NCBI RefSeq assembly: GCF_000270245.1
Contig: NC_015635.1
Location: 1,612,001-1,676,000, forward strand
DNA from: Microlunatus phosphovorus NM-1
GTDB taxonomy: Bacteria > Actinomycetota > Actinomycetes > Propionibacteriales > Propionibacteriaceae
DNA: 64,000 nucleotides
Reading direction: 5' to 3'
Below are positions 1-64,000 of the stretch, piece by piece. Made by a program: the position numbers and the translations under genes. The notes beneath the pieces were generated by a model. That model ran no database searches. It saw only the letters and a list, made by a program, of their open reading frames with translations, and had not been told where the DNA came from. Within the stretch, counting starts at the first letter, position 1. Each line of letters starts with the position of its first letter.

Positions 1-107
1 TTGCTGACCGCGGCCGTCACGGGTTCGGCGAGGAGATCGGCGCGTTCGGCGGCCGGCTGCCAAGTCAGCGTGCCGAGTGTTGGGGTGCCGAGGATTGGGG
101 TGGTCAC
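1..107 (-). CDS. hypothetical protein, N-terminal fragment leaving the left edge
   Basis: A GTG codon at 105-107 on the minus strand opens a frame that stays open to the window edge (about 35 residues, beginning V-T-T-P-I-L-G-T-P). Its composition, with a hydrophobic start and then an alternating A/E/D/L stretch, looks coding, and no stop interrupts it. There is no clear Shine-Dalgarno sequence and too little protein to name a family. It could equally be noise. Confidence 0.3.
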   Translation of the reverse strand, partial: MTTPILGTPTLGTLTWQPAAERADLLAEPVTAAVS

Positions 108-166
108 CCATCGAGGCTAAGGCAGAAGTGGGGCTATATCGGGCTGGGTGGGGTTGAGTCAGGTTG

Positions 167-733
167 CTAGAGCAGGTTGGTCAGCACCCAGGCACAGCTT
201 GCCGCCCAGCCCAGGCTGGCCAACGTGCCGATGATGAACCGCTCGCTGGCGCCGCTGCCGGCGCTGGATGCCGTCCGGAGTTCGGGATAGCGAGCCAATC
301 CCTTGATCGCCACGATCACTGCCAGGCCCTCGGGCCAGCCGGCGATCAGGGCGCCGAGCACCGCCAGGCGCTCCAGGGCGCCGATCCACGCGCCACCGCG
401 GAGCACGTCACGCTGCACCCGGGCGCTGCTGCCGGTGGTGTCGCCGGCGAGGGCCAAGATGATCGTCGTGAGGGCACCGCCGCCCAGCACGGTGACAGCG
501 ATGCCGAGTGCGCCGGCCACCCAGCGCCAGGATTCATCGAGCCGGCCCGAGACGGCTGACAAGACCGCACATGCGCCGATCAGCACGACCATCGCGGTCA
601 GGACGGCAATGCGCACCGACCGGCTCGTGCGCGGCGCAGCCGCGGGTCCGCGTCCGGCCGGCAACCAGATCCACAGGCTCAGCACGGACAGCGCCAGCCA
701 GAGGGCGAGCAGGGCAATGGCCGAACCCGTCAT
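167..733 (-). CDS. small integral membrane protein, partner of the SatD-like gene
   Basis: The product is 188 residues. The ATG at 733 overlaps the stop of the upstream regulator by 4 bp (ATGA), which is why this start is preferred over the longer frame. Three or four hydrophobic segments are visible: one starting at about residue 4 (ALLALWLALSVLSLWIWL), one around 45-60, one around 78-95, and a last one at the C-terminus (GTLASLGWAASCAWVLTNLL). No catalytic motif is recognisable. Tight coupling to the SatD-like regulator suggests the two act together, but the function is unknown. Confidence 0.75.
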   Translation of the reverse strand: MTGSAIALLALWLALSVLSLWIWLPAGRGPAAAPRTSRSVRIAVLTAMVVLIGACAVLSAVSGRLDESWRWVAGALGIAVTVLGGGALTTIILALAGDTTGSSARVQRDVLRGGAWIGALERLAVLGALIAGWPEGLAVIVAIKGLARYPELRTASSAGSGASERFIIGTLASLGWAASCAWVLTNLL

Positions 734-1347
734 GGGGCGATCCCGCCGGTCGTGATCTGCTCGGTCCGGGCCAACAGGCGGGCAGCCACGGGCCGCGATC
801 GAGCGTCCAACGCCCACTGAGCAGCCTGGAGTCGCTGGTTGACTGCTTGCCGGCTGATGCCGAGCTCGGTGCCGATAGCGGCCTGCGTCAGGCCCGCATC
901 GGCCAGCTCCGCCGCTGCCCAGCCGGCATCACTGCGCCGGGCTCGGAGCGTCAGCAGCAGCTCCAGCAGCACCTCCGCGTCAACGCCTTCCTCCGCTGCC
1001 GGGGGCGTGGCGACCAGCTGGAGGTGGTTGCTGCGCTCCTTGGCTTCTTCGACAGCTTGTCGGGCCGCGAGGAAGGCCGGCCCTCGGGCCGCCCGGAGAT
1101 CATCAGGGACGGGTTCCTCGACCGGCCCGATGCCGATGCCCACGTGCCAACTGCCTTCTCGCATGAGCATCAGGATGGCATCGACCACTGACATCGGGTC
1201 GGCGACGAAAAGCGCCTGGAACTCGTCACCAACCGTCCTCGTCGTCTTCGCGTGTGGGAACCGGGTCGCCATCGCGGTGATCGCAGCCGGCACGGCGTCG
1301 CGTCGCTGTCGAGACGAGATCTGGTCGACAGTCATCACGTACGGCAT
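730..1347 (-). CDS. SatD-like protein with C-terminal helix-turn-helix
   Basis: The product is 205 residues. The N-terminal half carries the pattern T-V-G-D-E-F-Q-A-L-F at about 38-47, which resembles the SatD family. A helix-turn-helix follows near 150-175 (LTQAAIGTELGISRQAVNQR), so the protein probably binds DNA. It precedes and overlaps a membrane-protein gene by 4 bp, forming a two-gene operon. SatD-type proteins are poorly characterised; the assignment is from motif resemblance only. The plausible start is the first ATG (M-P-Y-V-M), although the second Met at residue 5 is also possible. Confidence 0.65.
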   Translation of the reverse strand: MPYVMTVDQISSRQRRDAVPAAITAMATRFPHAKTTRTVGDEFQALFVADPMSVVDAILMLMREGSWHVGIGIGPVEEPVPDDLRAARGPAFLAARQAVEEAKERSNHLQLVATPPAAEEGVDAEVLLELLLTLRARRSDAGWAAAELADAGLTQAAIGTELGISRQAVNQRLQAAQWALDARSRPVAARLLARTEQITTGGIAP

Positions 1348-1387
1348 CTGTCAAGACTATAAGCTTGCTGATAGCTAGAGCAAGGTT

Positions 1388-2115
1388 ATGAACTTGACGA
1401 AAGTGTTTAGGAGTCGGCTCGGGGAACTGCCGATGCTGCCTCTGATCTCGACCTGATCCTCGCCATCGACGATGACGACTTCGACGAGTTCGTCGATGGT
1501 TGGAGCCACTGGTTCGAGAACGTCGTGCCTATGCTCATCGCGAAAGAGATCCCTGGTTCGCGACTCATCGCCTACGCGATGACCGAGGACTTCTGCCGTA
1601 TCGACGTAGTCATCGAGGCTGTCGGTCACCTCCCGGAGTCCCCACATCGGAGGCGCACTGTCGTGCTCGATCGTGACGGCCTCGATGCGGAGGTGCCTCC
1701 CGTGCGGGTCGGCCCGGGACCCAACGCCGGGCGCATCACGGCGATCATCACCGAGTTCTGGAGACAACAGGCGATCCTCCCGATGATGCTCGACGTTCGC
1801 CGCGACCTGCTGGGTGCGCTGTAGGGCGTACAGCAGGCGCGGCAAATGCTCTACGACGTCTTCGTGGAGTCGAATCAGCCCCTGCCGGCTACAGGCGTCA
1901 AGCTCGTGAGTGCGAAGCTGAGCTCCGAGCAGCTTGCGATCATGCTCCGACTGTCACCAGTGGGTGCTGACCGGGAGCTCCTGGTCGCTGCAGACGCGGC
2001 GATTCGCGCAGCCATGGACACTGCCGGCCGAGCTGCGGCTGTCCGCGTCGGTGCGGACTACCCCGATCATCTCGCTGAAGTGGTGAACCGCGAACTCGAA
2101 CGACACTCGCTCTGA
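1388..2115 (+). pseudogene. decayed nucleotidyltransferase (one frameshift, one in-frame amber)
   Basis: Reading frame 1 encodes S-A-R-G-T-A-D-A-A-S-D-L-D-L-I-L-A-I-D, the G-S/D-x-D core of minimal nucleotidyltransferases, then a continuous protein to 1821. A TAG at 1822-1824 sits where CAG would continue the frame, and the same frame runs on from 1825 to the TGA at 2113-2115. Upstream, the expected V-F-G-S is read in another frame from ATG 1388 (V-F-R-S-R), so one base appears lost near 1417-1418. The segment usually preceding V-F-G-S is absent, so the gene is also 5'-truncated. It was probably a small-molecule adenylyltransferase-like protein (DUF4111/ANT type). The two open parts (1525-1824 and 1846-2115) are not separate genes. 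Confidence 0.7.
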
Positions 2116-2137
2116 GTGGGGTCGCTTCCTGCCGTAG

Positions 2138-2155
2138 ACGTTCCCGCGGGAACGT
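2138..2155. repeat. perfect 18-bp palindrome downstream of the nucleotidyltransferase relic
   Basis: ACGTTCCCGCGGGAACGT reads identically on both strands, with no unpaired centre. It lies 23 bp past the last stop of the relic in a 269-bp stretch (2116-2384) with no gene. It could be a dimeric regulator operator or a site for a palindrome-recognising enzyme. No T-run follows, so an intrinsic terminator is unlikely. Confidence 0.55.
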
Positions 2156-2384
2156 TTCGGAATCGCAGTCCCGACCGAAATGAAGGTGTACGCGGGTCGA
2201 TGCCCGTTCGGTTCATCAGGTGACGACGCCGCTTCACGATGACGAGCTGGACACCAGTCCACGGGTCGTTCACGCGCCGCTACGCCGGCCTGGGCAGCGT
2301 GGTGGGTCGCTGTCCGCACTTGATGACCAGGTCCGGTGGTAGCTCGATCGTGCAGGAATCCCAACCAGCCTGTCGAGACTGCGG

Positions 2385-3245
2385 TCAGAGCTGGGCGATC
2401 GCGCGGCTGAGGAACTCGTCTCGGCGGGCGGCACTTTCCGGACCGTTGTACTCGGTGCTGGTGTTCAACGCGGCGGTGGCATCCCAGTAGGAGATGTCGA
2501 GCGCCCGGGTGTCAGTGGCTCGTTCCCAGCCCTCGAGCACGAATCTCGGGGCATCCTGGCCGTAGACGATCGCCACCTGCTTTCTGAGCTCGCCGAGATC
2601 CACGCCCGGGCTCCCGACGCCAGCAAGCTTCCAGTCGATCAGGCCACGGACGCTCTTCCCCGCCACCACGGTGTTGCCAGGCCAGAGATCCCCATGAACG
2701 AACACGTCCGACACGGCAGTCGGCACTGGTTCGGCTCGAAGCCGTTCATCGGCGTGAGTGAGCAGTGGTGTGGTCGGCATCCGTCCGAGTCGGCGTTCAG
2801 TGGCGAAGTCATCGATCACAATCGGGCGAGGCCGAAAAGGAAGGACAGGACTTGGCTTCATCCTGATCGCGTGGACTCGGGCCATGGCCGCGCCAGCAGC
2901 TCGCAGCAGCTCGGCCGAGCATTCGACCGGCCACCCGGTGCCTGGCACGACAGTCTCCAAGGTCGCCGGTGCGCCGACTGATTGACCGGTGAGGTCAGCG
3001 CCCAACAGGCGAGGAGCCGGTAGGTCGTACTGCTCGGCAATGGCAAGCGCGGCCGCATTCGTGGCGATCATTTCGGGATTGATCCGGCTGCTCAGCGACC
3101 GGAACACCACGGTGACCGCCGATCCGCCACTGGTCATGAGGTCGATCCACCAGGGGCTCTCACCGCCGTGCAGTGAGCGCGCCGCCATCACCTTTGCGCC
3201 ACTGCCGATCTGCGCGACGATCCAGCCGTACGCGTGCTCAGGCAC
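2385..3245 (-). CDS. aminoglycoside phosphotransferase (APH)-family small-molecule kinase
   Basis: The GTG start at 3245 gives 286 residues beginning V-P-E-H-A-Y-G-W and has GGAG about 10 bp upstream. The frame is open another 69 codons, but that part is low-complexity and overlaps the divergent gene at 3395, so I exclude it. The Brenner motif V-H-G-D-L-W-P-G-N and the metal-binding I-D-W-K motif are in the C-terminal half, in the order and spacing of the APH/choline-kinase fold. The substrate is not predictable; many such proteins are metabolic rather than drug kinases. The neighbouring uridine-kinase-like gene is divergent, with a 149-bp shared promoter region. Confidence 0.8.
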   Translation of the reverse strand: MPEHAYGWIVAQIGSGAKVMAARSLHGGESPWWIDLMTSGGSAVTVVFRSLSSRINPEMIATNAAALAIAEQYDLPAPRLLGADLTGQSVGAPATLETVVPGTGWPVECSAELLRAAGAAMARVHAIRMKPSPVLPFRPRPIVIDDFATERRLGRMPTTPLLTHADERLRAEPVPTAVSDVFVHGDLWPGNTVVAGKSVRGLIDWKLAGVGSPGVDLGELRKQVAIVYGQDAPRFVLEGWERATDTRALDISYWDATAALNTSTEYNGPESAARRDEFLSRAIAQL

Positions 3246-3394
3246 CCCGAATCTGCTCCGATCAGTAGTCCCGCACTGGACGACTATCAGCCAACGGCGG
3301 GTAGACGTCAAGACAGGCCGACTCGGTTGCTCTGGCCGTAGCCACGTACGAGTCCTCCGCAGGTTGGCTCGGCCTGATCGGGGATGCTGGGCCC

Positions 3395-4054
3395 ATGACT
3401 TCCGGCATTGAGGAGATCGCGTTGCGGCTCTCTCGGGAGCTTTCGTCATCACGCGTGCTCGTGGCGATCGACGGCCCGGACGGAAGCGGAAAGACGACCT
3501 TCGCCCATCGGCTCGCCAGGCAGTTCGACCGGCGTCCGACGATCGTCGTACACGTCGATGACTTCCTGAACCCTTCCAAGTTGCGGTATGCGCGGGGACG
3601 TTCGTCGCCGGAGGGTTTCTGGCTGGACTCCTACAACTACGACGCTCTTCGCACTCACGTCCTCGACCCGCTCAGTTGCGAAGGCGTGGCTTGGTATCGG
3701 CCGTCTTGCTATGACTCAGCAAACGACACCGAGCATCTGGTTGATCCGGTGCTGGCTCCGTCAGACGCCGTTGTTCTCGTCGAGGGGCTCTTCCTTCACC
3801 GTGACGAACTCGTCCGTCGATGGGATGCCTCGGTCTTCCTCGATGTGCCCTTTGCCGAGACCGCGCGCAGGATGGCGATTCGCGACGGCTCGCACTCGGA
3901 CCCTGACCATGCCTCGATGCGTCGCTATGTCGGCGGCCAGCGGATCTACTACGCAGCCGCCCGACCATGGGAACGCGCGACGCTGGTTGTCGACAACACC
4001 AGCAACGTGCCACGCGTCATCGATCCGTGCCAGGTGAGCGCGATGCTCGGCTGA
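3395..4054 (+). CDS. uridine kinase-like P-loop nucleoside kinase
   Basis: The product is 219 residues. The Walker A motif GPDGSGKTT is at about 27-35 after a beta strand (VLVAID). A conserved V-D-D-F-L motif follows at about 55-60, as in uridine/phosphoribulokinase-like enzymes, then a Walker B-like hydrophobic strand ending in V-E-G-L at about 130 and an R-R-rich lid near 160-180. This fits an ATP-dependent kinase of a nucleoside, sugar or related small molecule. Length fits the stand-alone uridine-kinase-like family. The specific substrate cannot be assigned. Confidence 0.8.
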   Translation: MTSGIEEIALRLSRELSSSRVLVAIDGPDGSGKTTFAHRLARQFDRRPTIVVHVDDFLNPSKLRYARGRSSPEGFWLDSYNYDALRTHVLDPLSCEGVAWYRPSCYDSANDTEHLVDPVLAPSDAVVLVEGLFLHRDELVRRWDASVFLDVPFAETARRMAIRDGSHSDPDHASMRRYVGGQRIYYAAARPWERATLVVDNTSNVPRVIDPCQVSAMLG

Positions 4055-4151
4055 TCTCCGATTCGGCGTGAGCCCTGATGGATCTCGTCCAGATGTGATT
4101 TGAGACACACAAGTCGTGCGTGACTGACTGCGATTGTGCTGGGGTTGTGTC

Positions 4152-5183
4152 GTGAGTACCGAACCGAACGTCCCAGCACTTCCCGCTGATCTTGGTCTCC
4201 GATTGGGGATGGATGCTCTGGCCAACCAGCGGCTACAGCAACTGCCATCACCGATAGATCCACGCCTAGTCGATGATTTCGCGGCACGTGATCTGATGGA
4301 GTTCTGCTCCATCGCACCGGAGGACCAAGTGGCCATGCTGGAGGCGCGCCCCGACCCTGACCGCGATCCTGACTGGTGGTCTCTCTTGAGCGGCTGTGTC
4401 GCTGAACTGCGGGCGCGGATGGACAAGCCGCTGCCCTCGGGCGGATATGTGGCTTGGCCATTGATTCCCGGTCAGGCTGGGCCGGTGGGCATGTTCGTCT
4501 ACGTCTGGGCCTTGCTCGCTGTCGTTCCGAACCTCCTCGATGTCCATCAGCGTCGTGGCATTCCTGAGGCGGTCACCCGCGACACAGTCGCTGCCCTTGG
4601 CCTGGTGATGACCGCGCATGCTGAGTCGTGCGGCATTCGAGGAGTCGGCTTGTTTCCGCTGTGGGGACCGCCGCAACGAATGTGTGGGGTTGACCTCACC
4701 ATTGGACGGCACGATTTCACCCGGGCCGAGATCGGTTTCGGTGATGGCGTTGCCGGATATGCGCTACAAGTCCACATTCCGCCGAGCGGGCGGCTGGATG
4801 AAGCAGAATCGATCACCTCGATCTCTCAGGTCCTCGAGTTCTTTGCCAAGCACTATCCCGATCACCCGGTCTCGGCGCTGGTGTGCAAGTCATGGATCCT
4901 CGACCCTCAGCTCGGCGGCTACCTCTCGCCCGAGTCCAATCTGCTCCGGTTTCAACGCCGATTCCGGCTTCTACCACACGTTCCGCTCGATGATGTAAGT
5001 GAGGGAGATCGGGAGATGATGCGTTTGGGATTACAGCTTCAGGTGCCGGCCGATGGTCCCCTTACCGAGGATGATCTGCGCCGGGTGCCTGCCGATACCA
5101 CCCTGCATCGGGCGTTCGTGTCCCACTTGCGCAGTGGGGGTCATTGGCACAAGCGGACCGGCATTGTCTGGCTGGATCGATGA
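4152..5183 (+). CDS. acyltransferase with NAT_N and GNAT_C domains
   Basis: Start GTG at 4152 (V-S-T-E-P-N-V-P) gives 343 residues. The first half resembles the NAT_N region. The second half contains the signature W-I-L-D-P-Q-L and F-Q-R-R-F near residues 255-280, typical of the GNAT_C acyltransferase family (formerly DUF5596). A catalytic assignment is not possible by eye. The stop overlaps the next gene's ATG (ATGA at 5180-5183), so translation of the kinase is probably coupled. The pair looks like a two-step modification unit, but the substrate is unknown. Confidence 0.7.
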   Translation: MSTEPNVPALPADLGLRLGMDALANQRLQQLPSPIDPRLVDDFAARDLMEFCSIAPEDQVAMLEARPDPDRDPDWWSLLSGCVAELRARMDKPLPSGGYVAWPLIPGQAGPVGMFVYVWALLAVVPNLLDVHQRRGIPEAVTRDTVAALGLVMTAHAESCGIRGVGLFPLWGPPQRMCGVDLTIGRHDFTRAEIGFGDGVAGYALQVHIPPSGRLDEAESITSISQVLEFFAKHYPDHPVSALVCKSWILDPQLGGYLSPESNLLRFQRRFRLLPHVPLDDVSEGDREMMRLGLQLQVPADGPLTEDDLRRVPADTTLHRAFVSHLRSGGHWHKRTGIVWLDR

Positions 5184-6139
5184 CAGCAGATGCCGCGCGT
5201 GTGGCCCTGAGCGCCTGGGCCTCGATCGTTGGTGACGACCCCGTCATCACCGCGATGCCGAACGTGACGAATCCAGTATGGCGGATCGAGGTCTGCGATC
5301 AGCCGGCATTGGTGCTGAAGCAACTGCCGGAGTATCCGGCGGGAGTTGAGCCGGTGGTCGAATACCGAGTGTTGTCCCACCTACAAGGTTCAGGTGTCTC
5401 CGTTGCGCTGCCGATCGTTACCGACACCGGACAGATCGTTGCCAGTATCGGCGATCTGGCCTGGTCACTGTTGCCGCACCTGCCGCATCAGACCGAGAAC
5501 CACGAGCTCGGACCCGATGCTGGCGAGACGACTTTCCTGATCGGTGCTGCTATTGGGCACCTCAGCCAAGCATTGGCGGACTACCCGTACGGCGTAGCGT
5601 CATTCGTTGATGATCCCGTCAAAGTGCTTGACGAGGCGCTGCCGCAACTTCCCGACGAGGTGATTAGGCTCGCGCGACCGTACGCTGGACGGCTGGTCGA
5701 GGTATGCGGGGGTCTCCCGATTCAGTTGACCCACGGTGACTGCAATGACGGTAATGTGCTGATTAACTCCAAGGGGCGGGTCAGCTTCATCGACATTGAT
5801 CATTTGCCCGTTGGCCCGCGAGTCCGCGATCTTGCCTACTATCTGACGAGTCGACTACGGCGGCACCTGGGCAGTCCGCAGACAGCCATGCTCACCACCT
5901 GTGCCCTGATCACTGCAGTCCCGAGTTACGTAGCCGGCTATCGGCGCGTTCAACAGCTCAGCGAGCAGGAAATCGCCGCGATCGTCCCGCTGATGCTCGT
6001 CGCGGAGATCGGCGGAGCTCACTGGTCACTCTACGGTTGGGAGCCCAACCTTGCGAACTATCGGCGGAGCAAGGCATCCATCGAGTGGCTCATCGCTCGG
6101 CTAGATGAACTGACGGTTTCGATCCAGGCCCGGCAGTAA
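5180..6139 (+). CDS. APH-family phosphotransferase coupled to the acyltransferase
   Basis: The product is 319 residues from ATG 5180, chosen because it forms a 4-bp ATGA overlap with the acyltransferase stop. The N-lobe has the kinase lysine in L-V-L-K-Q-L-P at about 45. The catalytic loop L-T-H-G-D-C-N-D-G-N-V-L is at about 182-193 and the metal-binding F-I-D-I-D-H motif about 15 residues later. The C-terminus is helical with Y-L-T-S-R-L, as in homoserine-kinase/APH-like proteins. It transfers phosphate from ATP to a small-molecule hydroxyl; the substrate is unknown. It ends 50 bp before the hairpin element at 6186-6248. Confidence 0.8.
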   Translation: MTADAARVALSAWASIVGDDPVITAMPNVTNPVWRIEVCDQPALVLKQLPEYPAGVEPVVEYRVLSHLQGSGVSVALPIVTDTGQIVASIGDLAWSLLPHLPHQTENHELGPDAGETTFLIGAAIGHLSQALADYPYGVASFVDDPVKVLDEALPQLPDEVIRLARPYAGRLVEVCGGLPIQLTHGDCNDGNVLINSKGRVSFIDIDHLPVGPRVRDLAYYLTSRLRRHLGSPQTAMLTTCALITAVPSYVAGYRRVQQLSEQEIAAIVPLMLVAEIGGAHWSLYGWEPNLANYRRSKASIEWLIARLDELTVSIQARQ

Positions 6140-6185
6140 CGCCTGCAGCACCAAGCTCGAAGAGTCCTCGCGAGGGCGCCGAGTG

Positions 6186-6248
6186 TCACGAGAAGGAGTT
6201 TTTGCACCGATTTCTTGCGGTCTGAGGTGTCAAATCTCCTTCTCGGTG
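6186..6248. repeat. hairpin element with CGAGAAGGAG / CTCCTTCTCG ends (copy 1)
   Basis: CGAGAAGGAG (6189-6198) and its exact complement CTCCTTCTCG (6236-6245) bound a roughly 60-bp unit. The next ten bases inward are also largely complementary (TTTTTGCACC against GGTGTCAAAT), so the whole unit can fold into an imperfect hairpin. It lies between convergent gene ends (APH at 6139, GNAT relic at 6335). The same end sequence bounds a second hairpin at 26013-26071. It could act as a bidirectional terminator or be a small mobile (REP/MITE-like) element. Confidence 0.6.
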
Positions 6249-6334
6249 CTCCGGCTAGCAACACAGATGTGCGTGTAGGTGGTGACGGCTATGTGTGACC
6301 TCGGGGCGGCGGATCGTGCCCGTGTGAGAGTCGG

Positions 6335-6649
6335 TCAGCGGCAAGCGACCCGGTCTGCCTCGTCCATCAGAGCAGTTCCGACTCCCGCCCGGCGGTAGCT
6401 GTGCAGCACGTTGAAGTCGGCGATCTCTGGGATGTGGGCGGCGGCGAAGGGCGGATATGACGACCTCGGCTCGATCAGCAGGTAACCCGCAACCTGCGAA
6501 TCGACGGTCGCGACAAGCATGTCGAGCACTCCCTCGGCAGCGCGCCGAGCATAGGTCTTGAACAGCTGGTGCGGCTTCGGCCAGCTCGCGAACGCGCTGG
6601 AAAGTGGGTCGACATCGTCAGCACGAAATGTCCTGATGACCAGATGCAC
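6335..6649 (-). pseudogene. C-terminally truncated GNAT N-acetyltransferase
   Basis: From GTG 6649 the frame encodes 104 residues starting V-H-L-V-I-R-T-F-R-A-D-D. It contains the start of the acetyl-CoA-binding motif A (N-V-L-H-S-Y-R-R-A-G-V-G-T-A-L-M) and then stops 14 residues later. A complete GNAT needs about 50-60 more residues (the rest of the fold and motif B), and no continuation is visible past the stop. It is therefore probably non-functional, though a minimal protein cannot be excluded. It overlaps the 5' leader of the divergent TrmH gene. Confidence 0.6.
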
Positions 6650-6730
6650 AACCGAACTATCCGGGTGAGGACGGTGAGCTGGAACCCCTCGATTGTCGTG
6701 CCCCGGGTCCAGATCGGGCAGCATGTGCGA

Positions 6731-7573
6731 GTGGACTCGAATGTGCCGAGCTCGTGGATAGCGGTCGACGACCCCAACGACGTACGACTGGCCGACTACG
6801 TACGGCTACGCGAGACCTCGTTGCGGCGCCACCTCGAGTCCGAGCACGGACTGTTCATCGCCGAGGGGGAGAAGGTCATCCGGCGGGCGGTCGAGAGTGG
6901 CTTTCGGCCGCGGTCCTTTCTGCTGGCGGAGCGGTGGCTGGCTGGGCTGACTGATGTGCTGCGGCGCTGGCCGGACGTACCGGTCTATGTCGTGAGCGAG
7001 GAAGTGGCGGAGGAGGTCACGGGATTCCACGTGCACCGAGGAGCACTCGCCTCGTTGCATCGAGAGATCCGGCCCACCGTGGGTGAGCTGTTGGCCAACC
7101 GCGAGCAGCTAGGCGCCCCATCCCGGTCGCGGGTCGCGGTGTTGGAAGATCTTGTCGACCATGCGAATGTCGGCGCCGCGTTTCGGAATGCGGCGGCTCT
7201 CGGTGTGGACTTCGTGCTGCTGTCGCCACGATGTGCCGATCCGCTCTATCGGCGCGCGGTGAAGGTGTCGATGGGTGCCGTACTCCAGATCCCATGGGCG
7301 CGCGTGAAGAACTGGCCAGTGGGCTTGGCCGAACTCCGGCACCACGGCTATGTCATCGCGGGCATGACGTTGGCGGAGGATTCGATCACTCTCGACGAGT
7401 TGGTTGCTCGGGATCACCCGATGCTGGCTTTGGCATTCGGTACCGAGGGTCACGGTCTGACGGCTCGCACGGCTGCTGTGGTCGATGTTCGAGTGCGGAT
7501 TCCGATGGCAGGAGGCATCGACTCGCTGAATGTCGCCGCATCCTCGGCGGTGGCGTTCTACGCAACTCGGTAG
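6731..7573 (+). CDS. TrmH/SpoU-family RNA 2'-O-methyltransferase
   Basis: About 280 residues. The N-terminal substrate-binding part (L-R-R-H-L-E-S-E-H-G-L-F-I-A-E-G-E-K-V-I) resembles that of TrmH-type rRNA enzymes. The SPOUT domain carries motif 1 (V-D-H-A-N-V-G-A-A-F-R-N-A), motif 2 (L-A-F-G-T-E-G-H-G-L) and motif 3 (I-P-M-A-G-G-I-D-S-L-N-V-A-A-S), the SAM-binding trefoil knot. It methylates a ribose in rRNA or tRNA; the exact site is unknown. The start is uncertain: GTG 6731 is preferred by similarity, but GTG 6725 or the ATG at 6647 are possible. No strong RBS is visible. Confidence 0.85.
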   Translation: MDSNVPSSWIAVDDPNDVRLADYVRLRETSLRRHLESEHGLFIAEGEKVIRRAVESGFRPRSFLLAERWLAGLTDVLRRWPDVPVYVVSEEVAEEVTGFHVHRGALASLHREIRPTVGELLANREQLGAPSRSRVAVLEDLVDHANVGAAFRNAAALGVDFVLLSPRCADPLYRRAVKVSMGAVLQIPWARVKNWPVGLAELRHHGYVIAGMTLAEDSITLDELVARDHPMLALAFGTEGHGLTARTAAVVDVRVRIPMAGGIDSLNVAASSAVAFYATR

Positions 7574-7649
7574 CGAGTGGCGTATGCGGGAGTCGACCTC
7601 CGTCTCCGCGGTCGACTCATATGGTCGTCCATATAGGGAGTGGCGCATC

Positions 7650-7712
7650 ATGGCAATGACCAGCGTCGACCTGGACCCTGAGCTGATTGAGCGACCTGCA
7701 GAACGAGTACGT
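7650..7712 (+). pseudogene. possible 5' relic of a VapB-type antitoxin
   Basis: ATG 7650 encodes M-A-M-T-S-V-D-L-D-P-E-L-I-E-R, which resembles the ribbon start of VapB-like (DUF2191) antitoxins. The similarity ends after about 15-20 residues and the frame runs into the def gene on the opposite strand. No toxin gene follows. The rest of 7574-7750 shows nothing recognisable. Assignment by a short motif only. Confidence 0.3.
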
Positions 7713-7750
7713 CGCGCCGTCGGAGTGACGTTCAGACGTCCGACGAACGC

Positions 7751-8353
7751 TCAGTCGTCCGAGTCGTCCGAGTCGTCTTCGTCGGGCAGCCGGGGTGACA
7801 CGGGCCAGTCGTCGGGATAGAGGTCCGCGAGTTCTTCGTGCTGGCGATAGAGCTTCTTGCGAGAGCGGGCGGGCAGCCGATCACCGAAGACGGTGCCATT
7901 CAGATGGTCGGTCTCGTGTTGCAGACAGCGGGCCAGCAGACCGGTGCCGATCACCTCGACCTCGTCACCGTACGCATCGACGCCCCGGCAGATTGCATTG
8001 TCGGGTCGGGCCAGTGCCTCGTATGCGCCCGGCAAAGAGAGACAGCCCTCATCGGCTTTGTCCAGGTGGCGGTCCTTGCCCTCCGGCAACGTGACCACCG
8101 GGTTGCAGACCACACCGACATGCCGCTGGTGGTCGGCATCGGGGCAGTCGTAGACGAAGATCGCCAGGTCGATGCCCACCTGGGTCGCGGCCAAACCGAC
8201 TCCCTCGGCTGCGGCCATCGTGGCGAACATGTCCTTGACGAGCTGATGAAGCTGGTTGTCGAAGGACGTGACAGGGCGAGTCTTCGCGTGCATCACCGGC
8301 GTACCCCACCGAGTGATCGGCAGCACGCTACCGCCGGTACGGAGATCGGACAT
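7751..8353 (-). CDS. def: peptide deformylase
   Basis: The product is 200 residues. It removes the N-formyl group from nascent proteins, using a divalent metal. All three family motifs are intact: GVGLAATQVG (51-60), EGCLSLPG (102-109, with the metal-binding Cys) and QHETDH (145-150, HExxH type). The C-terminus is a very acidic tail (D-E-D-D-S-D-D-S-D-D). ATG 8353 lies 2 bp after the lactonase stop. An in-frame GTG at 8359 would instead overlap that stop by 4 bp, so either start is possible. It is downstream of the lactonase gene in one transcription unit. Confidence 0.95.
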   Translation of the reverse strand: MSDLRTGGSVLPITRWGTPVMHAKTRPVTSFDNQLHQLVKDMFATMAAAEGVGLAATQVGIDLAIFVYDCPDADHQRHVGVVCNPVVTLPEGKDRHLDKADEGCLSLPGAYEALARPDNAICRGVDAYGDEVEVIGTGLLARCLQHETDHLNGTVFGDRLPARSRKKLYRQHEELADLYPDDWPVSPRLPDEDDSDDSDD

Positions 8354-8355
8354 GC

Positions 8356-9420
8356 TCACTGGTCCATCCTCTCGCCCTGGTGTGCGCTGTCCTCGTGGAC
8401 GAGGACGACTCCGGTGGGGCTCGGCAGGTCGAGCACGGTTGCCGGAGCGTCGGGCGGCAGTGGGGAGACCTCGAAGACCGCCACCGTATGGCTGCTCTCG
8501 TTGGACACCCACAGCAGCCCGCCGTCGAGGGTGATCGCCCGCGGCCAGACCCCGCCACAGTCGAACTCCGCGACCGGTGTCAGCGTGCTCTCGATGGGGT
8601 CCAGATCGAAGGCGGCGACGGTGTCGACGCCGCGGCTCGCCACATAGATCCGGCTGCCGTCGGTGTCGATGCCCGAGGGCTGCACATGCCCGTCTCTGGT
8701 CGAGGTCGGCACGACATCGGCCTGCACCCAGTCGTTCCCGTGCCGTTTCCCGAGCCACAGCTGTCCGCTGAGCTCCAGTGCGACCACCAGGTGATCCTGG
8801 GCGACCACCAGATGCCGTGGACCGGAGCCCGCCGGAAGCCGGATCGGATCGTGGGCCGGATAGAGCACTCCCTCGGAGGTCAGACGCAGCCGGTGGATCT
8901 GGTCGCCGCCGAGGTCACAGCACAGGATCTCGTCGCCGACCATCACGATCTGGTGTGCGTGCGGGCCTTCCTGCCGATCGGTCACTGGACCGCTCCCGAC
9001 CAGCCCGAGGTGGTCGCCGAGCTTGGCGAGCGTGCCGTTCGCGGCGATCGCGACCACCGACACGATCCCGGACACGTAGCTCGCCACTATCGCGTGCCGG
9101 CCGTCTTTGGTGATCGCGAAGTGGCAGGCCCCGTCGCCGGCGACTTCGACGGTCGAAAGAAGTGTCAGCGAGCCGTCGCCATTCCAGCGCAGGCTGCTGA
9201 GTGTGCCGGGGTTGGTCTCCCCGGCGGCCAGCAACACCGGCAGATTGGGGTGGCGGACGAGCCAGGTGGGGGAGCGAAGCTCCGCGACGGCGACCGGGTC
9301 GAGCTGCACCTGGCGCCCGGATCCGACGTTCAGCAGCGAGGTGACGCCGGTAGCGGTGCCACCGGCTTCAGCCGTATAGCCGCCGACGAAAACGTGACGC
9401 AGACCAGATGTGGAGGACAC
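8356..9420 (-). CDS. lactonase-family seven-bladed beta-propeller protein (6-phosphogluconolactonase-like)
   Basis: The GTG start at 9420 gives 354 residues. The sequence shows repeated beta-propeller blades with the phrases V-F-V-G-G-Y-T near the start, G-D-G-A-C-H-F-A around 100, G-P-H-A-H-Q-I, G-P-R-H-L-V, Q-P-S-G-I-D and W-P-R-A-I-T-L-D-G. These match the lactonase family (YbhE/Pgl type). The likely role is hydrolysis of a sugar lactone such as 6-phosphogluconolactone in the pentose phosphate pathway, but the family also includes proteins of other function. It is followed directly by def and is divergent from xerC with only 49 bp between the starts. Confidence 0.85.
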   Translation of the reverse strand: MSSTSGLRHVFVGGYTAEAGGTATGVTSLLNVGSGRQVQLDPVAVAELRSPTWLVRHPNLPVLLAAGETNPGTLSSLRWNGDGSLTLLSTVEVAGDGACHFAITKDGRHAIVASYVSGIVSVVAIAANGTLAKLGDHLGLVGSGPVTDRQEGPHAHQIVMVGDEILCCDLGGDQIHRLRLTSEGVLYPAHDPIRLPAGSGPRHLVVAQDHLVVALELSGQLWLGKRHGNDWVQADVVPTSTRDGHVQPSGIDTDGSRIYVASRGVDTVAAFDLDPIESTLTPVAEFDCGGVWPRAITLDGGLLWVSNESSHTVAVFEVSPLPPDAPATVLDLPSPTGVVLVHEDSAHQGERMDQ

Positions 9421-9469
9421 GCCGTCTTGGATATCACACGGCACCGACTGCGGGCCGCACAGTGGACAG

Positions 9470-10396
9470 GTGGAATCTGATGTCCTGCCGCCGGTGCTGC
9501 GGCAGACGCTGGACGACTACGTCGATCATCTGACCCGCGACCGAGACGTATCCGAGCACACCGTGCGGGCCTACCGCGGCGACCTGTTCGATCTCTTTGC
9601 TCACCTGCAGCGACTCGGTGCAGACGATTTGTCCGGTCTGACGGTCCGATCGCTGCGATCCTGGCTCGCTAATCAGCAGACTCGCGGGCGGGCGCGCGGC
9701 ACCCTGCAGCGGCGGACCGCCGCCGTCCGGGTGTTCGGTCGCTGGGCGGTGCAGACCGGTCGCCTGACCGAGGATCCTGCTGCCGGCCTCCGGTCGCCGA
9801 AGCGGGTTCGTTCGCTGCCGCCGACGCTGGAGAGTGCTGATGCGGCGGCGATGCTGGCCGAGGCATTGACCGTTGCCGCCGAGGGGGGCGGCCCCAGCGC
9901 GGACCGTGACGTGGCGATCCTCGAGTTGCTCTATGCCACCGGTATCCGGGTCTCCGAGCTGTGCGGTCTCGATCTGGGCGATCTGGCTGAGGGACGACAG
10001 ACGGTACGGGTGCTTGGCAAGGGCAACAAACAACGCACCGTGCCGTACGGGAACCCGGCCGCCCGGGCCTTGAATGCCTGGCTGGCGGTACGCGGTCAGC
10101 TGGCGGTGCCTGAGGCTGGCGCGGCGGTCTTCGTCGGGGATCGTGGCAAGCGGATCGATCAGCGGGTGGTACGCCGGATCGTCCATCGCGCCCTGCGGGT
10201 GGTCGATGGTGCACCCGACCTGGGGCCGCACGGGTTGCGGCATGCGATGGCTACCCATCTGCTCGAGGGCGGTGCCGACCTGCGCAGTGTTCAGGAACTC
10301 CTCGGCCACGCATCTCTGGCCACGACGCAGATCTATACCCACGTCTCCGATGCCCGGCTGCGCGCCGCCTTCCAGCAAGCCCATCCCCGCGCCTGA
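9470..10396 (+). CDS. xerC: tyrosine recombinase XerC
   Basis: The product is 308 residues from GTG 9470. It has an N-terminal SAM-like core-binding domain (about 1-105) and a C-terminal catalytic domain. The catalytic set is complete: R160 (A-T-G-I-R-V-S-E-L), K184 (L-G-K-G-N-K-Q-R), H254 and R257 (H-G-L-R-H), H280 (L-L-G-H-A-S) and the nucleophile Y289 (T-Q-I-Y-T-H-V). Length and position upstream of rpsB match the actinobacterial chromosome-dimer-resolution XerC rather than a phage integrase. No att site or dif site was recognised nearby. Confidence 0.92.
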   Translation: MESDVLPPVLRQTLDDYVDHLTRDRDVSEHTVRAYRGDLFDLFAHLQRLGADDLSGLTVRSLRSWLANQQTRGRARGTLQRRTAAVRVFGRWAVQTGRLTEDPAAGLRSPKRVRSLPPTLESADAAAMLAEALTVAAEGGGPSADRDVAILELLYATGIRVSELCGLDLGDLAEGRQTVRVLGKGNKQRTVPYGNPAARALNAWLAVRGQLAVPEAGAAVFVGDRGKRIDQRVVRRIVHRALRVVDGAPDLGPHGLRHAMATHLLEGGADLRSVQELLGHASLATTQIYTHVSDARLRAAFQQAHPRA

Positions 10397-10419
10397 ACCT
10401 GGTGTGCGATGGCTCGACG

Positions 10420-11010
10420 TCAGCTGTGAGCGTCGGGATCGCGTTTGTGCTCGACCAGATCGTCGGCGATCTGCCCGGAATGAGCGGAGAAGACCTGGGT
10501 TTCCACGCCCAGACGCTCCATCCGTTGGACGAAGGCGACGTGGTGTTGGTCGAAGAGTTCGAGGCGCTCCTGGATGTACTTGTCCGACGCCCTCCACTTC
10601 CGATCGAGTTCTTGCCAGCGTCGGTCGCTATCGTCCAGCCGCTCGTTGAACTGCTTGGCGGACTGCTTGCGCTGTCGGTCGTAAGCCTGGAGCTGAGCGT
10701 CGAACTCGCGCACTGACTTTTCGAACTTTCGGTCGCGCTCGGCAAACCGTTCATCGAACTCGCGTCCGGATTCGGCGAGCTTGGCGTCGAACTCTCTCCT
10801 GCGCTCGGCAAGCTGCTCATCGAACTCGCGCTCGGTCTTGGCGAGCTTCTTGTCGGATGTGCGTTCGGACTCGGCAAGCTTGGCGTCGAACTCCCGCCTC
10901 GTCTCAGCGAGCCGCTGGTCCGCCTTCTCCAACTCCACGAGAAACTGCTCGTGGTGCTCGTCGAGCACCCGTAGCCGCGCCGCGAACTCCTCGTCGTTCA
11001 TCTCGGGCAT
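10420..11010 (-). CDS. highly charged coiled-coil protein with hendecad repeats
   Basis: The product is 196 residues, with RBS AAGGAG about 10 bp before ATG 11010. Residues 28-104 consist of seven consecutive 11-residue units with the pattern R-E-F-D-x-x-L-A-E-x-x (REFDAKLAESE, RTSDKKLAKTE, REFDEQLAERR, REFDAKLAESG, REFDERFAERD and variants). An 11-residue period is the signature of a right-handed (hendecad) or surface-lying helix rather than a normal heptad coil. The rest is also helical and very polar, with no membrane segment. The function is unknown. It sits between the M23 gene and xerC, 27 bp after the M23 stop but on the same strand and transcribed after it. Confidence 0.8.
   Translation of the reverse strand: MPEMNDEEFAARLRVLDEHHEQFLVELEKADQRLAETRREFDAKLAESERTSDKKLAKTEREFDEQLAERRREFDAKLAESGREFDERFAERDRKFEKSVREFDAQLQAYDRQRKQSAKQFNERLDDSDRRWQELDRKWRASDKYIQERLELFDQHHVAFVQRMERLGVETQVFSAHSGQIADDLVEHKRDPDAHS
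10699..10929. repeat. tandem 33-bp repeats encoding the hendecads
   Basis: Seven imperfect 33-bp units in tandem inside the coiled-coil gene; adjacent units share segments such as GGCGTCGAACT and CTCATCGAACTCGCG. The period equals exactly eleven codons, so the array grew or shrank without changing frame. It is a coding repeat; spacer-like unique segments are absent, which excludes a CRISPR array. Confidence 0.75.
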
Positions 11011-11037
11011 CCCTTCACCGCTCCTTCGTCAGGGTAC

Positions 11038-12036
11038 TCAGAACATCGTCATGGGGTTGGCGAGGCGGCCGTTGACCCAGAGCATCAGGTGCAGGTGACA
11101 GCCGGTGGAATAGCCCGTGGTGCCGACGTACCCGAGCAGCTGCCCACGCTTGACCACGGTGCCGCGGGACACGACATAGCGCGTCGCATGGTTGTAGCCG
11201 GTCCGGATCTGCCGACCGTTGATCTTGTGGTCCAGCATCAGCCGATGCCCGTAAGCGGAGTTGTAGTAGACGCTGGCCACCCGGCCGTCGGCGGGAGCGC
11301 GGATCGGGGTGCCGCAGGCGGCGCCGAAGTCGGTCCCGTCGTGCAGCTTCCAGACGTGCAGCACCGGGTGGAACCGCATCCCGAACGGCGACGTGATCCC
11401 ACCGGGCACGGGTCGGGACAAGCCTCCCCGCGTGGTCGGAAGACTGACGAACGTACTCACCTCCTGCTCGGCGACCCGGGCCTCGACTGCGCGCCCAGCC
11501 GCTCGCCGGGTCGCTGTCGGGGTTTGATCGGCCGGCAGCAGTCGCAGCACGGATTCGCCACCGATCATCAACAGCGGATTGAGATACGTGTCGCCGCGCT
11601 TGAGACCCCAGTGCAGACAGTGCCCGCTGCAATGGCCGCCGCTGCCGATCCGGCCGATCACCGCACCCGCTTTGACCTGGTCGCCGACCGCAGCCAAGGG
11701 CTCCACCGGCTCATACGTCGTGCGCACCGATCCGTGGTCCACGACCACCACTCCGCGCCCGGCCAGTCGACCCGCATAGGTCACCCGACCGCCCGCTGCC
11801 GCCAGCACGGCAGCCCCACGGTGTGCGGCCAGATCGACTCCCCGATGCCCGGCCAGCCAGCGTTGCGCCGGTGGATCGAAACCCTCGATCACTCGCACGG
11901 CACCCGTCAGTGGCCATTGCCCGCGCGGAACGGCCTCGGCGACCGCAGGCGTCGGGGTCGAGGCCAGGAGCAGCGCGGTCAGCGCCATCGTGAGGACCGC
12001 CAGCCGCCAGAACGTCAGATTCAGAGGGAGCTTCAC
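11038..12036 (-). CDS. secreted M23 peptidase with two LytM domains
   Basis: The GTG start at 12036 gives 332 residues; the first 33 form a signal peptide (F-W-R-L-A-V-L-T-M-A-L-T-A-L-L-L-A). Domain 1 (about 40-160) has the zinc ligands H64 and D68 and the box C140-L-H142-W-G, so the first His of the usual H-x-H is Cys. Domain 2 (about 212-332) has H232, D236 and a complete H314-L-H316. The second domain is therefore the likely active peptidoglycan endopeptidase, and the first may be weak or regulatory, though a C-L-H-W-G box is typical of the actinobacterial homologue found upstream of rpsB. A single M23 domain is usual here; the tandem arrangement is notable. Confidence 0.85.
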   Translation of the reverse strand: MKLPLNLTFWRLAVLTMALTALLLASTPTPAVAEAVPRGQWPLTGAVRVIEGFDPPAQRWLAGHRGVDLAAHRGAAVLAAAGGRVTYAGRLAGRGVVVVDHGSVRTTYEPVEPLAAVGDQVKAGAVIGRIGSGGHCSGHCLHWGLKRGDTYLNPLLMIGGESVLRLLPADQTPTATRRAAGRAVEARVAEQEVSTFVSLPTTRGGLSRPVPGGITSPFGMRFHPVLHVWKLHDGTDFGAACGTPIRAPADGRVASVYYNSAYGHRLMLDHKINGRQIRTGYNHATRYVVSRGTVVKRGQLLGYVGTTGYSTGCHLHLMLWVNGRLANPMTMF

Positions 12037-12154
12037 ACCCAGACAATGCGTACGTCGGCACTGTTTCGTACGGCCCCTTCGGCAATCTGTGGATGACGCT
12101 CGAGACGCCACAGAGCCTGTGGATAACTGTGCCGGACCGGCTCGCGGGATCGGC

Positions 12155-12361
12155 TAGACTGATCCAGCGGCCCCGCCATCGGGGCTGACTTCGCATGTCC
12201 ACACTCCCGGGGTCTACTTCGGGGCGGCGGGGCACGGTCTCAGCACGGTGAGCAGTCACCGAGTCGAGAGCCGCGTCGCGTGGGCATCAGGCGGCACCGA
12301 ACGGCTCGGTGCCGAGCAACCGTACGCCGGCACAGGGTGCCGGTAAGGAAGGACCACGGCC
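12155..12361 (+). promoter_or_regulatory. rpsB promoter and leader with hairpin
   Basis: TAGACT at 12155-12160 is a good -10 hexamer; no clear -35 precedes it at 17-18 bp. About 8 bp downstream, 12168-12175 and 12180-12187 form an 8-bp stem (one G-U pair) with a CCAT loop. The rest of the leader is about 170 nt with further GC-rich runs and ends in the RBS TAAGGAAGGA before ATG 12362. Long structured leaders upstream of rpsB are known sites of autoregulation by S2 in other bacteria; whether this one is bound by S2 is inference. Confidence 0.5.
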
Positions 12362-13294
12362 ATGGCCGTCGTAACCACGCGCCAGCTGCTCGAGAGCGGC
12401 GTTCACTTCGGGCATCAGACCCGTCGTTGGAACCCGAAGATGAAGCGGTTCATCTTCACCGAGCGCAACGGCATCTACATCATCGACCTGCAGCAGTCGC
12501 TCACCTACATCGACCGCGCGTACGCGTTCGTCAAGGACACCGTCGCCCGTGGCGGCCAGGTGCTCTTCGTCGGCACCAAGAAGCAGGCCCAGGAGGCCAT
12601 CGCCGAGCAGGCGACCCGGGTGGGCATGCCGTACGTGAACCAGCGCTGGCTGGGTGGCATGCTGACCAACTTCCACACCGTGATCAAGCGGATCCAGCGC
12701 CTCAAGGAGCTGGAGGGCATGGACTTCGACGACGTCGCGGCCTCCGGTCTGACCAAGAAGGAGCTCCTCGGTCTCCGTCGTGAGAAGGAGAAGCTGGAGA
12801 AGACCCTCGGCGGCATCCGCGACATGCCCAAGACCCCGCAGGCGGTCTGGATCGTCGACACCAAGAAGGAGCACCTGGCCGTCGACGAGGCCCGCAAGCT
12901 GCGGATCCCCGTCATTGGCATCCTGGACACCAACTGCGATCCCGACGAGGTCGACTTCGCGGTGCCGGGCAACGACGACGCCATTCGTTCGGTCGCGCTG
13001 CTGACCCGGGTGATCGCCGACGCCGTCGCAGACGGTCTGGTGTCCCGCTCAGGCGGCAACACCGGTGTCGCGACCGGCACCGAGGCCGAGCCGATGCCCG
13101 ATTGGGAGCGCGAGCTGCTGGGTGCTCAGGACGAGACGCCTGCGGTGCAGACCGTGGCCGAAGAGGCCGAGGCAGTCGCCGCGGCTCCCGATGCCGCGCC
13201 GGTGCCGTCCGACGAGATCCCTGCGGTCGTGGCCGCCGAGGCCGACGATGAGACGCTGCCGACCGAGCAGAGCGAGCACCGCGGCGAGGCCTGA
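12362..13294 (+). CDS. rpsB: 30S ribosomal protein S2 (uS2)
   Basis: The product is 310 residues, starting [18 protein letters not shown]. The body shows the S2 landmarks: [13 protein letters not shown] at about 16-28, G-T-K-K-Q-A-Q at 74-80, R-W-L-G-G-M-L-T-N at about 94-102, and D-P-D-E-V-D near 196-201. From about 235 on, an acidic, alanine-rich tail ([13 protein letters not shown]) makes it longer than the usual 250-residue protein; acidic S2 tails are common in actinobacteria. It assembles into the small subunit and is cotranscribed with tsf. Confidence 0.98.
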
Positions 13295-13328
13295 GCTTCC
13301 GCTCAGCCGCCAAGGCACACATGTCCAC

Positions 13329-13348
13329 CGTTCACGTCCGCGTGAACG
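13329..13348 (+). terminator. hairpin between rpsB and tsf
   Basis: CGTTCACG (13329-13336) and CGTGAACG (13341-13348) form a perfect 8-bp stem with a TCCG tetraloop. A smaller stem (CTGAGC-TTCC-GCTCAG) lies at 13291-13306 over the rpsB stop. There is no T-run, so it would be a partial terminator or an RNA-processing/stability element tuning tsf relative to rpsB. The function is inferred. Confidence 0.45.
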
Positions 13349-13381
13349 CAACGAACTGACTAACTTGAGGAACGAGAACTG

Positions 13382-14200
13382 ATGGCGGGATTCGCCGCAA
13401 TTGATGTGAAGAAGCTCCGGGACGCCACTGGCGCCGGGATGATGGATGCGAAGAAGGCGTTGACCGAGGCCGACGGCGACTTCGACAAGGCGATCGAGCT
13501 GCTCCGGGTGGCCGGGCAGGCCAAGGCCGCCAAGCGTGGCGCCGAGCGTTCGGCCACCAACGGTCTGGTCGTCTTCGCCGACGGAGCGCTGGTCCAGCTC
13601 GGCGCGGAGACCGACTTCGTCGCCAAGAACGCCGAGTTCCAGGCGTTGGCCGACGAGGTCGTGAAGGCTGCCGCTGCGGCCAAGGCCAATTCGGTCGAAG
13701 AGGCCAACGCGGCCGCCCTCGAGTCCGGCAAGACCGTGGCCGAGGCCGTCAGCGAGCTGGCCGCCACCATCGGCGAGAAGCTCGAGGTCGCCAATGCGGC
13801 GTACTTCGACGGGCAGACCGCGGTCTACCTGCACCGGCGGTCCTCGGACCTGCCGCCGCAGGTGGGTGTGGTTGTGCAGTACGAGGGCGACGACTCCTCG
13901 ATCGCCCGCACCACCGCGATGCAGGTGGCCGCCATGCGCCCGCAGTACCTGTCCGCCGACGAGGTGCCGGCCGAACTGCTCGACAACGAGCGGCGGATTG
14001 CCGAGGCCACCGCCAAAGAGGAGGGCAAGCCCGAGCGCGCCGTCCCGCGGATCGTCGAGGGCCGGGTGAACGCGTTCCTCAAGGACGTCTGTCTGCTCAA
14101 CCAGCCGTCGGTCACCGACAACAAGACGCCGGTGCAGAACCTGCTGGACAATGCTGGTGTGAAGGTCACCCGGTTCGTCCGGTTCGAAGCCGCGGCCTGA
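13382..14200 (+). CDS. tsf: elongation factor Ts
   Basis: The product is 272 residues. It catalyses GDP/GTP exchange on EF-Tu. The N-terminal UBA-like module ([17 protein letters not shown] at about 11-27) and the core motif T-D-F-V-A-K-N at about 78-84 are diagnostic. Two EF-Tu-binding subdomains are present (about 55-140 and 140-272), as in the long actinobacterial form. RBS GAGGAACGAGAACTG precedes ATG 13382. Confidence 0.98.
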
Positions 14201-14246
14201 CCGATCCTCCACCAGCACCTGTCCGTCCATCACCCCAGGAGAGCTC

Positions 14247-14966
14247 GTGACTGAGACCCGTTCCTACCAGCGAGTTCTGCTCAAGCTCTCCGGGGAGGTG
14301 TTCGGCGGCGGCCACGTCGGAGTCGATCCGGACGTGGTCGCCGGTCTGGCGCAGCAGATCGCCCAAGTGGTCGCCGGCGGCGTTCAGGTGGCGGTGGTGG
14401 TCGGCGGCGGCAACTTCTTCCGTGGTGCCGAACTGCATGAGCGCGGTATGGAACGCGACCGGGCCGACTACATGGGCATGCTCGGCACGGTGATGAACTG
14501 CCTGGCCCTGCAGGACTTCTTGGAGAAGGCCGGGGTGCAGACCCGGGTGCAGACCGCTATCACGATGGGTCAGGTGGCCGAGCCCTACATTCCGCGGCGC
14601 GCTGAGCGGCATCTGGAGAAGGGCCGGGTCGTCATCTTCGGCGCCGGCTCCGGGATGCCGTACTTCTCGACCGACACGGTCGCTGCGCAGCGAGCACTGG
14701 AGATCAGTGCCGAGGTGCTGCTGATGGGCAAGCAGGGCGTCGACGGCGTGTACGACGCCGACCCCAAGACCCACCCCGAGGCGATCAAGTTCGATCACCT
14801 CAGCTACGACGAGTACCTGGCCCGGGACCTCAAGGTCGCCGACGCGACCGCGATCAGCATGGCCCGCGACTATGCGCTGCCGATGATCTTCTTCAGCCTG
14901 GACACCCCCGGCTCCATCGTCTCTGTTGTCGCGGGTGAGAAGATCGGGACGACCGTTCACGCCTGA
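14247..14966 (+). CDS. pyrH: UMP kinase
   Basis: The product is 239 residues from GTG 14247, with AGGAGAG just upstream. It phosphorylates UMP to UDP with ATP and belongs to the amino-acid-kinase fold, not to the NMP-kinase family. Visible are the nucleotide-binding L-K-L-S-G-E at 12-17, G-G-G-N-F-F-R-G (glycine-rich loop) near 54-61, the D-Y-M-G-M-L-G-T segment and the C-terminal T-D-T-A/V and D-G-V-Y-D-A-D-P motifs. Usual length and usual place between tsf and frr. Confidence 0.97.
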
Positions 14967-15001
14967 CCGAAGGCGTCCATGCTTACTGAGGAGCAGTTTT
15001 T

Positions 15002-15559
15002 GTGATCCCCGACATCCTGACCGAGGCCGAGCTCAAGATGGACAGCGCCGTCGAGTACGCCAAGGAGGAGTTCGCCGCGATCCGGACCGGACGGGCGCAT
15101 CCGGCCATGTTCGCCAAGCTCACCGCGGAGTACTACGGCGCCCCCACCCCCCTCCAGCAGCTGGCGAGCTTCCAGGTGCCGGACGCCCGGATGGTGCTCA
15201 TCTCCCCGTACGACCGCTCGTCGATGAACGCGATCGAGAAGTCGATCCGCGACTCCGATCTCGGTGTGAACCCGTCCAACGACGGCCACGTCATCCGGGT
15301 CACGCTGCCCCAGCTGACCGAGGAGCGCCGCAAGGAGTACATCAAGCTGGCCCGGCACAAGGCGGAGGAGGCGCGGATCTCGATCCGCAACCATCGCCGC
15401 TGGGCCAAGGATGCCCTCGACAAGCTGGTCAAGGACAAGGAAGCCGGCGAGGACGAGGTCAACCGCGCCGAGAAGCAGTTGGACCAGATCACCAAGACCT
15501 ATGTCGACCAGATCGACGAGGTGCTCAAGAACAAGGAAGCCGAGCTCCTCGAGGTCTGA
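15002..15559 (+). CDS. frr: ribosome recycling factor
   Basis: The product is 185 residues from GTG 15002, with GAGGAG 12 bp upstream. With EF-G it splits post-termination ribosomes. The sequence contains R-T-G-R-A-H-P (domain I helix, about 30-36), the hinge and domain II P-D-A-R-M-V-L-I-S-P-Y-D, and the C-terminal long helix with R-R-K-E-Y-I-K-L and R-I-S-I-R-N-H-R-R. Its stop TGA shares one base with the cdsA start (TGATG), so the two are translationally coupled. Confidence 0.98.
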   Translation: MIPDILTEAELKMDSAVEYAKEEFAAIRTGRAHPAMFAKLTAEYYGAPTPLQQLASFQVPDARMVLISPYDRSSMNAIEKSIRDSDLGVNPSNDGHVIRVTLPQLTEERRKEYIKLARHKAEEARISIRNHRRWAKDALDKLVKDKEAGEDEVNRAEKQLDQITKTYVDQIDEVLKNKEAELLEV

Positions 15560-16446
15560 TGTCTGCGAGCGACAACCCCTCGCCCGCCCCGCCGGCCGGC
15601 CAGGGCCACGGCAGAGCCGGCCGCAATCTGCCGGCCGCCATCGGGCTGGGTGTGGTGCTGGGCGCGTACGTCGTCCTCAGCCTGATCTTCTTCAAGCCGG
15701 CGTTCGTGCTGCTCGTCGCCGTCGCGCTGTCGATGGGCTCACTAGAGCTGTATCACGCCTTGAAGCGGCACGGCATGAATGCCGCCATCCAGCCGATCAT
15801 CGTTGGCACCTTGGCCATCTCGATCGGCTCCTATCTTGCCGGCCGGCAGCAACCGGTGGTCTTCTCCACCACGAGTGTGCTGTTGGCGGCCCTGGCGTTG
15901 ACCGTGCTTGCCGCGTTGATCTGGCGGATCCCCGGCGGTTCCAAGGGCTATGTCAACGACGCCGCCGCCAGCTTGTTCGTGATCGCGTACGTGCCGATGC
16001 TCGGCTCCTTCGCCGCCTTGATGCTGGCCGGGGAGCACGGCGTGGCCCGGATGGTGACGTACATGCTCGTGGTGGTGATGGGCGACACCGGCGGGTACGT
16101 GCTCGGGGTGCTCTTCGGGAAGCACCCGATGGCACCGAGGATCAGCCCGAAGAAGTCCTGGGAGGGCTTCGCCGGCTCGATGCTGTTCGGCATCGTGTCC
16201 GGGATCTTGATGCTGGTCTTCGCGTTGCACCAGCCCTGGTGGGTCGGTCTGATCCTGGGCGTCTGCCTGGTCGGCGTCGGCGTGATGGGTGACCTGATCG
16301 AGTCGTTGATCAAGCGTGACCTCGGGATCAAGGACATGAGCTCGATCCTCCCCGGTCACGGTGGGGTGATGGATCGTCTGGACTCGCTGCTGGTTGCGGC
16401 GCCAGTAGCCTGGTTGATCATGTATCTATTGGTGCCCGGCGGATGA
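15559..16446 (+). CDS. cdsA: phosphatidate cytidylyltransferase
   Basis: The product is 295 residues from ATG 15559. It makes CDP-diacylglycerol for phospholipid synthesis at the membrane. After a Pro/Gly-rich cytoplasmic start there are about eight membrane segments. The family signature near the C-terminus is present as S[10 protein letters not shown](x5)-P-G-H-G-G-x-x-D-R-x-D (about 254-281), and P-K-K-S-W-E-G-F is at about 196-203. Its stop overlaps the rlmN start by 4 bp (ATGA). Confidence 0.96.
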
Positions 16447-17543
16447 GCAAGCCGCTTCCGCTGATCTTGGAATCGCCCCGGCGGGGTCAGCCGCCGAAAC
16501 ACTGGGCCGATCTGACCCCGGCTCAGCGCCGGGAGTCCATCGAGGCGGCCGGCCACCGGGCGTTCCGCGCCCGGCAGCTGTCGGCGCACTACTTTGAGGG
16601 TTTGCGGACCGACCCGGCCGAGTGGACCGATCTGCCCGAGACGGTCCGCGCATCGCTGGCTGAGGCGTTCATGCCGCAGCTGTTGCGTGAGGTACGCACT
16701 CAGACCGCCGACGACGGCGACACGGTCAAGACCCTGTGGCGGATGTTCGACAACGCCATGGTCGAGAGCGTGCTGATGCGCTATCCGGACCGGGTCACCA
16801 TGTGCGTGTCCAGTCAGGCAGGCTGCGGCATGGCCTGCCCGTTCTGTGCCACTGGCCAGGGCGGTCTGCAGCGTAACCTCAGTCAGGCCGAGATCGTCGA
16901 GCAGGTGATCGACGGATCGCGGCGGCTCAAGGCCGACGGCGACCGCGTCAACAATGTCGTGTTCATGGGCATGGGCGAGCCGATGGCCAACTACAAGGCC
17001 GTGATCGGTGCGGTCCGGCAGCTCGTCGCACCGAATCCGGACGGTCTGGGGATGAGCGCGCGCGGCGTCACGGTGTCGACCGTCGGGCTGGTGCCTCGGA
17101 TGCAGCAGCTGGCCACCGAGGGGATTCCCGTCACCTTGGCGTTGTCGCTGCATGCTCCCGACGACGAGCTGCGCGACGAGCTGGTGCCGATCAACACCCG
17201 GTGGAATGTCGACGAGGTGATCAACGCCGCTTGGGAGTACGCGCGGCAGACCAAGCGCCGGGTCTCGATCGAGTACATCCTGATCCGTGACGTGAACGAC
17301 CAGGCATTCCGGGCCGATCTGCTGGCCAAGGTGTTGAAGCGTCGCGGCAACTGGGGCTGGGTGCACGTGAACCTGATTCCGATGAATCCCACTCCCGGCT
17401 CGCGCTGGACCGCCTCGCGACGCCGCGACGAGGAGGAGTTCGTCCGTCGGCTGCGCGACAAGGGCGTGCCCGTCACCGTCCGCGACACCCGTGGACGTGA
17501 GATCGACGGTGCCTGCGGTCAGCTGGCCGCCCACGAGAGCTGA
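16443..17543 (+). CDS. rlmN: 23S rRNA (adenine2503-C2)/tRNA methyltransferase RlmN
   Basis: The product is 366 residues. It is a radical-SAM dual-specificity RNA methyltransferase acting on A2503 of 23S rRNA and A37 of some tRNAs. The iron-sulfur cluster Cys triad C-G-M-A-C-P-F-C is at 128-135, followed by A-T-G. The methyl-carrying pair is present as C121 (C-V-S-S-Q-A-G) and C358 (D-G-A-C-G-Q-L). G-M-G-E-P-M marks the SAM site. It ends the rpsB operon; a gene-poor stretch follows. Confidence 0.97.
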
Positions 17544-17822
17544 GCCCCAGCGGCCCGGCCGGACGTCTTGCGCCCATGAGATACAGACGACCGGCGGTTG
17601 AGCGTGTCGGGAGCCCATAGGCCGCAAACGATCAGCACGATGACGACCGCGTTGGCCGAGACCAGTTCTTGTGGCGCAGCCACGACCTGACGTGTCCTCA
17701 TCGGCATGCCCACTTGGCGGCGTCAGCAGCAGGGTCCATACTGGTCTTGTCTGGCGCATTCGACGTCAGGAAGTGAGCCCGAGACCCGTCCGGACGGACG
17801 TGGCGCTCGGGTTTCGCGTTTG
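17544..17822. other. gene-free stretch after rlmN
   Basis: No credible start-plus-RBS frame is visible on either strand. A minus-strand frame at 17519-17713 contains a short hydrophobic run (A-V-V-I-V-L-I-V-C-G-L-W-A) but has no family resemblance and overlaps rlmN. GC content remains high, and nothing here looks like a terminator with a T-run. It is probably decayed sequence continuous with the neighbouring relic. Confidence 0.4.
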
Positions 17823-18140
17823 TCAGACTCTGATGGTGGCGGTGACGATCGGAGCGATACGGTGCCGCCAGTCTCCGCCGCGTGCCCAGCACCAGGCGAT
17901 CACATCAGGGATTGCCAGCATGGTTGTGAAGCAAGCGACTGGTGGCTGTAGGTAATCGAGGTCTCCTTGAGTGCTCGCGCTGTTGCAGAGATGGCGCGGG
18001 CGTCTCGCGCGACGAGGGTCTCGTCGAGGTCAAGGACGAGATTGGTGGCGTGTTTCTGCGCCGCAAGTTCAACGATCGACCACGTAGCTCTTGGCCTTGG
18101 TCTCATCAATGAAGAACTGGGCGCCCACCTCACAGAGCAT
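17823..18140 (-). pseudogene. decayed DUF3800-like gene
   Basis: From ATG 18140 the frame reads M-L-C-E-V-G-A-Q-F-F-I-D-E-T-K-A-K-S-Y-V-V and stops after about 23 residues. A second frame continues with N-L-V-L-D-L-D-E-T-L-V-A-R-D-A and T-Y-S-H-Q. A third gives L-A-I-P-D-V-I-A-W-C-W-A-R-G-G-D-W-R-x-R-I and a stop at 17823-17825. In that order these match the start (D-E-T/S), middle and C-terminal pattern that I recall for actinobacterial DUF3800-like proteins. The middle is deleted and there is at least one frameshift. The family name is from memory, and the D-L-D-E-T could alternatively suggest a HAD motif. Confidence 0.45.
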
Positions 18141-18161
18141 GCCGTGGAGGTCCGACACTCG

Positions 18162-19839
18162 TCAGGTGTTGTTCTCGGCCCACTCGAAGGGATCGGCACC
18201 GATCTCGGCAAGCCAGTCATAGGTGAGGATGTCGCTGCCGCAGCGCCATTGCTCGGGGGTGGTGGTGTGCAGCCAGTCGAGTGGTTCCACGCCGCCGGGA
18301 TTGCCGCCGTCGAGCGCCAGTCGCAACGCTGATGACAGATCGTCGTCGACCTGAGTGGTCCGAGACGCGGGGTCGACGGACACGAACAAGGCGGTGCCCG
18401 AGCGAGCGACGAGATCGAGGAACTGGCGGTTCTTGTGCCAATCGGTGTGCAACGTGCTGGGCACGCAGTCGGCGTCGACGGTGAAGAACCGGTTGTGCTG
18501 GGCGAGGCGGAAGGCCAGTGTGTTGATCCCTACGCGACGGGTGCGTTCCCAGATCAGACCGGAGGTGTCGTCGCCGATCCGCTGAGCGTGGGTGAGCCCG
18601 GCGGCGAGATGACCGACCACGTTGCAGCCGAGCAGGACCGCGTCCCCGGCCGCGGCGCGGATGGTGTCGTACAGGCGGACCAGTACCTCTGCGTTGGTGA
18701 GCTTGTCGTCTGCCGGTGCCCAGCCGCGTAGCGGTGCGGACTCACTGGCGGGGAGCCAGGGACGACCGGTGATCGAGGGACCCATCGCCGACCCCCATCG
18801 GCCGAAGGCGTCGTAGGTCGAGAAGTCGTGCTTGATCAGCTCGAAGCCCCACTCGACGAACCGGCCGATGTCCTCGCTGACTTGGTCGACGGTCGCGGGG
18901 TGAGAGGGATCGAGGGCGTACGCGTCGTCGCGGGGTGTGCTGGCGCCGCGGGCAGGAGGCGACTCCAGGGCGAGAGGGCGATACCAGATGCCGGGTCGTA
19001 CGCCCTCGGCGCGAACACCATCGGCGAGCTCGGACATCTCACCGAACTGCGGTCGACGCGGCCGATGCCACGGCCCCGCCGACACGATGCGACCGTCCGC
19101 CGCCCCGCCCTGACCCCACCCCTCGTCGACCACGCCGAACGGCCGCACCTGGTGATCGCCGACGAGTTCGGCGATCGTACGGGCATCCCGCAGCACCGCG
19201 GTGGCATCGAAGCCCTTGCCATAGGCGTAGTAGTAGTTGTTGGCGCCGACCAACGGGGTGTCAGGCAGCAGCGGATCCGAGCACAACAGCCCGGTCAGCG
19301 CGCTCTGGACGGCGAACGGCCGCTCGACGCCGCGAACTGCCCGGATCGTCGCCGCGTGCAGTCGCCTCCCACCGAGCTGCACCGGACTGTCACCGGCCCG
19401 GAGGTCGAGCCACAACGAGACGCCCTGGGTGTCGACGGTCCAGAACGCGAACGTCCCGCCGCGGACCTCGACCCCCGCACCGGACGTCTGGCCGGTCGCA
19501 CGATCGTGAGCCAGATACAGCCATGGCAACGGGCGCTCAGGTCTGACACCACGCCATTCCAGGTCGCCGTAGGTCCGCTCCCAGGCATCGCCGACGACCA
19601 TTGCGCCGGCCGGCAGCGGCTGCTTCCATCGCAGCCCGATCCGCGCGAGGCCGCCCGGCGCTTCGACCTCGACCCTCAACCCTCAACCCTGCGCCGACCT
19701 GCGTGAGTGTGATGTCGGCACCGGCGGACTCGGGCCGCTCCCAGCCTCCGTACGGCTCTCGTTGCGCCAGCATCAGATCCGGCTCTCGAACCTCGATCTC
19801 GAGGCTGGGTGCTGTCGTCGGTGCGGTGGTGATGCTCAC
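18162..19839 (-). pseudogene. GH36-like alpha-galactosidase, frameshifted by a 7-bp tandem duplication
   Basis: The start GTG 19839 (V-S-I-T-T-A-P) reads about 50 residues to G-A-G-L-R-V-E-G. The remaining 505 residues are read in another frame as L-R-V-E-V-E-A-P-G-G. The 7-bp unit CCTCAAC is repeated at 19674-19680 and 19681-19687. Deleting one copy restores G-A-G-L-R-V-E-V-E-A-P and one protein of about 557 residues. The body has an (alpha/beta)8 glycosidase look, with G-V-V-D-E-G-W-G, G-I-W-Y-R-P and L-I-K-H-D-F-S (probable nucleophile Asp). It is downstream of the solute-binding protein gene on the same strand. A TTG at 19679 could still start an N-terminally shortened protein, so it may be partly functional, phase-variable or a sequencing error. 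Confidence 0.7.
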
Positions 19840-19877
19840 GTGCCGATTCTGCCCTGACTGGCCACCGGGGCCTGGTG

Positions 19878-21221
19878 TCAGCCGCCGCTGTTGATATAGG
19901 CGGCGATCTTGTCGGCGAACTTCTTGGCGCTGTCGCCGGCCTTGATCGACTTGTCGATCTCGGTGGCGAGATTGGCCGAGACGGCAGGCTTCGACGCGAT
20001 GACGAGCGGGATGCCGTAGCCAGCCTTGGCGACGTCGTTGAACCAGGAGCCGTGGTCGGGACCACCCTCGGTGACGATCTCGTCCAGACCGGTGACCGAA
20101 GCGACGGCGTTGCCACCGCCGCTCAGTCGTGCCTGCTGCCCGTCCTTGTTGCAGAACCGGGTCGCGAACCACATGGCCGCCTCGGGATCTTTCGCCTTGC
20201 TGTTCACCCCGACTGCCGCCATCGCCACCAGGGATGGTCCGAAGCTCTTGCCGTCGGCAGAGGGGAACGGGGCGATGTCGTAGCCGAACTTGAGTTTGCG
20301 CAGGTTGGGCAGGATCCAGCGACCCATCTGGCAGCTCGCCAACTGCTGGCCGTAGAACAGCGCGTCGATGCCCTGTCCCTTCGGCAGCGTGCCGCCGAAG
20401 GTGATCTTGTCGGCGGCCATCCCCTCCCACAGCCACTCCAGTGTCTCCAGCGCCTTCGGGTCCTCGTTGAAGACCGCCTTGTTGTCCTCGTCGAAGGCGG
20501 TGCCGCCGAGGCTGGTGATCCAGCTGCTCATCGGGCTGAACGCGCCGGCCTCGAGCACCATGCCGCGCTTGCCGGTGGTCTTCATCTTGGTCAAGAACTC
20601 GTCGGCGGCGTCGCGAGTCCAGGTGCCTGCCTCGAAGTGCTCCGCGGGGGTCTTGCTCAGTCCGGCCTCTGCGACGAGGTCCTTGTTGAACCAGAAGACC
20701 AACGGGTTGCAGTCGGGGAGCAGACCATAGATCCCGTCTCCGTCGAGCGGCTTCACCCAGTTCATCAGACTCTCGTACGTGTCGGAGAGCTTCAGTGGCG
20801 AGTCCGGCTTGTTGACGAACTCGGTGAGGTCGACCACAGTCTTGGACTCGATCAACTTCGCCATGCCGTTGTCGGGGACGTAGAAGACGTCTGGCGCCGC
20901 GCCGCCGGCCAGCTGGGTCAACAGCTTCGTCATGTAGTCACCGACCACCAGCTGCCAGGTGACCTTGGTCTGGTACTTGGCCTCGTACTCCTTGCTGATC
21001 TGCTTGAACCGCTCGGCCTCGCCCGGGTTGGCCCACGACGCCCAGGTGACGGTCCCGCCGGTGCCGACCGTGCCGGCACTCTCGTTCTCGGCACCGGGCG
21101 TACCACTCGAGCCGCTGCCACAGGCCGACAAGAGGCCCCCGCCGCCGACCGCGAGCCCGGCCAGTGCCGTGCCCCTCAAGATGTTGCGCCTGGTCAGCGA
21201 CCGATCGAACGCTCCGCTCAC
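19878..21221 (-). CDS. ABC transporter sugar-binding lipoprotein (CUT1 type), Tat-like signal
   Basis: The product is 447 residues from GTG 21221, with a perfect AAGGAGGATCC 2 bp upstream. The N-terminus has a twin-arginine pattern (L-T-R-R-N-I-L-R-G) and a lipobox L-L-S-A-C-G, so it is exported and lipid-anchored. The body is typical of family 1 solute-binding proteins (T-W-A-S-W-A near the start, P-D-V-F-Y-V, F-W-F-N-K-D, M-x-x-W-I). No permease genes lie beside it; it is followed on the same strand by the frameshifted GH36-like gene. It may share permeases with another system, or the permeases may have been lost. The ligand is probably a galactoside, judged from neighbours. Confidence 0.85.
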   Translation of the reverse strand: MSGAFDRSLTRRNILRGTALAGLAVGGGGLLSACGSGSSGTPGAENESAGTVGTGGTVTWASWANPGEAERFKQISKEYEAKYQTKVTWQLVVGDYMTKLLTQLAGGAAPDVFYVPDNGMAKLIESKTVVDLTEFVNKPDSPLKLSDTYESLMNWVKPLDGDGIYGLLPDCNPLVFWFNKDLVAEAGLSKTPAEHFEAGTWTRDAADEFLTKMKTTGKRGMVLEAGAFSPMSSWITSLGGTAFDEDNKAVFNEDPKALETLEWLWEGMAADKITFGGTLPKGQGIDALFYGQQLASCQMGRWILPNLRKLKFGYDIAPFPSADGKSFGPSLVAMAAVGVNSKAKDPEAAMWFATRFCNKDGQQARLSGGGNAVASVTGLDEIVTEGGPDHGSWFNDVAKAGYGIPLVIASKPAVSANLATEIDKSIKAGDSAKKFADKIAAYINSGG

Positions 21222-21325
21222 GGATCCTCCTTGATTCCGGACACAGGCCGAGACTGACCTGCGACGACTGCTGCTGTGAGGTCTGGCGCTGCCCGATCGC
21301 AACTCTTGCGGTGTCGATCTCGCCT

Positions 21326-21361
21326 TTATAAGGTTAAAAGACAGCAGTTGTAAGGCTAAAA
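21326..21361. promoter_or_regulatory. two 14-bp direct repeats upstream of the solute-binding protein gene
   Basis: TTATAAGGTTAAAA (21326-21339) and TTGTAAGGCTAAAA (21348-21361) differ at two positions and are spaced exactly 22 bp, about two helical turns, so proteins bound there would face the same side. The block is strikingly AT-rich within a GC-rich divergent region (21222-21447) between the SBP and lacI genes. It is a probable activator or repressor site and may overlap the SBP promoter. It lacks the symmetric central CG of a classical LacI operator. Confidence 0.55.
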
Positions 21362-21447
21362 TCGAGTAGCGGAGCTTGTCAAGACAAGATCTGGATTTCC
21401 CATCGGCGCTGGGCTTGCACCAGCCGTATACGAGGAGACAGTCTCGG

Positions 21448-22497
21448 ATGAGCGAGTCTGCGGCGCGCGGGGCCACGGCCAAGCGGCTGGCGAACATGAC
21501 CGATGTCGCGGCCCGGGCAGGCGTCTCGACGATGACGGTGTCGAACGTCATCAACCGACCCGAGATGGTCGCCGAGCCGACCCGGCTCAAGGTCCGCAAG
21601 GCGATGCGGGACCTGAACTACCGCAACAACCTGGTGGCACGGAGTCTCCGCCTGACCGAGCCCCGGCAGATCGGGTACTCGCTCTCGTCCCACTCGGATC
21701 CGAGTAGCCAGTACATGGGGGAGTTCCTGCACGATCTCGCCTTGGCCTGCCAGGCCCGGGATCGCAATCTCACCCTGTTGGCGGAGAAGGCCGATGAGGA
21801 CAATCTGGATGCCTACGAGGATCTCTACTATGGTCGCTCGGTCGCGGGCTTCGTCATCGCCAACATGTCCACCGACGACGTACGGCCCGAGGAACTGGCC
21901 AACCGGACCATCCCGTTCGTCAGCTACGGTCAGACCGCCGCCGGACCGGATGTCCCCTGGAGCTGGGTCGACGGGGACGCCGCCGCCGGTGTCGAACTGG
22001 CCGTCGACCATGTCGTCGCGGCCGGTCACACCGAACTCGCCTATATCGGCTGCGACAACGACGATGTCGTCACCCAGGAACGCCTGATGGGCTATCGCGC
22101 TGCCTGCGCGCGGCATGGCCTCGACCGATCGCTGGCCGGCTCGCGGATCATCGCGACCCAGGTGGACATTCCCTTCGGTGCTGCCGCCGCCCACCGGCTG
22201 CTGACCTCGACCTCACCGCCGACCGCGATCGTCTGCGCGGACGACGCGGTCGCGGCCGGCACGGTGCTCGCGGTACGTGACTTGGCACTCACCCCCGGCC
22301 ACGACGTCGCCGTCACCGGATTCGACGACTCTCCGCTCACCTCGTTCGGCGCCACGGGTATCACCTCGATTCGTCAGCATTCCGAACAAATCGCCACCAC
22401 CTTGATCCAGCTTCTGATCGATGCGCCGGCCGTGCCGCAGCACGTTCGCATCAAACCCGAACTCGTCGTTCGATCCAGCACGGCGCCGCGACCATGA
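21448..22497 (+). CDS. LacI-family transcriptional regulator (locus A)
   Basis: The product is 349 residues from ATG 21448, with GAGGAG 10-15 bp upstream. The N-terminal HTH is M-T-D-V-A-A-R-A-G-V-S-T-M-T-V-S-N-V-I-N-R, followed by the hinge, then a periplasmic-binding-like effector domain with Y-I-G-C-D, A-I-V-C-A-D-D and V-A-V-T-G-F-D-D-S-P. It probably represses the flanking genes until a sugar binds. Its stop overlaps the GH36 start by 4 bp (ATGA), so the regulator and hydrolase are cotranscribed and divergent from the SBP gene. Confidence 0.92.
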   Translation: MSESAARGATAKRLANMTDVAARAGVSTMTVSNVINRPEMVAEPTRLKVRKAMRDLNYRNNLVARSLRLTEPRQIGYSLSSHSDPSSQYMGEFLHDLALACQARDRNLTLLAEKADEDNLDAYEDLYYGRSVAGFVIANMSTDDVRPEELANRTIPFVSYGQTAAGPDVPWSWVDGDAAAGVELAVDHVVAAGHTELAYIGCDNDDVVTQERLMGYRAACARHGLDRSLAGSRIIATQVDIPFGAAAAHRLLTSTSPPTAIVCADDAVAAGTVLAVRDLALTPGHDVAVTGFDDSPLTSFGATGITSIRQHSEQIATTLIQLLIDAPAVPQHVRIKPELVVRSSTAPRP

Positions 22498-24623
22498 CAG
22501 CTTCCGACGTGTCGTCCGGTTACGTCGAGTGGGCCGCCGGCACCTGCACTCTCCACTTCACCACCGAGGACAGCCGGCCGGTGTCGGTGTTCCGCTCTGG
22601 TGGCTCGCGCGACCTCGAACTGCCCCTCGTCGAGCTGGTGCTGGCCGGCGACTCACCGGCCAGGGCCAAATTCGTCCGCACGACCGCCGGCCAACGGCTG
22701 AGGTATCGCGATCACCGGGTAGGCCCGTCCGAGGACGGTGCGAAGCTCGAGATCGAGCAGATCGATGCGGAGTCCGGGCTGGTCGTGGTGTCTCATCTGC
22801 AGTCGGCACCACACCTCGACGCTTTCCGGACCTGGACGACCGTGGTCAATCCCGGGCCACGCACCGTGGTGGTCCAGGCACTGTCGACCTTCGCCGGCGT
22901 ACCGATCGCCGCGGCTGACGGCGACGCCGATCTGGCCCTCTATTCCGGATCCGGTGCGTCGCTGCACGAGAACCGCTGGACCCGTCGCCAGCTGTGGGAC
23001 GACAGCGACCACGAGTTCACCCCCGCGTCCTATGTCCCTGGCGAGACGGTTTCCGGCTACGAGGCCGTGAGCACATCGAGCCGCTCGACCCAGCTGAACC
23101 TGCCCACCGGCGTGCTCGTCAACAGCCTCACCGGAGAATCCGTCGCCTGGCAGCTCGAGCACAACGGCGCCTGGCGCTGGGAGCTCGATCGGCTCGGCGA
23201 GGCGCCAGCCGGGACCGCCGGACTCGTCCTGCTGGGCCCGGAGAAGCGGGACCACGAATGGGAGTTGCCCCTCGAGCCGGGTGATCAGTTCCGATCGGTC
23301 CATGCGTCGCTCGCCTTCTCCCGAGATGGCTTCGAGGGAGCGATCGCCATCCTGACCCGTCACCGGCGATGGCTGCGCCGGGTCACAGCCGCCGATCAAC
23401 CGCCGGCGCTGATCTTCAACGACTACATGACCACCCTCAACGGGGATCCCACCACAGCACGGCTGCTGCCGTTGATCGCCGCAGCCGGACGAGCGGGGGC
23501 CGAGTATTTCTGCATCGACGCCGGCTGGTACGACGATGACAACGTCACTCGTGTCGCCACCCTCGACTCCCCGCCGGTTTGGTGGGACACGGTCGGTGAG
23601 TGGCTGCCGTCGGCCCACCGGTTCCCCAACGGTGGGATCGAGCGCGTGATGACCGCCATCAAGGCGGCCGGCATGCAGCCCGGTCTGTGGCTCGAGCCCG
23701 AGGTCGTCGGGATCAACAGCCCGACCGCTTCACGATTGCCCGACGAGGCGTTCCTGCGACTGGGCGGCCAACGTGTCGTCGACAACGGGCGCTATTTCCT
23801 CGATCTGCGCAGCCCGGTGGCCAGGGCGTATCTCGACGCCACCTTCGATCGCCTGATCCGCGGGCTTCGAGTGCAGTACTTCAAGCTCGACTTCAACGTG
23901 CAGCCCGGCCCCGGCACCGATGTCGACGCTCCGTCGGTCGGCGCCGGCCTGCTCGCCCACCACCGTGCGTACCTGGCCTGGTTCACTGCACTGCGCAGCC
24001 GGCATCCCAGCGTGCTGTTCGAGAACTGCAGCGGCGGAGCCATGCGCGCCGACTTCGGCATGCTCGAACACTTCGATCTGCAATCGACCTCGGACAACGA
24101 GAACTACCGCGAATACCCGGCGATCGCCGCCGGGGCGCCGGTGCAGCTGCTGCCCGAGCAGGCCGGCAACTGGGCGTACCCGCAGGCCTGGATGGACGAC
24201 GAGTCGATCGCGTACACGATGGTCACCGGGCTCAGCGGTCGCCTCTATCTGTCCGGCTTTCTCGACCGCATGTCAGCCCCGCAGTTCGGGCTGGTCGCCG
24301 ACGCGGTCGCGCTGTTCAAGCGCATCCGTGGCTCGACCGCGCGCTCGGTGCCACGCTGGCCGGCCGGCTTACCGGCGTGGGACGCAATCCACCTGGCGCT
24401 CCAGTTGAACTCGCCCGAGCACCGCTACCTGTTCGTGTGGCATCGTGGCGGTGCCACGGACACGTTCGAGCTGGATCTGGGTCGAGAGCCCGGCTCGGTC
24501 GACTTGATCGAACGGTATCCGCTTCGGCTGAGACCCTGGTCACTCCAGACCGCGCCTGGCGGCGTGGCGCGGGCGACTCCCGGCCAGCCTGGCCCGAGTG
24601 CCCGGGTCTACGAGATTCGTTAG
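22494..24623 (+). CDS. GH36 alpha-galactosidase (locus A)
   Basis: The product is 709 residues with no signal peptide, so cytoplasmic. The GH36 plan is an N-terminal beta-sandwich (1-285), a catalytic barrel (about 300-620) and a C-terminal beta domain. Visible motifs are F-N-D-Y-M-T-T-L-N-G (barrel start), C-I-D-A-G-W-Y, G-L-W-L-E-P-E-V-V, the nucleophile in F-K-L-D-F-N (D about 466), E-N-C-S-G-G-A-M-R and the acid/base region S-T-S-D-N-E-N-Y (D about 533). It hydrolyses terminal alpha-galactosides such as raffinose-family sugars imported by an ABC system. It is paralogous to the gene at 33407-35602. Confidence 0.9.
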   Translation: MTASDVSSGYVEWAAGTCTLHFTTEDSRPVSVFRSGGSRDLELPLVELVLAGDSPARAKFVRTTAGQRLRYRDHRVGPSEDGAKLEIEQIDAESGLVVVSHLQSAPHLDAFRTWTTVVNPGPRTVVVQALSTFAGVPIAAADGDADLALYSGSGASLHENRWTRRQLWDDSDHEFTPASYVPGETVSGYEAVSTSSRSTQLNLPTGVLVNSLTGESVAWQLEHNGAWRWELDRLGEAPAGTAGLVLLGPEKRDHEWELPLEPGDQFRSVHASLAFSRDGFEGAIAILTRHRRWLRRVTAADQPPALIFNDYMTTLNGDPTTARLLPLIAAAGRAGAEYFCIDAGWYDDDNVTRVATLDSPPVWWDTVGEWLPSAHRFPNGGIERVMTAIKAAGMQPGLWLEPEVVGINSPTASRLPDEAFLRLGGQRVVDNGRYFLDLRSPVARAYLDATFDRLIRGLRVQYFKLDFNVQPGPGTDVDAPSVGAGLLAHHRAYLAWFTALRSRHPSVLFENCSGGAMRADFGMLEHFDLQSTSDNENYREYPAIAAGAPVQLLPEQAGNWAYPQAWMDDESIAYTMVTGLSGRLYLSGFLDRMSAPQFGLVADAVALFKRIRGSTARSVPRWPAGLPAWDAIHLALQLNSPEHRYLFVWHRGGATDTFELDLGREPGSVDLIERYPLRLRPWSLQTAPGGVARATPGQPGPSARVYEIR

Positions 24624-24652
24624 CCGCACCGGTCCGTGGCGCGCGTCTTGAG

Positions 24653-25945
24653 TCACGGCGGTTCGGGCGGGTTGGAGACGTACGTGTGCCCGGTGGGTGT
24701 GGTGGTTTCGACCGTGTGCGTGTCCGAGTCGAGAACGCGTACGGTCCAGTCGGGGAGTTCTCGGACGTAGTTCCCGCGTTCGCACACGCCACGGCCATTC
24801 GTTCCGCTGGTGGGGCCGCCATCGGAGTGTCGCCGGATGTGATCGAGGTGCCGGATCGGCGCGTCGCAGTAGGGATCGCGGCAGGTCCAATCCCGCCACC
24901 GGATGAGTTCGGCCAGCCAGCCGGTGAACCGGCGTCGCCGCTGGTCCAGGTCCACAACCAGCTGCCCGCCATCACGAGTGGGTCGGGTGAAGAGTCGCCG
25001 CCACCAGCCGCGAGCCTTGGCGTTCTCGATCAGCTCCCGAGCGAGCCCCGCCGGAATCGGGCCATAGCCGGGGATATCGGCGGGCGTGGGGTCGTCAGGA
25101 TCCAGTAGCGATCCGAGCGGCATCACGATGCCGACCTCCGCCTTGGTGTCCTCGGCGGATTCCTGCCCGGTGAGGCGAGCGACCATGGTGTCGGCCATGA
25201 TCTGGCCCCTGGTGCGATCGTCGCCGGTGGCTTTGGCTTGGCGGACTGCCTCGTTGAGGGCCGCGAGGCAAGCGACGCCCTGTTCGACGGGCAGCAGCCC
25301 GGTGAGCAGGCTCATTGTGTCGGGTGCTGGCCGGAGGGTGACCCGGCGGTCCTTCCGCGCCTTGGCGGCACGGGCTGTCGATCCGACCGGGTCGGCCCGA
25401 TACGCGGCGCGTTGGGCCGCGGCGGCGGCCTCCTTCGGGGATTTGCGGTCCAGGTGCTGCTTGGCGAGGGCGGCATCGACTTGGCTGCGAGCGCTCCGGT
25501 CGAGGTGGGACAGCTGTTCGGTGACTCGACGGGCGGTGCCCGCGTTGATCTGGCCGTGAGCAAGCAGATCGAGCGTCGCGGGCATATCGAGAACGAGATC
25601 CCGGGCCGCATGGAGACGGCGAGACCCCTCGGTCGGGGAGACCCGACAGGCTAGCGCGATCTCGTCGGCGATGCCGCGCTCGGACTTCTTCGGATGGATG
25701 CCTTGAGTGACCTGCCGGATCGCTCGCGACCGTGCGAACGCCACCATCTCCACACTCTTCGCCGCCTCCAGACTGGCTTGGAGCCGTTCGAGGGCCGCGA
25801 TCCGATCGATCCGTACCGCCTCGCTCACCGGCTCGCCGGTGTCGCGTCCCTCCACCAGCGCGACCAGCCAAGCGCCGGTTTCGCGCAGGCGCAGCACCGT
25901 GTCGTCGACCACCTCGATCGACTCGAACACCTGTGCTGCTGACAT
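24653..25945 (-). CDS. DUF222 protein with C-terminal HNH nuclease domain
   Basis: The product is 430 residues. A long helical DUF222 region (about 1-330) precedes an HNH-like domain with R-D-P-Y-C-D-A-P-I-R-H-L-D-H-I-R (about 365-380) and a downstream N-G-R-G-V-C-E-R-G-N. These proteins are abundant and multicopy in actinobacteria. They may be linked to mobile introns or inteins and are often called 13E12-repeat proteins. The in vivo role is unclear. It separates the two sugar loci, so it may mark an insertion or recombination site. Confidence 0.85.
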   Translation of the reverse strand: MSAAQVFESIEVVDDTVLRLRETGAWLVALVEGRDTGEPVSEAVRIDRIAALERLQASLEAAKSVEMVAFARSRAIRQVTQGIHPKKSERGIADEIALACRVSPTEGSRRLHAARDLVLDMPATLDLLAHGQINAGTARRVTEQLSHLDRSARSQVDAALAKQHLDRKSPKEAAAAAQRAAYRADPVGSTARAAKARKDRRVTLRPAPDTMSLLTGLLPVEQGVACLAALNEAVRQAKATGDDRTRGQIMADTMVARLTGQESAEDTKAEVGIVMPLGSLLDPDDPTPADIPGYGPIPAGLARELIENAKARGWWRRLFTRPTRDGGQLVVDLDQRRRRFTGWLAELIRWRDWTCRDPYCDAPIRHLDHIRRHSDGGPTSGTNGRGVCERGNYVRELPDWTVRVLDSDTHTVETTTPTGHTYVSNPPEPP

Positions 25946-26012
25946 GTCTCCACGCTAAAGCAGACCACTGACACTTTCGAACGTGTGATGGACCCCCGAA
26001 GCCTGAACCACC

Positions 26013-26109
26013 TCGAGAAGGAGCAGTTACATCCCAAGATCGAGAATCGGGATGTAACTGCTCCTTCTCGATGAGGCCAGCTCCTTCTCGATGAGCCTGC
26101 TCTTTCTCG
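26013..26109. repeat. perfect 23-bp inverted repeat plus tandem CTCCTTCTCG copies (element copy 2)
   Basis: The segments 26013-26035 and 26049-26071 are exact reverse complements (23 bp) around a 13-nt loop, beginning TCGAGAAGGAGCAG. The right arm's CTCCTTCTCGATGAG (26061-26075) recurs at 26081-26095 (period 20 bp), with a degenerate copy CTCTTTCTCG at 26100-26109. It lies just past the araB stop (26115-26117, minus strand), in the araB-to-DUF222 gap. The ends equal those of the hairpin at 6186-6248. It could terminate transcription (no T-run) or be a dispersed repeat. Confidence 0.75.
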
Positions 26110-26114
26110 CGTCG

Positions 26115-27701
26115 TCAGGTGTGTTCGACGGCGGCTTGCTGGACGGGCAGCGCGGCGAGATAGCGCTGGAGGAAGGTGTCGAAACCTGCGCGGTCGGCCG
26201 GGTCGGGGTCCAGGGTGAGCAGTTCCGCGCCGCTGAACACCTCGTCGGCCAGATAGTCGGCCAGGGTTTGGCCGGGCAGCTTCCGGGTGAGGTAGGCGGC
26301 GAGCACGGCGATGCCCCAGGCGCCACCCTCGGAGGCGGTGTCGCCGACCGAGACGGGGGTGTCGATGGCGGCGGCCAGGTAGCGCTGGGCGACACCTTCG
26401 GTCGCGAACAGGCCGCCGTGGGCGAACATGGTGTCCAAGGCCACGTGCTCGTCGGATTGCAGGACGTCCATGCCGATCCGGAGGGTGGCGAGTGCGGCGC
26501 ACAGGTGGGTGCGGATGAAGGTGGCCAGGTCGAAGCGGCTGTCGGGGGTGCGGACGAATAGGGGCCGGCCCTCGGCGAGCCCGGTGATCGGCTCGCCGGA
26601 CAGATAGTTGTACGCGAGCAGTCCGCCTCCGTCGGATGCCCCGTCCAGGCTGGCCCGGAACAGGGTCTCGAACACCGTGCTGGCGTCGATCTCGGCGCCG
26701 ATGGCGGTGGCGAACTCGGCGAACAGCCTGGCCCAGGCGTTGAGCTCGCTGGCGCCGTTGTTGCAGTGGACCATCGCGACGAGGTCTCCGGCGGGGGTGG
26801 TGACCAGGTCGAGCTCGTGGTGGACCCGGCTCAGTGGGTGTTCGAGGACGACCATGGCGAAGATGCTGGTGCCGGCGCTGACGTTGCCGGTGCGTGGGGC
26901 GACGGCGTTGGTGGCGACCATGCCGGTGCCGGCGTCGCCTTCGGGTGGGCACAGGGGGACACCGGCTTGCAGCGTGGCGGTCGGGTCCAGCAGCCGGGCG
27001 CCGGTCTGGGTCAGCGTGCCGGCCTGGTCGCCGGCGATCCGGATGGTGGGGAGCAGGTCGGCCAGCCGCCAGTCGTACCCGCGGTCGGCGACCAGAGTGT
27101 CGAAGGTGGCGATCATGGCGGCGTCGTACGTGCCGGCCTCGGTGTCGATCGGGAACATGCCGCTGGCGTCGCCGACGCCGAGGACCTGTTCGCCGGTGAG
27201 CTGCCAGTGCACGTATCCGGCCAGGGTGGTGAGGTGTGCCACCGACTCGAGGTGCGGCTCGCTATCGAGCACGGCCTGGTAGAGGTGGGCGATGCTCCAG
27301 CGGTGCGGGATGTTGTGCTCGAATGCCGCGCTGAGCGCGTCGACCGCGGGTCCGGTGTTGGTGTTGCGCCAGGTCCGGAACGGGACCAGCAGTTCGCCGT
27401 CGGCGTCGAAGGCGAGATAGCCGTGCATCATCGCCGAGATCCCGAGGGAGCCGACGGTGGTCAGCTCCAGGCCGTACGTGTCGCGGACGTCGGCGGCCAG
27501 GGCGGCGTAGCAGTCCTGGACTCCTGTCCACACCGACCCCAAGGAGTAGGTCCACAGCCGGTCGACGAACTGGTTCTCCCAAGCGTGACTGCCGGTCGCC
27601 AGCACTTGGTGATCGGGGCCGATCAGGACGGCCTTGATCCGGGTCGAGCCGAGCTCGATACCCAGGGCGGTCTGGCCGCCTGCGATCACATTAGCTGCCA
27701 C
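26115..27701 (-). CDS. araB: L-ribulokinase (FGGY carbohydrate kinase)
   Basis: The product is 528 residues, in the ASKHA/FGGY fold. The phosphate-1 loop is [12 protein letters not shown] at the start, then G-I-S-A-M-M-H-G-Y, and in the second half A-G-T-S-I-F-A-M and M-F-A-H-G-G-L-F. It phosphorylates L-ribulose to L-ribulose 5-phosphate. The name rests on being the third gene of araD-araA-araB, 3 bp after the araA stop; sequence alone would also allow xylulokinase. It is the last gene of the long operon, followed by the hairpin at 26013-26109. Confidence 0.85.
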
Positions 27702-27704
27702 GTG

Positions 27705-29204
27705 TCACAGTCCTTGCGCGAGGCGGTAGTAGGCCTGGTTCCAGCGGATCCGGTCGGCGAAGTCACGTCGCGTGGTGGAACCATCGATGACCAGTAGCTC
27801 GATACCGAGCTGGTTGGCGAACTCGATCAATTGGTCGGTGTCGACGGCGGTGGAGAGCACCGTGTGGTGCGGCGCACCGGCGGCGATCCAGGACTCGGCC
27901 GAGGTGGCCAGATCCGGGTGCGGCTCCCAGACGGCGCGAGCGACCGGCAGTTTGGGCAGTGGCTCGTCGGGCGGCACGACAGTCACCTCGTTGACGACGA
28001 GCCGGAAACGGTCGCCGAGGTCGCAGATCCCGAGGATGGTGGCCGGACCGGGCGCGGCGTCGAAGACGAGACGCACGGGGTCGTCCCGGTTGCCGATGCC
28101 GAGGGGGTGGACCTCGATCCGGGGGCGGTCGGCGGCGATGCTGGGGCAGACCTCCAGCATGTGCGCGCCGAGGATCTTCGGGGTGCCCGGGCCCAGGTGG
28201 TAGGTGTAGTCCTCCATGAACGAGGTGCCGCCCGGCGCGCCGGCGCCGATGGCCTTGACGGTGTGCAGCATCACCGAGGTCTTCCAGTCGCCCTCGCCGC
28301 CGAAGCCGTACCCGTCCGCCATCAGCCGCTGCACGGCCAGACCCGGAAGCTGACGCAGCCCGCCCAGGTCCTCGAAGTTGGTGGTGAACGCACCGAAGCC
28401 GCCGTCGGTGAGGAAGGACCGCAGCCCGGCCTCGATCTGGGCGCCGTCGCGCAGCGACTGGTGCCGGTCCCCGCCGGGTTGCAGTTCGGGTGCGATGTCG
28501 TACGCGGCGGCGTACTGCTCGATCAACTCGTCGACCTCGCTCGGTCCGGCCGCCTCGACATGCTCGACGAGGTCGTTGACGCCGTAGGTGTTGACCGAGA
28601 CCCCGAACCGGAGCTCGGCTTCGACCTTGTCGCCTTCGGTCACTGCGACGTTGCGCATGTTGTCCCCGAAACGGGCCAGCTTCAGGCTGCGTACGGCGGC
28701 GATGCCGCGGGCGGCCCGCTGCCAGCCGGCGATCCGGGCCTGCGTGGTCGGGTCGCTGACGTGACCGGCGACGATGGTCCGCCGGACCCCGAGACGGGCG
28801 GTGATGAACCCGAACTCGCGGTCGCCGTGCGCGGCCTGGTTCAAGTTCATGAAGTCCATGTCGATCTCGGCCCACGGCAGGCCGACATTCGCCTGGGTGT
28901 GCAGATGCAGGAACGGCGTGGCCAGGGCAGCCAGTCCGCTGATCCACATCTTCGCGGGCGAGAAGGTGTGCATCCAGGCGATCAGCCCGACGCAGTCGGG
29001 GTCGGCGTTGGCGGCCAGGATGATCCGCTGGATCGCGGCGGCGTCGGTGAGGACCGGCTGCCACTGCATCGGCAGCGGCAGCGTGCCGGCGTCGTTGAGC
29101 TGGTCGACCAGTGCTCGGGACTGCTGCTCGACCTGAGCGAGGGTCTCCGGACCGTACAGTCCCTGACTTCCGGTGAGGAACCAGCAGGTCGGGTTGGTGC
29201 TCAT
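27705..29204 (-). CDS. araA: L-arabinose isomerase
   Basis: The product is 499 residues, the usual length. It converts L-arabinose to L-ribulose with a metal ion. Recognisable are W-F-L-T-G-S-Q-x-L-Y-G at the start, [35 protein letters not shown] with the metal-binding Glu, and the following E-D-Y-T-Y. The start ATG 29204 overlaps the araD stop by 4 bp (ATGA). Confidence 0.95.
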
Positions 29205-29893
29205 CGGTCAGTTACCTCCGGTTGGCCGTAGACGTTCTGGTACCGCTCATACAGGGCGACGATCTTGTCGGGATCGATGGGGATCGGCTCCCCGAGCTGG
29301 CGGGCGATGTGGACAGTGCGGGCGACCTCCTCACACATCACCGCGGCCTTGACCGCAGCCTTGGCGGTCGGGCCGATGGTGAACGGCCCGTGGTTCTGCA
29401 TCAACACCGCCGACGAACGGTGGTTGCGCAGGGTCTCGACGATCCCGTGGCCGATGGAGTCGTCGCCGATCAGCGCGAACGGGCCGATCGGGATCTCGCC
29501 CCCGAACTCATCGCCCATCATCGTCAGCACACACGGGATCGGCTCACCGCGTGCCGCCCACGCGGTGGCGTACGTGGAATGCGTGTGCACCACGCCACCC
29601 ACCTCCGGCAAATGCTTGTACACGTACGCATGCGCGGCGGTATCGGATGACGGGGAGTGGTCGCCGTCGACCAGATTGCCGTCCAGGTCGCAGACCACCA
29701 TCGCTTCCGGGGTCAGCTCGTCGTAGCCGACACCAGAGGGCTTGATGACCAGCAGGTCGTGACCTGGCACCCGGGCCGAGACGTTCCCGGCGGTCCACAC
29801 CACCAGACCCCAGCGGGGGAGTTCGGCGTGCAGGTGGGCGACCTCTGCGCGGATTGTGGCGACGGTGTCGGCCAGGTCTGAGGTGAGAGTCAC
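29201..29893 (-). CDS. araD: L-ribulose-5-phosphate 4-epimerase
   Basis: The product is 230 residues from GTG 29893, with AAGGAG about 13 bp upstream; the longer open frame is rejected because it runs across the regulator-araD gap. Class II aldolase fold: [18 protein letters not shown]-x-Y-D-E-L, the zinc-binding V-V-H-T-H-S-T-Y, and Q-N-H-G-P-F. It converts L-ribulose 5-phosphate to D-xylulose 5-phosphate for the pentose phosphate pathway. Order araD-araA-araB. Confidence 0.93.
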
Positions 29894-29931
29894 CGTGCTT
29901 TGACTCCTTTCCGAGGAGATTTCGCCGACGG

Positions 29932-30267
29932 CTACCAGTTCGCTGTCGGGGTGAGGTCGGGTATCGGTAGGCCTTGCAGGACTTCGGTGGGCTGTGCGCA
30001 TACCCGAGTACCGAAGCCGGGGGCCCGAACCAAGACGCCGCACGTGCTGAGTCGGCGCAGTCCTTGCCGAAGGGTATTACGCGAAATCCCGAGCGCGCGT
30101 GCCAGGTCCGGCTCCGCCGGCAGTCGCTCTCCTGCTGTCAGTCGGTGTTCGCGGATGGCGCCGGCCAGTCGGGACTCGATCTGGGCCCACAGCGGAACCG
30201 GACTGGCGTGATCGAGCGGCAGACACCAGTCGGGGCGCCGATGGCTGCTCAGCTGAGCGGTCCTCAT
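29932..30267 (-). CDS. minimal GntR-family regulator (HTH only)
   Basis: Only 111 residues from ATG 30267, which overlaps the permease stop by 4 bp. It contains the winged HTH of GntR (L-W-A-Q-I-E-S-R-L-A-G-A-I-R, then L-P-A-E-P-D-L-A-R-A-L-G-I-S-R-N-T-L-R-Q-G-L-R-R-L). Unlike ordinary GntR proteins it has no C-terminal effector domain (FCD or UTRA), so it has no obvious ligand pocket. It may be a repressor remnant or respond through another protein. It lies between the transport genes and araDAB, 38 bp before araD. Confidence 0.75.
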   Translation of the reverse strand: MRTAQLSSHRRPDWCLPLDHASPVPLWAQIESRLAGAIREHRLTAGERLPAEPDLARALGISRNTLRQGLRRLSTCGVLVRAPGFGTRVCAQPTEVLQGLPIPDLTPTANW

Positions 30268-31118
30268 TTCTCGGCCCCGGCGAGGGCGCCCTTGACGAAG
30301 TACTTCTGCAAGAACAGGTACGCGATCAGGATCGGCAGCAGCCCGACCAGGGCGGCGGCAGCCGCGGCGCCAAAGTTGTTGCCCTGGGCGGAGAAGAAGC
30401 TGGCGGCTGCTGGGGCCAGGGTGCGCATCTCCGGGGTGGTCAAGATGTAGGAGCTCAACGCGAACTCGTTCCAGACGTTGGTCGCGGTCAGGATCGTGAC
30501 AGTCGCGATCACCGGCTTGAGGGAGGGCAGCACCACCAGCACGAAGGTGGTGAACAATCCGGCGCCATCGATCGATGCCGCCTCCTCCAAGGAGTTGGGC
30601 AGACCCCGCATGAACTGGGTGAACAAGAAGATCGCCAACGGCAGCTGGAGAGTGGTCAGCACCAAGATGATGCCGCCGAAGGTGTTGAGCAGACCGACTC
30701 GGGCGAGCATCGTGTACAGCGGCACCAGGATGCTCAGGGGTGGCACCATCAGCATGCCGAGCATGGCCAATCCCACGACGCTGTTCAGCTTGGACGTCCG
30801 GCGAGCCAGCGGATAGGCCGCCATCGCGCCGACGACGCAGGTCAGCAGGGTGCCGATGATCGTGACGACGAGCCCGTTCTCGATGGCCCAGACCAGGTGC
30901 CCCTCGGTCATCGCGGTGCGGAAGTTGTCCAGGGTGGCATCGCCGATCGGGGGAATCCACAGTGAGGACCGATCGGTGATCGATTTGAATGCCGTGGTGA
31001 CGGCCAGATAGAAGGGCGTCAACTGGACGACGACGACGATCGCGAGGAAGACCCATTTGGTCGAGGTCAGCGCGGATGAGGTACGCGCGATGCGTTGGCT
31101 GGTCATGGTTTCAGGCAT
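30264..31118 (-). CDS. ABC sugar transporter permease (MalG type)
   Basis: The product is 284 residues (start M-P-E-T-M-T-S; Met 5 is possible). About six membrane segments. The EAA-loop motif E-E-A-A-S-I-D-G-A-G is at about 178-187, the site that contacts the ATPase. Overlaps the previous permease by 8 bp and the GntR start by 4 bp. Forms the inner-membrane channel with the MalF-type partner. Confidence 0.93.
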   Translation of the reverse strand: MPETMTSQRIARTSSALTSTKWVFLAIVVVVQLTPFYLAVTTAFKSITDRSSLWIPPIGDATLDNFRTAMTEGHLVWAIENGLVVTIIGTLLTCVVGAMAAYPLARRTSKLNSVVGLAMLGMLMVPPLSILVPLYTMLARVGLLNTFGGIILVLTTLQLPLAIFLFTQFMRGLPNSLEEAASIDGAGLFTTFVLVVLPSLKPVIATVTILTATNVWNEFALSSYILTTPEMRTLAPAAASFFSAQGNNFGAAAAAALVGLLPILIAYLFLQKYFVKGALAGAEK

Positions 31119-32052
31119 CCCTTCCGGAGCGATCCATCCGAGCGACGAGGAAGACCGACACCAGCGCGATCAGGATGAAGAGCGCGACGCCCATCGCCGA
31201 GGCGTATCCGGCCGCCTGCTGACCGAAGTAGGTGCGACCGATGAGCGTGGAGACCGAGTGTGAGGCGTAGCCGGGGCCGCCGCCGGTCAGGACTTGGATG
31301 ACGTCGAACAACTTGAGGCCGCCGATCAGGTTGATGATCATGCTGGAGATGAACGACGCCCGGAGCAACGGGATGGTGATCGTCGTCAACAGCTTCCAGC
31401 CACGGGCCCCATCGATCTCAGCTGCCTCGTACACCTCGGTGCCGATGCTCTGCAGTCCGGCCAGATAGATCACCATCGACAAGCCGACGAACTGGAGGGT
31501 GTTGATCAAGATGATGATCGCGACCGCGCCCGCGCCGCTGCTCAGCCAGGCGACCCGGGGGACGCCGATGGACACAAGGATGTCGTTCAGAGCGCCCCGG
31601 TCGTACTGGAAGAGAAAGGAGTACATCATGCCCATGACGACCGGGGACACCAGAACGGGGAGATAGATGATGGCTCGGGCGCCGGTGCGCAGCCGACCGC
31701 CGCCGTCGAGCGCGAGGGCGAGCGCCAGTCCGAGGATCTGCTGCAGTACGGTGCAACCGAACCCGTACAGCAGCGTGTTGCGCAGCGCGGTGAGGAAGGT
31801 CGTGTCGGTGAACAGCCGGGCGAAGTTGTCCAGACCGACGAACTTCTTGTCAGGGGAGTAGCCGTCCCAGTTGGTGAAGGCCAGCCCGATGCCTTGGATC
31901 AGTGGATAGAGCACAAAGACCGCGAACAAGACAATGGCGGGGATGTACATGAGATTGATGTAGCTCCCCGACCGTCGGGCGCGGCCGGCGGTGGCTGGGG
32001 CAGGAGGTGCGGTCGGTGGTTGCGCAGCCGACCGCTGCAGAGCACTGGTCAT
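31111..32052 (-). CDS. ABC sugar transporter permease (MalF type)
   Basis: The product is 313 residues. Pro/Ala-rich cytoplasmic start, then about six membrane helices; EAA loop A-A-E-I-D-G-A-R-G near 215-223. Partner of the MalG-type permease. No ATP-binding protein is encoded in the operon, as usual for actinobacterial CUT1 systems that share an MsiK-type ATPase encoded elsewhere. Confidence 0.93.
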   Translation of the reverse strand: MTSALQRSAAQPPTAPPAPATAGRARRSGSYINLMYIPAIVLFAVFVLYPLIQGIGLAFTNWDGYSPDKKFVGLDNFARLFTDTTFLTALRNTLLYGFGCTVLQQILGLALALALDGGGRLRTGARAIIYLPVLVSPVVMGMMYSFLFQYDRGALNDILVSIGVPRVAWLSSGAGAVAIIILINTLQFVGLSMVIYLAGLQSIGTEVYEAAEIDGARGWKLLTTITIPLLRASFISSMIINLIGGLKLFDVIQVLTGGGPGYASHSVSTLIGRTYFGQQAAGYASAMGVALFILIALVSVFLVARMDRSGRDA

Positions 32053-32085
32053 CGCAGACTTCTTCCTCGAAGGCGCTGGTGGGGC

Positions 32086-33354
32086 TTACTGCTGGCCGAA
32101 GAGCGTCTCGAACTGACGCTTCATCTGATCGACGGCAGCGTTGACGCTGCCCTGGCCGGAGATCACCGAATCGGTGGTGGCGACCATGGTGTTCCACATG
32201 CCGTTGGGCAGGTAGACCCGGTCGAAGTAGGCCTGGACCGGAGTGGTGCCGGGGGTGACGTAGGTCTCGAAGCTGGATGCCAGCGGCCCGAAGTCCACCT
32301 TGACCGACTTCAGTCCGGGTGCCGAGGCAGTGGCCTCAGCCAGCTTGGCCGCGTTGTCCTGTTGGGACAAGAAGGTGAGGAAGTCGAGCGCCTGCTGCTT
32401 GTGGGTGCTGGTCTTGGAGACCCCGAAGGAGTCGATGCCCTCACCGCCGACCAGATAGGGCTTGTCACCGGTGGTGGGTGGCAGTGGCAGGAACCCGATC
32501 TTGGCGTCCGGGTTGTAGGTCAGCGCTTGGCTGAGCACCGATGTCTGCATGAACTCGAAGCCAGTGGCGCCGTCGGCCAAAGCGCGGGCCATGTCGTCCT
32601 GGGAGGCCGAGGTGTAGTCCTTGTTGAACCAGCCGTTCTTGCGCCAGGTCTCGACCCGGGTGAGCAGTCCGGTGTACGGCTCGGTGACGAAGGTGCCGGC
32701 CTTGAGCTGGTCGAGTTCGGGTCGGGTGTAGGCGTCGATGGCCAGGTAGTCGGCGATGTGCCCGGCTGGACCCTGGGACTTCCCGCTCGAGTAGATCGGC
32801 GTCTTGCCCTTGTCCGCGACTGCCTTTGCCGCGGCATCGAAGTCGTCCCAGGTGGTCACCTTGGACGGGTCGACCCCGGCGCCGGACAGCACGTCGGCGT
32901 TGTACAGAAGACCGGCGACATCTGTCTCGCCCGGGAAGGCGAAGATGTTCCCGTCGGCATCCCGCATGGCGGAGTCCAAGGCGGGATTGACATCCTTGGC
33001 CCAGGGCTGATCGGTGAGCGGCTCGAGGAATTTGCTGTAGCGCAACAGCGACCAGCCGTGGGTGGAGAAGAGGTCGGGGACATTGCCTGCGGCAAGCCGG
33101 ACCTTCATCTGGTCCTCGTAGTCGGTCGACGCCTGGGTGACGTTGATCGTGACGCCCTTCTGCTGCTCATAGGTGTCGATCAATTCGGTCATCACCTTGT
33201 GCTGCGGGGTGTCCGCGCCCATGTTCAGGAAGAACTCCAAGGTGTCCCCGCCGCCGCCCGACGGGGCGCGGCTGCAGCCGGTGACCGCGAGCATCGCGGT
33301 GACTGCGGCGATGGCGGCCGTCTTGGCCCATCGCCCTGCTCGTAGGTGCTTCAT
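32086..33354 (-). CDS. ABC transporter sugar-binding lipoprotein (locus B)
   Basis: The product is 422 residues. Signal peptide of about 26 residues ends in the lipobox L-A-V-T-G-C (C27). Family 1 solute-binding fold, with G-K-T-P-I-Y-S-S near the middle. It lies 33 bp upstream of the MalF-type permease start and 52 bp after the GH36 stop. It presents an oligosaccharide to the permeases; judged from the operon, a galactoside- or arabinoside-containing one. Confidence 0.92.
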   Translation of the reverse strand: MKHLRAGRWAKTAAIAAVTAMLAVTGCSRAPSGGGGDTLEFFLNMGADTPQHKVMTELIDTYEQQKGVTINVTQASTDYEDQMKVRLAAGNVPDLFSTHGWSLLRYSKFLEPLTDQPWAKDVNPALDSAMRDADGNIFAFPGETDVAGLLYNADVLSGAGVDPSKVTTWDDFDAAAKAVADKGKTPIYSSGKSQGPAGHIADYLAIDAYTRPELDQLKAGTFVTEPYTGLLTRVETWRKNGWFNKDYTSASQDDMARALADGATGFEFMQTSVLSQALTYNPDAKIGFLPLPPTTGDKPYLVGGEGIDSFGVSKTSTHKQQALDFLTFLSQQDNAAKLAEATASAPGLKSVKVDFGPLASSFETYVTPGTTPVQAYFDRVYLPNGMWNTMVATTDSVISGQGSVNAAVDQMKRQFETLFGQQ

Positions 33355-33406
33355 TGCCTCTCCTTGCTGATGGTTGTGACTCGGGTGATCGGTGGTGTTC
33401 GGGTGA

Positions 33407-35602
33407 TCAGCGGTGCTGGATCTCGTAGACGCGTGCCGAGCACTCGGTGACTCCGGGTTGGAGCACGACCGTGTCGGCGGGCCCGCTCGTGACGGACCAT
33501 GGGCGGAGTTGTCGGGGGTAGAGCTCGGTCAGATCGCCAGGTGTCACCGGCGATCCGTCGGGGAGCGATCCGAGGTGGAGTGAGATGCGGCTGTCGGCAT
33601 CGCCGCGATGCCACACGTACAGCAGGGTGCGGTCGGGGCCGACCAGGCCGAGGGCGACGTGGTCGGCGTACCAGTCCGGAAGCCCGGCGGGCCAGCGGGG
33701 TGCGGCGGCCGCGACGTGATCGCGCACATCGTGCTTAGACAGGCTCACAGCCGCGGCGACCAGTCGACGTTGTGCCTCGGTCATCCGGTCGAGGAAGCCG
33801 GACAGATAGAGTCGGCCGCTGAGACCGGTGACCATCGTGTACGCGATCTCTTCATCAGACATCCACGGCTGCGGGTAGGCCCAGTTGCCGGCCTGCTCGG
33901 GCAGCAGTTGCGCCGGCGCGCCGGCCGCGATCGCCGGGTACAGCCGGAAGTCCTCCTGGTCGGAGGTCGACTGCAGGTCGAAGAGCTCCAACATCGCGAA
34001 GTCGGCCCGCATGGCGCCCGAACTGCAGTTCTCGAAGATCACCCGTGGGTAGCGTCGGCGCAGTTCGGCGAACCATTGCAAGTGGGCGCGGTTGTGACCG
34101 AGGAGTCCGGCGCCGACCGAGAATGCGGCAAGATCCGTGCCCGGGCCCGGGGTCACGTTGTAGTCGAGCTTGAAGAAGTCGATCCCGAGGCTGGTGATCA
34201 GCCGGTCGAACGCCGCATCCAGTTGCGCACGCGCAGCGGGATGGCGCAGATCGAGGAAGTAGCGTCCGTGCTCGGCGATCCGGCGGCCGTGCCGCTGCAG
34301 GAAGGCCTCGTCAGGCAGGGCACGGGCGAGATCGCTGTGGGTGCCGACGACTTCCGGCTCGAGCCACAGACCGACCTTCATCCCGGCGGCGCGGATCGCG
34401 GTGATGACCCGGCCCAGACCACCATCGGGGAATCGCCGGGCGGAGGGTATCCACTCGCCAACGGTCGTCCACCAGTCACCCTGCTCACTGTCGTCGTACC
34501 AACCGGCGTCGATGCAGAAGCACTCGGCGCCCACCGCGGCCGCCGCTTCGATGAGCGGCAGCAGCCGAGCGGTCGTGGGGTTGCCGTTGAGGGTGTTCAT
34601 GTAGTCGTTGAAGACCAGCAAGGAGGAGCGAGCGGGGGTGGAATTCTCGCGGCGTAGCCAGCGTCGGTGCGCGGTGAGCTGCGCGAGCGCGTCCTCGAAT
34701 CCGTTGTCCGCGACGGCGATGGAGACCGGCACGGTGGTGAACTCCTCACCAGGCTTCAGCTCCAGGCTCCACTGGTGGTCGAGGTCCTCCGGCCCCAGCA
34801 AGATCACCGAGACCGATTCCTCGCCGTCGCGGACGTTGTCGATCTCCCAACGCCAGCCTCCGTTGTGCTCGATCTGCCAGGCCAGTGATCGGCCGGTGAC
34901 GGGATTCACGAGTGCCGCGGTCGGGAGGGCCCGAGCTGTGGACCAGGTCGACGTGCTGACGGCGGTCACACCACCCCGCCCTGGTTGGTTGTGATGGGCG
35001 GAGTTGAAATCGGCCAAGCCGGTCTGGCTCCACAGCGGCGTGGCGCTCCATCGGTTCTCGGCCAGCTGTTCTCCGGTCCCGCGGTACAGCACCAGGTCAT
35101 GGGTTGACTCGCCCTGCACCAGGACCGCTCCGACGGCCAGGGACGAGATCGCCTCGACCACGACCGGCGTCGAACCGGTGTTGCGCACGGTGGTGGTCAC
35201 CCGCGCTGCCTGGGCGTCGACGGAGCCGCGAAAGGTGGTCGTCACGACCAGTCCGTCCCGGGGCTCGGCTTGGACGACTTCCAGAGTCTGCCCGTGATCA
35301 TCCCGGGAGATCCGGTGGCCGGCGTACCGCAGCCGGGTGCCGACCCCGGTGTTGGTGAACTGTGTCGTCGTCCGAGCGCGTCCTTCGCCCGTGATCATCA
35401 GCTCGACCAGCGGCTGACTGGCGGTCGACGGAGTGAGTGGGTCGTCGCCCGCGATCCCGATGACGGTGACCGGCCGGTCGGGGCGGATGTCGAGGAGCAG
35501 CTGAAGACCGGCGGACCAGGTCAGCAGCGCCTCGCCACCGGAGTCTCGCTCGCAACTGGCGAGCGGATCATCGATCAGAGCCGGCATGGACATGCGGAGC
35601 AT
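33407..35602 (-). CDS. GH36-family glycosidase, first gene of the arabinose operon
   Basis: The product is 731 residues (ATG 35602; a GTG at 35605 and ATGs at 35593 and 35587 are alternatives). No signal peptide. Same plan and motifs as the locus A enzyme: F-N-D-Y-M-N-T-L-N-G, C-I-D-A-G-W-Y, G-L-W-L-E-P-E-V-V-G, nucleophile in F-K-L-D-Y-N, E-N-C-S-S-G-A-M-R, S-T-S-D-Q-E-D-F. The family reaction is alpha-galactosidase. Placement at the head of an L-arabinose operon suggests beta-L-arabinopyranosidase activity, since that sugar matches alpha-D-galactose except for C6. Activity is unproven. Confidence 0.88.
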   Translation of the reverse strand: MLRMSMPALIDDPLASCERDSGGEALLTWSAGLQLLLDIRPDRPVTVIGIAGDDPLTPSTASQPLVELMITGEGRARTTTQFTNTGVGTRLRYAGHRISRDDHGQTLEVVQAEPRDGLVVTTTFRGSVDAQAARVTTTVRNTGSTPVVVEAISSLAVGAVLVQGESTHDLVLYRGTGEQLAENRWSATPLWSQTGLADFNSAHHNQPGRGGVTAVSTSTWSTARALPTAALVNPVTGRSLAWQIEHNGGWRWEIDNVRDGEESVSVILLGPEDLDHQWSLELKPGEEFTTVPVSIAVADNGFEDALAQLTAHRRWLRRENSTPARSSLLVFNDYMNTLNGNPTTARLLPLIEAAAAVGAECFCIDAGWYDDSEQGDWWTTVGEWIPSARRFPDGGLGRVITAIRAAGMKVGLWLEPEVVGTHSDLARALPDEAFLQRHGRRIAEHGRYFLDLRHPAARAQLDAAFDRLITSLGIDFFKLDYNVTPGPGTDLAAFSVGAGLLGHNRAHLQWFAELRRRYPRVIFENCSSGAMRADFAMLELFDLQSTSDQEDFRLYPAIAAGAPAQLLPEQAGNWAYPQPWMSDEEIAYTMVTGLSGRLYLSGFLDRMTEAQRRLVAAAVSLSKHDVRDHVAAAAPRWPAGLPDWYADHVALGLVGPDRTLLYVWHRGDADSRISLHLGSLPDGSPVTPGDLTELYPRQLRPWSVTSGPADTVVLQPGVTECSARVYEIQHR

Positions 35603-35628
35603 CACCTCAGATGAGACAAAGCGCGTGT

Positions 35629-35682
35629 ATGAAAACGTTGATCAGAACGGACCTGCGGTAACCTGATGAAAACGTTGATCAG
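35629..35682. promoter_or_regulatory. two identical 17-bp LacI-type operators in the divergent control region
   Basis: ATGAAAACGTTGATCAG occurs at 35629-35645 and again, unchanged, at 35666-35682 (spacing 37 bp). Each contains A-A-C-G-T-T, the centre of LacI-family operators, with a good left half-site (TGAAAAC) and a weaker right one. The pair lies between the start of the arabinose operon (35602, minus) and the LacI gene (35699, plus). The downstream copy ends 16 bp before the lacI start, so the regulator probably represses both the operon and itself. Confidence 0.75.
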
Positions 35683-35698
35683 GATTGGGTGGGACTAT

Positions 35699-36811
35699 AT
35701 GTCCAGTCATAGTGGCGGCGCAAGTACCCCGCCGGATCTGGTTTCGGATGGGGATGCGAGCGTCTCAGCAGGGCCCGCCGGTGGGTCGCCGACATCCTTC
35801 CGGCAACGGGAGCGCCAGCCGACCATCCGTGATGTCGCATCGCTGGCCCAGGTGTCCCTGCCGACGGTCTCCCGGGTGCTCACCGGCGCGGTGCCGGTGC
35901 GAGAAGCCACTCGCAAGCGGGTCCTCGAGGCGATGCGTGAACTGGGCTACCGGCCCAATGGTGCGGCCCGAGCCCTGGTCCAGGGGCAGCAGCCGATCGT
36001 CGGCGTGATCACCAGAGACACCACTCGTCATGGCTACGCCCGGATGCTGCTCAACATCGAAGCCAGAGCCAAGTTGCACGGCTATCTGGTGGCGATCACG
36101 GTCGTGGATCCGGAGGAGTTCGACACCGCCGGAGGCGCGCTGGATGTCCTCTTGGCGCAACCGATCGTCGGCGTGGTGGTGCTCGACTACCACACCTATG
36201 ACCCGGTCAAACTGCAGCGACGGCTCGGCTCGATTCCCATTGCCACCGTGATCCACGGCGGCGAGAGTCCCGTCGATGTCGCCCACGTCCTCGTCGACGA
36301 CTACGAGGCCGCGCGAGAGACCACCCGGCATCTGCTGTCACTCGGCCACCAGACGGTGCACCACATCGCTGTTCCGGGGCAACAGGCCAACCAGGGCTCG
36401 CACGCTCGCGAGCGAGGCTGGCGGGAAGCGCTCGAAGCGGCCGGCGCGCCGGTCCCAGCAGTTCAACGCACCGATTGGTCGATCGCGTCCGGTGTGGCCG
36501 CAGGGGCGGCGCTGGCGGCCGACCCGACCGTCACAGCGGTGTTCTGCAGCAACGACGAGCTCGCCTTCGCAACCATGCGCAGCATGCACGAGGCCGGCCG
36601 GCAGGTGCCAGCCGATGTCAGTGTCGCCGGACTGGACGACGAACCGCTTGCCAGCATCTGGGTGCCCAGCCTCACCACCTACCGGCTCGACTTCGACTGG
36701 GCGGGACAGGCCGCCCTCGAGCTGCTCATCGACCCGGCCGAGGGTGCCCAAAGGGCCGGCAATCCCAGGTCGGGCCTGGTTGTCCGGGAGAGTACGCGCC
36801 CGCCACGGTGA
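35699..36811 (+). CDS. LacI-family transcriptional regulator (locus B)
   Basis: The product is 370 residues from ATG 35699, with GGGTGGG upstream. The longer frame starting in the second operator is rejected. A 35-residue flexible, S/G-rich start precedes the HTH (I-R-D-V-A-S-L-A-Q-V-S-L-P-T-V-S-R-V-L), then the effector domain with V-F-C-S-N-D-E-L-A and V-S-V-A-G-L-D-D-E. Divergent from the arabinose operon across the two 17-bp repeats. Confidence 0.92.
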   Translation: MSSHSGGASTPPDLVSDGDASVSAGPAGGSPTSFRQRERQPTIRDVASLAQVSLPTVSRVLTGAVPVREATRKRVLEAMRELGYRPNGAARALVQGQQPIVGVITRDTTRHGYARMLLNIEARAKLHGYLVAITVVDPEEFDTAGGALDVLLAQPIVGVVVLDYHTYDPVKLQRRLGSIPIATVIHGGESPVDVAHVLVDDYEAARETTRHLLSLGHQTVHHIAVPGQQANQGSHARERGWREALEAAGAPVPAVQRTDWSIASGVAAGAALAADPTVTAVFCSNDELAFATMRSMHEAGRQVPADVSVAGLDDEPLASIWVPSLTTYRLDFDWAGQAALELLIDPAEGAQRAGNPRSGLVVRESTRPPR

Positions 36812-36853
36812 CGACCTGCCGGGTCGGATCGGCCCGCCTGGCAAGGGCAGAGG

Positions 36854-37567
36854 TCAGGCGGCCGCAGGCAGACCCGGGGTTACTTCGGCGTACGCGTCGG
36901 TCGGCAGCAGGCGGACCCGGGAGACCGAGGCCGCAGCCAGCAATTTCGAGGCGGCCGCCTCGTCCGGATCACCGTCGGCGTACAGCAGGCTGCGGAGGGC
37001 GTACAGCAGGTTCTCGGGCGGATCCAGATAGGTCCGGGCCGGATTGATCAGATCGGGTCGCACATAGAGCGCAAGCAGCAACAGCCCGTACACCGGTTTC
37101 AGGCCTTCGGCGAGGGCCGGCTGGTAGTAGGGCACGTCGATGATTCGCGCATCGAATCTGCCGTAGAAGCGGAGCCGGGACAGCGGATCGCCGTGGTGGG
37201 GGTGGGCCTCGTGATAGTCGGGGTGCTGGACTTCGGCCAGCACCAGACTCGGCTGCTCGGTGTCCTCCAGCGTCTGGATGAAGGCGCGATACAGCTCGCT
37301 GCCGAGACCCGTGCCGCGAAGATCCTGCCGGGTCGCCATCTGCCGCAGCACGACCGCACTCGCCGCGCGGACATTGACGAAGACTGCCGCGGCAACGATA
37401 TCGTCGGTGCCGTCCACCCCAACCAGCAGCGTCGTGGTGTTCTCCTCGAGCTTGGCTTCGAACTCCTCGAACGGCTCCAGCTCGTCGAACACGAAGCTGG
37501 GTGCGAGCACGTTGTCGAAGGCGGGCCTCCGGTCGGCGGGAGTGGCTACCCGGACGGTCATGCTCAT
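36854..37567 (-). CDS. GNAT-family N-acetyltransferase
   Basis: The product is 237 residues; ATG 37567 has GGGAG about 7 bp upstream. N-terminal T-V-R-V-A-T-P-A-D-R-R; acetyl-CoA motif A is L-R-G-T-G-L-G-S-E-L-Y-R-A-F near 88-101, and a motif-B-like region R-F-Y-G-R-F follows around 130. The C-terminal 80 residues are an extra helical part beyond the basic GNAT fold. Substrate unknown. Convergent with the LacI gene. Confidence 0.75.
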   Translation of the reverse strand: MSMTVRVATPADRRPAFDNVLAPSFVFDELEPFEEFEAKLEENTTTLLVGVDGTDDIVAAAVFVNVRAASAVVLRQMATRQDLRGTGLGSELYRAFIQTLEDTEQPSLVLAEVQHPDYHEAHPHHGDPLSRLRFYGRFDARIIDVPYYQPALAEGLKPVYGLLLLALYVRPDLINPARTYLDPPENLLYALRSLLYADGDPDEAAASKLLAAASVSRVRLLPTDAYAEVTPGLPAAA

Positions 37568-37720
37568 GTTCGTTCTCCCAGCTCTTTCTGGCTTTCCGAG
37601 CACAGTACGTGATCGCTCCGACACTGCCTCGGGAGGCCAACGGCTGGACCGACGACATCAATGTCGGAGCCGTCGGGTACGTTCCGGGTTTCGATCTCTA
37701 GACGGACAGGCCGCTCGACC

Positions 37721-38098
37721 ATGAACGTAAGCAAGCTGACCATCGTCACCGGTGCGCTGCTGGTGCTGACCGGTGTGACGGCCTATCTGGTGACCGGAAC
37801 GAGCAGTGTGACTGCGCTCATCCCGGCATTCATCGGGGTGCCGATGTTGATCTGCGCCCTGATCAGCCGCCGGCCCAACCTCTACCGTCATGCCATCCAT
37901 ACGGCGCTGGTCATCGCCTTGATCGGCGCCCTCGGGTCGTTGATGAACGTGGTGAAGATCGGCCAGCTGATCACCGGCACGGCAGAGCGCCCGGCGGCCA
38001 TCGCCACCAGCGTGATCATGTTCCTGCTCTGCGTGAACTACGTCGCCGCCGGCGTCTACTCCTTCGTCGAGGCCCGGAGGCGTCGCAAGCCGGCCTGA
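37721..38098 (+). CDS. small four-helix membrane protein
   Basis: The product is 125 residues from ATG 37721. Four hydrophobic segments: L-T-I-V-T-G-A-L-L-V-L-T-G-V, A-L-I-P-A-F-I-G-V-P-M-L-I-C, A-L-V-I-A-L-I-G-A-L-G-S-L, and S-V-I-M-F-L-L-C-V-N-Y-V. The basic C-terminus (E-A-R-R-R-R-K-P-A) suggests it faces the cytoplasm. No family recognised. Confidence 0.65.
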   Translation: MNVSKLTIVTGALLVLTGVTAYLVTGTSSVTALIPAFIGVPMLICALISRRPNLYRHAIHTALVIALIGALGSLMNVVKIGQLITGTAERPAAIATSVIMFLLCVNYVAAGVYSFVEARRRRKPA

Positions 38099-38252
38099 GC
38101 TACGGCAGGATGTCCTCCGTGACCCTGCTCGATGGTCGCGCTTCGCGCTCCGCGGTCACGGGCTCCGCGAGGTCTCACTCGTTCGTCGCGGTTTCAGACG
38201 ACGAAGAACATGTCGCCCCAAACCGCTCCTGCACTCGTGAGAGGCTCTGCCC

Positions 38253-40352
38253 GTGACCGAGCTGAATGAACCGCTCCGAGAACTCGCGCAGGCGTACGGG
38301 ATCGCCACCGAGTACTGGGATTGGCAGGGGCAGCACGTCTCGGTCGAGGCCGAGACCGTGATCGCCGTGTTGGCCGGTCTGGATGTCGACGCATCGACCC
38401 CGGAGAAGGCCTGGCAGGCGCTGCAGCAGCATCACCGGGAGCCGTGGACGAGGATGCTGCCGCGTTGTCTGGCCACCCGGCAAGGGCACGCGGTCTCGAT
38501 CTGGGTGCACGTCACGGCCGGCGATCCGGTGGACGTCTGGGTCGAGCTGGAGACCGGTGGCGGGCGAGGACTGCGGCAGCTGGAGAACTGGAACCCGGCA
38601 CGGGAGATCGACGGTCGCTGGGTCGGCGAGGCCAGCTTCGAGATCCCGGGCGATCTGCCGCTCGGTTATCACACGGTCCGGGCTCGCAGCGGTGGGCACG
38701 GCGGTGGTCAGGAAGCGTCGATGCCGCTGATCATCACCCCGGCCTGGCTCGGTCTGCCGGCGCGGCTGGGGGATCGGCGGGCTTGGGGCCTGGCGACCCA
38801 GCTCTACAGCGTGCGCTCGCACGGATCCTGGGGCGGAGTGGGTGACCTTACCGATCTGACCGACCTCGCGGTCTGGTCGGGCGCGGAGCACGGCGCCGAC
38901 TACATCTTGATCAATCCGTTGCATGCGGCCGAGCCGGTGCCGCCGATGGAGCCGTCGCCGTATCTGCCGAGCACCCGCCGGTTCTTCAACCCGCTCTATC
39001 TCCGCCCCGAGCGGATCCCCGAGTATGTCGAGCTGACTCCCGACCAGCGGGCCGCGGTCGAGGCGCTCCGGTCCGAGGTCGACACTCCGGAGGCGTGGCA
39101 GTCCATCGATCGCAATGCCGCCTGGACGGCCAAGCGGGCTGCCTTGAAGATCATTTTCGAGGTGCCCCGCTCCGCCGGCCGGCAATTGGCCTTCACCGCA
39201 TTCCGCCGCCGGGCCGGTGAAGGACTGGAGCGGTTCGCGCAGTGGGCGGTGTTGAGCGAGCAGCACGGTCCGCATTTCGATGAGTGGCCGGCCGAGCTGC
39301 AGCATCCCAGGACGGCCCAGGTGGCGGAGTTCACCGCCACCCACGGCCATGAGATCGACTTCGTGTGCTGGCTGCAGTGGGTGATGGACGAGCAGCTGGC
39401 CAGTGCGCAGAGCGCCAGTGAGCAGGCCGGCATGGCACTCGGCATCATGCATGACCTGGCGGTGGGTGTGCATCCGCACGGCGCCGATGCCTGGGCGCTC
39501 AAGGACACCTACGCGCAAGGGATCTCGGTCGGTGCACCGCCGGATCCGTACAACCAGAACGGGCAGAACTGGAGCCAGCCGCCCTGGCGTCCCGACCGGT
39601 TGGCCGAGCAGGCGTACGCGCCGTACCGGGAGATGGTGCGCACCATCCTCCGCCACGCCGGAGGGATCCGGGTCGACCATGTGATCGGCCTGTTCCGGTT
39701 GTGGTGGATCCCCGAGGGCGCGGGGCCGACCAAGGGCACCTATGTGCGCAACGACCATGAGGCGATGGTCGGCATCCTGGCGCTGGAGGCGCATCGCGCG
39801 GGCGCGGTGGTGGTCGGCGAGGACCTTGGCACGGTGGAGCCGTGGGTGCGGGACTATCTCCGAGAGCGCGGCATTCTCGGCACCTCGATCCTGTGGTTCG
39901 AGTTCGACTTCCATGGTGACGGATCACCGCTGGCGCCGGAGAAATGGCGGGAATACTGCCTCGCCTCGGTGACCACCCACGACCTGCCGCCGACCGCCGG
40001 CTATCTGGCCGGCGACCACGTACGACTGCGTGACCAGCTGGGAGTGCTGACCCGGCCGCTGGCCGAGGAGCTCGCGGTCGACGAGGCCGAGCGGAAGGCC
40101 TGGTTGGACAACCTGCGGGCCCGCCGTGGGCTGGCCGACGACGCGGACGAGGAGGCGACGGTCGCTGCGCTCTATCGCTATCTGACCTGGACCCGCTCGC
40201 GGCTGCTCAACGTGGCCCTCGGCGACGCGATCGGGGACCACCGGGTGCAGAACCAGCCGGGCACGGTGAACGAGTACCCGAACTGGCGGGTGCCGTTGAG
40301 CGGACCGGACGGCCAGCCGGTCTGGCTGGAGGACGTGCTGACCGACCGGTGA
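38253..40352 (+). CDS. malQ: 4-alpha-glucanotransferase (amylomaltase)
   Basis: The product is 699 residues from GTG 38253. GH77: transfers alpha-1,4-glucan segments in maltodextrin and glycogen metabolism. Catalytic regions: G-G-I-R-V-D-H-V-I-G-L (nucleophile Asp), V-V-G-E-D-L-G-T-V (acid/base Glu) and T-T-H-D-L-P-P-T-A-G-Y (transition-state Asp). The about 160-residue N-terminal extension with a beta-sandwich look is typical of the actinobacterial form. Not linked to other glycogen genes here. Confidence 0.95.
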   Translation: MTELNEPLRELAQAYGIATEYWDWQGQHVSVEAETVIAVLAGLDVDASTPEKAWQALQQHHREPWTRMLPRCLATRQGHAVSIWVHVTAGDPVDVWVELETGGGRGLRQLENWNPAREIDGRWVGEASFEIPGDLPLGYHTVRARSGGHGGGQEASMPLIITPAWLGLPARLGDRRAWGLATQLYSVRSHGSWGGVGDLTDLTDLAVWSGAEHGADYILINPLHAAEPVPPMEPSPYLPSTRRFFNPLYLRPERIPEYVELTPDQRAAVEALRSEVDTPEAWQSIDRNAAWTAKRAALKIIFEVPRSAGRQLAFTAFRRRAGEGLERFAQWAVLSEQHGPHFDEWPAELQHPRTAQVAEFTATHGHEIDFVCWLQWVMDEQLASAQSASEQAGMALGIMHDLAVGVHPHGADAWALKDTYAQGISVGAPPDPYNQNGQNWSQPPWRPDRLAEQAYAPYREMVRTILRHAGGIRVDHVIGLFRLWWIPEGAGPTKGTYVRNDHEAMVGILALEAHRAGAVVVGEDLGTVEPWVRDYLRERGILGTSILWFEFDFHGDGSPLAPEKWREYCLASVTTHDLPPTAGYLAGDHVRLRDQLGVLTRPLAEELAVDEAERKAWLDNLRARRGLADDADEEATVAALYRYLTWTRSRLLNVALGDAIGDHRVQNQPGTVNEYPNWRVPLSGPDGQPVWLEDVLTDR

Positions 40353-40374
40353 GCCCGCGACCTGATGAAGGTCG

Positions 40375-40959
40375 TCAGCGGCCGCTGATCACGCCCTTCT
40401 CGACGGCCTTGGTGACCGCGTCGGCTTCCGCCTGGGTGAGCGTCCCAGCCTTGACGGCGGCATCCAACCGGCTCTTCAGTACTGCGGCACGGTCGGCCTG
40501 GCGCTCGGCCCGGATCTCCTCGAACGCCTTGGTGACCTTGGCCTCGTCGAGGCCGAGCTTCTCAGCGAGCTGCTTGGCCAGCTGCGCGTCGCGCTTCGCC
40601 GGGTCGGGACGGCTCGGTCGTGCGGACGGACTGGCGCTCGGATCCGCCGAGGGGCGTGCGGTTGGCCGGTTGGCCTCCCGGATGGCCTTCAGCGCGTCGG
40701 TGACCTTGGCCTGGTCGACGCCGAGCTTCTCGGCGAGCTGCTTGGCGAGGTCTCCGTCGAAGGCGCCGCGGCCCGGTCCGCCGCGGTGTCCGTGGCCAGG
40801 ACCACCGCGGCCCGGGCCGGTCGTGGATGAGGCTGACGGCTTCGATGATGGCGAGCTGGTCGGATCGGCCGATGCCAGCCCGGCGATGCCGACACCAACG
40901 CCGAGCGCGAGGACACCGGCGGCAGTCGAGGCGACGACGACCTTGGTGGTTCGGGACAC
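40375..40959 (-). CDS. secreted protein with two duplicated helical repeats
   Basis: The product is 194 residues from GTG 40959, with AAAAGGAG upstream. Signal peptide (T-T-K-V-V-V-A-S-T-A-A-G-V-L-A-L-G-V-G-V-G-I), then a Ser/Pro/Gly/His linker and two copies of L-A-K-Q-L-A-E-K-L-G-x-D-x-A-K-V-T-x-A separated by a Pro/Ser/Arg linker. The final segment (L-T-Q-A-E-A-D-A-V) is another helical unit. No enzymatic motif. Such repeats are common in exported actinobacterial proteins of unknown role. Convergent with malQ. Confidence 0.75.
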   Translation of the reverse strand: MSRTTKVVVASTAAGVLALGVGVGIAGLASADPTSSPSSKPSASSTTGPGRGGPGHGHRGGPGRGAFDGDLAKQLAEKLGVDQAKVTDALKAIREANRPTARPSADPSASPSARPSRPDPAKRDAQLAKQLAEKLGLDEAKVTKAFEEIRAERQADRAAVLKSRLDAAVKAGTLTQAEADAVTKAVEKGVISGR

Positions 40960-41090
40960 AGGAAGACTCCTTTTGGGATGAGATCGAGAACGACACTCCG
41001 CGGCCGCGCTGGGGCCGGACTGGCAACCGTCTGTCAAGAGACTGTCACTGGCTGTGAGTCGGTGGCAGGATCGCTCCCGAGGAGGTACGC

Positions 41091-42089
41091 GTGAACGACT
41101 CGAGTCCGAGCGACAGTGATGCCACGGATGGACACGGCGGCGAGAGCCTGCTCACGGTGATCATCGCGTTCGCCGCGAATCTGGTGATCGCCATCGCCAA
41201 GTCCGTCGCTGCGACGATCACCGGGTCGGCGTCGATGCTGGCCGAGGCAGCGCACTCCTGGGCCGACACCGGCAACGAGGTCTTCCTGCTGATCGCCGAG
41301 CGGCGTTCAGACCGCGCTCGGGACTCGCGTCACCCGATGGGATACGGCAAGGAGGCGTACGTCTGGTCGATGTTCGCCGCCTTCGGTCTGTTCACCGCCG
41401 GTGCGGTGGTCTCGATCAGCCACGGCATCAACGAACTCCGCAACCCCGAGCCGGCGACCGACTACGCGATCGCGTACATCGTATTGGCCATCTCGTTCGT
41501 CCTGGAGGGGATCTCGTTCAGCCAGGCGTTCCGGCAGACCCGCCGGAAGGCTGGCTGGCTGCGACGCGGTCACCTGTCCTACGTGCTGAACACCTCCAAC
41601 CCGACGCTGCGGGCGGTGTTCTTCGAGGATGCCGCCGCGCTGGTCGGGTTGCTGATCGCGTTCGCCGGCATCGCCTTGCACCAGTACACGGGGTCACCGA
41701 TCCCGGATGCGATCGGGTCGATCCTGGTCGGGCTGCTGCTGGGCGTGCTCGCCGTGGTGCTGATCAACCGCAACCGACGGTTTCTGGTCGGTCAGCAGGT
41801 GCAGCCCGACATCCGCAACACCGCGTTGGTGGCGCTGCTCGCCGTCCCCGACATCGAGCGGGTCACCTACCTGCACCTGGAGTTCGTCGGACCGGAGCGG
41901 CTCTATCTGGTCGCTGCGGTCGATTTGATCGGGGATCTGCGCGAGCACGACGTGGCGACCAGGCTGCGGCGGATCGAGCGCGAACTGGAGGCCCGGCCGT
42001 CGATCGTGGAGGCCGTGCTGACGCTGGCCACCCGCGACGAGCCGAGTCTGCAGCCCGATCCGGCCTCTCCACCGAGCCGGTTGCTCTGA
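41091..42089 (+). CDS. cation diffusion facilitator (CDF) family efflux protein
   Basis: The product is 332 residues from GTG 41091. Membrane segments alternate from residue 19; the metal-site helix is [15 protein letters not shown] (TM2, with H and D), and the H-P-M-G-Y-G-K-E loop follows. The cytoplasmic C-terminal domain (about 235-320) fits the family. Exports Zn, Mn, Fe or Co in exchange for protons; specificity not determinable. The region 42090-42166 holds nothing but the riboswitch upstream sequence. Confidence 0.9.
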
Positions 42090-42166
42090 GCCTTCGAGTT
42101 CGGCATGTGGCCCCGGGTATGCAGCACTCGAGGGTCGATGGCAGAATCCTTCGGCAAGAGAACTCT

Positions 42167-42292
42167 GCGTGCTCTGGGGTCGGTGCAATTCCGAACCGGC
42201 GGTGACAGTCCGCGACCCGATGGCAGCCAGCTATCGGTTGACCAGGTGAAACTCCTGGACCGACGGTGAAAGTCCGGATGGGAAGCGCACGC
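42167..42292 (+). promoter_or_regulatory. FMN riboswitch (RFN element)
   Basis: Closing stem P1 is GCGTGC (42167-42172) with GCACGC (42287-42292). Between them are the conserved segments of the RFN element: the first G-A-A-C-C-G-G-C-G-G-T, AGTCCGCGA, a CCAGGTGAAACTCCTGG stem-loop, ACCGACGGTGAAAGTCC and GGATGGGAAG. Length and segment order match the six-branch FMN aptamer. It controls ribD-ribE-ribB-ribH; bound FMN is expected to lower translation through the hairpin downstream. Confidence 0.93.
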
Positions 42293-42380
42293 TGGCGGTT
42301 CGACCTGTCGCGGTCAGCAGACCCGTGCGGGTGCGGTCCTCGACCTGCCCGTCGTCTGAGCCGACGCAGTCGTTCACCAG

Positions 42381-42425
42381 CCCTTCCTATCGCCATCCTC
42401 CGGGCTCGCGGCCCGAGAGGAAGGG
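42381..42425 (+). promoter_or_regulatory. ribD Shine-Dalgarno-sequestering hairpin (expression platform)
   Basis: CCCTTCCT (42381-42388) is perfectly complementary to AGGAAGGG (42418-42425), which is the ribosome-binding site 4 bp before ATG 42430. Inside, CGGGC and GCCCG pair with a TCGCG loop. When formed, this hides the RBS. With an FMN aptamer about 90 nt upstream it is a good translational on/off platform. There is no terminator T-run, so translational rather than transcriptional control is inferred. Confidence 0.7.
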
Positions 42426-42429
42426 ATGG

Positions 42430-43479
42430 ATGGTGTCGGAAACCGCCGCCATGCGCCGTGCGCTACGGCTCGCCGCCAGCCCCGGCTTCGTCAAAGGACC
42501 CAACCCACGGGTCGGCTGCGTGCTCATCGACAACACTGGAGCCCCCGTCGGCGAAGGCTGGCACGCAGGCGCGGGCCATCCCCACGCCGAGGTCGCCGCG
42601 ATCGCCGACGCCGGCGCGCGAGCCCGTGGCTCGACCGCGGTGGTCACCCTGGAGCCCTGCAGCCACACCGGTCGGACGGGCCCGTGCGTCGATGCCCTGA
42701 TCGCTGCCGGGGTTCGGCGGGTCGTCTGGGCCTCAACCGACCCCAACCCGATCGCCGCAGGTGGCGGCGAGCGTCTGCGCCTGGCCGGTATCGACACGGC
42801 GGCCGGGCTGCTGGCCGCGGATGCCGATCAGCTCAACCGCAGCTGGATCTTCGCGCATCGATCTGGTCGGCCGTACGTCACCTGGAAGTTCGCCGGCAGT
42901 CTCGACGGTCGCAGTGCCGCCGCTGACGGCAGCAGCCGGTGGATCAGTTCGGCCGCCGCTCGGGCTGACGCACATCGGCTTCGTGCCCGTGCCGGCGCGG
43001 TGCTCGCCGGTATCGGCAGTGTGCTGGTCGACAACGCGCAGCTGGCCGCCCGCGGTGACGCGGGCGAGCCGATCAGATATGCCGACCAGCCTCTCCGCGT
43101 GGTGATCGGCCACCGCCAACCCCCGGTCGGGGCGCGGATCCGCGATGACGCCGCCCCGACGTTGCGGATCCCGACCCACGATCCCGCCGAAGTGCTGGCG
43201 GCCTTGTCCGCGCGTGGCGTCCACGACGTGCTGCTGGAGGGTGGCCCGACCGTCGCCGCCGCCTTCTGGCGGGCGGGTCTGGTCGATGAGGTGGTCGCCT
43301 ATCTGGCACCCGTGCTGCTCGGCTCCGGACCGTCGTCCGTCGCTGATCTCGGCGTCGCGACGATGGCCGGCGCCCAGCGACTCGACGTCGTCGCCATCGA
43401 CGTGATCGGCCAGGATGTCGACGCCAACGTACGGATCACCGCCCGCCCAGTCATCTCGCCCGTCCCCAGCAACAACTAG
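42430..43479 (+). CDS. ribD: bifunctional riboflavin deaminase/reductase
   Basis: The product is 349 residues. Deaminase domain (about 1-145): H-A-E-V-A-A-I at 49-55 and P-C-S-H-T-G-R-T-G-P-C, the zinc site. Reductase domain (about 150-349): W-K-F-A-G-S-L-D-G-R-S-A-A-A-D-G-S-S-R-W-I, D-V-L-L-E-G-G-P-T-V-A. Converts the pyrimidine product of GTP cyclohydrolase II to the ribitylamino intermediate. ATG 42430 follows the AGGAAGGG site; the frame is open further upstream over the riboswitch but that part is not protein-like. Confidence 0.95.
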   Translation: MVSETAAMRRALRLAASPGFVKGPNPRVGCVLIDNTGAPVGEGWHAGAGHPHAEVAAIADAGARARGSTAVVTLEPCSHTGRTGPCVDALIAAGVRRVVWASTDPNPIAAGGGERLRLAGIDTAAGLLAADADQLNRSWIFAHRSGRPYVTWKFAGSLDGRSAAADGSSRWISSAAARADAHRLRARAGAVLAGIGSVLVDNAQLAARGDAGEPIRYADQPLRVVIGHRQPPVGARIRDDAAPTLRIPTHDPAEVLAALSARGVHDVLLEGGPTVAAAFWRAGLVDEVVAYLAPVLLGSGPSSVADLGVATMAGAQRLDVVAIDVIGQDVDANVRITARPVISPVPSNN

Positions 43480-43489
43480 GAGTTTGATC

Positions 43490-44092
43490 ATGTTCACCGG
43501 AATCGTGGAGGACCTCGGCACCGTGCTCGAGCTTGCCCCGAGCGACGATGCCGCCCGCCTGATCGTGCAGACGGGCATCGGGGTCGACGGCGTACCTATC
43601 GGCGGGTCGATCGCCGTGAACGGCTGCTGCCTCACCGTGGTCGAGCGGGGCACCGACTGGTTCGTCGCCGACGTGATGGCCGAGACCTTGGCAAAGACCT
43701 CCCTCGGTGACGCCGAGGCCGGCACCCGGGTCAATATCGAGCGTGCTGTCCGCGCCGGCGACCGACTTGACGGACACATCGTGCAGGGGCACGTCGACGG
43801 CACCGGACGACTGGTTGGCCGGCAGCCCTCGACCCATTGGGAGGTGATCACGATCGAGGTGCCCAGGCCGTTGTTGCGCTACCTGGCGCCCAAGGGCTCT
43901 GTGGCCGTCGACGGGGTGTCGCTGACCGTGGTCGAGGTCGATGATCAGGAGGCGACACTGACGATCTCGCTCATCCCGGAGACGCTGGGCCGGACCACGC
44001 TCGGGATCCGGGCGCCGGGGGAGCGAGTCAACCTCGAGGTCGACGTGATCGCCAAGTACGTCGAGCGGATGCTGGTGATCGATCGTGGCTGA
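43490..44092 (+). CDS. ribE: riboflavin synthase, alpha chain
   Basis: The product is 200 residues from ATG 43490, with RBS AGGAG. The start M-F-T-G-I-V-E is diagnostic. Two similar lumazine-binding beta-barrel halves (about 1-95 and 98-195) are seen: each carries a motif like A-V-N-G-C-C-L-T-V / A-V-D-G-V-S-L-T-V. It dismutates 6,7-dimethyl-8-ribityllumazine to riboflavin. Overlaps ribB by 8 bp. Confidence 0.96.
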
Positions 44093-44750
44093 GCACACGC
44101 CGGCCGACGGACCCGCCGTCCGACTGGACAGCATCGATGACGCTCTCACCGCGCTCAAAGCGGGCCAGGTCGTCATCGTGGTCGACGACGAGGATCGCGA
44201 GAACGAGGGCGATTTCATCCTGGCTGCCGAGCTCGCGACGCCGGACCTCCTCGGCTTTGTCATCCGGCACAGCTCGGGCATGGTCTGCGTGCCGATGGAA
44301 GCCGCTGACCTCGACCGGCTGAGGATCCCGATGATGACGACGCGGAACACCGATCCGCTGCGCACCGCCTACACGGTCACCGTCGATGCGGCGATCGGTG
44401 TCAGCACCGGGATCTCGGCGGCGGATCGGGCACGCACGGCTCGGGTGCTGGCCGATCCGGCAGCCGTTCCCGGTGACTTCACCCTGCCCGGGCACGTCTT
44501 TCCGCTGCGCGCCCGCAGGGGAGGGGTGCTGGCGAGGCCGGGCCACACCGAGGCAGCCGTGGACCTGGCTCGGGCCGCCGGGCTGCGACCGGTCGGGGTC
44601 ATCGCCGAGGTGGTCAACGACGACGGGTCGATGATGCGGGCGCCTGGGCTGCGGCAGCTCGCCGACGATCACGATCTGCCGCTGATCTCGATCGGTCAGC
44701 TGGTGGAGCACCGGATCAAGACCGAGCTGGCCATGGGGCTGGTGGGCTGA
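44085..44750 (+). CDS. ribB: 3,4-dihydroxy-2-butanone 4-phosphate synthase (stand-alone)
   Basis: The product is 221 residues from GTG 44085. [11 protein letters not shown] at about 33-43 and H-T-E-A-A-V-D-L-A are the active-site signatures. Most actinobacteria use a fused RibBA of about 420 residues with GTP cyclohydrolase II at the C-terminus. Here the second domain is missing and the next gene is ribH, so ribA must lie elsewhere. It converts ribulose 5-phosphate to the four-carbon substrate of lumazine synthase. Confidence 0.95.
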
Positions 44751-45232
44751 TGGCCGGTCATGGTGCGCCGACGCTCGAGCCAACGCCAGCGGGCGAGGTG
44801 CGGGTGGCGGTGATTGCTGCCAGCTGGCACCAGCAGGTGATGACCGGGCTGTTGGACGGAGCCGTACGCGGCTGTCAGTCCTTCGGTGTGGAGCCGGTCG
44901 TGGTGCGAGTGCCAGGCTCGTTCGAGCTGCCGGTGGCCGCTGCGCGGTTGGCCCGATCGGGCGGATTCGACGCGTTGGTCGCCCTCGGCGTGGTGATCCG
45001 GGGTGGGACACCGCACTTCGACTATGTCTGCCAGGCGGCCACCGAGGGCCTGACCCGGGTGAGCGTCGACCATGCGGTCCCGGTCGGGTTCGGTGTGCTG
45101 ACCTGCGACACCGAGCAACAGGCACTCGACCGGGCCGGACTGCCCGACTCGACGGAGGACAAGGGCTACGAGGCCGCGACCGCGGCGATCGCCACCGCTG
45201 TCGAATTGGCCCGTGCCTTGGTCCGCGACTGA
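44750..45232 (+). CDS. ribH: 6,7-dimethyl-8-ribityllumazine synthase
   Basis: The product is 160 residues. Landmarks: A-S-W-H-Q at 24-28, [24 protein letters not shown] (catalytic His) and G-F-G-V-L-T. It condenses the pyrimidine and butanone intermediates into lumazine. The start shares one base with the ribB stop (TGATG). Last gene of the rib operon. Confidence 0.96.
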
Positions 45233-45234
45233 GG

Positions 45235-46683
45235 TCAGCCGGGCATCCGTAGGTCGTGCAACCTGCCTGTACGGAGCGGGACTGTGCCCCAGTTCGCCTC
45301 GAAAGCACCGTCGGCCAGTGAGCAGGTGACGGTCAGCCGGTGCGGGGTCTCCAAGAACACCACGTCGACCGCAAGCTGGTCGCCGTCCTGCCAGCCGCCG
45401 GAGAGAGCGATCGGCGCACTGTCACCCTCGTTGCCGGGTTCGTCGCCGACGCTCCAGCCGGCCTCGGACAGCGTCCCGGTCACCGGGCCGGCGTCCTCGA
45501 CCAGCGTGATCCGCCACCCGCCATCCGTTCGGTCCAACTCGACTTCGACCAGGGTCGGCTGCTGCTCGCAGCGACCGTCCCGCGGGGTGAACCGGGCGCC
45601 GTCCCAACGATCTGCGTCCTGACCGGGATCTGGCTTACCGGTGGCAGGAGCCAGCGCGAGCTGGCGCATCCGACGGGCCAGGTGCAGGTCGGCGGCGGTC
45701 CGATCCGGGCTGGCGCGATGATCATCGCTGAGTGCCGGCAACAGATGGGTCCACAGGCCGTCCAGGACGACCTGCATGTCGAGCGTGGCGCTGGTGATCG
45801 CCACCACGACATGCTGCTCGGGCAATACGACGCAGTACTGGCCGTACGCGCCGTCGCCGCGATAGCCATGTCGAGCCAGCCAGAACTGGAAGCCGTATCC
45901 CTGTTGCCAGTCCGGGTTCTCCTTCAGCGGCGTGTCGATCTGGATGCTCGTGGCCTGCGCGACCCATTCGGCGGGCAGCAGTTGGCGGTCACCCCACCAG
46001 CCACGCTGCAAGTAGAGCTGGCCGAGCTTGGCGATCGCGTCGGTCGTGGCGTGCAGTCCGGTGAAGCCCAACGCCTGACCTGGTGGGTGCTGCTGCCAGC
46101 CCACCGGGCCGATGCCCAATGGATCGAAAAGCCGCGGCCGCAGGTAGTCGACCAGGCTCTGTCCGGACTCGCGTTGCACGATCGCGGCCAGTGTGTACGT
46201 GCACGGCTGGTTGTAGGCGAACCACGTACCGGGTTCCTCGTCAGGTGGGATGCGCAGGAAGCCGCGGATCAGATCGCCCGGATCGCTGTCCCAGACCCTT
46301 TCGATGCACTCGTCGTGGTGGCCGCTGGCCATCGCGGCGATATGCCGGACCAGCATCGAGCGGCTGCGCGGATCGGTGATGTCGGCGTCGAGTTCGGGGA
46401 AGTAGGACAGCACCGTACGGTCCAGATCGAGCAGTCCCTCCGCCACCGCGAAGCCGGCGGCCGTCGAGGTGTAGCTCTTGCTCAGCGAATAGAGCAGGTG
46501 CACCCGATCAGGCGCGTACGGCGCCCACCAGCCCTCGGTCACCACATGGCCGTTGCGCAGCAGCATCAGCGAGTGCAGTTCCACCTCGGGGTGGGTCTCC
46601 ATGGCGTCGAGGAAGGACTCGACTCCGGCGGCGTCGACCCCTTGCGAGGACGGGGTGCTGCGCGGGAACACGGTGTAGGCCAT
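45235..46683 (-). CDS. serine hydrolase of the beta-lactamase superfamily
   Basis: The product is 482 residues from ATG 46683; the frame extends upstream over the dxr leader but that part is not protein-like. S66-L-S-K69 is the S-x-x-K active site, with an F-A-Y-N box near 165 as the second element. No signal peptide is visible, so it is probably cytoplasmic. The C-terminal 150 residues form a beta-rich domain, as in some esterase/D-aminopeptidase-like members. Substrate unknown; not necessarily a lactamase. Convergent with ribH and divergent from dxr. Confidence 0.82.
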
Positions 46684-46747
46684 GACGTCGAGCCTATGCA
46701 GACCGAAGTGGGTGCGACCATATTCGATGGCCTGCAAGACTGTCGCG

Positions 46748-47989
46748 GTGCGCGACGTGGTGATTCTGGGCAGCACCGGCTCCATCGGTACGCAGGCGCT
46801 GGAGGTGATTGCCGCCGCTCCGGACCGGTTCCAGGTGGTCGGCCTGGGCGCCGGCGGAGGACAGGTCGAACTGCTGGCGCGGCAGGCCCTCGACTTCGGC
46901 GTGGACACGGTCGCGGTCACCAGGGCCACCGTCGTCCAGGATCTCCAGCTGGCGTTCTATGCCGAGGCGTCGCGACGCGGCTGGTCCAGCGGCAAGGCGA
47001 AGCTGCCGCGGATCCTGGCCGGCCCGGATGCCGCCACCGAGCTCGCGGCGGCGCCCTGCGACGTGGTGCTGAACGGGATCACCGGCTCGGCCGGTCTGCG
47101 TCCGACCTTGGCCGCTCTGCAGACCGGACGCATCCTCGCCCTGGCCAACAAGGAGTCGTTGGTGGTCGGCGGGCGGCTGGTCACTTCCGCGGCGAGACCG
47201 GATCAGATCGTCGCCGTCGACTCCGAACACTCGGCCCTGGCGCAGGCGCTGTGCGGCGGCACCGCCGCCGAGGTCGACCGGCTGATCCTGACCGCCAGCG
47301 GTGGGCCGTTCCGCGGCCGGAGTCGCGAGCAGATGCGCGACGTGACCCCCGAGCAGGCACTTGCGCACCCCACCTGGGCGATGGGCCGGGTGATCACCAC
47401 CAACAGCGCCACCCTGGTGAACAAGGGCCTGGAGCTGTTGGAGGCGCACCTGCTCTATGGCGTGGACCTTGACCGGATCGACGTCGTCGTCCATCCCCAG
47501 TCGGTGGTGCACTCGATGGTCCAGTTCGTCGACGGATCCACCTTGGCCCAGTGCTCGCCGCCGGACATGAAGCTGCCGATCGCGCTCGGTCTGGGCTGGC
47601 CGGAGCGGGTCCCCGGTGCCGCGCGGCCGTGCGACTGGTCGACCGCGACCGCCTGGACCTTCGAGCCGCTGGACGACGAGGCGTTCCCCGCGGTCGAGCT
47701 GGCCCGCCGAGCAGGACGCGTGGCGGGCACCGCCCCTGCCGTCTACAACGCTGCCAACGAGGAGGCGGTCGAGGCATTCCACGCCGGGACACTGCCCTTC
47801 CTCGGCATCGTCGACGTGGTGGCCGCGGTGCTCGCCGAGCATGTCGGCGAGTCGGTGGACGACGTACGCTCGAACTGGTCGTCCGATGACGAGCTCAGCC
47901 TCGAGCGCGTCCTGGCGGCCGATGCCTGGGCACGGCAGCGAGCCGTCCAGGTCGCGTCCGCGATGGCGGAGAGGGAGAGCGCACGCTAG
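46748..47989 (+). CDS. dxr: 1-deoxy-D-xylulose-5-phosphate reductoisomerase
   Basis: The product is 413 residues (GTG 46748; ATG 46727 is an alternative). Committed step of the MEP isoprenoid pathway. NADPH loop [10 protein letters not shown] at 6-15, then [15 protein letters not shown] and the metal/substrate region S-G-G-P-F-R-G. The stop overlaps the next start by one base (TAGTG). In related genomes dxr normally lies near cdsA and rlmN; here it is 29 kb away. Confidence 0.96.
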
Positions 47990-49287
47990 TGGAGTACGTG
48001 ATCTACGGCCTCGGCGCCGTGGTGTTCTTCGTGCTGGTGATGGCCTCCATCGCGCTGCACGAGGTCGGGCATCTGGTGCCGGGCAAGCTCTTCGGCGTCA
48101 AGACCACGCAGTATTTCGTCGGCTTCGGCAAGACCGTGTGGTCGAAGCGAGTGGGGGAGACCGAGTACGGCTTCAAGGCCATCCCGCTCGGCGGCTACGT
48201 ACGGTTCGTCGGCATGTATCCGCCGGCCGAGGACCGGCCGGACCAGATCCGGGCCGCCCGGACCGGGATCTTCCAGTCACTGGCCGACTCGGCACGGGCC
48301 GCGGAGTGGGAGACCATCCAGCCGGCCGACAATGGCCGGCTCTTCTATCAGAAGAAGGTTTGGCAGAAGCTGATCATCATGGCCAGCGGGCCGACGATGA
48401 ATCTGCTGCTCGCGTTCCTGATCCTGCTCGGGGTCACGGCCACGTACGGCACCTATCGCAGCCAGCTCACCGTCAATCGGGTGCAGGAGTGCATGGTCGC
48501 GGTTGGGGAGGCGACCAACGACTGCGTCGGCAAGCCGAAGACGCCGGCGTACGAGTCGGGGATCAAGGGCGGGGACACGATCGTCGCCTTCAACGGTCAG
48601 CCGGTGAGCGACTGGGACCAGATGTCGGAGCTGATCCGGGGCAATCTCGACCAGCCGGTGGTGGTCACCGTGCTGCGCGACGGGCAGACCGTGCAACTCA
48701 AGCAGGTCGACACTGTGATCACCGGGGTCGCGGACCGGTGGGACCCGGGCAAGCGGGTAGCCGCCGGGTTCTTCGGCATCGAGCCGGTGGTCGAACGGGA
48801 GCGCGGCGGGCCGCTGGTCGTGCTCGATGACATGTGGACGATGACCGAACAGACGGTGCATGCCCTGGCCGCATTCCCGGCGAAGGTCTACTACACGGCC
48901 GCAAACCTGATCACCGGCAAGCCGCGGGACATCTACGGGCCGATGAGCATCGTCGGCGCCAGCCGGGCGGCGGGGGAGGTGGCCTCGACGGACCGGATCG
49001 AGGCGGCCGACAAAGTCGCGACCATGTTCATGCTGCTCGGCTCGGTGAATCTGTTCGTGGCGCTGTTCAACTTCATTCCGCTGCTGCCCCTGGACGGCGG
49101 TCACATCGCAGGCGCGCTGTATGAAGGACTGAAGAAGGCCTGGGCACGGGTGCGTGGTCGCCCCGATCCCGGCTATGTCGACACGGCGAAGATGCTGCCG
49201 GTCGCGTACGCGGTCGGTGGACTGATCCTGATCTCCGGTGTCGTGCTGATCCTGGCCGACCTGATCGACCCGATCAAGCTGTTCTGA
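47989..49287 (+). CDS. M50 site-2 protease (Rip1/RseP-like)
   Basis: The product is 432 residues. H24-E-V-G-H28 in TM1 and L-D-G-G-H in the last catalytic helix (about 366-370) are the zinc site. A PDZ domain lies between about 160 and 250 (I-K-G-G-D-T-I-V-A-F-N-G-Q-P-V). About four membrane segments in all. It cuts membrane-bound anti-sigma factors or similar proteins. In many actinobacteria ispG follows; here a VapC relic follows instead. Confidence 0.93.
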   Translation: MEYVIYGLGAVVFFVLVMASIALHEVGHLVPGKLFGVKTTQYFVGFGKTVWSKRVGETEYGFKAIPLGGYVRFVGMYPPAEDRPDQIRAARTGIFQSLADSARAAEWETIQPADNGRLFYQKKVWQKLIIMASGPTMNLLLAFLILLGVTATYGTYRSQLTVNRVQECMVAVGEATNDCVGKPKTPAYESGIKGGDTIVAFNGQPVSDWDQMSELIRGNLDQPVVVTVLRDGQTVQLKQVDTVITGVADRWDPGKRVAAGFFGIEPVVERERGGPLVVLDDMWTMTEQTVHALAAFPAKVYYTAANLITGKPRDIYGPMSIVGASRAAGEVASTDRIEAADKVATMFMLLGSVNLFVALFNFIPLLPLDGGHIAGALYEGLKKAWARVRGRPDPGYVDTAKMLPVAYAVGGLILISGVVLILADLIDPIKLF

Positions 49288-49406
49288 TGGCAGCAGCGCA
49301 GGTGGCGCACGGCTCGATCTCGCGGTCGAGGTCGTGACACTGGGTGCTCGAAGCCTGGAATTTCGCTGATCTGCTGCTGCTCGGCAAAGGCGGCTGAGCT
49401 CGATGA

Positions 49407-49577
49407 GATCGAGACCTGCGGCTGATGCCCCGGGCCTTCGAGCTACGTAGCAACGTGACTCCATACGACGCGTGCTATGTGGCGCTGGCCGAGGCTCTGG
49501 AGAGTGAACTGGTGACCGCGGATCGACGCCTGGCGAACGCCTCCGGCCCGCGCTGCACCATCCGAGTGATCGGCTGA
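49407..49577 (+). pseudogene. C-terminal relic of a VapC-type PIN-domain toxin
   Basis: The open frame encodes L-M-P-R-A-F-E-L-R-S-N-V-T-P-Y-D-A-C-Y-V-A-L-A-E and then L-V-T-A-D-R-R-L-A, the last third of a PIN-domain ribonuclease, including the conserved Asp in T-P-Y-D-A and T-A-D. An in-frame TGA at 49404-49406 cuts off everything upstream; the first ATG inside is 49425. The N-terminal active-site half and the antitoxin are missing. The rest of 49288-49704 has no gene. Confidence 0.65.
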
Positions 49578-49704
49578 GCCGCGCTTCGAGGTCCCGGTGC
49601 TGAGCGGAGCGCCCGGTCAGTCTTTCACCCCGACGTGGGAGCGGGTCGGGTAGTGTCCATAGGCCTCAAGATGGCCCGCGCGGCCGCGACGAAGGAGTCA
49701 ATCC

Positions 49705-51540
49705 ATGCCACGATGGCTGCCGGCCGGCATCCTCGCACTCGCGCTGGCGCTCGGTCTGCTGGTCGCTCCGCCCGCGCATGCCGACGCCACGGGTCACATT
49801 GCTGGGCGAATCGTGGACGAAGACGGCAACGGCCTCCATCGAATCCGCGTCCGACTTAACAAGTTCACCGACGCCAACCTCGAGTTCTCGCCACACATGA
49901 CGTCGACGGACGCCGACGGCTACTACTCCTTCGAGATCGTGCCCGGCTCGTACCTGCTGTGGACAGATGACCGCGCCTACTTCGGCGAGTTCCCGCCTCA
50001 TTTCTATCCCGGCACGACCGATCGCTCGCAAGCGGAAGCGGTTGAGCTCCGAGCTGCCGAGACGCTCACTCGCGACGTGGAGTTGCGCTCAGCCTTCAGC
50101 AATGAACGAGCCTCGACTGCGCTCGACACCGGCGACCGGGACAGCGTCGCGCAGGCCTATCGGGACCGGTTTCAGCGTCACTTCGATCTGACGGCGCCGC
50201 TCCCGACCGCTCAGGAGATCCGCGATTGTCAGGCGGGCGTTGGTGACCAGGCAGAGGAGACGGCGACCCTGGAGGCGCTGAACTTCGTCCGTAGTCTCGC
50301 CGGTCTCCCACACGTGTCATGGGATCGCGAGATCTCGGCCAAGACGCGCGACGTGGCCCTCTTGATGCAGCTCAACGACCGTCTCAGTCCTTACCCATCC
50401 CCGCCCGAAGAGTGGCGGTGCTGGGACCTGGAGAAGTACGGCCAGGCCCATGCGGCAATCCAGTCTCGGCGTGTCGGTGCCCTCGCCGTCGTGGATGGCT
50501 TGGCGGCCCGCGACGACCCACACTTCAACGAGAGGCCCGACCTCGTCGTCAACCGCGATTACATCCTCGATCCTCAGCTCGAGACCTTCGGATATGGCTC
50601 CTACCGCAACGTGAGCGCCCTCTATCCCGGACCGCCGGTCTATGCGTACGAGTCGGGCAGGACCACGGTTACCCCCAGATTCGTCAACTGGCCGGCAGCC
50701 GGTTGGTTCCCGACTCAGTTGACTCCCTACGATCGGTGGTCCTTCGACGCCCCCCACATGTCCTACAACTTCGAACAGGCCAAGGTGACGGTCACCAGAC
50801 TCGGTGCCAAGCCTCAGACCTTCACTCCGCAGACGCATGTCGCGAGCGCGTCCCACCCATTGGTCTGGGAGATGCCTTCGGTGCCCGGCGTCATCGGCAG
50901 CGAGACGGCGGAGTACCGCGTGACCATCAGCAACATGCGCTATCGAGGGCGATATCAGCCGGACCATACGTACACGGTGAAGATTTTCGACCCTCGTCTC
51001 TCGATCACCGCCACCAGCCGCGCTTCGCTCGACGGTTTCCCTCGCGTCGGCTCCGTCCTCACGGCCAAGCCACCGGCTTGGTCGGTCGAAGGCACGGCTT
51101 CGCACTATCAGTGGTATCGCGGTAGCGATCGGATCCATGGAGCGACCAAGCCCAGCTATCGGCTCACCGCAGGCGATGTCGGCCACCGGATGACCGTGGA
51201 AGTCACGGGCACGAAACTGTACTGCTTCAATGGCGAGAGCCTCTCACAGCCCAGCGCTCGGGTTGCCAAGAAGACTGCCACCAGCCGACTCTCCGGCAAG
51301 GTCAGCGGGCGTACGGTGAAACTCAGCTTCAGCGTCAGTTCTGATGGTGAACCGGCCATGACGGGCCGCGCCAGGCTCAAAGAAGGAAGGAAGACGGTGA
51401 AGAAGCTCACCGTCACCTCCGGCCGAGCCACTGCCAAGCTCACCAAGGTCAAACGTGGGAACCACACCTACACCGTCAGCTGGACCGGCAACGCTCGCGT
51501 CGCCGGCACGTCTGCTGCCGCGAAGGTCAAGGTGAAATAG
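49705..51540 (+). CDS. secreted multidomain CAP-family protein
   Basis: The product is 611 residues, with RBS AAGGAG. Signal peptide 1-27, ending A-H-A. Domains in order: a carboxypeptidase-regulatory-like beta-sandwich (G-R-I-V-D-E-D-G-N-G, about 30-125); a CAP/SCP-like domain (about 185-370), with A-L-N-F-V-R-S-L-A-G-L-P and R-F-V-N-W-P-A-A-G-W; an Ig-like domain (about 440-520), with S-H-Y-Q-W-Y-R-G; and a C-terminal beta domain with basic residues. No anchor is visible, so probably secreted or loosely wall-bound. The role of such proteins is unclear. Confidence 0.8.
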   Translation: MPRWLPAGILALALALGLLVAPPAHADATGHIAGRIVDEDGNGLHRIRVRLNKFTDANLEFSPHMTSTDADGYYSFEIVPGSYLLWTDDRAYFGEFPPHFYPGTTDRSQAEAVELRAAETLTRDVELRSAFSNERASTALDTGDRDSVAQAYRDRFQRHFDLTAPLPTAQEIRDCQAGVGDQAEETATLEALNFVRSLAGLPHVSWDREISAKTRDVALLMQLNDRLSPYPSPPEEWRCWDLEKYGQAHAAIQSRRVGALAVVDGLAARDDPHFNERPDLVVNRDYILDPQLETFGYGSYRNVSALYPGPPVYAYESGRTTVTPRFVNWPAAGWFPTQLTPYDRWSFDAPHMSYNFEQAKVTVTRLGAKPQTFTPQTHVASASHPLVWEMPSVPGVIGSETAEYRVTISNMRYRGRYQPDHTYTVKIFDPRLSITATSRASLDGFPRVGSVLTAKPPAWSVEGTASHYQWYRGSDRIHGATKPSYRLTAGDVGHRMTVEVTGTKLYCFNGESLSQPSARVAKKTATSRLSGKVSGRTVKLSFSVSSDGEPAMTGRARLKEGRKTVKKLTVTSGRATAKLTKVKRGNHTYTVSWTGNARVAGTSAAAKVKVK

Positions 51541-51587
51541 TCGAACGCTTCCAGGTCGCGGATGGGTCGACCGATAGGTTGGTGCGA

Positions 51588-52685
51588 ATGAACGGGCCAG
51601 TCGGGAATCTCGTTGCCAACGTCGAGGACGAGACCGCCGCGCGGATCGCTGCCGTCCAACAGGAGTTCAGCCCCGCCAACGTCTATCTCAACTCCGCCAC
51701 CGTTGGCTTGCCGCCGCGACGGACGGTGGATGCGGTCCGGGCAGCACTCGACGACTGGCAACAGGGCCAGAGCATTCCATCGACCTTCGACGCCGACGTG
51801 GCACGCTCCCGGGAGCTCTATGCCCAGCTGGTCAACATCGCGCCTCGTCAGGTCAGCGTCGGCAGTCAGGCCAGTGTGTACGCGGGCCTGGTGGCGGCTT
51901 CGGTGCCGGATGGCGCCGAGATCCTGGTCGCCAGCGGTGACTTCACCAGCGTGCTGTTTCCGTTCCTCGCTCAGGCCGATCGTGGCGTACGAGTCAGAGA
52001 GGTCGAGCTCGGCGACCTCGTCGGCGCTATTCGGCCGGAGACCTACTTGGTTGCGGTGTCAGCCGTCCAATCCGGTAGCGGCGAGATCGCTGATCTTGAC
52101 GGGCTGGCTAGGGCTGTTGCCAACGGGACCCGCGTCTACCTCGACACGACCCAAGCTGTCGGGTGGCTGCCAATCGACGCGGCATCCTTCACCTGGACGG
52201 TGTGCAGCGGCTACAAGTTCCTGCTGGCCCCGCGCGGCACCTGCTTCGCCACGACGACCGAGGTCGAGCACCCTGTCATTCCACACACTGCCGGTTGGTA
52301 TGCCGGTGACGAGGTGTGGAACAGCATCTACGGGACTCCGCTTCGGCTCGCCGATGACGCCCGACGGTTCGACGTCTCACCGGCCTGGTTCTCCTGGGTC
52401 GGTCAGGCTCGGTCGCTCGAGCTTCTTGTCGGTATCGGCAGGTCCCACTTGCATCGGCATGCCACTCGACTCGCCGCCGAGTTCGAGACCCGGGCGGGTC
52501 TGCCCGTCTCCGGTTCGGCCATCGTGAGCCTGGAGACCACTGAGGATGCCGCCGAGCGACTACGTCAGGCGGGGATCGCCTGTGCCCAGCGAGCCGGGCG
52601 CACCCGGGTCTCGTTCCATCTGCACAACACCCTCGCCGATGCCGACGAGCTGGTTTCTGCCTGCGCACCGGCCGGAAGTGCGTGA
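51588..52685 (+). CDS. class V aminotransferase-like PLP enzyme
   Basis: The product is 365 residues (ATG 51588). V-Y-L-N-S-A-T-V-G-L-P at the start is the class V opening; Y-L-D-T-T-Q-A-V-G-W (PLP-pyridine Asp) and C-S-G-Y-K-F-L-L-A-P-R-G (Schiff-base Lys) follow in order. It may be a desulfurase- or isopenicillin-epimerase-like enzyme; the Cys loop needed for desulfurases is not evident. Substrate unknown. Confidence 0.85.
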   Translation: MNGPVGNLVANVEDETAARIAAVQQEFSPANVYLNSATVGLPPRRTVDAVRAALDDWQQGQSIPSTFDADVARSRELYAQLVNIAPRQVSVGSQASVYAGLVAASVPDGAEILVASGDFTSVLFPFLAQADRGVRVREVELGDLVGAIRPETYLVAVSAVQSGSGEIADLDGLARAVANGTRVYLDTTQAVGWLPIDAASFTWTVCSGYKFLLAPRGTCFATTTEVEHPVIPHTAGWYAGDEVWNSIYGTPLRLADDARRFDVSPAWFSWVGQARSLELLVGIGRSHLHRHATRLAAEFETRAGLPVSGSAIVSLETTEDAAERLRQAGIACAQRAGRTRVSFHLHNTLADADELVSACAPAGSA

Positions 52686-52737
52686 AACTCGCCCCGACTG
52701 TCGCCACCCTCGGCGTGTCGTGCCCTTATTCGCCCGG

Positions 52738-53448
52738 TCAGGGCTGATTTCCTGCATCAGGGCCGTACAACCGGGCGATATCGGGTGAGTCCAGCCAGCC
52801 GTCATAGGTGTCGGTCTGCGGCCAGCCGTCCGGGGAGTCCTGCCAGGACTCGCGGCGGCCATACGGGAGCAGGTCGATCAGCGGGAAGGTGTGGCTCAGC
52901 TGCTCGGTCCCGCGTCCATTCGTGTGCCAGGTGCGAAAGACCTGGTCGCCGTGACGCAGGAACACGTTGACGCCAAATCCACCGCCAGGTGGAGCATCGA
53001 CGTCGGCCCCAAACGGGCTGTGTGCCGTGGAGTACCACGCCATCTGGTTGCCGACCTTGTCTCGGTAGGCCAGTGCTTCGCCGATCTCTCCCTGAGTGAC
53101 GATCACGAACCGCGCGTCGTAGGCGTCGAGGAAGTCCAGTCGGGTGAACTGGGAGGTGAATCCGGTGCAGCCGCCGCACTGCCATTCGGCCCCCGGCGAC
53201 CACATGTGGTGGTAGGTGATCAGCTGGGTCCGGCCGTCGAAGACATCGACCAGTCGCACCGGACCTTCGGCGCTGTCCAGCGTGTAGTCCGGCAGCGCGA
53301 CCATCGGCAGCCGTCGACGTTGCGCGGCGATGGCATCCAGCTCGCGGGTGGCCGCCTTCTCCCGCACACGTAGCTCGTCCAGTTCACGGCGCCAGGTGTC
53401 CGCGTCGACGATCGGAGGCCGCGCCGGGGCGTCAGGTGTAGTCGTCAT
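52738..53448 (-). CDS. DUF899-family thioredoxin-like protein
   Basis: The product is 236 residues from ATG 53448. Long N-terminal helix rich in R/E, then L-V-D-V-F-D-G-R, Y-H-H-M-W-S-P and C-G-G-C-T-G-F, a C-x-x-C in a thioredoxin-like fold. Later F-L-R-H-G-D-Q-V-F and G-R-G-T-E-Q-L-S-H-T-F. DUF899 proteins are probably oxidoreductases; the function is not established. Confidence 0.85.
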   Translation of the reverse strand: MTTTPDAPARPPIVDADTWRRELDELRVREKAATRELDAIAAQRRRLPMVALPDYTLDSAEGPVRLVDVFDGRTQLITYHHMWSPGAEWQCGGCTGFTSQFTRLDFLDAYDARFVIVTQGEIGEALAYRDKVGNQMAWYSTAHSPFGADVDAPPGGGFGVNVFLRHGDQVFRTWHTNGRGTEQLSHTFPLIDLLPYGRRESWQDSPDGWPQTDTYDGWLDSPDIARLYGPDAGNQP

Positions 53449-53550
53449 GCTTGACAAGCTACGCCGCACCGGTAGCACCCGGGCGGTCGATGTCGCCTGC
53501 TGCTTGCTCCTCGCCGGTCAGATCCGGCGACGCCCACTCACGCTTTCGCC

Positions 53551-54414
53551 TTAGCCAGGCAGCTGTTGGATCGCCGCTCTGAATGCTGTCGCGAACTCCG
53601 CGGGCTTCTCCGACCATGGTTCGTGGCCGGCGTCCGGGATGACCGTGACGTCACAGCCGAGACGCTTGCCGAGCGGGCGAAGAAACGATGCCGGTCTCGG
53701 ATCGCCCGCACCGCCGATGATCACCGTGCTTGACGGCAGGAGCGTCCGAAGCTGATCGATCTGAGACTCCAGCGGCGCGACCCGCTTGTCCGCGTTGAGC
53801 TGGGCGTTCATCTCGTAGTTGATCGGCTGTCGTGTCTGCGCCGCGGCGGAAGCCCATGCCCAGCCATGGACCGGATCGGCATGGTCGGTGAACCACGACA
53901 GCGTCAAGAATTCGACCTCCTCGGCGTCGGAGCGGGCTGTGGTGCCTGCCAGCTCGTCGAGCCGCGCTTGCTGCCGTGGCGATCGCCGGGAGCGTTCGAC
54001 GGCCCGGGTAGGTTCGCGCCACGGGCCCAGGAATGGGCCTGACAGGAAGATGACGCCGGCTACCCGGTCGGGGTGAGCGAGGAGGAAGAAGCAGGCGAGG
54101 TCGGCACCGAAGGAATGCCCCACCAAGACGACCCGCTCGTAGCCCCACGCGCCGAGCAACAGCTCGAGGTCGCGCACCTGGCGGGCGATGGTGTGGTCGC
54201 CGCCCCACGGCGATCCGCCCGTACCTCGTTGGTCATAACGATGGACCCGATGCAAATCGGCCGCCATCTCCGCAACCGGTTCCAGATAGTCGGGCAGACC
54301 AGGACCACCATGGATCAACACCAACGGCGTCGTATCGGCGACTGCTCGGCCACCGGACCAGGTTCGCAACCGGACGCCATCGTCCATCTCCAGGAACTGC
54401 TGGTCGGACTTCAT
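53551..54414 (-). CDS. alpha/beta hydrolase, proline-iminopeptidase-like
   Basis: The product is 287 residues; ATG 54414 has GGGGAG 10 bp upstream. The oxyanion-hole motif is H-G-G-P-G-L-P near 36; then Y-D-Q-R-G-T-G, the nucleophile elbow G-H-S-F-G-A-D, and the catalytic His in D-A-G-H-E-P-W. A cap region of about 90 residues lies between. Hydrolysis of a small peptide, ester or amide; substrate not determinable. Confidence 0.85.
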   Translation of the reverse strand: MKSDQQFLEMDDGVRLRTWSGGRAVADTTPLVLIHGGPGLPDYLEPVAEMAADLHRVHRYDQRGTGGSPWGGDHTIARQVRDLELLLGAWGYERVVLVGHSFGADLACFFLLAHPDRVAGVIFLSGPFLGPWREPTRAVERSRRSPRQQARLDELAGTTARSDAEEVEFLTLSWFTDHADPVHGWAWASAAAQTRQPINYEMNAQLNADKRVAPLESQIDQLRTLLPSSTVIIGGAGDPRPASFLRPLGKRLGCDVTVIPDAGHEPWSEKPAEFATAFRAAIQQLPG

Positions 54415-54446
54415 CGGGTCATTCTCCCCAGGCATAGCCTGCCGAT

Positions 54447-55298
54447 GTGAATGACCTGTTGAAGCTGGCATCGACTGAGGTGGACCCAGTACGCCTGGTC
54501 GTGCGGTCCGGGACCGTATTAGCGACTTTCGATCATCACTCGCAGGACTCCGGCAACGTGTCGTGGCTCGTCAGGACCGATCATGGTGACCTGTTCGTCA
54601 AGACAGCTGGAACGCCGGGGCCGCAGCCTCCGGATGTGTCCATGCCATACCTCGATCATGGCGATCGAGTTCGACTGCTGCGCAATGCGGTGGAGCTCTC
54701 GCGGTCGTGTGATCATCCCTGCCTGGCACGTCTCCGCAACGTCATCGATTCCCCATCGGGTCCGATGCTCGTCTACGACCGTGCGCCCGGGGAGCTTATC
54801 GGCACTGCGAGTGCGGACCGCGACGACCCGCAAACCGCCTACCAGCGCTTGGCGCATCTGCCATCGGATGGTCTGATCCCGGTCTTCGATGACTTGCTCG
54901 ACCTTCATCGCACCCTCGCTCAGGAGGGCTGGGTCGCTGGGGATCTCAACGACGGCTGCTTGATCCTGGACTTCAGCACCGGTCGACTTACGGTCATCGA
55001 TCTCGACAGCTATCACCGCGGAGCGAGCATCAACGTGATGGGACGCATGTTCGGCTCGACCCGGTTCATGGCCCCGGAGGAGTTCGAGCTCGCCGCCCCC
55101 ATCGATGAGCGCACGACCGTGTTCACCCTGGGTCGGCTCGCCTGGCACTTCGGCACCCGGCTCACCGAACAGGCCGAACAGTTTTGCGGGCCGGATCCCC
55201 TTCGAGTCGTGCTCGAGCAAGCGCTGGAGGTCGAACCGGACAAGCGCTTCGACTCGGTCGCTGACTTTGCCGCGGCGTGGCGAGCGGCGCGACGCTGA
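54447..55298 (+). CDS. protein-kinase-like protein, possibly a pseudokinase
   Basis: The product is 283 residues from GTG 54447. Kinase order is kept: L-F-V-K-T (ATP-binding Lys), catalytic loop A-G-D-L-N-D-G-C-L-I, metal motif I-D-L-D-S-Y, and G-S-T-R-F-M-A-P-E-E-F (APE). The residue in the H-R-D-x-x-x-x-N position is Cys rather than Asn, and H-R-D is A-G-D. It may bind ATP with little activity. No transmembrane or PASTA segment. Confidence 0.75.
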   Translation: MNDLLKLASTEVDPVRLVVRSGTVLATFDHHSQDSGNVSWLVRTDHGDLFVKTAGTPGPQPPDVSMPYLDHGDRVRLLRNAVELSRSCDHPCLARLRNVIDSPSGPMLVYDRAPGELIGTASADRDDPQTAYQRLAHLPSDGLIPVFDDLLDLHRTLAQEGWVAGDLNDGCLILDFSTGRLTVIDLDSYHRGASINVMGRMFGSTRFMAPEEFELAAPIDERTTVFTLGRLAWHFGTRLTEQAEQFCGPDPLRVVLEQALEVEPDKRFDSVADFAAAWRAARR

Positions 55299-55326
55299 GC
55301 CCTAGCCAGCTTGTTACGGTACGCGG

Positions 55327-56172
55327 ATGCCGATCGAGGAGCCCCCGGGCAGAGCTCAGGACTGGCCGACCTGTGACGAGGACATCGCCGGGTTCGTTCG
55401 TTCCACTGTTGCCCTGCTCGCGGCCGAGTTGGGCGACGATCTTGTCGGCGTCTACCTGCATGGATCGCTCGCGATGGGGTCGTACTTCCGTCCCAAGAGT
55501 GATCTCGATCTGCTGGTTGTGAACGGTCAGCCGCTGCCGGTCGAGAGCCGCCGGGACTTGGCGGGGGCGCTGGTGCGCCACATGCGGACCCGGCCGACCG
55601 TGGGCAATCTCGAGTTGAGCGTGATCACGGCAGACACGGCCCGTACACCGGAGGCTCCGTTGCCGTACGAACTCCATGTCTCTGGCGTCTGGGAAGAAGC
55701 GATTCTGGCCGATCAGGTCGACTTCGCGGCGAACGGCACCGATCCCGATCTCGCTGCCCACCTGACCCACGTACGTCAACGTGGGATCGGTCTGCTCGGT
55801 GCGCCTATCGAGGACGCCTTTGGTGAGGTTGCTTGGGACGCCTTCCTGGCTGCGGTTGATGAGGATGCTGCGTGGGTGCTGGCTGACAGCAATCTCTTGG
55901 AGTCGCCTTTCTACGGTGTCCTCAATATCTGTCGGGTGCTTCAATTGCGCCAGCAGAAGCACCACCAGGTGCACAGCAAGGACGAGGCCGCCCGCTGGGC
56001 ACTTTGCAGCCTCCCGACTGCCCACCACGATCTCGTCCGGCTGGCCTGGGCGGCCTACCGGTCGAACGGCGAGGTCGAGCCGTCATCGAGGCGGACTGCT
56101 GGCCTCGACTGGCCCGAGGATGAGTTGATGAGTTTCCGTGACTTCGCACGGACCCAGCTCAACCTCGGCTGA
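55327..56172 (+). CDS. aminoglycoside nucleotidyltransferase-like protein (ANT(3'')/DUF4111 type)
   Basis: The product is 281 residues. Nucleotidyltransferase core Y-L-H-G-S-L-A-M-G-S-Y and S-D-L-D-L-L-V-V (the two catalytic Asp) at about 42-65. The C-terminal half is helical (DUF4111), with R-V-L-Q-L-R-Q and K-D-E-A-A-R-W-A-L as in streptomycin/spectinomycin adenylyltransferases. Resistance is possible but not shown. It overlaps the end of the interrupted PPOX gene by about 14 bp. Confidence 0.82.
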   Translation: MPIEEPPGRAQDWPTCDEDIAGFVRSTVALLAAELGDDLVGVYLHGSLAMGSYFRPKSDLDLLVVNGQPLPVESRRDLAGALVRHMRTRPTVGNLELSVITADTARTPEAPLPYELHVSGVWEEAILADQVDFAANGTDPDLAAHLTHVRQRGIGLLGAPIEDAFGEVAWDAFLAAVDEDAAWVLADSNLLESPFYGVLNICRVLQLRQQKHHQVHSKDEAARWALCSLPTAHHDLVRLAWAAYRSNGEVEPSSRRTAGLDWPEDELMSFRDFARTQLNLG

Positions 56173-56398
56173 CGATCGGGTCTTGCGGGGTTGAGGCGTC
56201 GGAGCTACGCCAGGTCTGGCGCGGAGCGAAGCCGGTCCGACGCAGCCAATGCTCGGTGTAGAGGATGCGTCTGGGCGTGATGATCGTCACCGGATCGGCG
56301 GGTTGCTCTTCGAGCGAGCGACCACGTTCGACGTGATCGGACTGCCAGTGGATCGCCCCCCAGTAGTGATCTGCCTCGGGATCGGTTCTTTCGATCGT
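56159..56398 (-). pseudogene. C-terminal part of a pyridoxamine-oxidase-like gene, cut off by IS21
   Basis: Minus-strand frame from the insertion edge: T-I-E-R-T-D-P-E-A-D-H-Y-W-G-A-I-H-W-Q-S, later V-T-I-I-T-P-R-R-I-L-Y-T-E-H-W-L-R-R, and a TGA at 56159-56161. It continues exactly in frame from the N-terminal part at 59141-59461, G-T-A-R-T-I, when IS21 and one copy of the 6-bp target duplication are removed. Too short and without a start of its own, so it escapes simple ORF detection. Confidence 0.85.
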
Positions 56399-56594
56399 TG
56401 TCAGCGGCCACGAGAAACTGAACGGAGACGGCCAAGAAGTTGATCGTTGGCGGCCATGAGAACTGAACGCTGACGGTCATGGGATCTGCCCGACACGATG
56501 TCGTCTGCCTGCCCGGGTTGCCGGGTTTGGGCTCCTTCCTCGGGTGCGATGAGCGGTGCTGATGCGCCCGATCGCTACCCGAGGAAGGGATGAG

Positions 56595-58214
56595 TTGAAG
56601 TCTGCCGAGGAGATCATGAAGATTTTGGATGCCTACGACCTGACCAGGTCGTTGCGTGATGCCGCCGAGCTGGCGGGGTGTTCGCCGAACACGGTGAAAC
56701 GCTATGTGGAGGCCCGCGCCGCGGGTGGTGCGGTCGCCGACGGTGTGGTTCGGCCGCAGCTGATTGATGAGTTTTTGCCGAAGCTGGAGGAGCTGGTCGA
56801 GCGTTCCCGCGGGAAGGTCCGCGCGGATGTGGCCCATGACAAGCTGGTCGCGATGGGCTATGCCGGGTCGGAACGGACCACCCGACGCGCGGTCGCGGAG
56901 GCGAAGCAGGCCTACCGTGATGGCCGGTTACGGGTCCACCGGCCATGGGTCCCGGAGCCGGGGATGTGGCTGCAGTACGACTATGGGCAGGGCCCGATGG
57001 TCGCCGGGGTCGCCACGGTGTTGTTCTGCGCGTGGCTGGCCTGGTCCCGTTTCCGGGTCGTGCTGGCGTTGCGGGACAAGACGCTGCCGAGCGTGTTCGC
57101 CGCGTTGGACCAGACGTTCCGGCTGGTGGGTGGGGTGCCGACCTATGTGCTGACCGACAATGAGAAGACCGTCACCACCGACCACATCGCCGGGATCCCG
57201 GTCCGTAACGCGCAGCTGGTCGCGTGGGCGGCTCATTACGCGGTGACCGTGCACACCTGTGTGCCGGCGGATCCGGCGTCGAAGGGTGGCAGCGAGGCCA
57301 GTGTGCGGGTCAGCAAGGCTGATCTGGTGCCGACGGAGGCGAACCTGCTGCCCGAGTACGCCTCGTTCGCTGAGCTGCGGAAGGCCTGTGGAGTGTTCCA
57401 GACCGGAGTCAACGCCCGCCCGCACCGGATCACCCGGCGGCCACCGGTGGAGATGTTGGCCGAGGAACGGGCCCGGCTGCATCCGGTCGCCGCTGTCCCT
57501 TACACGGTGGCGTTCGGCACGACCCGGATCGTGCCGGCGAACACGCCGATGGTCACTTTCGAGGGCGGCCAGTACTCGGTGCCTTACCGGCTGGCCGGCC
57601 CCGATGGGGAGCCTTTCGGCGGGACCAGCCTGCTGGGCAAGACGGTGTGGGTCCGCGGCTATGGGGTCGGCGGAGTCGATGAGCAGGTCGTGATCACCTA
57701 TGTCGACCCGGCCCGGGGGCCGGTCGAGATCGCCCGGCACGACCGCACCCGTCCCGGCAGCCCCCGGGTCGACGACAGCCATTTCCCGCCCGCCCCGGCC
57801 GGGCCGCTGGACCGGGCCCCGAAAGCGAAGAACCCGGCGGAGTCAGCGTTCCTCGCCCTCGGCGACGGGGCGGTGCTGTGGCTGCGCGAGGCAGCAGCTG
57901 CCGGCACGGGCAAGATGCGGGTCAAGATGGCCCAGGCCGTCGATCTGTCCCGCCTGTTCGACGCCCGCGACGTGGACTGGGCACTCGGCCACGCCGCCGT
58001 CCACGGCCGGTTCGCCGAGGCCGACCTGGCCTCCATCCTCGACCACCACGCCCGCCACCCCCGACCCGACCAGCCGTCGGCGGCGCGTCGTGCCGGCGAC
58101 CAGCACTCCCTGGCCCAGGGCACCCTCAGCTGGGCACAACTCGGCCAACCCGTCACCAACAGCCAGGTGATGACCAGCAGCCCGGTGACCAGCAGTCAGG
58201 GGGTTGGCCGATGA
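56595..58214 (+). CDS. istA: IS21 transposase IstA
   Basis: 539 residues from TTG 56595, which has GAGGAAGGG 5-14 bp upstream (an upstream GTG/ATG is possible but less likely). HTH in the first 45 residues (L-R-D-A-A-E-L-A-G-C-S-P-N-T-V-K-R-Y). The rve-type DDE domain has Y-D-Y-G-Q-G, V-L-T-D-N-E-K-T and K-G-G-S-E-A-S-V-R as the three acidic positions. The C-terminus is beta-rich with a Ser/Thr/Gln tail. Its stop overlaps istB. Confidence 0.93.
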   Translation: MKSAEEIMKILDAYDLTRSLRDAAELAGCSPNTVKRYVEARAAGGAVADGVVRPQLIDEFLPKLEELVERSRGKVRADVAHDKLVAMGYAGSERTTRRAVAEAKQAYRDGRLRVHRPWVPEPGMWLQYDYGQGPMVAGVATVLFCAWLAWSRFRVVLALRDKTLPSVFAALDQTFRLVGGVPTYVLTDNEKTVTTDHIAGIPVRNAQLVAWAAHYAVTVHTCVPADPASKGGSEASVRVSKADLVPTEANLLPEYASFAELRKACGVFQTGVNARPHRITRRPPVEMLAEERARLHPVAAVPYTVAFGTTRIVPANTPMVTFEGGQYSVPYRLAGPDGEPFGGTSLLGKTVWVRGYGVGGVDEQVVITYVDPARGPVEIARHDRTRPGSPRVDDSHFPPAPAGPLDRAPKAKNPAESAFLALGDGAVLWLREAAAAGTGKMRVKMAQAVDLSRLFDARDVDWALGHAAVHGRFAEADLASILDHHARHPRPDQPSAARRAGDQHSLAQGTLSWAQLGQPVTNSQVMTSSPVTSSQGVGR

Positions 58215-59020
58215 CCGCCACCACCACTGCCGCGGTCCCGAAAGCCGGGGCACCGCTACCGCCGCCGCTGCCGGCCGATGTCGAGCAGCTGCTGCGGCGG
58301 ATGCGGCTGCCCCATATCCGCCGCGCCGCGCCGGAGGTGATCGCCACCGCCCGAGCACAACGCTGGGAACCGGTCGAGGTGCTGCGGATCCTGCTCGCCG
58401 AGGAAGTCGCCGGCCGGGAACGCTCCGCCCTGGCCACCCGCCGCACCGCGGCCGGGTTCCCCACCGGCAAGACCTTCGGCGGCTGGGACCCCCAGTTGTC
58501 GTCGATCCCAGCACCAACCCAGCAAGCGCTACGCACCCTGGAATGGATCGGCCGCCGCGAGAACCTCGTCGTCTGCGGACCGTCGGGCACCGGGAAGACG
58601 TTCCTGCTCGAAGCACTCGGCCAGCACGCCGTCGAACAAGGACTACGAGTCGCCTGGTTCACCCTGGAAGACCTCGGGGTGCTGCTGCGCCGGCACCGCG
58701 CCGACGACACCGTCACCAAAGCGATCGCCCGGGTGCTACGGGCCGACCTGATCGTGGTCGACGACATCGGGCTGCTCCCGGTCGCCGCCGACGCCACCGA
58801 GGGCCTCTACCGGCTGGTCGACGCCGGCTACGAGAAACGCTCCATCGCGATCTCGTCGAACCTGCACCCAGCAGCCTTCGACGAGCTCATGCCCAAGACC
58901 CTGGCCACCGCCACCGTCGACCGGCTCCTCCACCACGCCCACATCTGCCAGACCACCGGCGACTCGGTCCGCCTCACCCAAGCACTCGCCGGCCAGGGGG
59001 TGAACCCCTTGAGCAGCTGA
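58211..59020 (+). CDS. istB: IS21 helper ATPase IstB
   Basis: 269 residues from ATG 58211 (ATGA overlap). DnaC-like AAA+ ATPase: Walker A G-P-S-G-T-G-K-T at about 131-138, Walker B L-I-V-V-D-D-I-G-L-L, sensor S-S-N-L. It loads or activates IstA on target DNA. Confidence 0.94.
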   Translation: MTATTTAAVPKAGAPLPPPLPADVEQLLRRMRLPHIRRAAPEVIATARAQRWEPVEVLRILLAEEVAGRERSALATRRTAAGFPTGKTFGGWDPQLSSIPAPTQQALRTLEWIGRRENLVVCGPSGTGKTFLLEALGQHAVEQGLRVAWFTLEDLGVLLRRHRADDTVTKAIARVLRADLIVVDDIGLLPVAADATEGLYRLVDAGYEKRSIAISSNLHPAAFDELMPKTLATATVDRLLHHAHICQTTGDSVRLTQALAGQGVNPLSS

Positions 59021-59140
59021 ACCAAGGCCGGACGGTGGCCAACCCCGGGCAGAACCCATGGCCACCACCGTGCACTTCTCGTGACCGCCACCGGTCAGCC
59101 ATCAAGACCGCCAGTGGTCAAGTTCTGCTGGCCCTTGACA

Positions 59141-59461
59141 GATCGTCCGCGCCGTGCCGAAGAGTTGAGCGCCGCGGCTGCTGGCCTGACCGGCCAGGGG
59201 AGCGAAGATTCCCGCCGACACGCGAGGATCGCGGCGTAGGTTCCGGGACTTCGCCGAGTCGTTCCAGCTCGTGTAGAAGATCTCGAATCCCAGGCTGAAG
59301 TACCGGACCGGCGTGGCGGCCGGTGAGCCATCGCGGTTGGTCGTGGCGATGACCGCCATGTTCTGTGACGACAAGAGATTGAGAATGCGTTCTTCGAGAT
59401 CCGCACGAGGGAGGAGCCTCGTGGGTGCGGCGCCGGAGAGCCATGGATTCGTGAGCGGCAT
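59141..59461 (-). pseudogene. N-terminal part of the pyridoxamine-oxidase-like gene interrupted by IS21
   Basis: From ATG 59461: M-P-L-T-N-P-W-L, then N-M-A-V-I-A-T-T-N-R-D-G-S-P-A-A-T-P-V-R-Y, the flavin-binding split barrel start, continuing to G-T-A-R-T-I at 59141, where IS21 begins. Beyond that the frame reads 11 IS residues to a stop. The intact ancestor would be about 184 residues: 107 here joined to 78 from 56159-56398. It would have been an F420/FMN-dependent or PNPOx-like enzyme. It lies after the MerR-VOC gene on the same strand. Confidence 0.85.
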
Positions 59462-59542
59462 GGCGCGGATTCTGTCAGGCGTGCGCCGCCCGTGCGCTCG
59501 ATGCACTCCAAGGACAGGCGACCGAGGCTCTTCTTCAGTGGA

Positions 59543-60328
59543 CTACGTCGTCGGCTCTTGAAAGCACCATAGGTGGTGCTCGTGATCGAAAGCCTGGTAT
59601 TCACGCATGCCGAAAAGAGTGCTGACCGGCCGTACGATCTCCGCTCCTGCCCGCTTCGCCTGCTGGTGATGCTCGATGATGTTGGCCACGCCGACCACGG
59701 TCATCGACGACGGATCGGAGGTCGGATCCGGTGGGCTCAGACCGGGCCTTGGCGCGTGGAGTCGGATGCTGCCAGTCGGTCCGGACAACTCGGCGTAGCC
59801 GCACGTCCCGTCCGGGCGGCGACTGATCGGACCCGGCTCGAAGCCGAACATGTCGATCAGGCGGTGATAGGCGACCTCGACATCGGCATAGACGAGCAGG
59901 ATGAGGGGCTGGGTCGTGGTGCTGTGCTGCGGCACCCAACGCACCAGGCGACGCAGTCGACTCGGATCGCCGGCGACGGATTCCACCGGCTCAGCTGCAA
60001 GCAGGCGACCGAACGCGACCGTGTCGATCAACGTCTCCTCAAGCGCACGGGATCGTTGCTCCATCGTCGTGGCCAGATCAAATCCGCCAGGATGCGCCTT
60101 CAATTGTCTTCCGATCTCGGCCAGTGCCACTCCGGCGCGACGCAACACCACGATGAACGCGAGTTGGGTGACATCGGCCGGCGTGTAGAGACGATGACCT
60201 CCCGGCGTTCGTCGGGCGGGTTGAAGGAGACCGATCTGGTCATAGTGGTGGAGTGTGCGCACCGACAATCCCGTCAACCGCGCGAGTTCGCCGACGCGCC
60301 AAGTCGGTTCGCCTTGTGATCCATCCAT
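59543..60328 (-). CDS. MerR-family regulator fused to a VOC (glyoxalase-fold) domain
   Basis: 261 residues from ATG 60328. N-terminal MerR winged helix (W-R-V-G-E-L-A-R-L-T-G-L-S-V-R-T-L-H-H-Y-D, 10-30) and its wing; a dimer helix to about 120. The C-terminal 115 residues (L-V-Y-A-D-V-E-V-A-Y-H-R-L and G-Y-A-E-L-S-G-P, ending E-H-H-L-W-C-F-Q-E) are a VOC fold, likely a ligand sensor in place of the usual effector domain. Divergent from a VOC gene; the shared region has a typical MerR promoter. Confidence 0.85.
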   Translation of the reverse strand: MDGSQGEPTWRVGELARLTGLSVRTLHHYDQIGLLQPARRTPGGHRLYTPADVTQLAFIVVLRRAGVALAEIGRQLKAHPGGFDLATTMEQRSRALEETLIDTVAFGRLLAAEPVESVAGDPSRLRRLVRWVPQHSTTTQPLILLVYADVEVAYHRLIDMFGFEPGPISRRPDGTCGYAELSGPTGSIRLHAPRPGLSPPDPTSDPSSMTVVGVANIIEHHQQAKRAGAEIVRPVSTLFGMREYQAFDHEHHLWCFQEPTT

Positions 60329-60364
60329 CGGTATTCCTCGACCAGCACCGTGAGCACGAAGCAC

Positions 60365-60409
60365 TTGAATCTGACGTTACGTCATGTTCTAGATTCCGTC
60401 AGACTGACG
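60365..60409 (+). promoter_or_regulatory. MerR-type promoter with 19-bp spacer and palindromic operator
   Basis: TTGAAT (60365-60370), 19 bp, TAGATT (60390-60395). MerR regulators activate such over-long spacers by twisting DNA. The spacer holds TGACGTTACGTCA (60372-60384), a palindrome around one central base. A second palindrome CGTCAGACTGACG lies at 60397-60409. It directs transcription toward the VOC gene at 60435. Confidence 0.75.
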
Positions 60410-60434
60410 TTCCCGATCTCTGACGGAGAGAATC

Positions 60435-60797
60435 ATGCCGATCACTAGTGTCCGCGCGCTGTCACTCATCCTGCAGACCAACGCCGAAGTCGACCAGGTG
60501 GCAGACCTGCTGCGTGCCCTTGGTCTTGAGGTCGTCGGGGAGGACGGCTATGTCGAGGTCACCGGACCGTCGATCACGCTGTCGATCATGCGCGGAGCGA
60601 TGGTGGATGTTCCGTCGCTGGGCGGCGTCTTGCTTCAACTCGACGTCGATGATGTGGTGACGGCGGCCAGAATCGGCCGCGACGCTGGTGCATCGGTTGT
60701 CCGCGAGCCAACGACAGACGAAGCGGGCAATCAGTCCGCGTTCCTTCAGTTGTCTGTCGGTTTGACCATCGAGCTCATGTCTTCGACGGGCCGATAG
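60435..60797 (+). CDS. VOC-family protein, likely target of the MerR-VOC regulator
   Basis: 120 residues with RBS GGAGAG before ATG 60435. Single VOC module: S-L-I-L-Q-T-N-A-E-V, a beta-alpha-beta half to about 60, then V-L-L-Q-L-D-V-D-D-V and a C-terminal V-G-L-T-I-E-L-M. Such proteins include ligand sequestrators, dioxygenases and antibiotic-binding proteins; no metal triad is obvious. Its close link to a regulator with the same fold suggests both bind the same compound. Confidence 0.75.
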   Translation: MPITSVRALSLILQTNAEVDQVADLLRALGLEVVGEDGYVEVTGPSITLSIMRGAMVDVPSLGGVLLQLDVDDVVTAARIGRDAGASVVREPTTDEAGNQSAFLQLSVGLTIELMSSTGR

Positions 60798-60801
60798 CCA
60801 C

Positions 60802-61806
60802 GTGTCTCGGTGGGGGTCTGCAACCTGGCGTGCAGAGGCGCAACGATGGGCGTTCGAGACGCTCGACTCGATGGGTGTTAATCATGCGAACTCGATGCAC
60901 GATCTTTCGATCCAAGCCTGGTCGGCGGTGTGGCGCATATCTGCCGCTTCGGGTGACGCGGTGATGAAACAGCTCCGACCACGGGATGCACAGGAGATCC
61001 GGTTTCACCAGTTCTGCGCTGAAGCGGCCCCACGATTCGTTGAGCCTCCGCTCGCGTCGGATCTGGCTGAGGCACGCATGCTGCTCCGGGACGGCGGTCC
61101 CAACTTGCACGAGTTCGATGTCAACCCGGACTTGATGGCTGAGGTGGTCGTCGACTACGCCAAGCTGCAGCAGTCCTTGGTCGGACGTGATACCGAAGCC
61201 GCAGCTGCCGGCATCCCGAACTGGAGTCCTGCTGACGCGGTCGCGGAGCTTCGGTCGCAGGCGCAGATCCTCGCGGCCATGCCGGCGACCGACCTGCGTC
61301 GTATCACCACAGATCAGTACGACAGGTTGATCAGCGAATTGCCCAGCTATCGGTCTGCCGGCCAGGTCCTCACGGCCTCGGCTGTTCCGCTCAGTCTTGA
61401 TCACGGCGACCTCTGGATGGGGAACATCCTGGCGGCGAAGTCGAGCGGCGCGTACAGATTCATCGATCTCGGGGATGCCGCATGGACGCACCCGTTCATG
61501 TCGCTGATGCCGCTGCTCTACGACTGCCATCGACGATGGACGCGGGACAGCACGAGGTTCGACCTCAACCGTGAGGATCTCCGCAGCATCAGCTCCGCCT
61601 ACCTGGGTGCATGGAGCCAGTACGGCGCGCGACAGGATCTCGAGCTGGCCTTCGATGCGGCCGCCTTTCTGGCGCCGCTTCGCCGAAGCCGTGCCGTGAT
61701 CAGCAACTTCGAGCACGCCGGCGTCAGTGATGCCCACGACCTCGGTCCGACCCCTTGGACCTGGCTCACAGCCGGCCAGGCATTCGGGTGCGGCATGCTG
61801 TCGTAG
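60802..61806 (+). CDS. APH-family phosphotransferase
   Basis: 334 residues from GTG 60802, 4 bp after the VOC stop, so in the same operon. V-M-K-Q-L-R holds the ATP-binding Lys; catalytic loop S-L-D-H-G-D-L-W-M-G-N; metal motif F-I-D-L-G-D. Substrate unknown. The beginning (about 40 residues) is uncertain, because no RBS is clear. It is followed directly by a RidA gene. Confidence 0.8.
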   Translation: MSRWGSATWRAEAQRWAFETLDSMGVNHANSMHDLSIQAWSAVWRISAASGDAVMKQLRPRDAQEIRFHQFCAEAAPRFVEPPLASDLAEARMLLRDGGPNLHEFDVNPDLMAEVVVDYAKLQQSLVGRDTEAAAAGIPNWSPADAVAELRSQAQILAAMPATDLRRITTDQYDRLISELPSYRSAGQVLTASAVPLSLDHGDLWMGNILAAKSSGAYRFIDLGDAAWTHPFMSLMPLLYDCHRRWTRDSTRFDLNREDLRSISSAYLGAWSQYGARQDLELAFDAAAFLAPLRRSRAVISNFEHAGVSDAHDLGPTPWTWLTAGQAFGCGMLS

Positions 61807-62217
61807 ATGTCCGAGCACATCAGACTGATCCGATCATCGATTCTGGCGGAAGCTCCGTACGCGTACGCAGCGATGGCTCCTCCGGGCAGCAGTCTCGTGT
61901 TCCTGGCCGGTGCCTGTCCGCTCGACTCAACCGGAACGACTCGGGCTCCCGGTGACCATGCCGCTCAAGCCGTTGCGGCGCTCGACAACCTGGAAGCAGC
62001 GTTGGCTGAGATCGGTGCATCGCTGACGGACGTGCTGGCCACCCGGGTGCTGGTCGCCACCGCAGACCGTGCGGACCTGGTGACGGTGTGGAATGTCGTT
62101 GCGGACCGGTTCGGCCCGCACGACGTGCCGAGCACCTTGCTGGGTGTCACGGTGCTGGGCTATCCCGACCAACTGGTGGAGATCGAGGCCGTCGCAGCGT
62201 GCGACTCGAACCCGTAG
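61807..62217 (+). CDS. RidA/YjgF-family protein
   Basis: 136 residues, ATG immediately after the APH stop. A-P-Y-A-Y-A near the start, F-L-A-G-A-C-P-L-D and the final T-V-L-G-Y-P-D-Q-L-V-E-I-E-A-V-A are the family signatures. RidA enzymes hydrolyse reactive imines and enamines. The conserved active-site Arg of classical RidA (R-V-x-V) is present as T-R-V-L-V. Last gene of VOC-APH-RidA. Confidence 0.85.
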   Translation: MSEHIRLIRSSILAEAPYAYAAMAPPGSSLVFLAGACPLDSTGTTRAPGDHAAQAVAALDNLEAALAEIGASLTDVLATRVLVATADRADLVTVWNVVADRFGPHDVPSTLLGVTVLGYPDQLVEIEAVAACDSNP

Positions 62218-62250
62218 TGAGTGCTCACTCACTGGTGCGCGGTGGTTGCT

Positions 62251-62465
62251 TCAAGTGTCGCGAAGCAACCCTGGCGCACCAGTCGATGTGGCTGGTCGCT
62301 GGCCCGTGGCCGGGGAACCGTCCTTGATCATTCCGATGAATCGCGGTGGCCAGGTGCGGCGGGGCTTGTTCGCGGCGAGCAGGCGCGCGTTCGTGAGCAG
62401 GGCATCAACCTGATCGTCCGCGTGTCCTCGATCAGATGGATCAGCTCGCCACGCCGCGCTGTCAT
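62251..62465 (-). pseudogene. decayed small antitoxin-like protein
   Basis: Minus frame from ATG 62465 reads M-T-A-R-R-G-E-L-I-H-L-I-E-D, then loses its frame. A second frame supplies A-D-D-Q-V-D-A-L-L-T-N-A-R-L-L, W-P-P-R-F-I-G-M and a stop at 62251-62253. Together they look like one short helical protein of the type found as antitoxin-like partners in actinobacteria (D-Q-V, W-P-P-x-F). Family from memory. The rest of 62218-62579 has no gene. Confidence 0.4.
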
Positions 62466-62579
62466 GTCATGAGTTTAGGTCGGCGGCCTCACGTGACACA
62501 TCGATCACCGTCGAGATGCTCGACATCGTCGCGGATGCCGGCCCCGATCACGTCGTGGTGATGCTCGGCCCTGACCCTG

Positions 62580-62963
62580 TCAGGCGGTGTGTGCTCCCCA
62601 ATCTGTTGGATCAAGGTCGGCGATCGACTGGCTGAAGACCCAGGTTCTTCCGGCGAAGTCGGTCGCGGTGTACTGCCGCTCGCCGTAGAAGTGATTCGCT
62701 GCGTCGTCGACGACCGCGCCGGCACTTGCGGCCCGAGCGCGGTGGGCGTCGACGTCAGGGACCCGGACCATAACGTGGTCGATGCCATCGGAAGGTCGGG
62801 GTCCCTCCGTGATCACGATGGCGGCGTGATCGCCCACGCCGAGTTGGGCTCTGTGCTCCTCGATCTGCCAGCGCAGGGTGAATCCGAATGCCTTGATAAG
62901 CCAGGTCACGGCTTCCGACACCGATGGATAGGCCAGGACGGGGAGAAGGGCATTGTCAGGCAT
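62580..62963 (-). CDS. VOC-family protein (glyoxalase fold)
   Basis: 127 residues (ATG 62963; a longer start at 62981 is possible). L-P-V-L-A-Y-P-S-V-S-E-A-V-T-W-L, then G-F-T-L-R-W-Q, I-D-H-V-M-V-R-V-P-D-V-D-A-H and G-E-R-Q-Y-T-A-T-D-F-A-G-R-T-W-V-F. Resembles PhnB-like or glyoxalase/bleomycin-resistance proteins. Overlaps the GT2-GtrA stop by 8 bp, hence probably cotranscribed. Confidence 0.82.
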   Translation of the reverse strand: MPDNALLPVLAYPSVSEAVTWLIKAFGFTLRWQIEEHRAQLGVGDHAAIVITEGPRPSDGIDHVMVRVPDVDAHRARAASAGAVVDDAANHFYGERQYTATDFAGRTWVFSQSIADLDPTDWGAHTA

Positions 62964-64000
62964 GGTGCGGTTGGTCAGCATTCGGCAGTCTTGCATTCGC
63001 GATCTCGACGGTCTTCTGAGGGTCACCCGACCTTGATACGACGGCTACGTACGTGTGATCTTTCACAGGGAGTGCCAGATCCTGGGTTTGATGACAGGAG
63101 CCAGGCGCGGCGGAGGATCGACACCCCCACCAGCGCCGCTGGATGGTGAAGCTGCCGGTGAACAGCACGACATCGCAGATGACCTTGGCGGGTACGGCCC
63201 AGAGCTCGAGCGAGAGTAGACCGTCGAGCATCAGCAGGTTGACGCCCAGCACGACGGTCGCGAGTGCCAGATAGCGACCGCCGGCACCGAGCAGGGGCGG
63301 CAACTGTCGCCCGCCGAACACCCAGTGGCGGTTGATGGCGAAGTTCGTCGATGCGCTGAGTAACCGGGCAAGAAGCAGGGCGAGCAGCGGACCCACGCTG
63401 AGCATGGTCAAGATCGCGAACACGGTCACGTCGATCAGCCAGCCGGCAGCCGAGCTGAGGCTGAACCTGCCGACATGTCGCGCGTGCCGGAGCAAGGGCT
63501 GATAGACGGCCCAGGAGTCTTGGACCGTACGGAAATGAGAGGAGGCGTTCGCGGCCAGATAGACGGTGGCGATCTCGACCTCGGCGATGTCGTGACCCTC
63601 GTCGACAGCCTGCAAAAGCACCTGTTGCTCGTACTCGAACCTGTTGCCGGGCACCGACAGCAACCAGCTGAGCTGCTCTGCCGGATAGCCGCGCAGGCCG
63701 GTCTGGGTGTCGCGGAGCCGGCGGCCCGTGAGCGCGCCGAAGACGGTCCGAGTGACGGTGTTGCCGAACCGGCTACGCAGCGGGACCTTTCCGGTGAAGC
63801 CGCGGGCACCGAGGATGATCGCGGCATCGCCCAGTTCGAGTTCGGTAGCGACCTTCGCGATGTCGACCGGGCGGTGCTGCCCGTCGCTATCGGCGCAGAC
63901 CACGGAGTGACCAGGGAACCGTTTGGCGATGTAGGCGAAACCGGATTTCAGAGCCGCACCCTTGCCGAGGTTCGTCGGATGGCTAACGACTTCGACGCCG
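62956..64000 (-). CDS. GT2 glycosyltransferase fused to GtrA membrane domain (5' end beyond the window)
   Basis: At least 347 residues; open at the right edge. The GT2 domain shows N-L-G-K-G-A-A-L-K-S-G-F and the D-x-D motif as C-A-D-S-D-G-Q-H, then F-E-Y-E-Q-Q-V-L. From about residue 165 there are four membrane segments of the GtrA type, with N-R-H-W-V-F-G-G between. A 45-residue C-terminal tail is unlike the family. Such proteins move polyprenyl-phosphate sugars for cell-wall glycosylation. Cotranscribed with the VOC gene. Confidence 0.85.
   Translation of the reverse strand, partial: GVEVVSHPTNLGKGAALKSGFAYIAKRFPGHSVVCADSDGQHRPVDIAKVATELELGDAAIILGARGFTGKVPLRSRFGNTVTRTVFGALTGRRLRDTQTGLRGYPAEQLSWLLSVPGNRFEYEQQVLLQAVDEGHDIAEVEIATVYLAANASSHFRTVQDSWAVYQPLLRHARHVGRFSLSSAAGWLIDVTVFAILTMLSVGPLLALLLARLLSASTNFAINRHWVFGGRQLPPLLGAGGRYLALATVVLGVNLLMLDGLLSLELWAVPAKVICDVVLFTGSFTIQRRWWGCRSSAAPGSCHQTQDLALPVKDHTYVAVVSRSGDPQKTVEIANARLPNADQPHHA

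What the first reader, a model, noticed from the sequence alone, without database searches (positions are those of the whole stretch)
10420..11010. Protein built of 11-residue repeats between xerC and the M23 gene
Seven consecutive hendecads R-E-F-D-x-x-L-A-E-x-x predict a right-handed coil or membrane-surface helix, unusual in a small cytosolic protein. The 33-bp DNA period implies repeat expansion.
Basis: partly seen in the sequence, partly recalled or inferred. Interest (0 to 1): 0.5.

Follow-up and report, generated by a model that had tools for sequence, protein, structure and literature searches.

The report
Orphan hendecad-repeat helical rod protein
A small bacterial protein, predicted to be one very long helix of 11- and 18-residue repeats, sits where related bacteria have nothing or unrelated genes; it is probably an ordinary coiled-coil rod, of interest mainly because no relative of it turned up.

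Summary
The ORF is real: window 10420-11010, minus strand, 196 aa, 27 bp behind the M23 gene and convergent with xerC. The hendecads are real but overcounted: five consecutive units (residues 38-92) are in register, six with a weak one at 27-37; REFD stands in four of the five. From residue 93 the unit becomes 18 residues (7+11). In 26-92 the hydrophobic periodicity is 11/3, not 7/2 (power 11.4 against 0.4); in 93-164 it is about 18/5. A membrane-surface helix is not favoured. The 33-bp DNA period mostly follows from the amino-acid repeat; only the 66-bp lag shows extra DNA identity. New here: both ends carry a similar 25-residue segment (around LDxHHxxF). No homologue was found in any collection searched. 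Of 19 other same-genus genomes, nine have only 17-112 bp at this site, five hold other ORFs, and five could not be read. Best explanation: a lineage-restricted, cytosolic, self-associating coiled-coil rod, probably transcribed with the M23 gene by position only. New member of a known kind; low interest.

The parts
10420..11010 (-). 196-aa ORF (gene X), predicted to be one helix from residue 6 to 190
   Evidence: AlphaFold2 from a single sequence, mean pLDDT 90.9, pTM 0.46
10735..10899 (-). five hendecads in register, residues 38-92 (consensus xREFDxxLAEx)
10900..10932 (-). weak first hendecad, residues 27-37 (LEKADQRLAET)
10573..10734 (-). three 18-residue (7+11) units, residues 93-146
   Evidence: lag-18 identity, units listed, periodicity near 18/5
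10924..10998 (-). N-terminal copy of the end segment, residues 5-29
   Evidence: matches residues 142-166 with score 49; 0 of 2000 phase-preserving shuffles reach it
10513..10587 (-). C-terminal copy of the end segment, residues 142-166 (overlaps the last 18-residue unit)
11021..11026 (-). AAGGAG Shine-Dalgarno-like site, 10 nt before the ATG
   Evidence: read from the sequence
11038..12111 (-). M23 peptidase ORF upstream on the same strand (true start uncertain, first listed start given); its stop lies 27 bp before gene X
   Evidence: Pfam PF01551, E 8.3e-44; coordinates
9410..10396 (+). XerC-like tyrosine recombinase gene, convergent, ends 23 bp from the stop of gene X
   Evidence: Pfam PF00589, E 8e-43; best NCBIfam model XerC, 313 bits, below its cut-off of 335

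Best explanation
Gene X encodes a soluble, cytosolic, lineage-restricted coiled-coil rod. Each chain is one long helix (about 185 residues) whose hydrophobic stripe (F and L, with S/T/R in the third core place of the array) runs nearly straight, first with 11/3 and then with about 18/5 periodicity. Two or more chains pack along this stripe. The similar end segments (around LDxHHxxF) would let chains pair antiparallel or join end to end, so that the rod acts as a passive spacer or small scaffold. The gene was gained at a site between xerC and the M23 gene where relatives carry nothing or other ORFs, and is probably transcribed behind the M23 gene because of where it landed. Shown: the ORF, repeats, periodicity, end match, site variability and absence of detected homologues. 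Inferred: oligomerisation, the way of pairing, transcription with M23, gain rather than loss, the scaffold role.
For: Hydrophobic residues (VILMFWY) peak at period 3.65 in residues 26-92 and 3.575 in 93-164, each with 0 of 500 shuffles as strong; with Ala counted as hydrophobic the shuffle fractions are 0.012 and 0.026. AlphaFold2 gives a single helix 6-190. 2 prolines and 3 glycines in 196 residues, pI 5.3, GRAVY -1.33. End segments alike, 0 of 2000 phase-preserving shuffles. Codon-position GC 0.71/0.34/0.81, like neighbouring genes at positions 1 and 3. SD site and 27-bp spacing to M23. In the closest genome (XerC 79%, M23 75%) the site holds 112 bp without detected similarity to gene X.
Against: No homologue, so no evidence of conservation across species. 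Between the five units, differences fall at codon positions 1, 2, 3 as 40, 30, 41 of 110, which shows no clear purifying selection on the unit. The third core place is polar, so the stripe is thin (VILMFWY 16% in 26-92). A long helix from a single-sequence AlphaFold run is weak evidence and says nothing on oligomers. No promoter-like site was found, though that scan suits few actinobacterial promoters (recalled).
Confidence: 0.55

Rival explanations
1. A stable single alpha-helix (SAH): a monomeric, highly charged rigid helix held by i/i+3 and i/i+4 salt bridges.
For: 54% charged residues in 26-146, with 42 opposite and 28 like charge pairs at i+3/i+4.
Against: The excess of opposite pairs is not clear (P 0.056 against shuffles), and there is a significant hydrophobic stripe with large F, L and W residues.
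Confidence: 0.2
2. A spurious or recently born ORF with no selected function, kept open by the repeat and by high G+C content.
For: No relative found; no purifying signal between units; overlapping frames of the same DNA are also open.
Against: AAGGAG site at 10 nt, GC by codon position like neighbouring genes at positions 1 and 3, helix-compatible composition throughout, end match.
Confidence: 0.15
3. A membrane-surface amphipathic helix.
For: Helical moment 0.29-0.46 in the windows of the array. The membrane factor (formula and threshold of 0.68 recalled) is passed by one array window (0.71 at residue 55) and by three later ones (0.99 at 109, 0.76 at 127, 0.77 at 136).
Confidence: 0.07
4. 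A diverged FilP/Scy-like cytoskeletal protein.
For: Hendecads; an actinobacterial host (recalled from genome size and gene order, no call names it).
Against: The DivIVA-like motif GY[DN]xx[QE]V[DN] is absent; no DivIVA family among Pfam matches at E up to 1.
Confidence: 0.03

Closest known systems
FilP and Scy (DivIVA-like group, actinobacterial hendecad coiled coils)
   Same: Long hendecad-containing coiled coil in one chain; group members range from under 200 to over 1000 residues (passages of PMC9858780)
   Different: No DivIVA-like N-terminal motif; Phe/Leu rather than Ala-rich stripe; 18-residue units; similar ends
Small bacterial hendecad proteins of unknown function (recalled, from no call)
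   Same: Short end segments around an 11-residue array
   Different: No sequence relationship was detected or could be tested
phrog_9415 (unknown function)
   Same: E 9e-6 over residues 17-108
   Different: The profile also rings in 10 of 14 control genomes, so the match reads as coiled-coil composition

Membership tests
Hendecad coiled coil | Repeat of 11 residues with hydrophobic periodicity 11/3 | tested here: met
   Residues 26-92: power 11.41 at 11/3, 0.40 at 7/2; not met in 93-164, where 18/5 is the strongest of the named periods
Hendecad coiled coil | Chains associate through the hydrophobic stripe | not testable with these tools
   Single-chain prediction only
FilP/Scy/DivIVA-like | N-terminal GYDxxEVD motif before a heptad coil | tested here: not met
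   No match to GY[DN]xx[QE]V[DN] (pattern from PMC9858780)
Single alpha-helix (SAH) | Dense charge with clear excess of i/i+3, i/i+4 opposite pairs and little hydrophobic stripe (definition recalled) | tested here: inconclusive
   Charge 54%, excess P 0.056, but stripe present
Amphipathic membrane helix | Hydrophobic, cationic amphipathic helix (definition recalled) | tested here: inconclusive
   Array windows low in hydrophobicity and not cationic; three later windows pass the recalled threshold by charge
Any Pfam, NCBIfam or PADLOC family | Match above the curated cut-off (Pfam, NCBIfam) or a specific match (PADLOC) | tested here: not met
   Best Pfam 14.5 bits against 27.8; no NCBIfam match reaches its cut-off; PADLOC best E 0.0013, to a MukB-like model

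The most novel reading that the evidence does not exclude
A recently born, species-level orphan gene that grew by internal duplication of an 11/18-residue unit with matching end caps into a new self-assembling filament or scaffold protein, inserted behind a cell-wall peptidase gene.
Probability: 0.12. Interest if true: 0.45.

Novelty: new member of a known kind. Interest (0 to 1): 0.2.

Why it matters
If true, it is a compact example of a coiled-coil protein confined to one lineage, with an 11-residue array that changes to 18-residue units and with similar ends, at a site that varies between close relatives. It could serve as a test case for how coiled-coil rods arise and lengthen. It does not point to a new kind of system.

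Tried and rejected
Heptad periodicity: rejected for residues 26-92. phrog_9415 as a family: rejected as unspecific. Two weak genome hits (E 5.8e-4 and 9.9e-4): both rejected after reading the loci. In L003 the match lies on minus-strand ORFs made of a glycine-rich WDERVGEGGRG repeat, itself 11 residues long but not helix-like; in L002 it lies inside a frame whose end resembles a DNA alkyltransferase by eye and that holds one chance REFD. PDB sequence search: only weak matches to coils (best E 0.034, Tektin). A paralogue in the own genome: none at E up to 1. DNA expansion at 33 bp: no excess over codon permutation; of 10 unit pairs one (60/82) has P 0.01. A DNA search of plasmids with window 9380-12060 gave 27 records; the 20 listed match xerC or M23 only, none the stretch of gene X. 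Literature searches on hendecads and on Microlunatus phosphovorus listed no paper that by title or abstract start is about this protein; I read only passages of PMC9858780, the rest as search listings. I ran no fold search, because one long helix would match any coil.

Full report
The object. The frame at window 10420-11010 on the minus strand encodes 196 residues. An AAGGAG site lies 10 nt before its ATG (read). The M23 gene on the same strand ends 27 bp before it, and xerC on the other strand ends 23 bp from its stop. GC by codon position is 0.71, 0.34, 0.81; the seven neighbouring genes measured have 0.70-0.78, 0.42-0.54, 0.75-0.91. Positions 1 and 3 look like the neighbours; position 2 is low, as expected from the many D, E, K and R codons (inference).

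The repeats. Lag-11 identity in residues 26-93 is 0.47, and no shuffle among 2000 exceeds 0.26. From residue 93 the unit is 18 residues, 7+11. Hydrophobic periodicity (VILMFWY): residues 26-92, power 11.41 at 11/3 and 0.40 at 7/2; residues 93-164, 10.35 at 18/5, 5.49 at 7/2 and 3.71 at 11/3; residues 6-164, peak at 3.61.

DNA-level expansion. With own codons permuted within amino acids, DNA identity at lag 11 codons is as expected (P 0.33), and at lag 22 it is higher than expected (P 0.016 for identity, 0.0026 for shared codons); with codon usage pooled from seven neighbouring genes and gene X the lag-22 values are 0.079 and 0.028. Of ten unit pairs one has P 0.01. So the 33-bp period by itself does not show expansion; duplication of a 66-bp double unit is possible.

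Similar ends. Residues 5-29 and 142-166 align without gaps with score 49; shuffles of the C-terminal part reach at most 44 in 1000, and shuffles that keep hydrophobic and polar places reach at most 46 in 2000. I noticed this pair by eye before testing, but the test scanned all diagonals of the two end regions. What the ends do is inference.

Structure. AlphaFold2 from the single sequence gives one helix 6-190, mean pLDDT 90.9, pTM 0.46. No oligomer could be modelled.

Relatives. No accepted match in 57 genomes of relatives (3 matched at E 0.001: the window's own and 2 chance hits, dissected), in the own genome beyond itself, in 396 genomes of the phylum at E 1e-6, in 198 of the family at E 0.001, and in 391 of the order with the C-terminal half. 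These counts include the window's own genome and overlap with each other. None either in viral contigs, plasmids, phages or genome contigs twice. The contig scans use short exact peptide patterns and so reach close relatives only. The genome's size, 5,683,123 bases, is what I recall for Microlunatus phosphovorus NM-1; no call confirmed the name.

The site. One search found xerC at E up to 1e-60 in 32 of 34 genomes. Of the 19 same-genus genomes other than the window's own, nine have xerC-M23 gaps of 17-112 bp (G001, G005, G010, G011, G014, G016, G017, G018, G019), five have 416, 518, 2067, 2132 and 2329 bp (G003, G015, G013, G006, G007), three showed no M23 match within the stretch read (G004, G009, G012) and two had no xerC match (G002, G008). 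ORFs in the five larger gaps are unlike gene X by eye. Gaps outside the genus were also computed, but I do not use them: there the M23 match covers only part of the protein in most, and two gaps came out negative. In G005, the closest, BLAST finds the xerC and M23 flanks but no significant match in between. Gene X was therefore either gained in the window's lineage or lost elsewhere; gain is the simpler reading.

What is known. PMC9858780 (passages) states that hendecads give very slight supercoiling, that they have remained largely unexplored, and that FilP and Scy carry them. Gene X lacks the DivIVA-like motif of that group. Library matches are all below curated cut-offs or unspecific.

Verdict. 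A real hendecad protein, ordinary in kind, restricted in distribution as far as searched; most likely a self-associating rod, with a role as spacer or scaffold that is inferred only.

Noticed in passing
window 11038-12111: The M23 protein has two M23-like stretches. By eye the second keeps HxxxD and HLH (motifs recalled), while the first has C in place of the first His of that pair, so the first may be inactive.
   Followed up: no
L036, L039, L040 (xerC-M23 gap in G013, G007, G006): The same site holds gaps of about 2.1-2.3 kb with ORFs that by eye resemble aldo/keto reductases, an FAD-dependent oxidoreductase and beta-lactamase-like serine hydrolases, so the site varies in content within the genus.
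   Followed up: partly
L012 and L017 (xerC-M23 gap in G015, G003): Both gaps hold a minus-strand ORF (138 and 120 aa) alike by eye (WFAVRCLF...YEERITLWRA) and unrelated to gene X.
   Followed up: no
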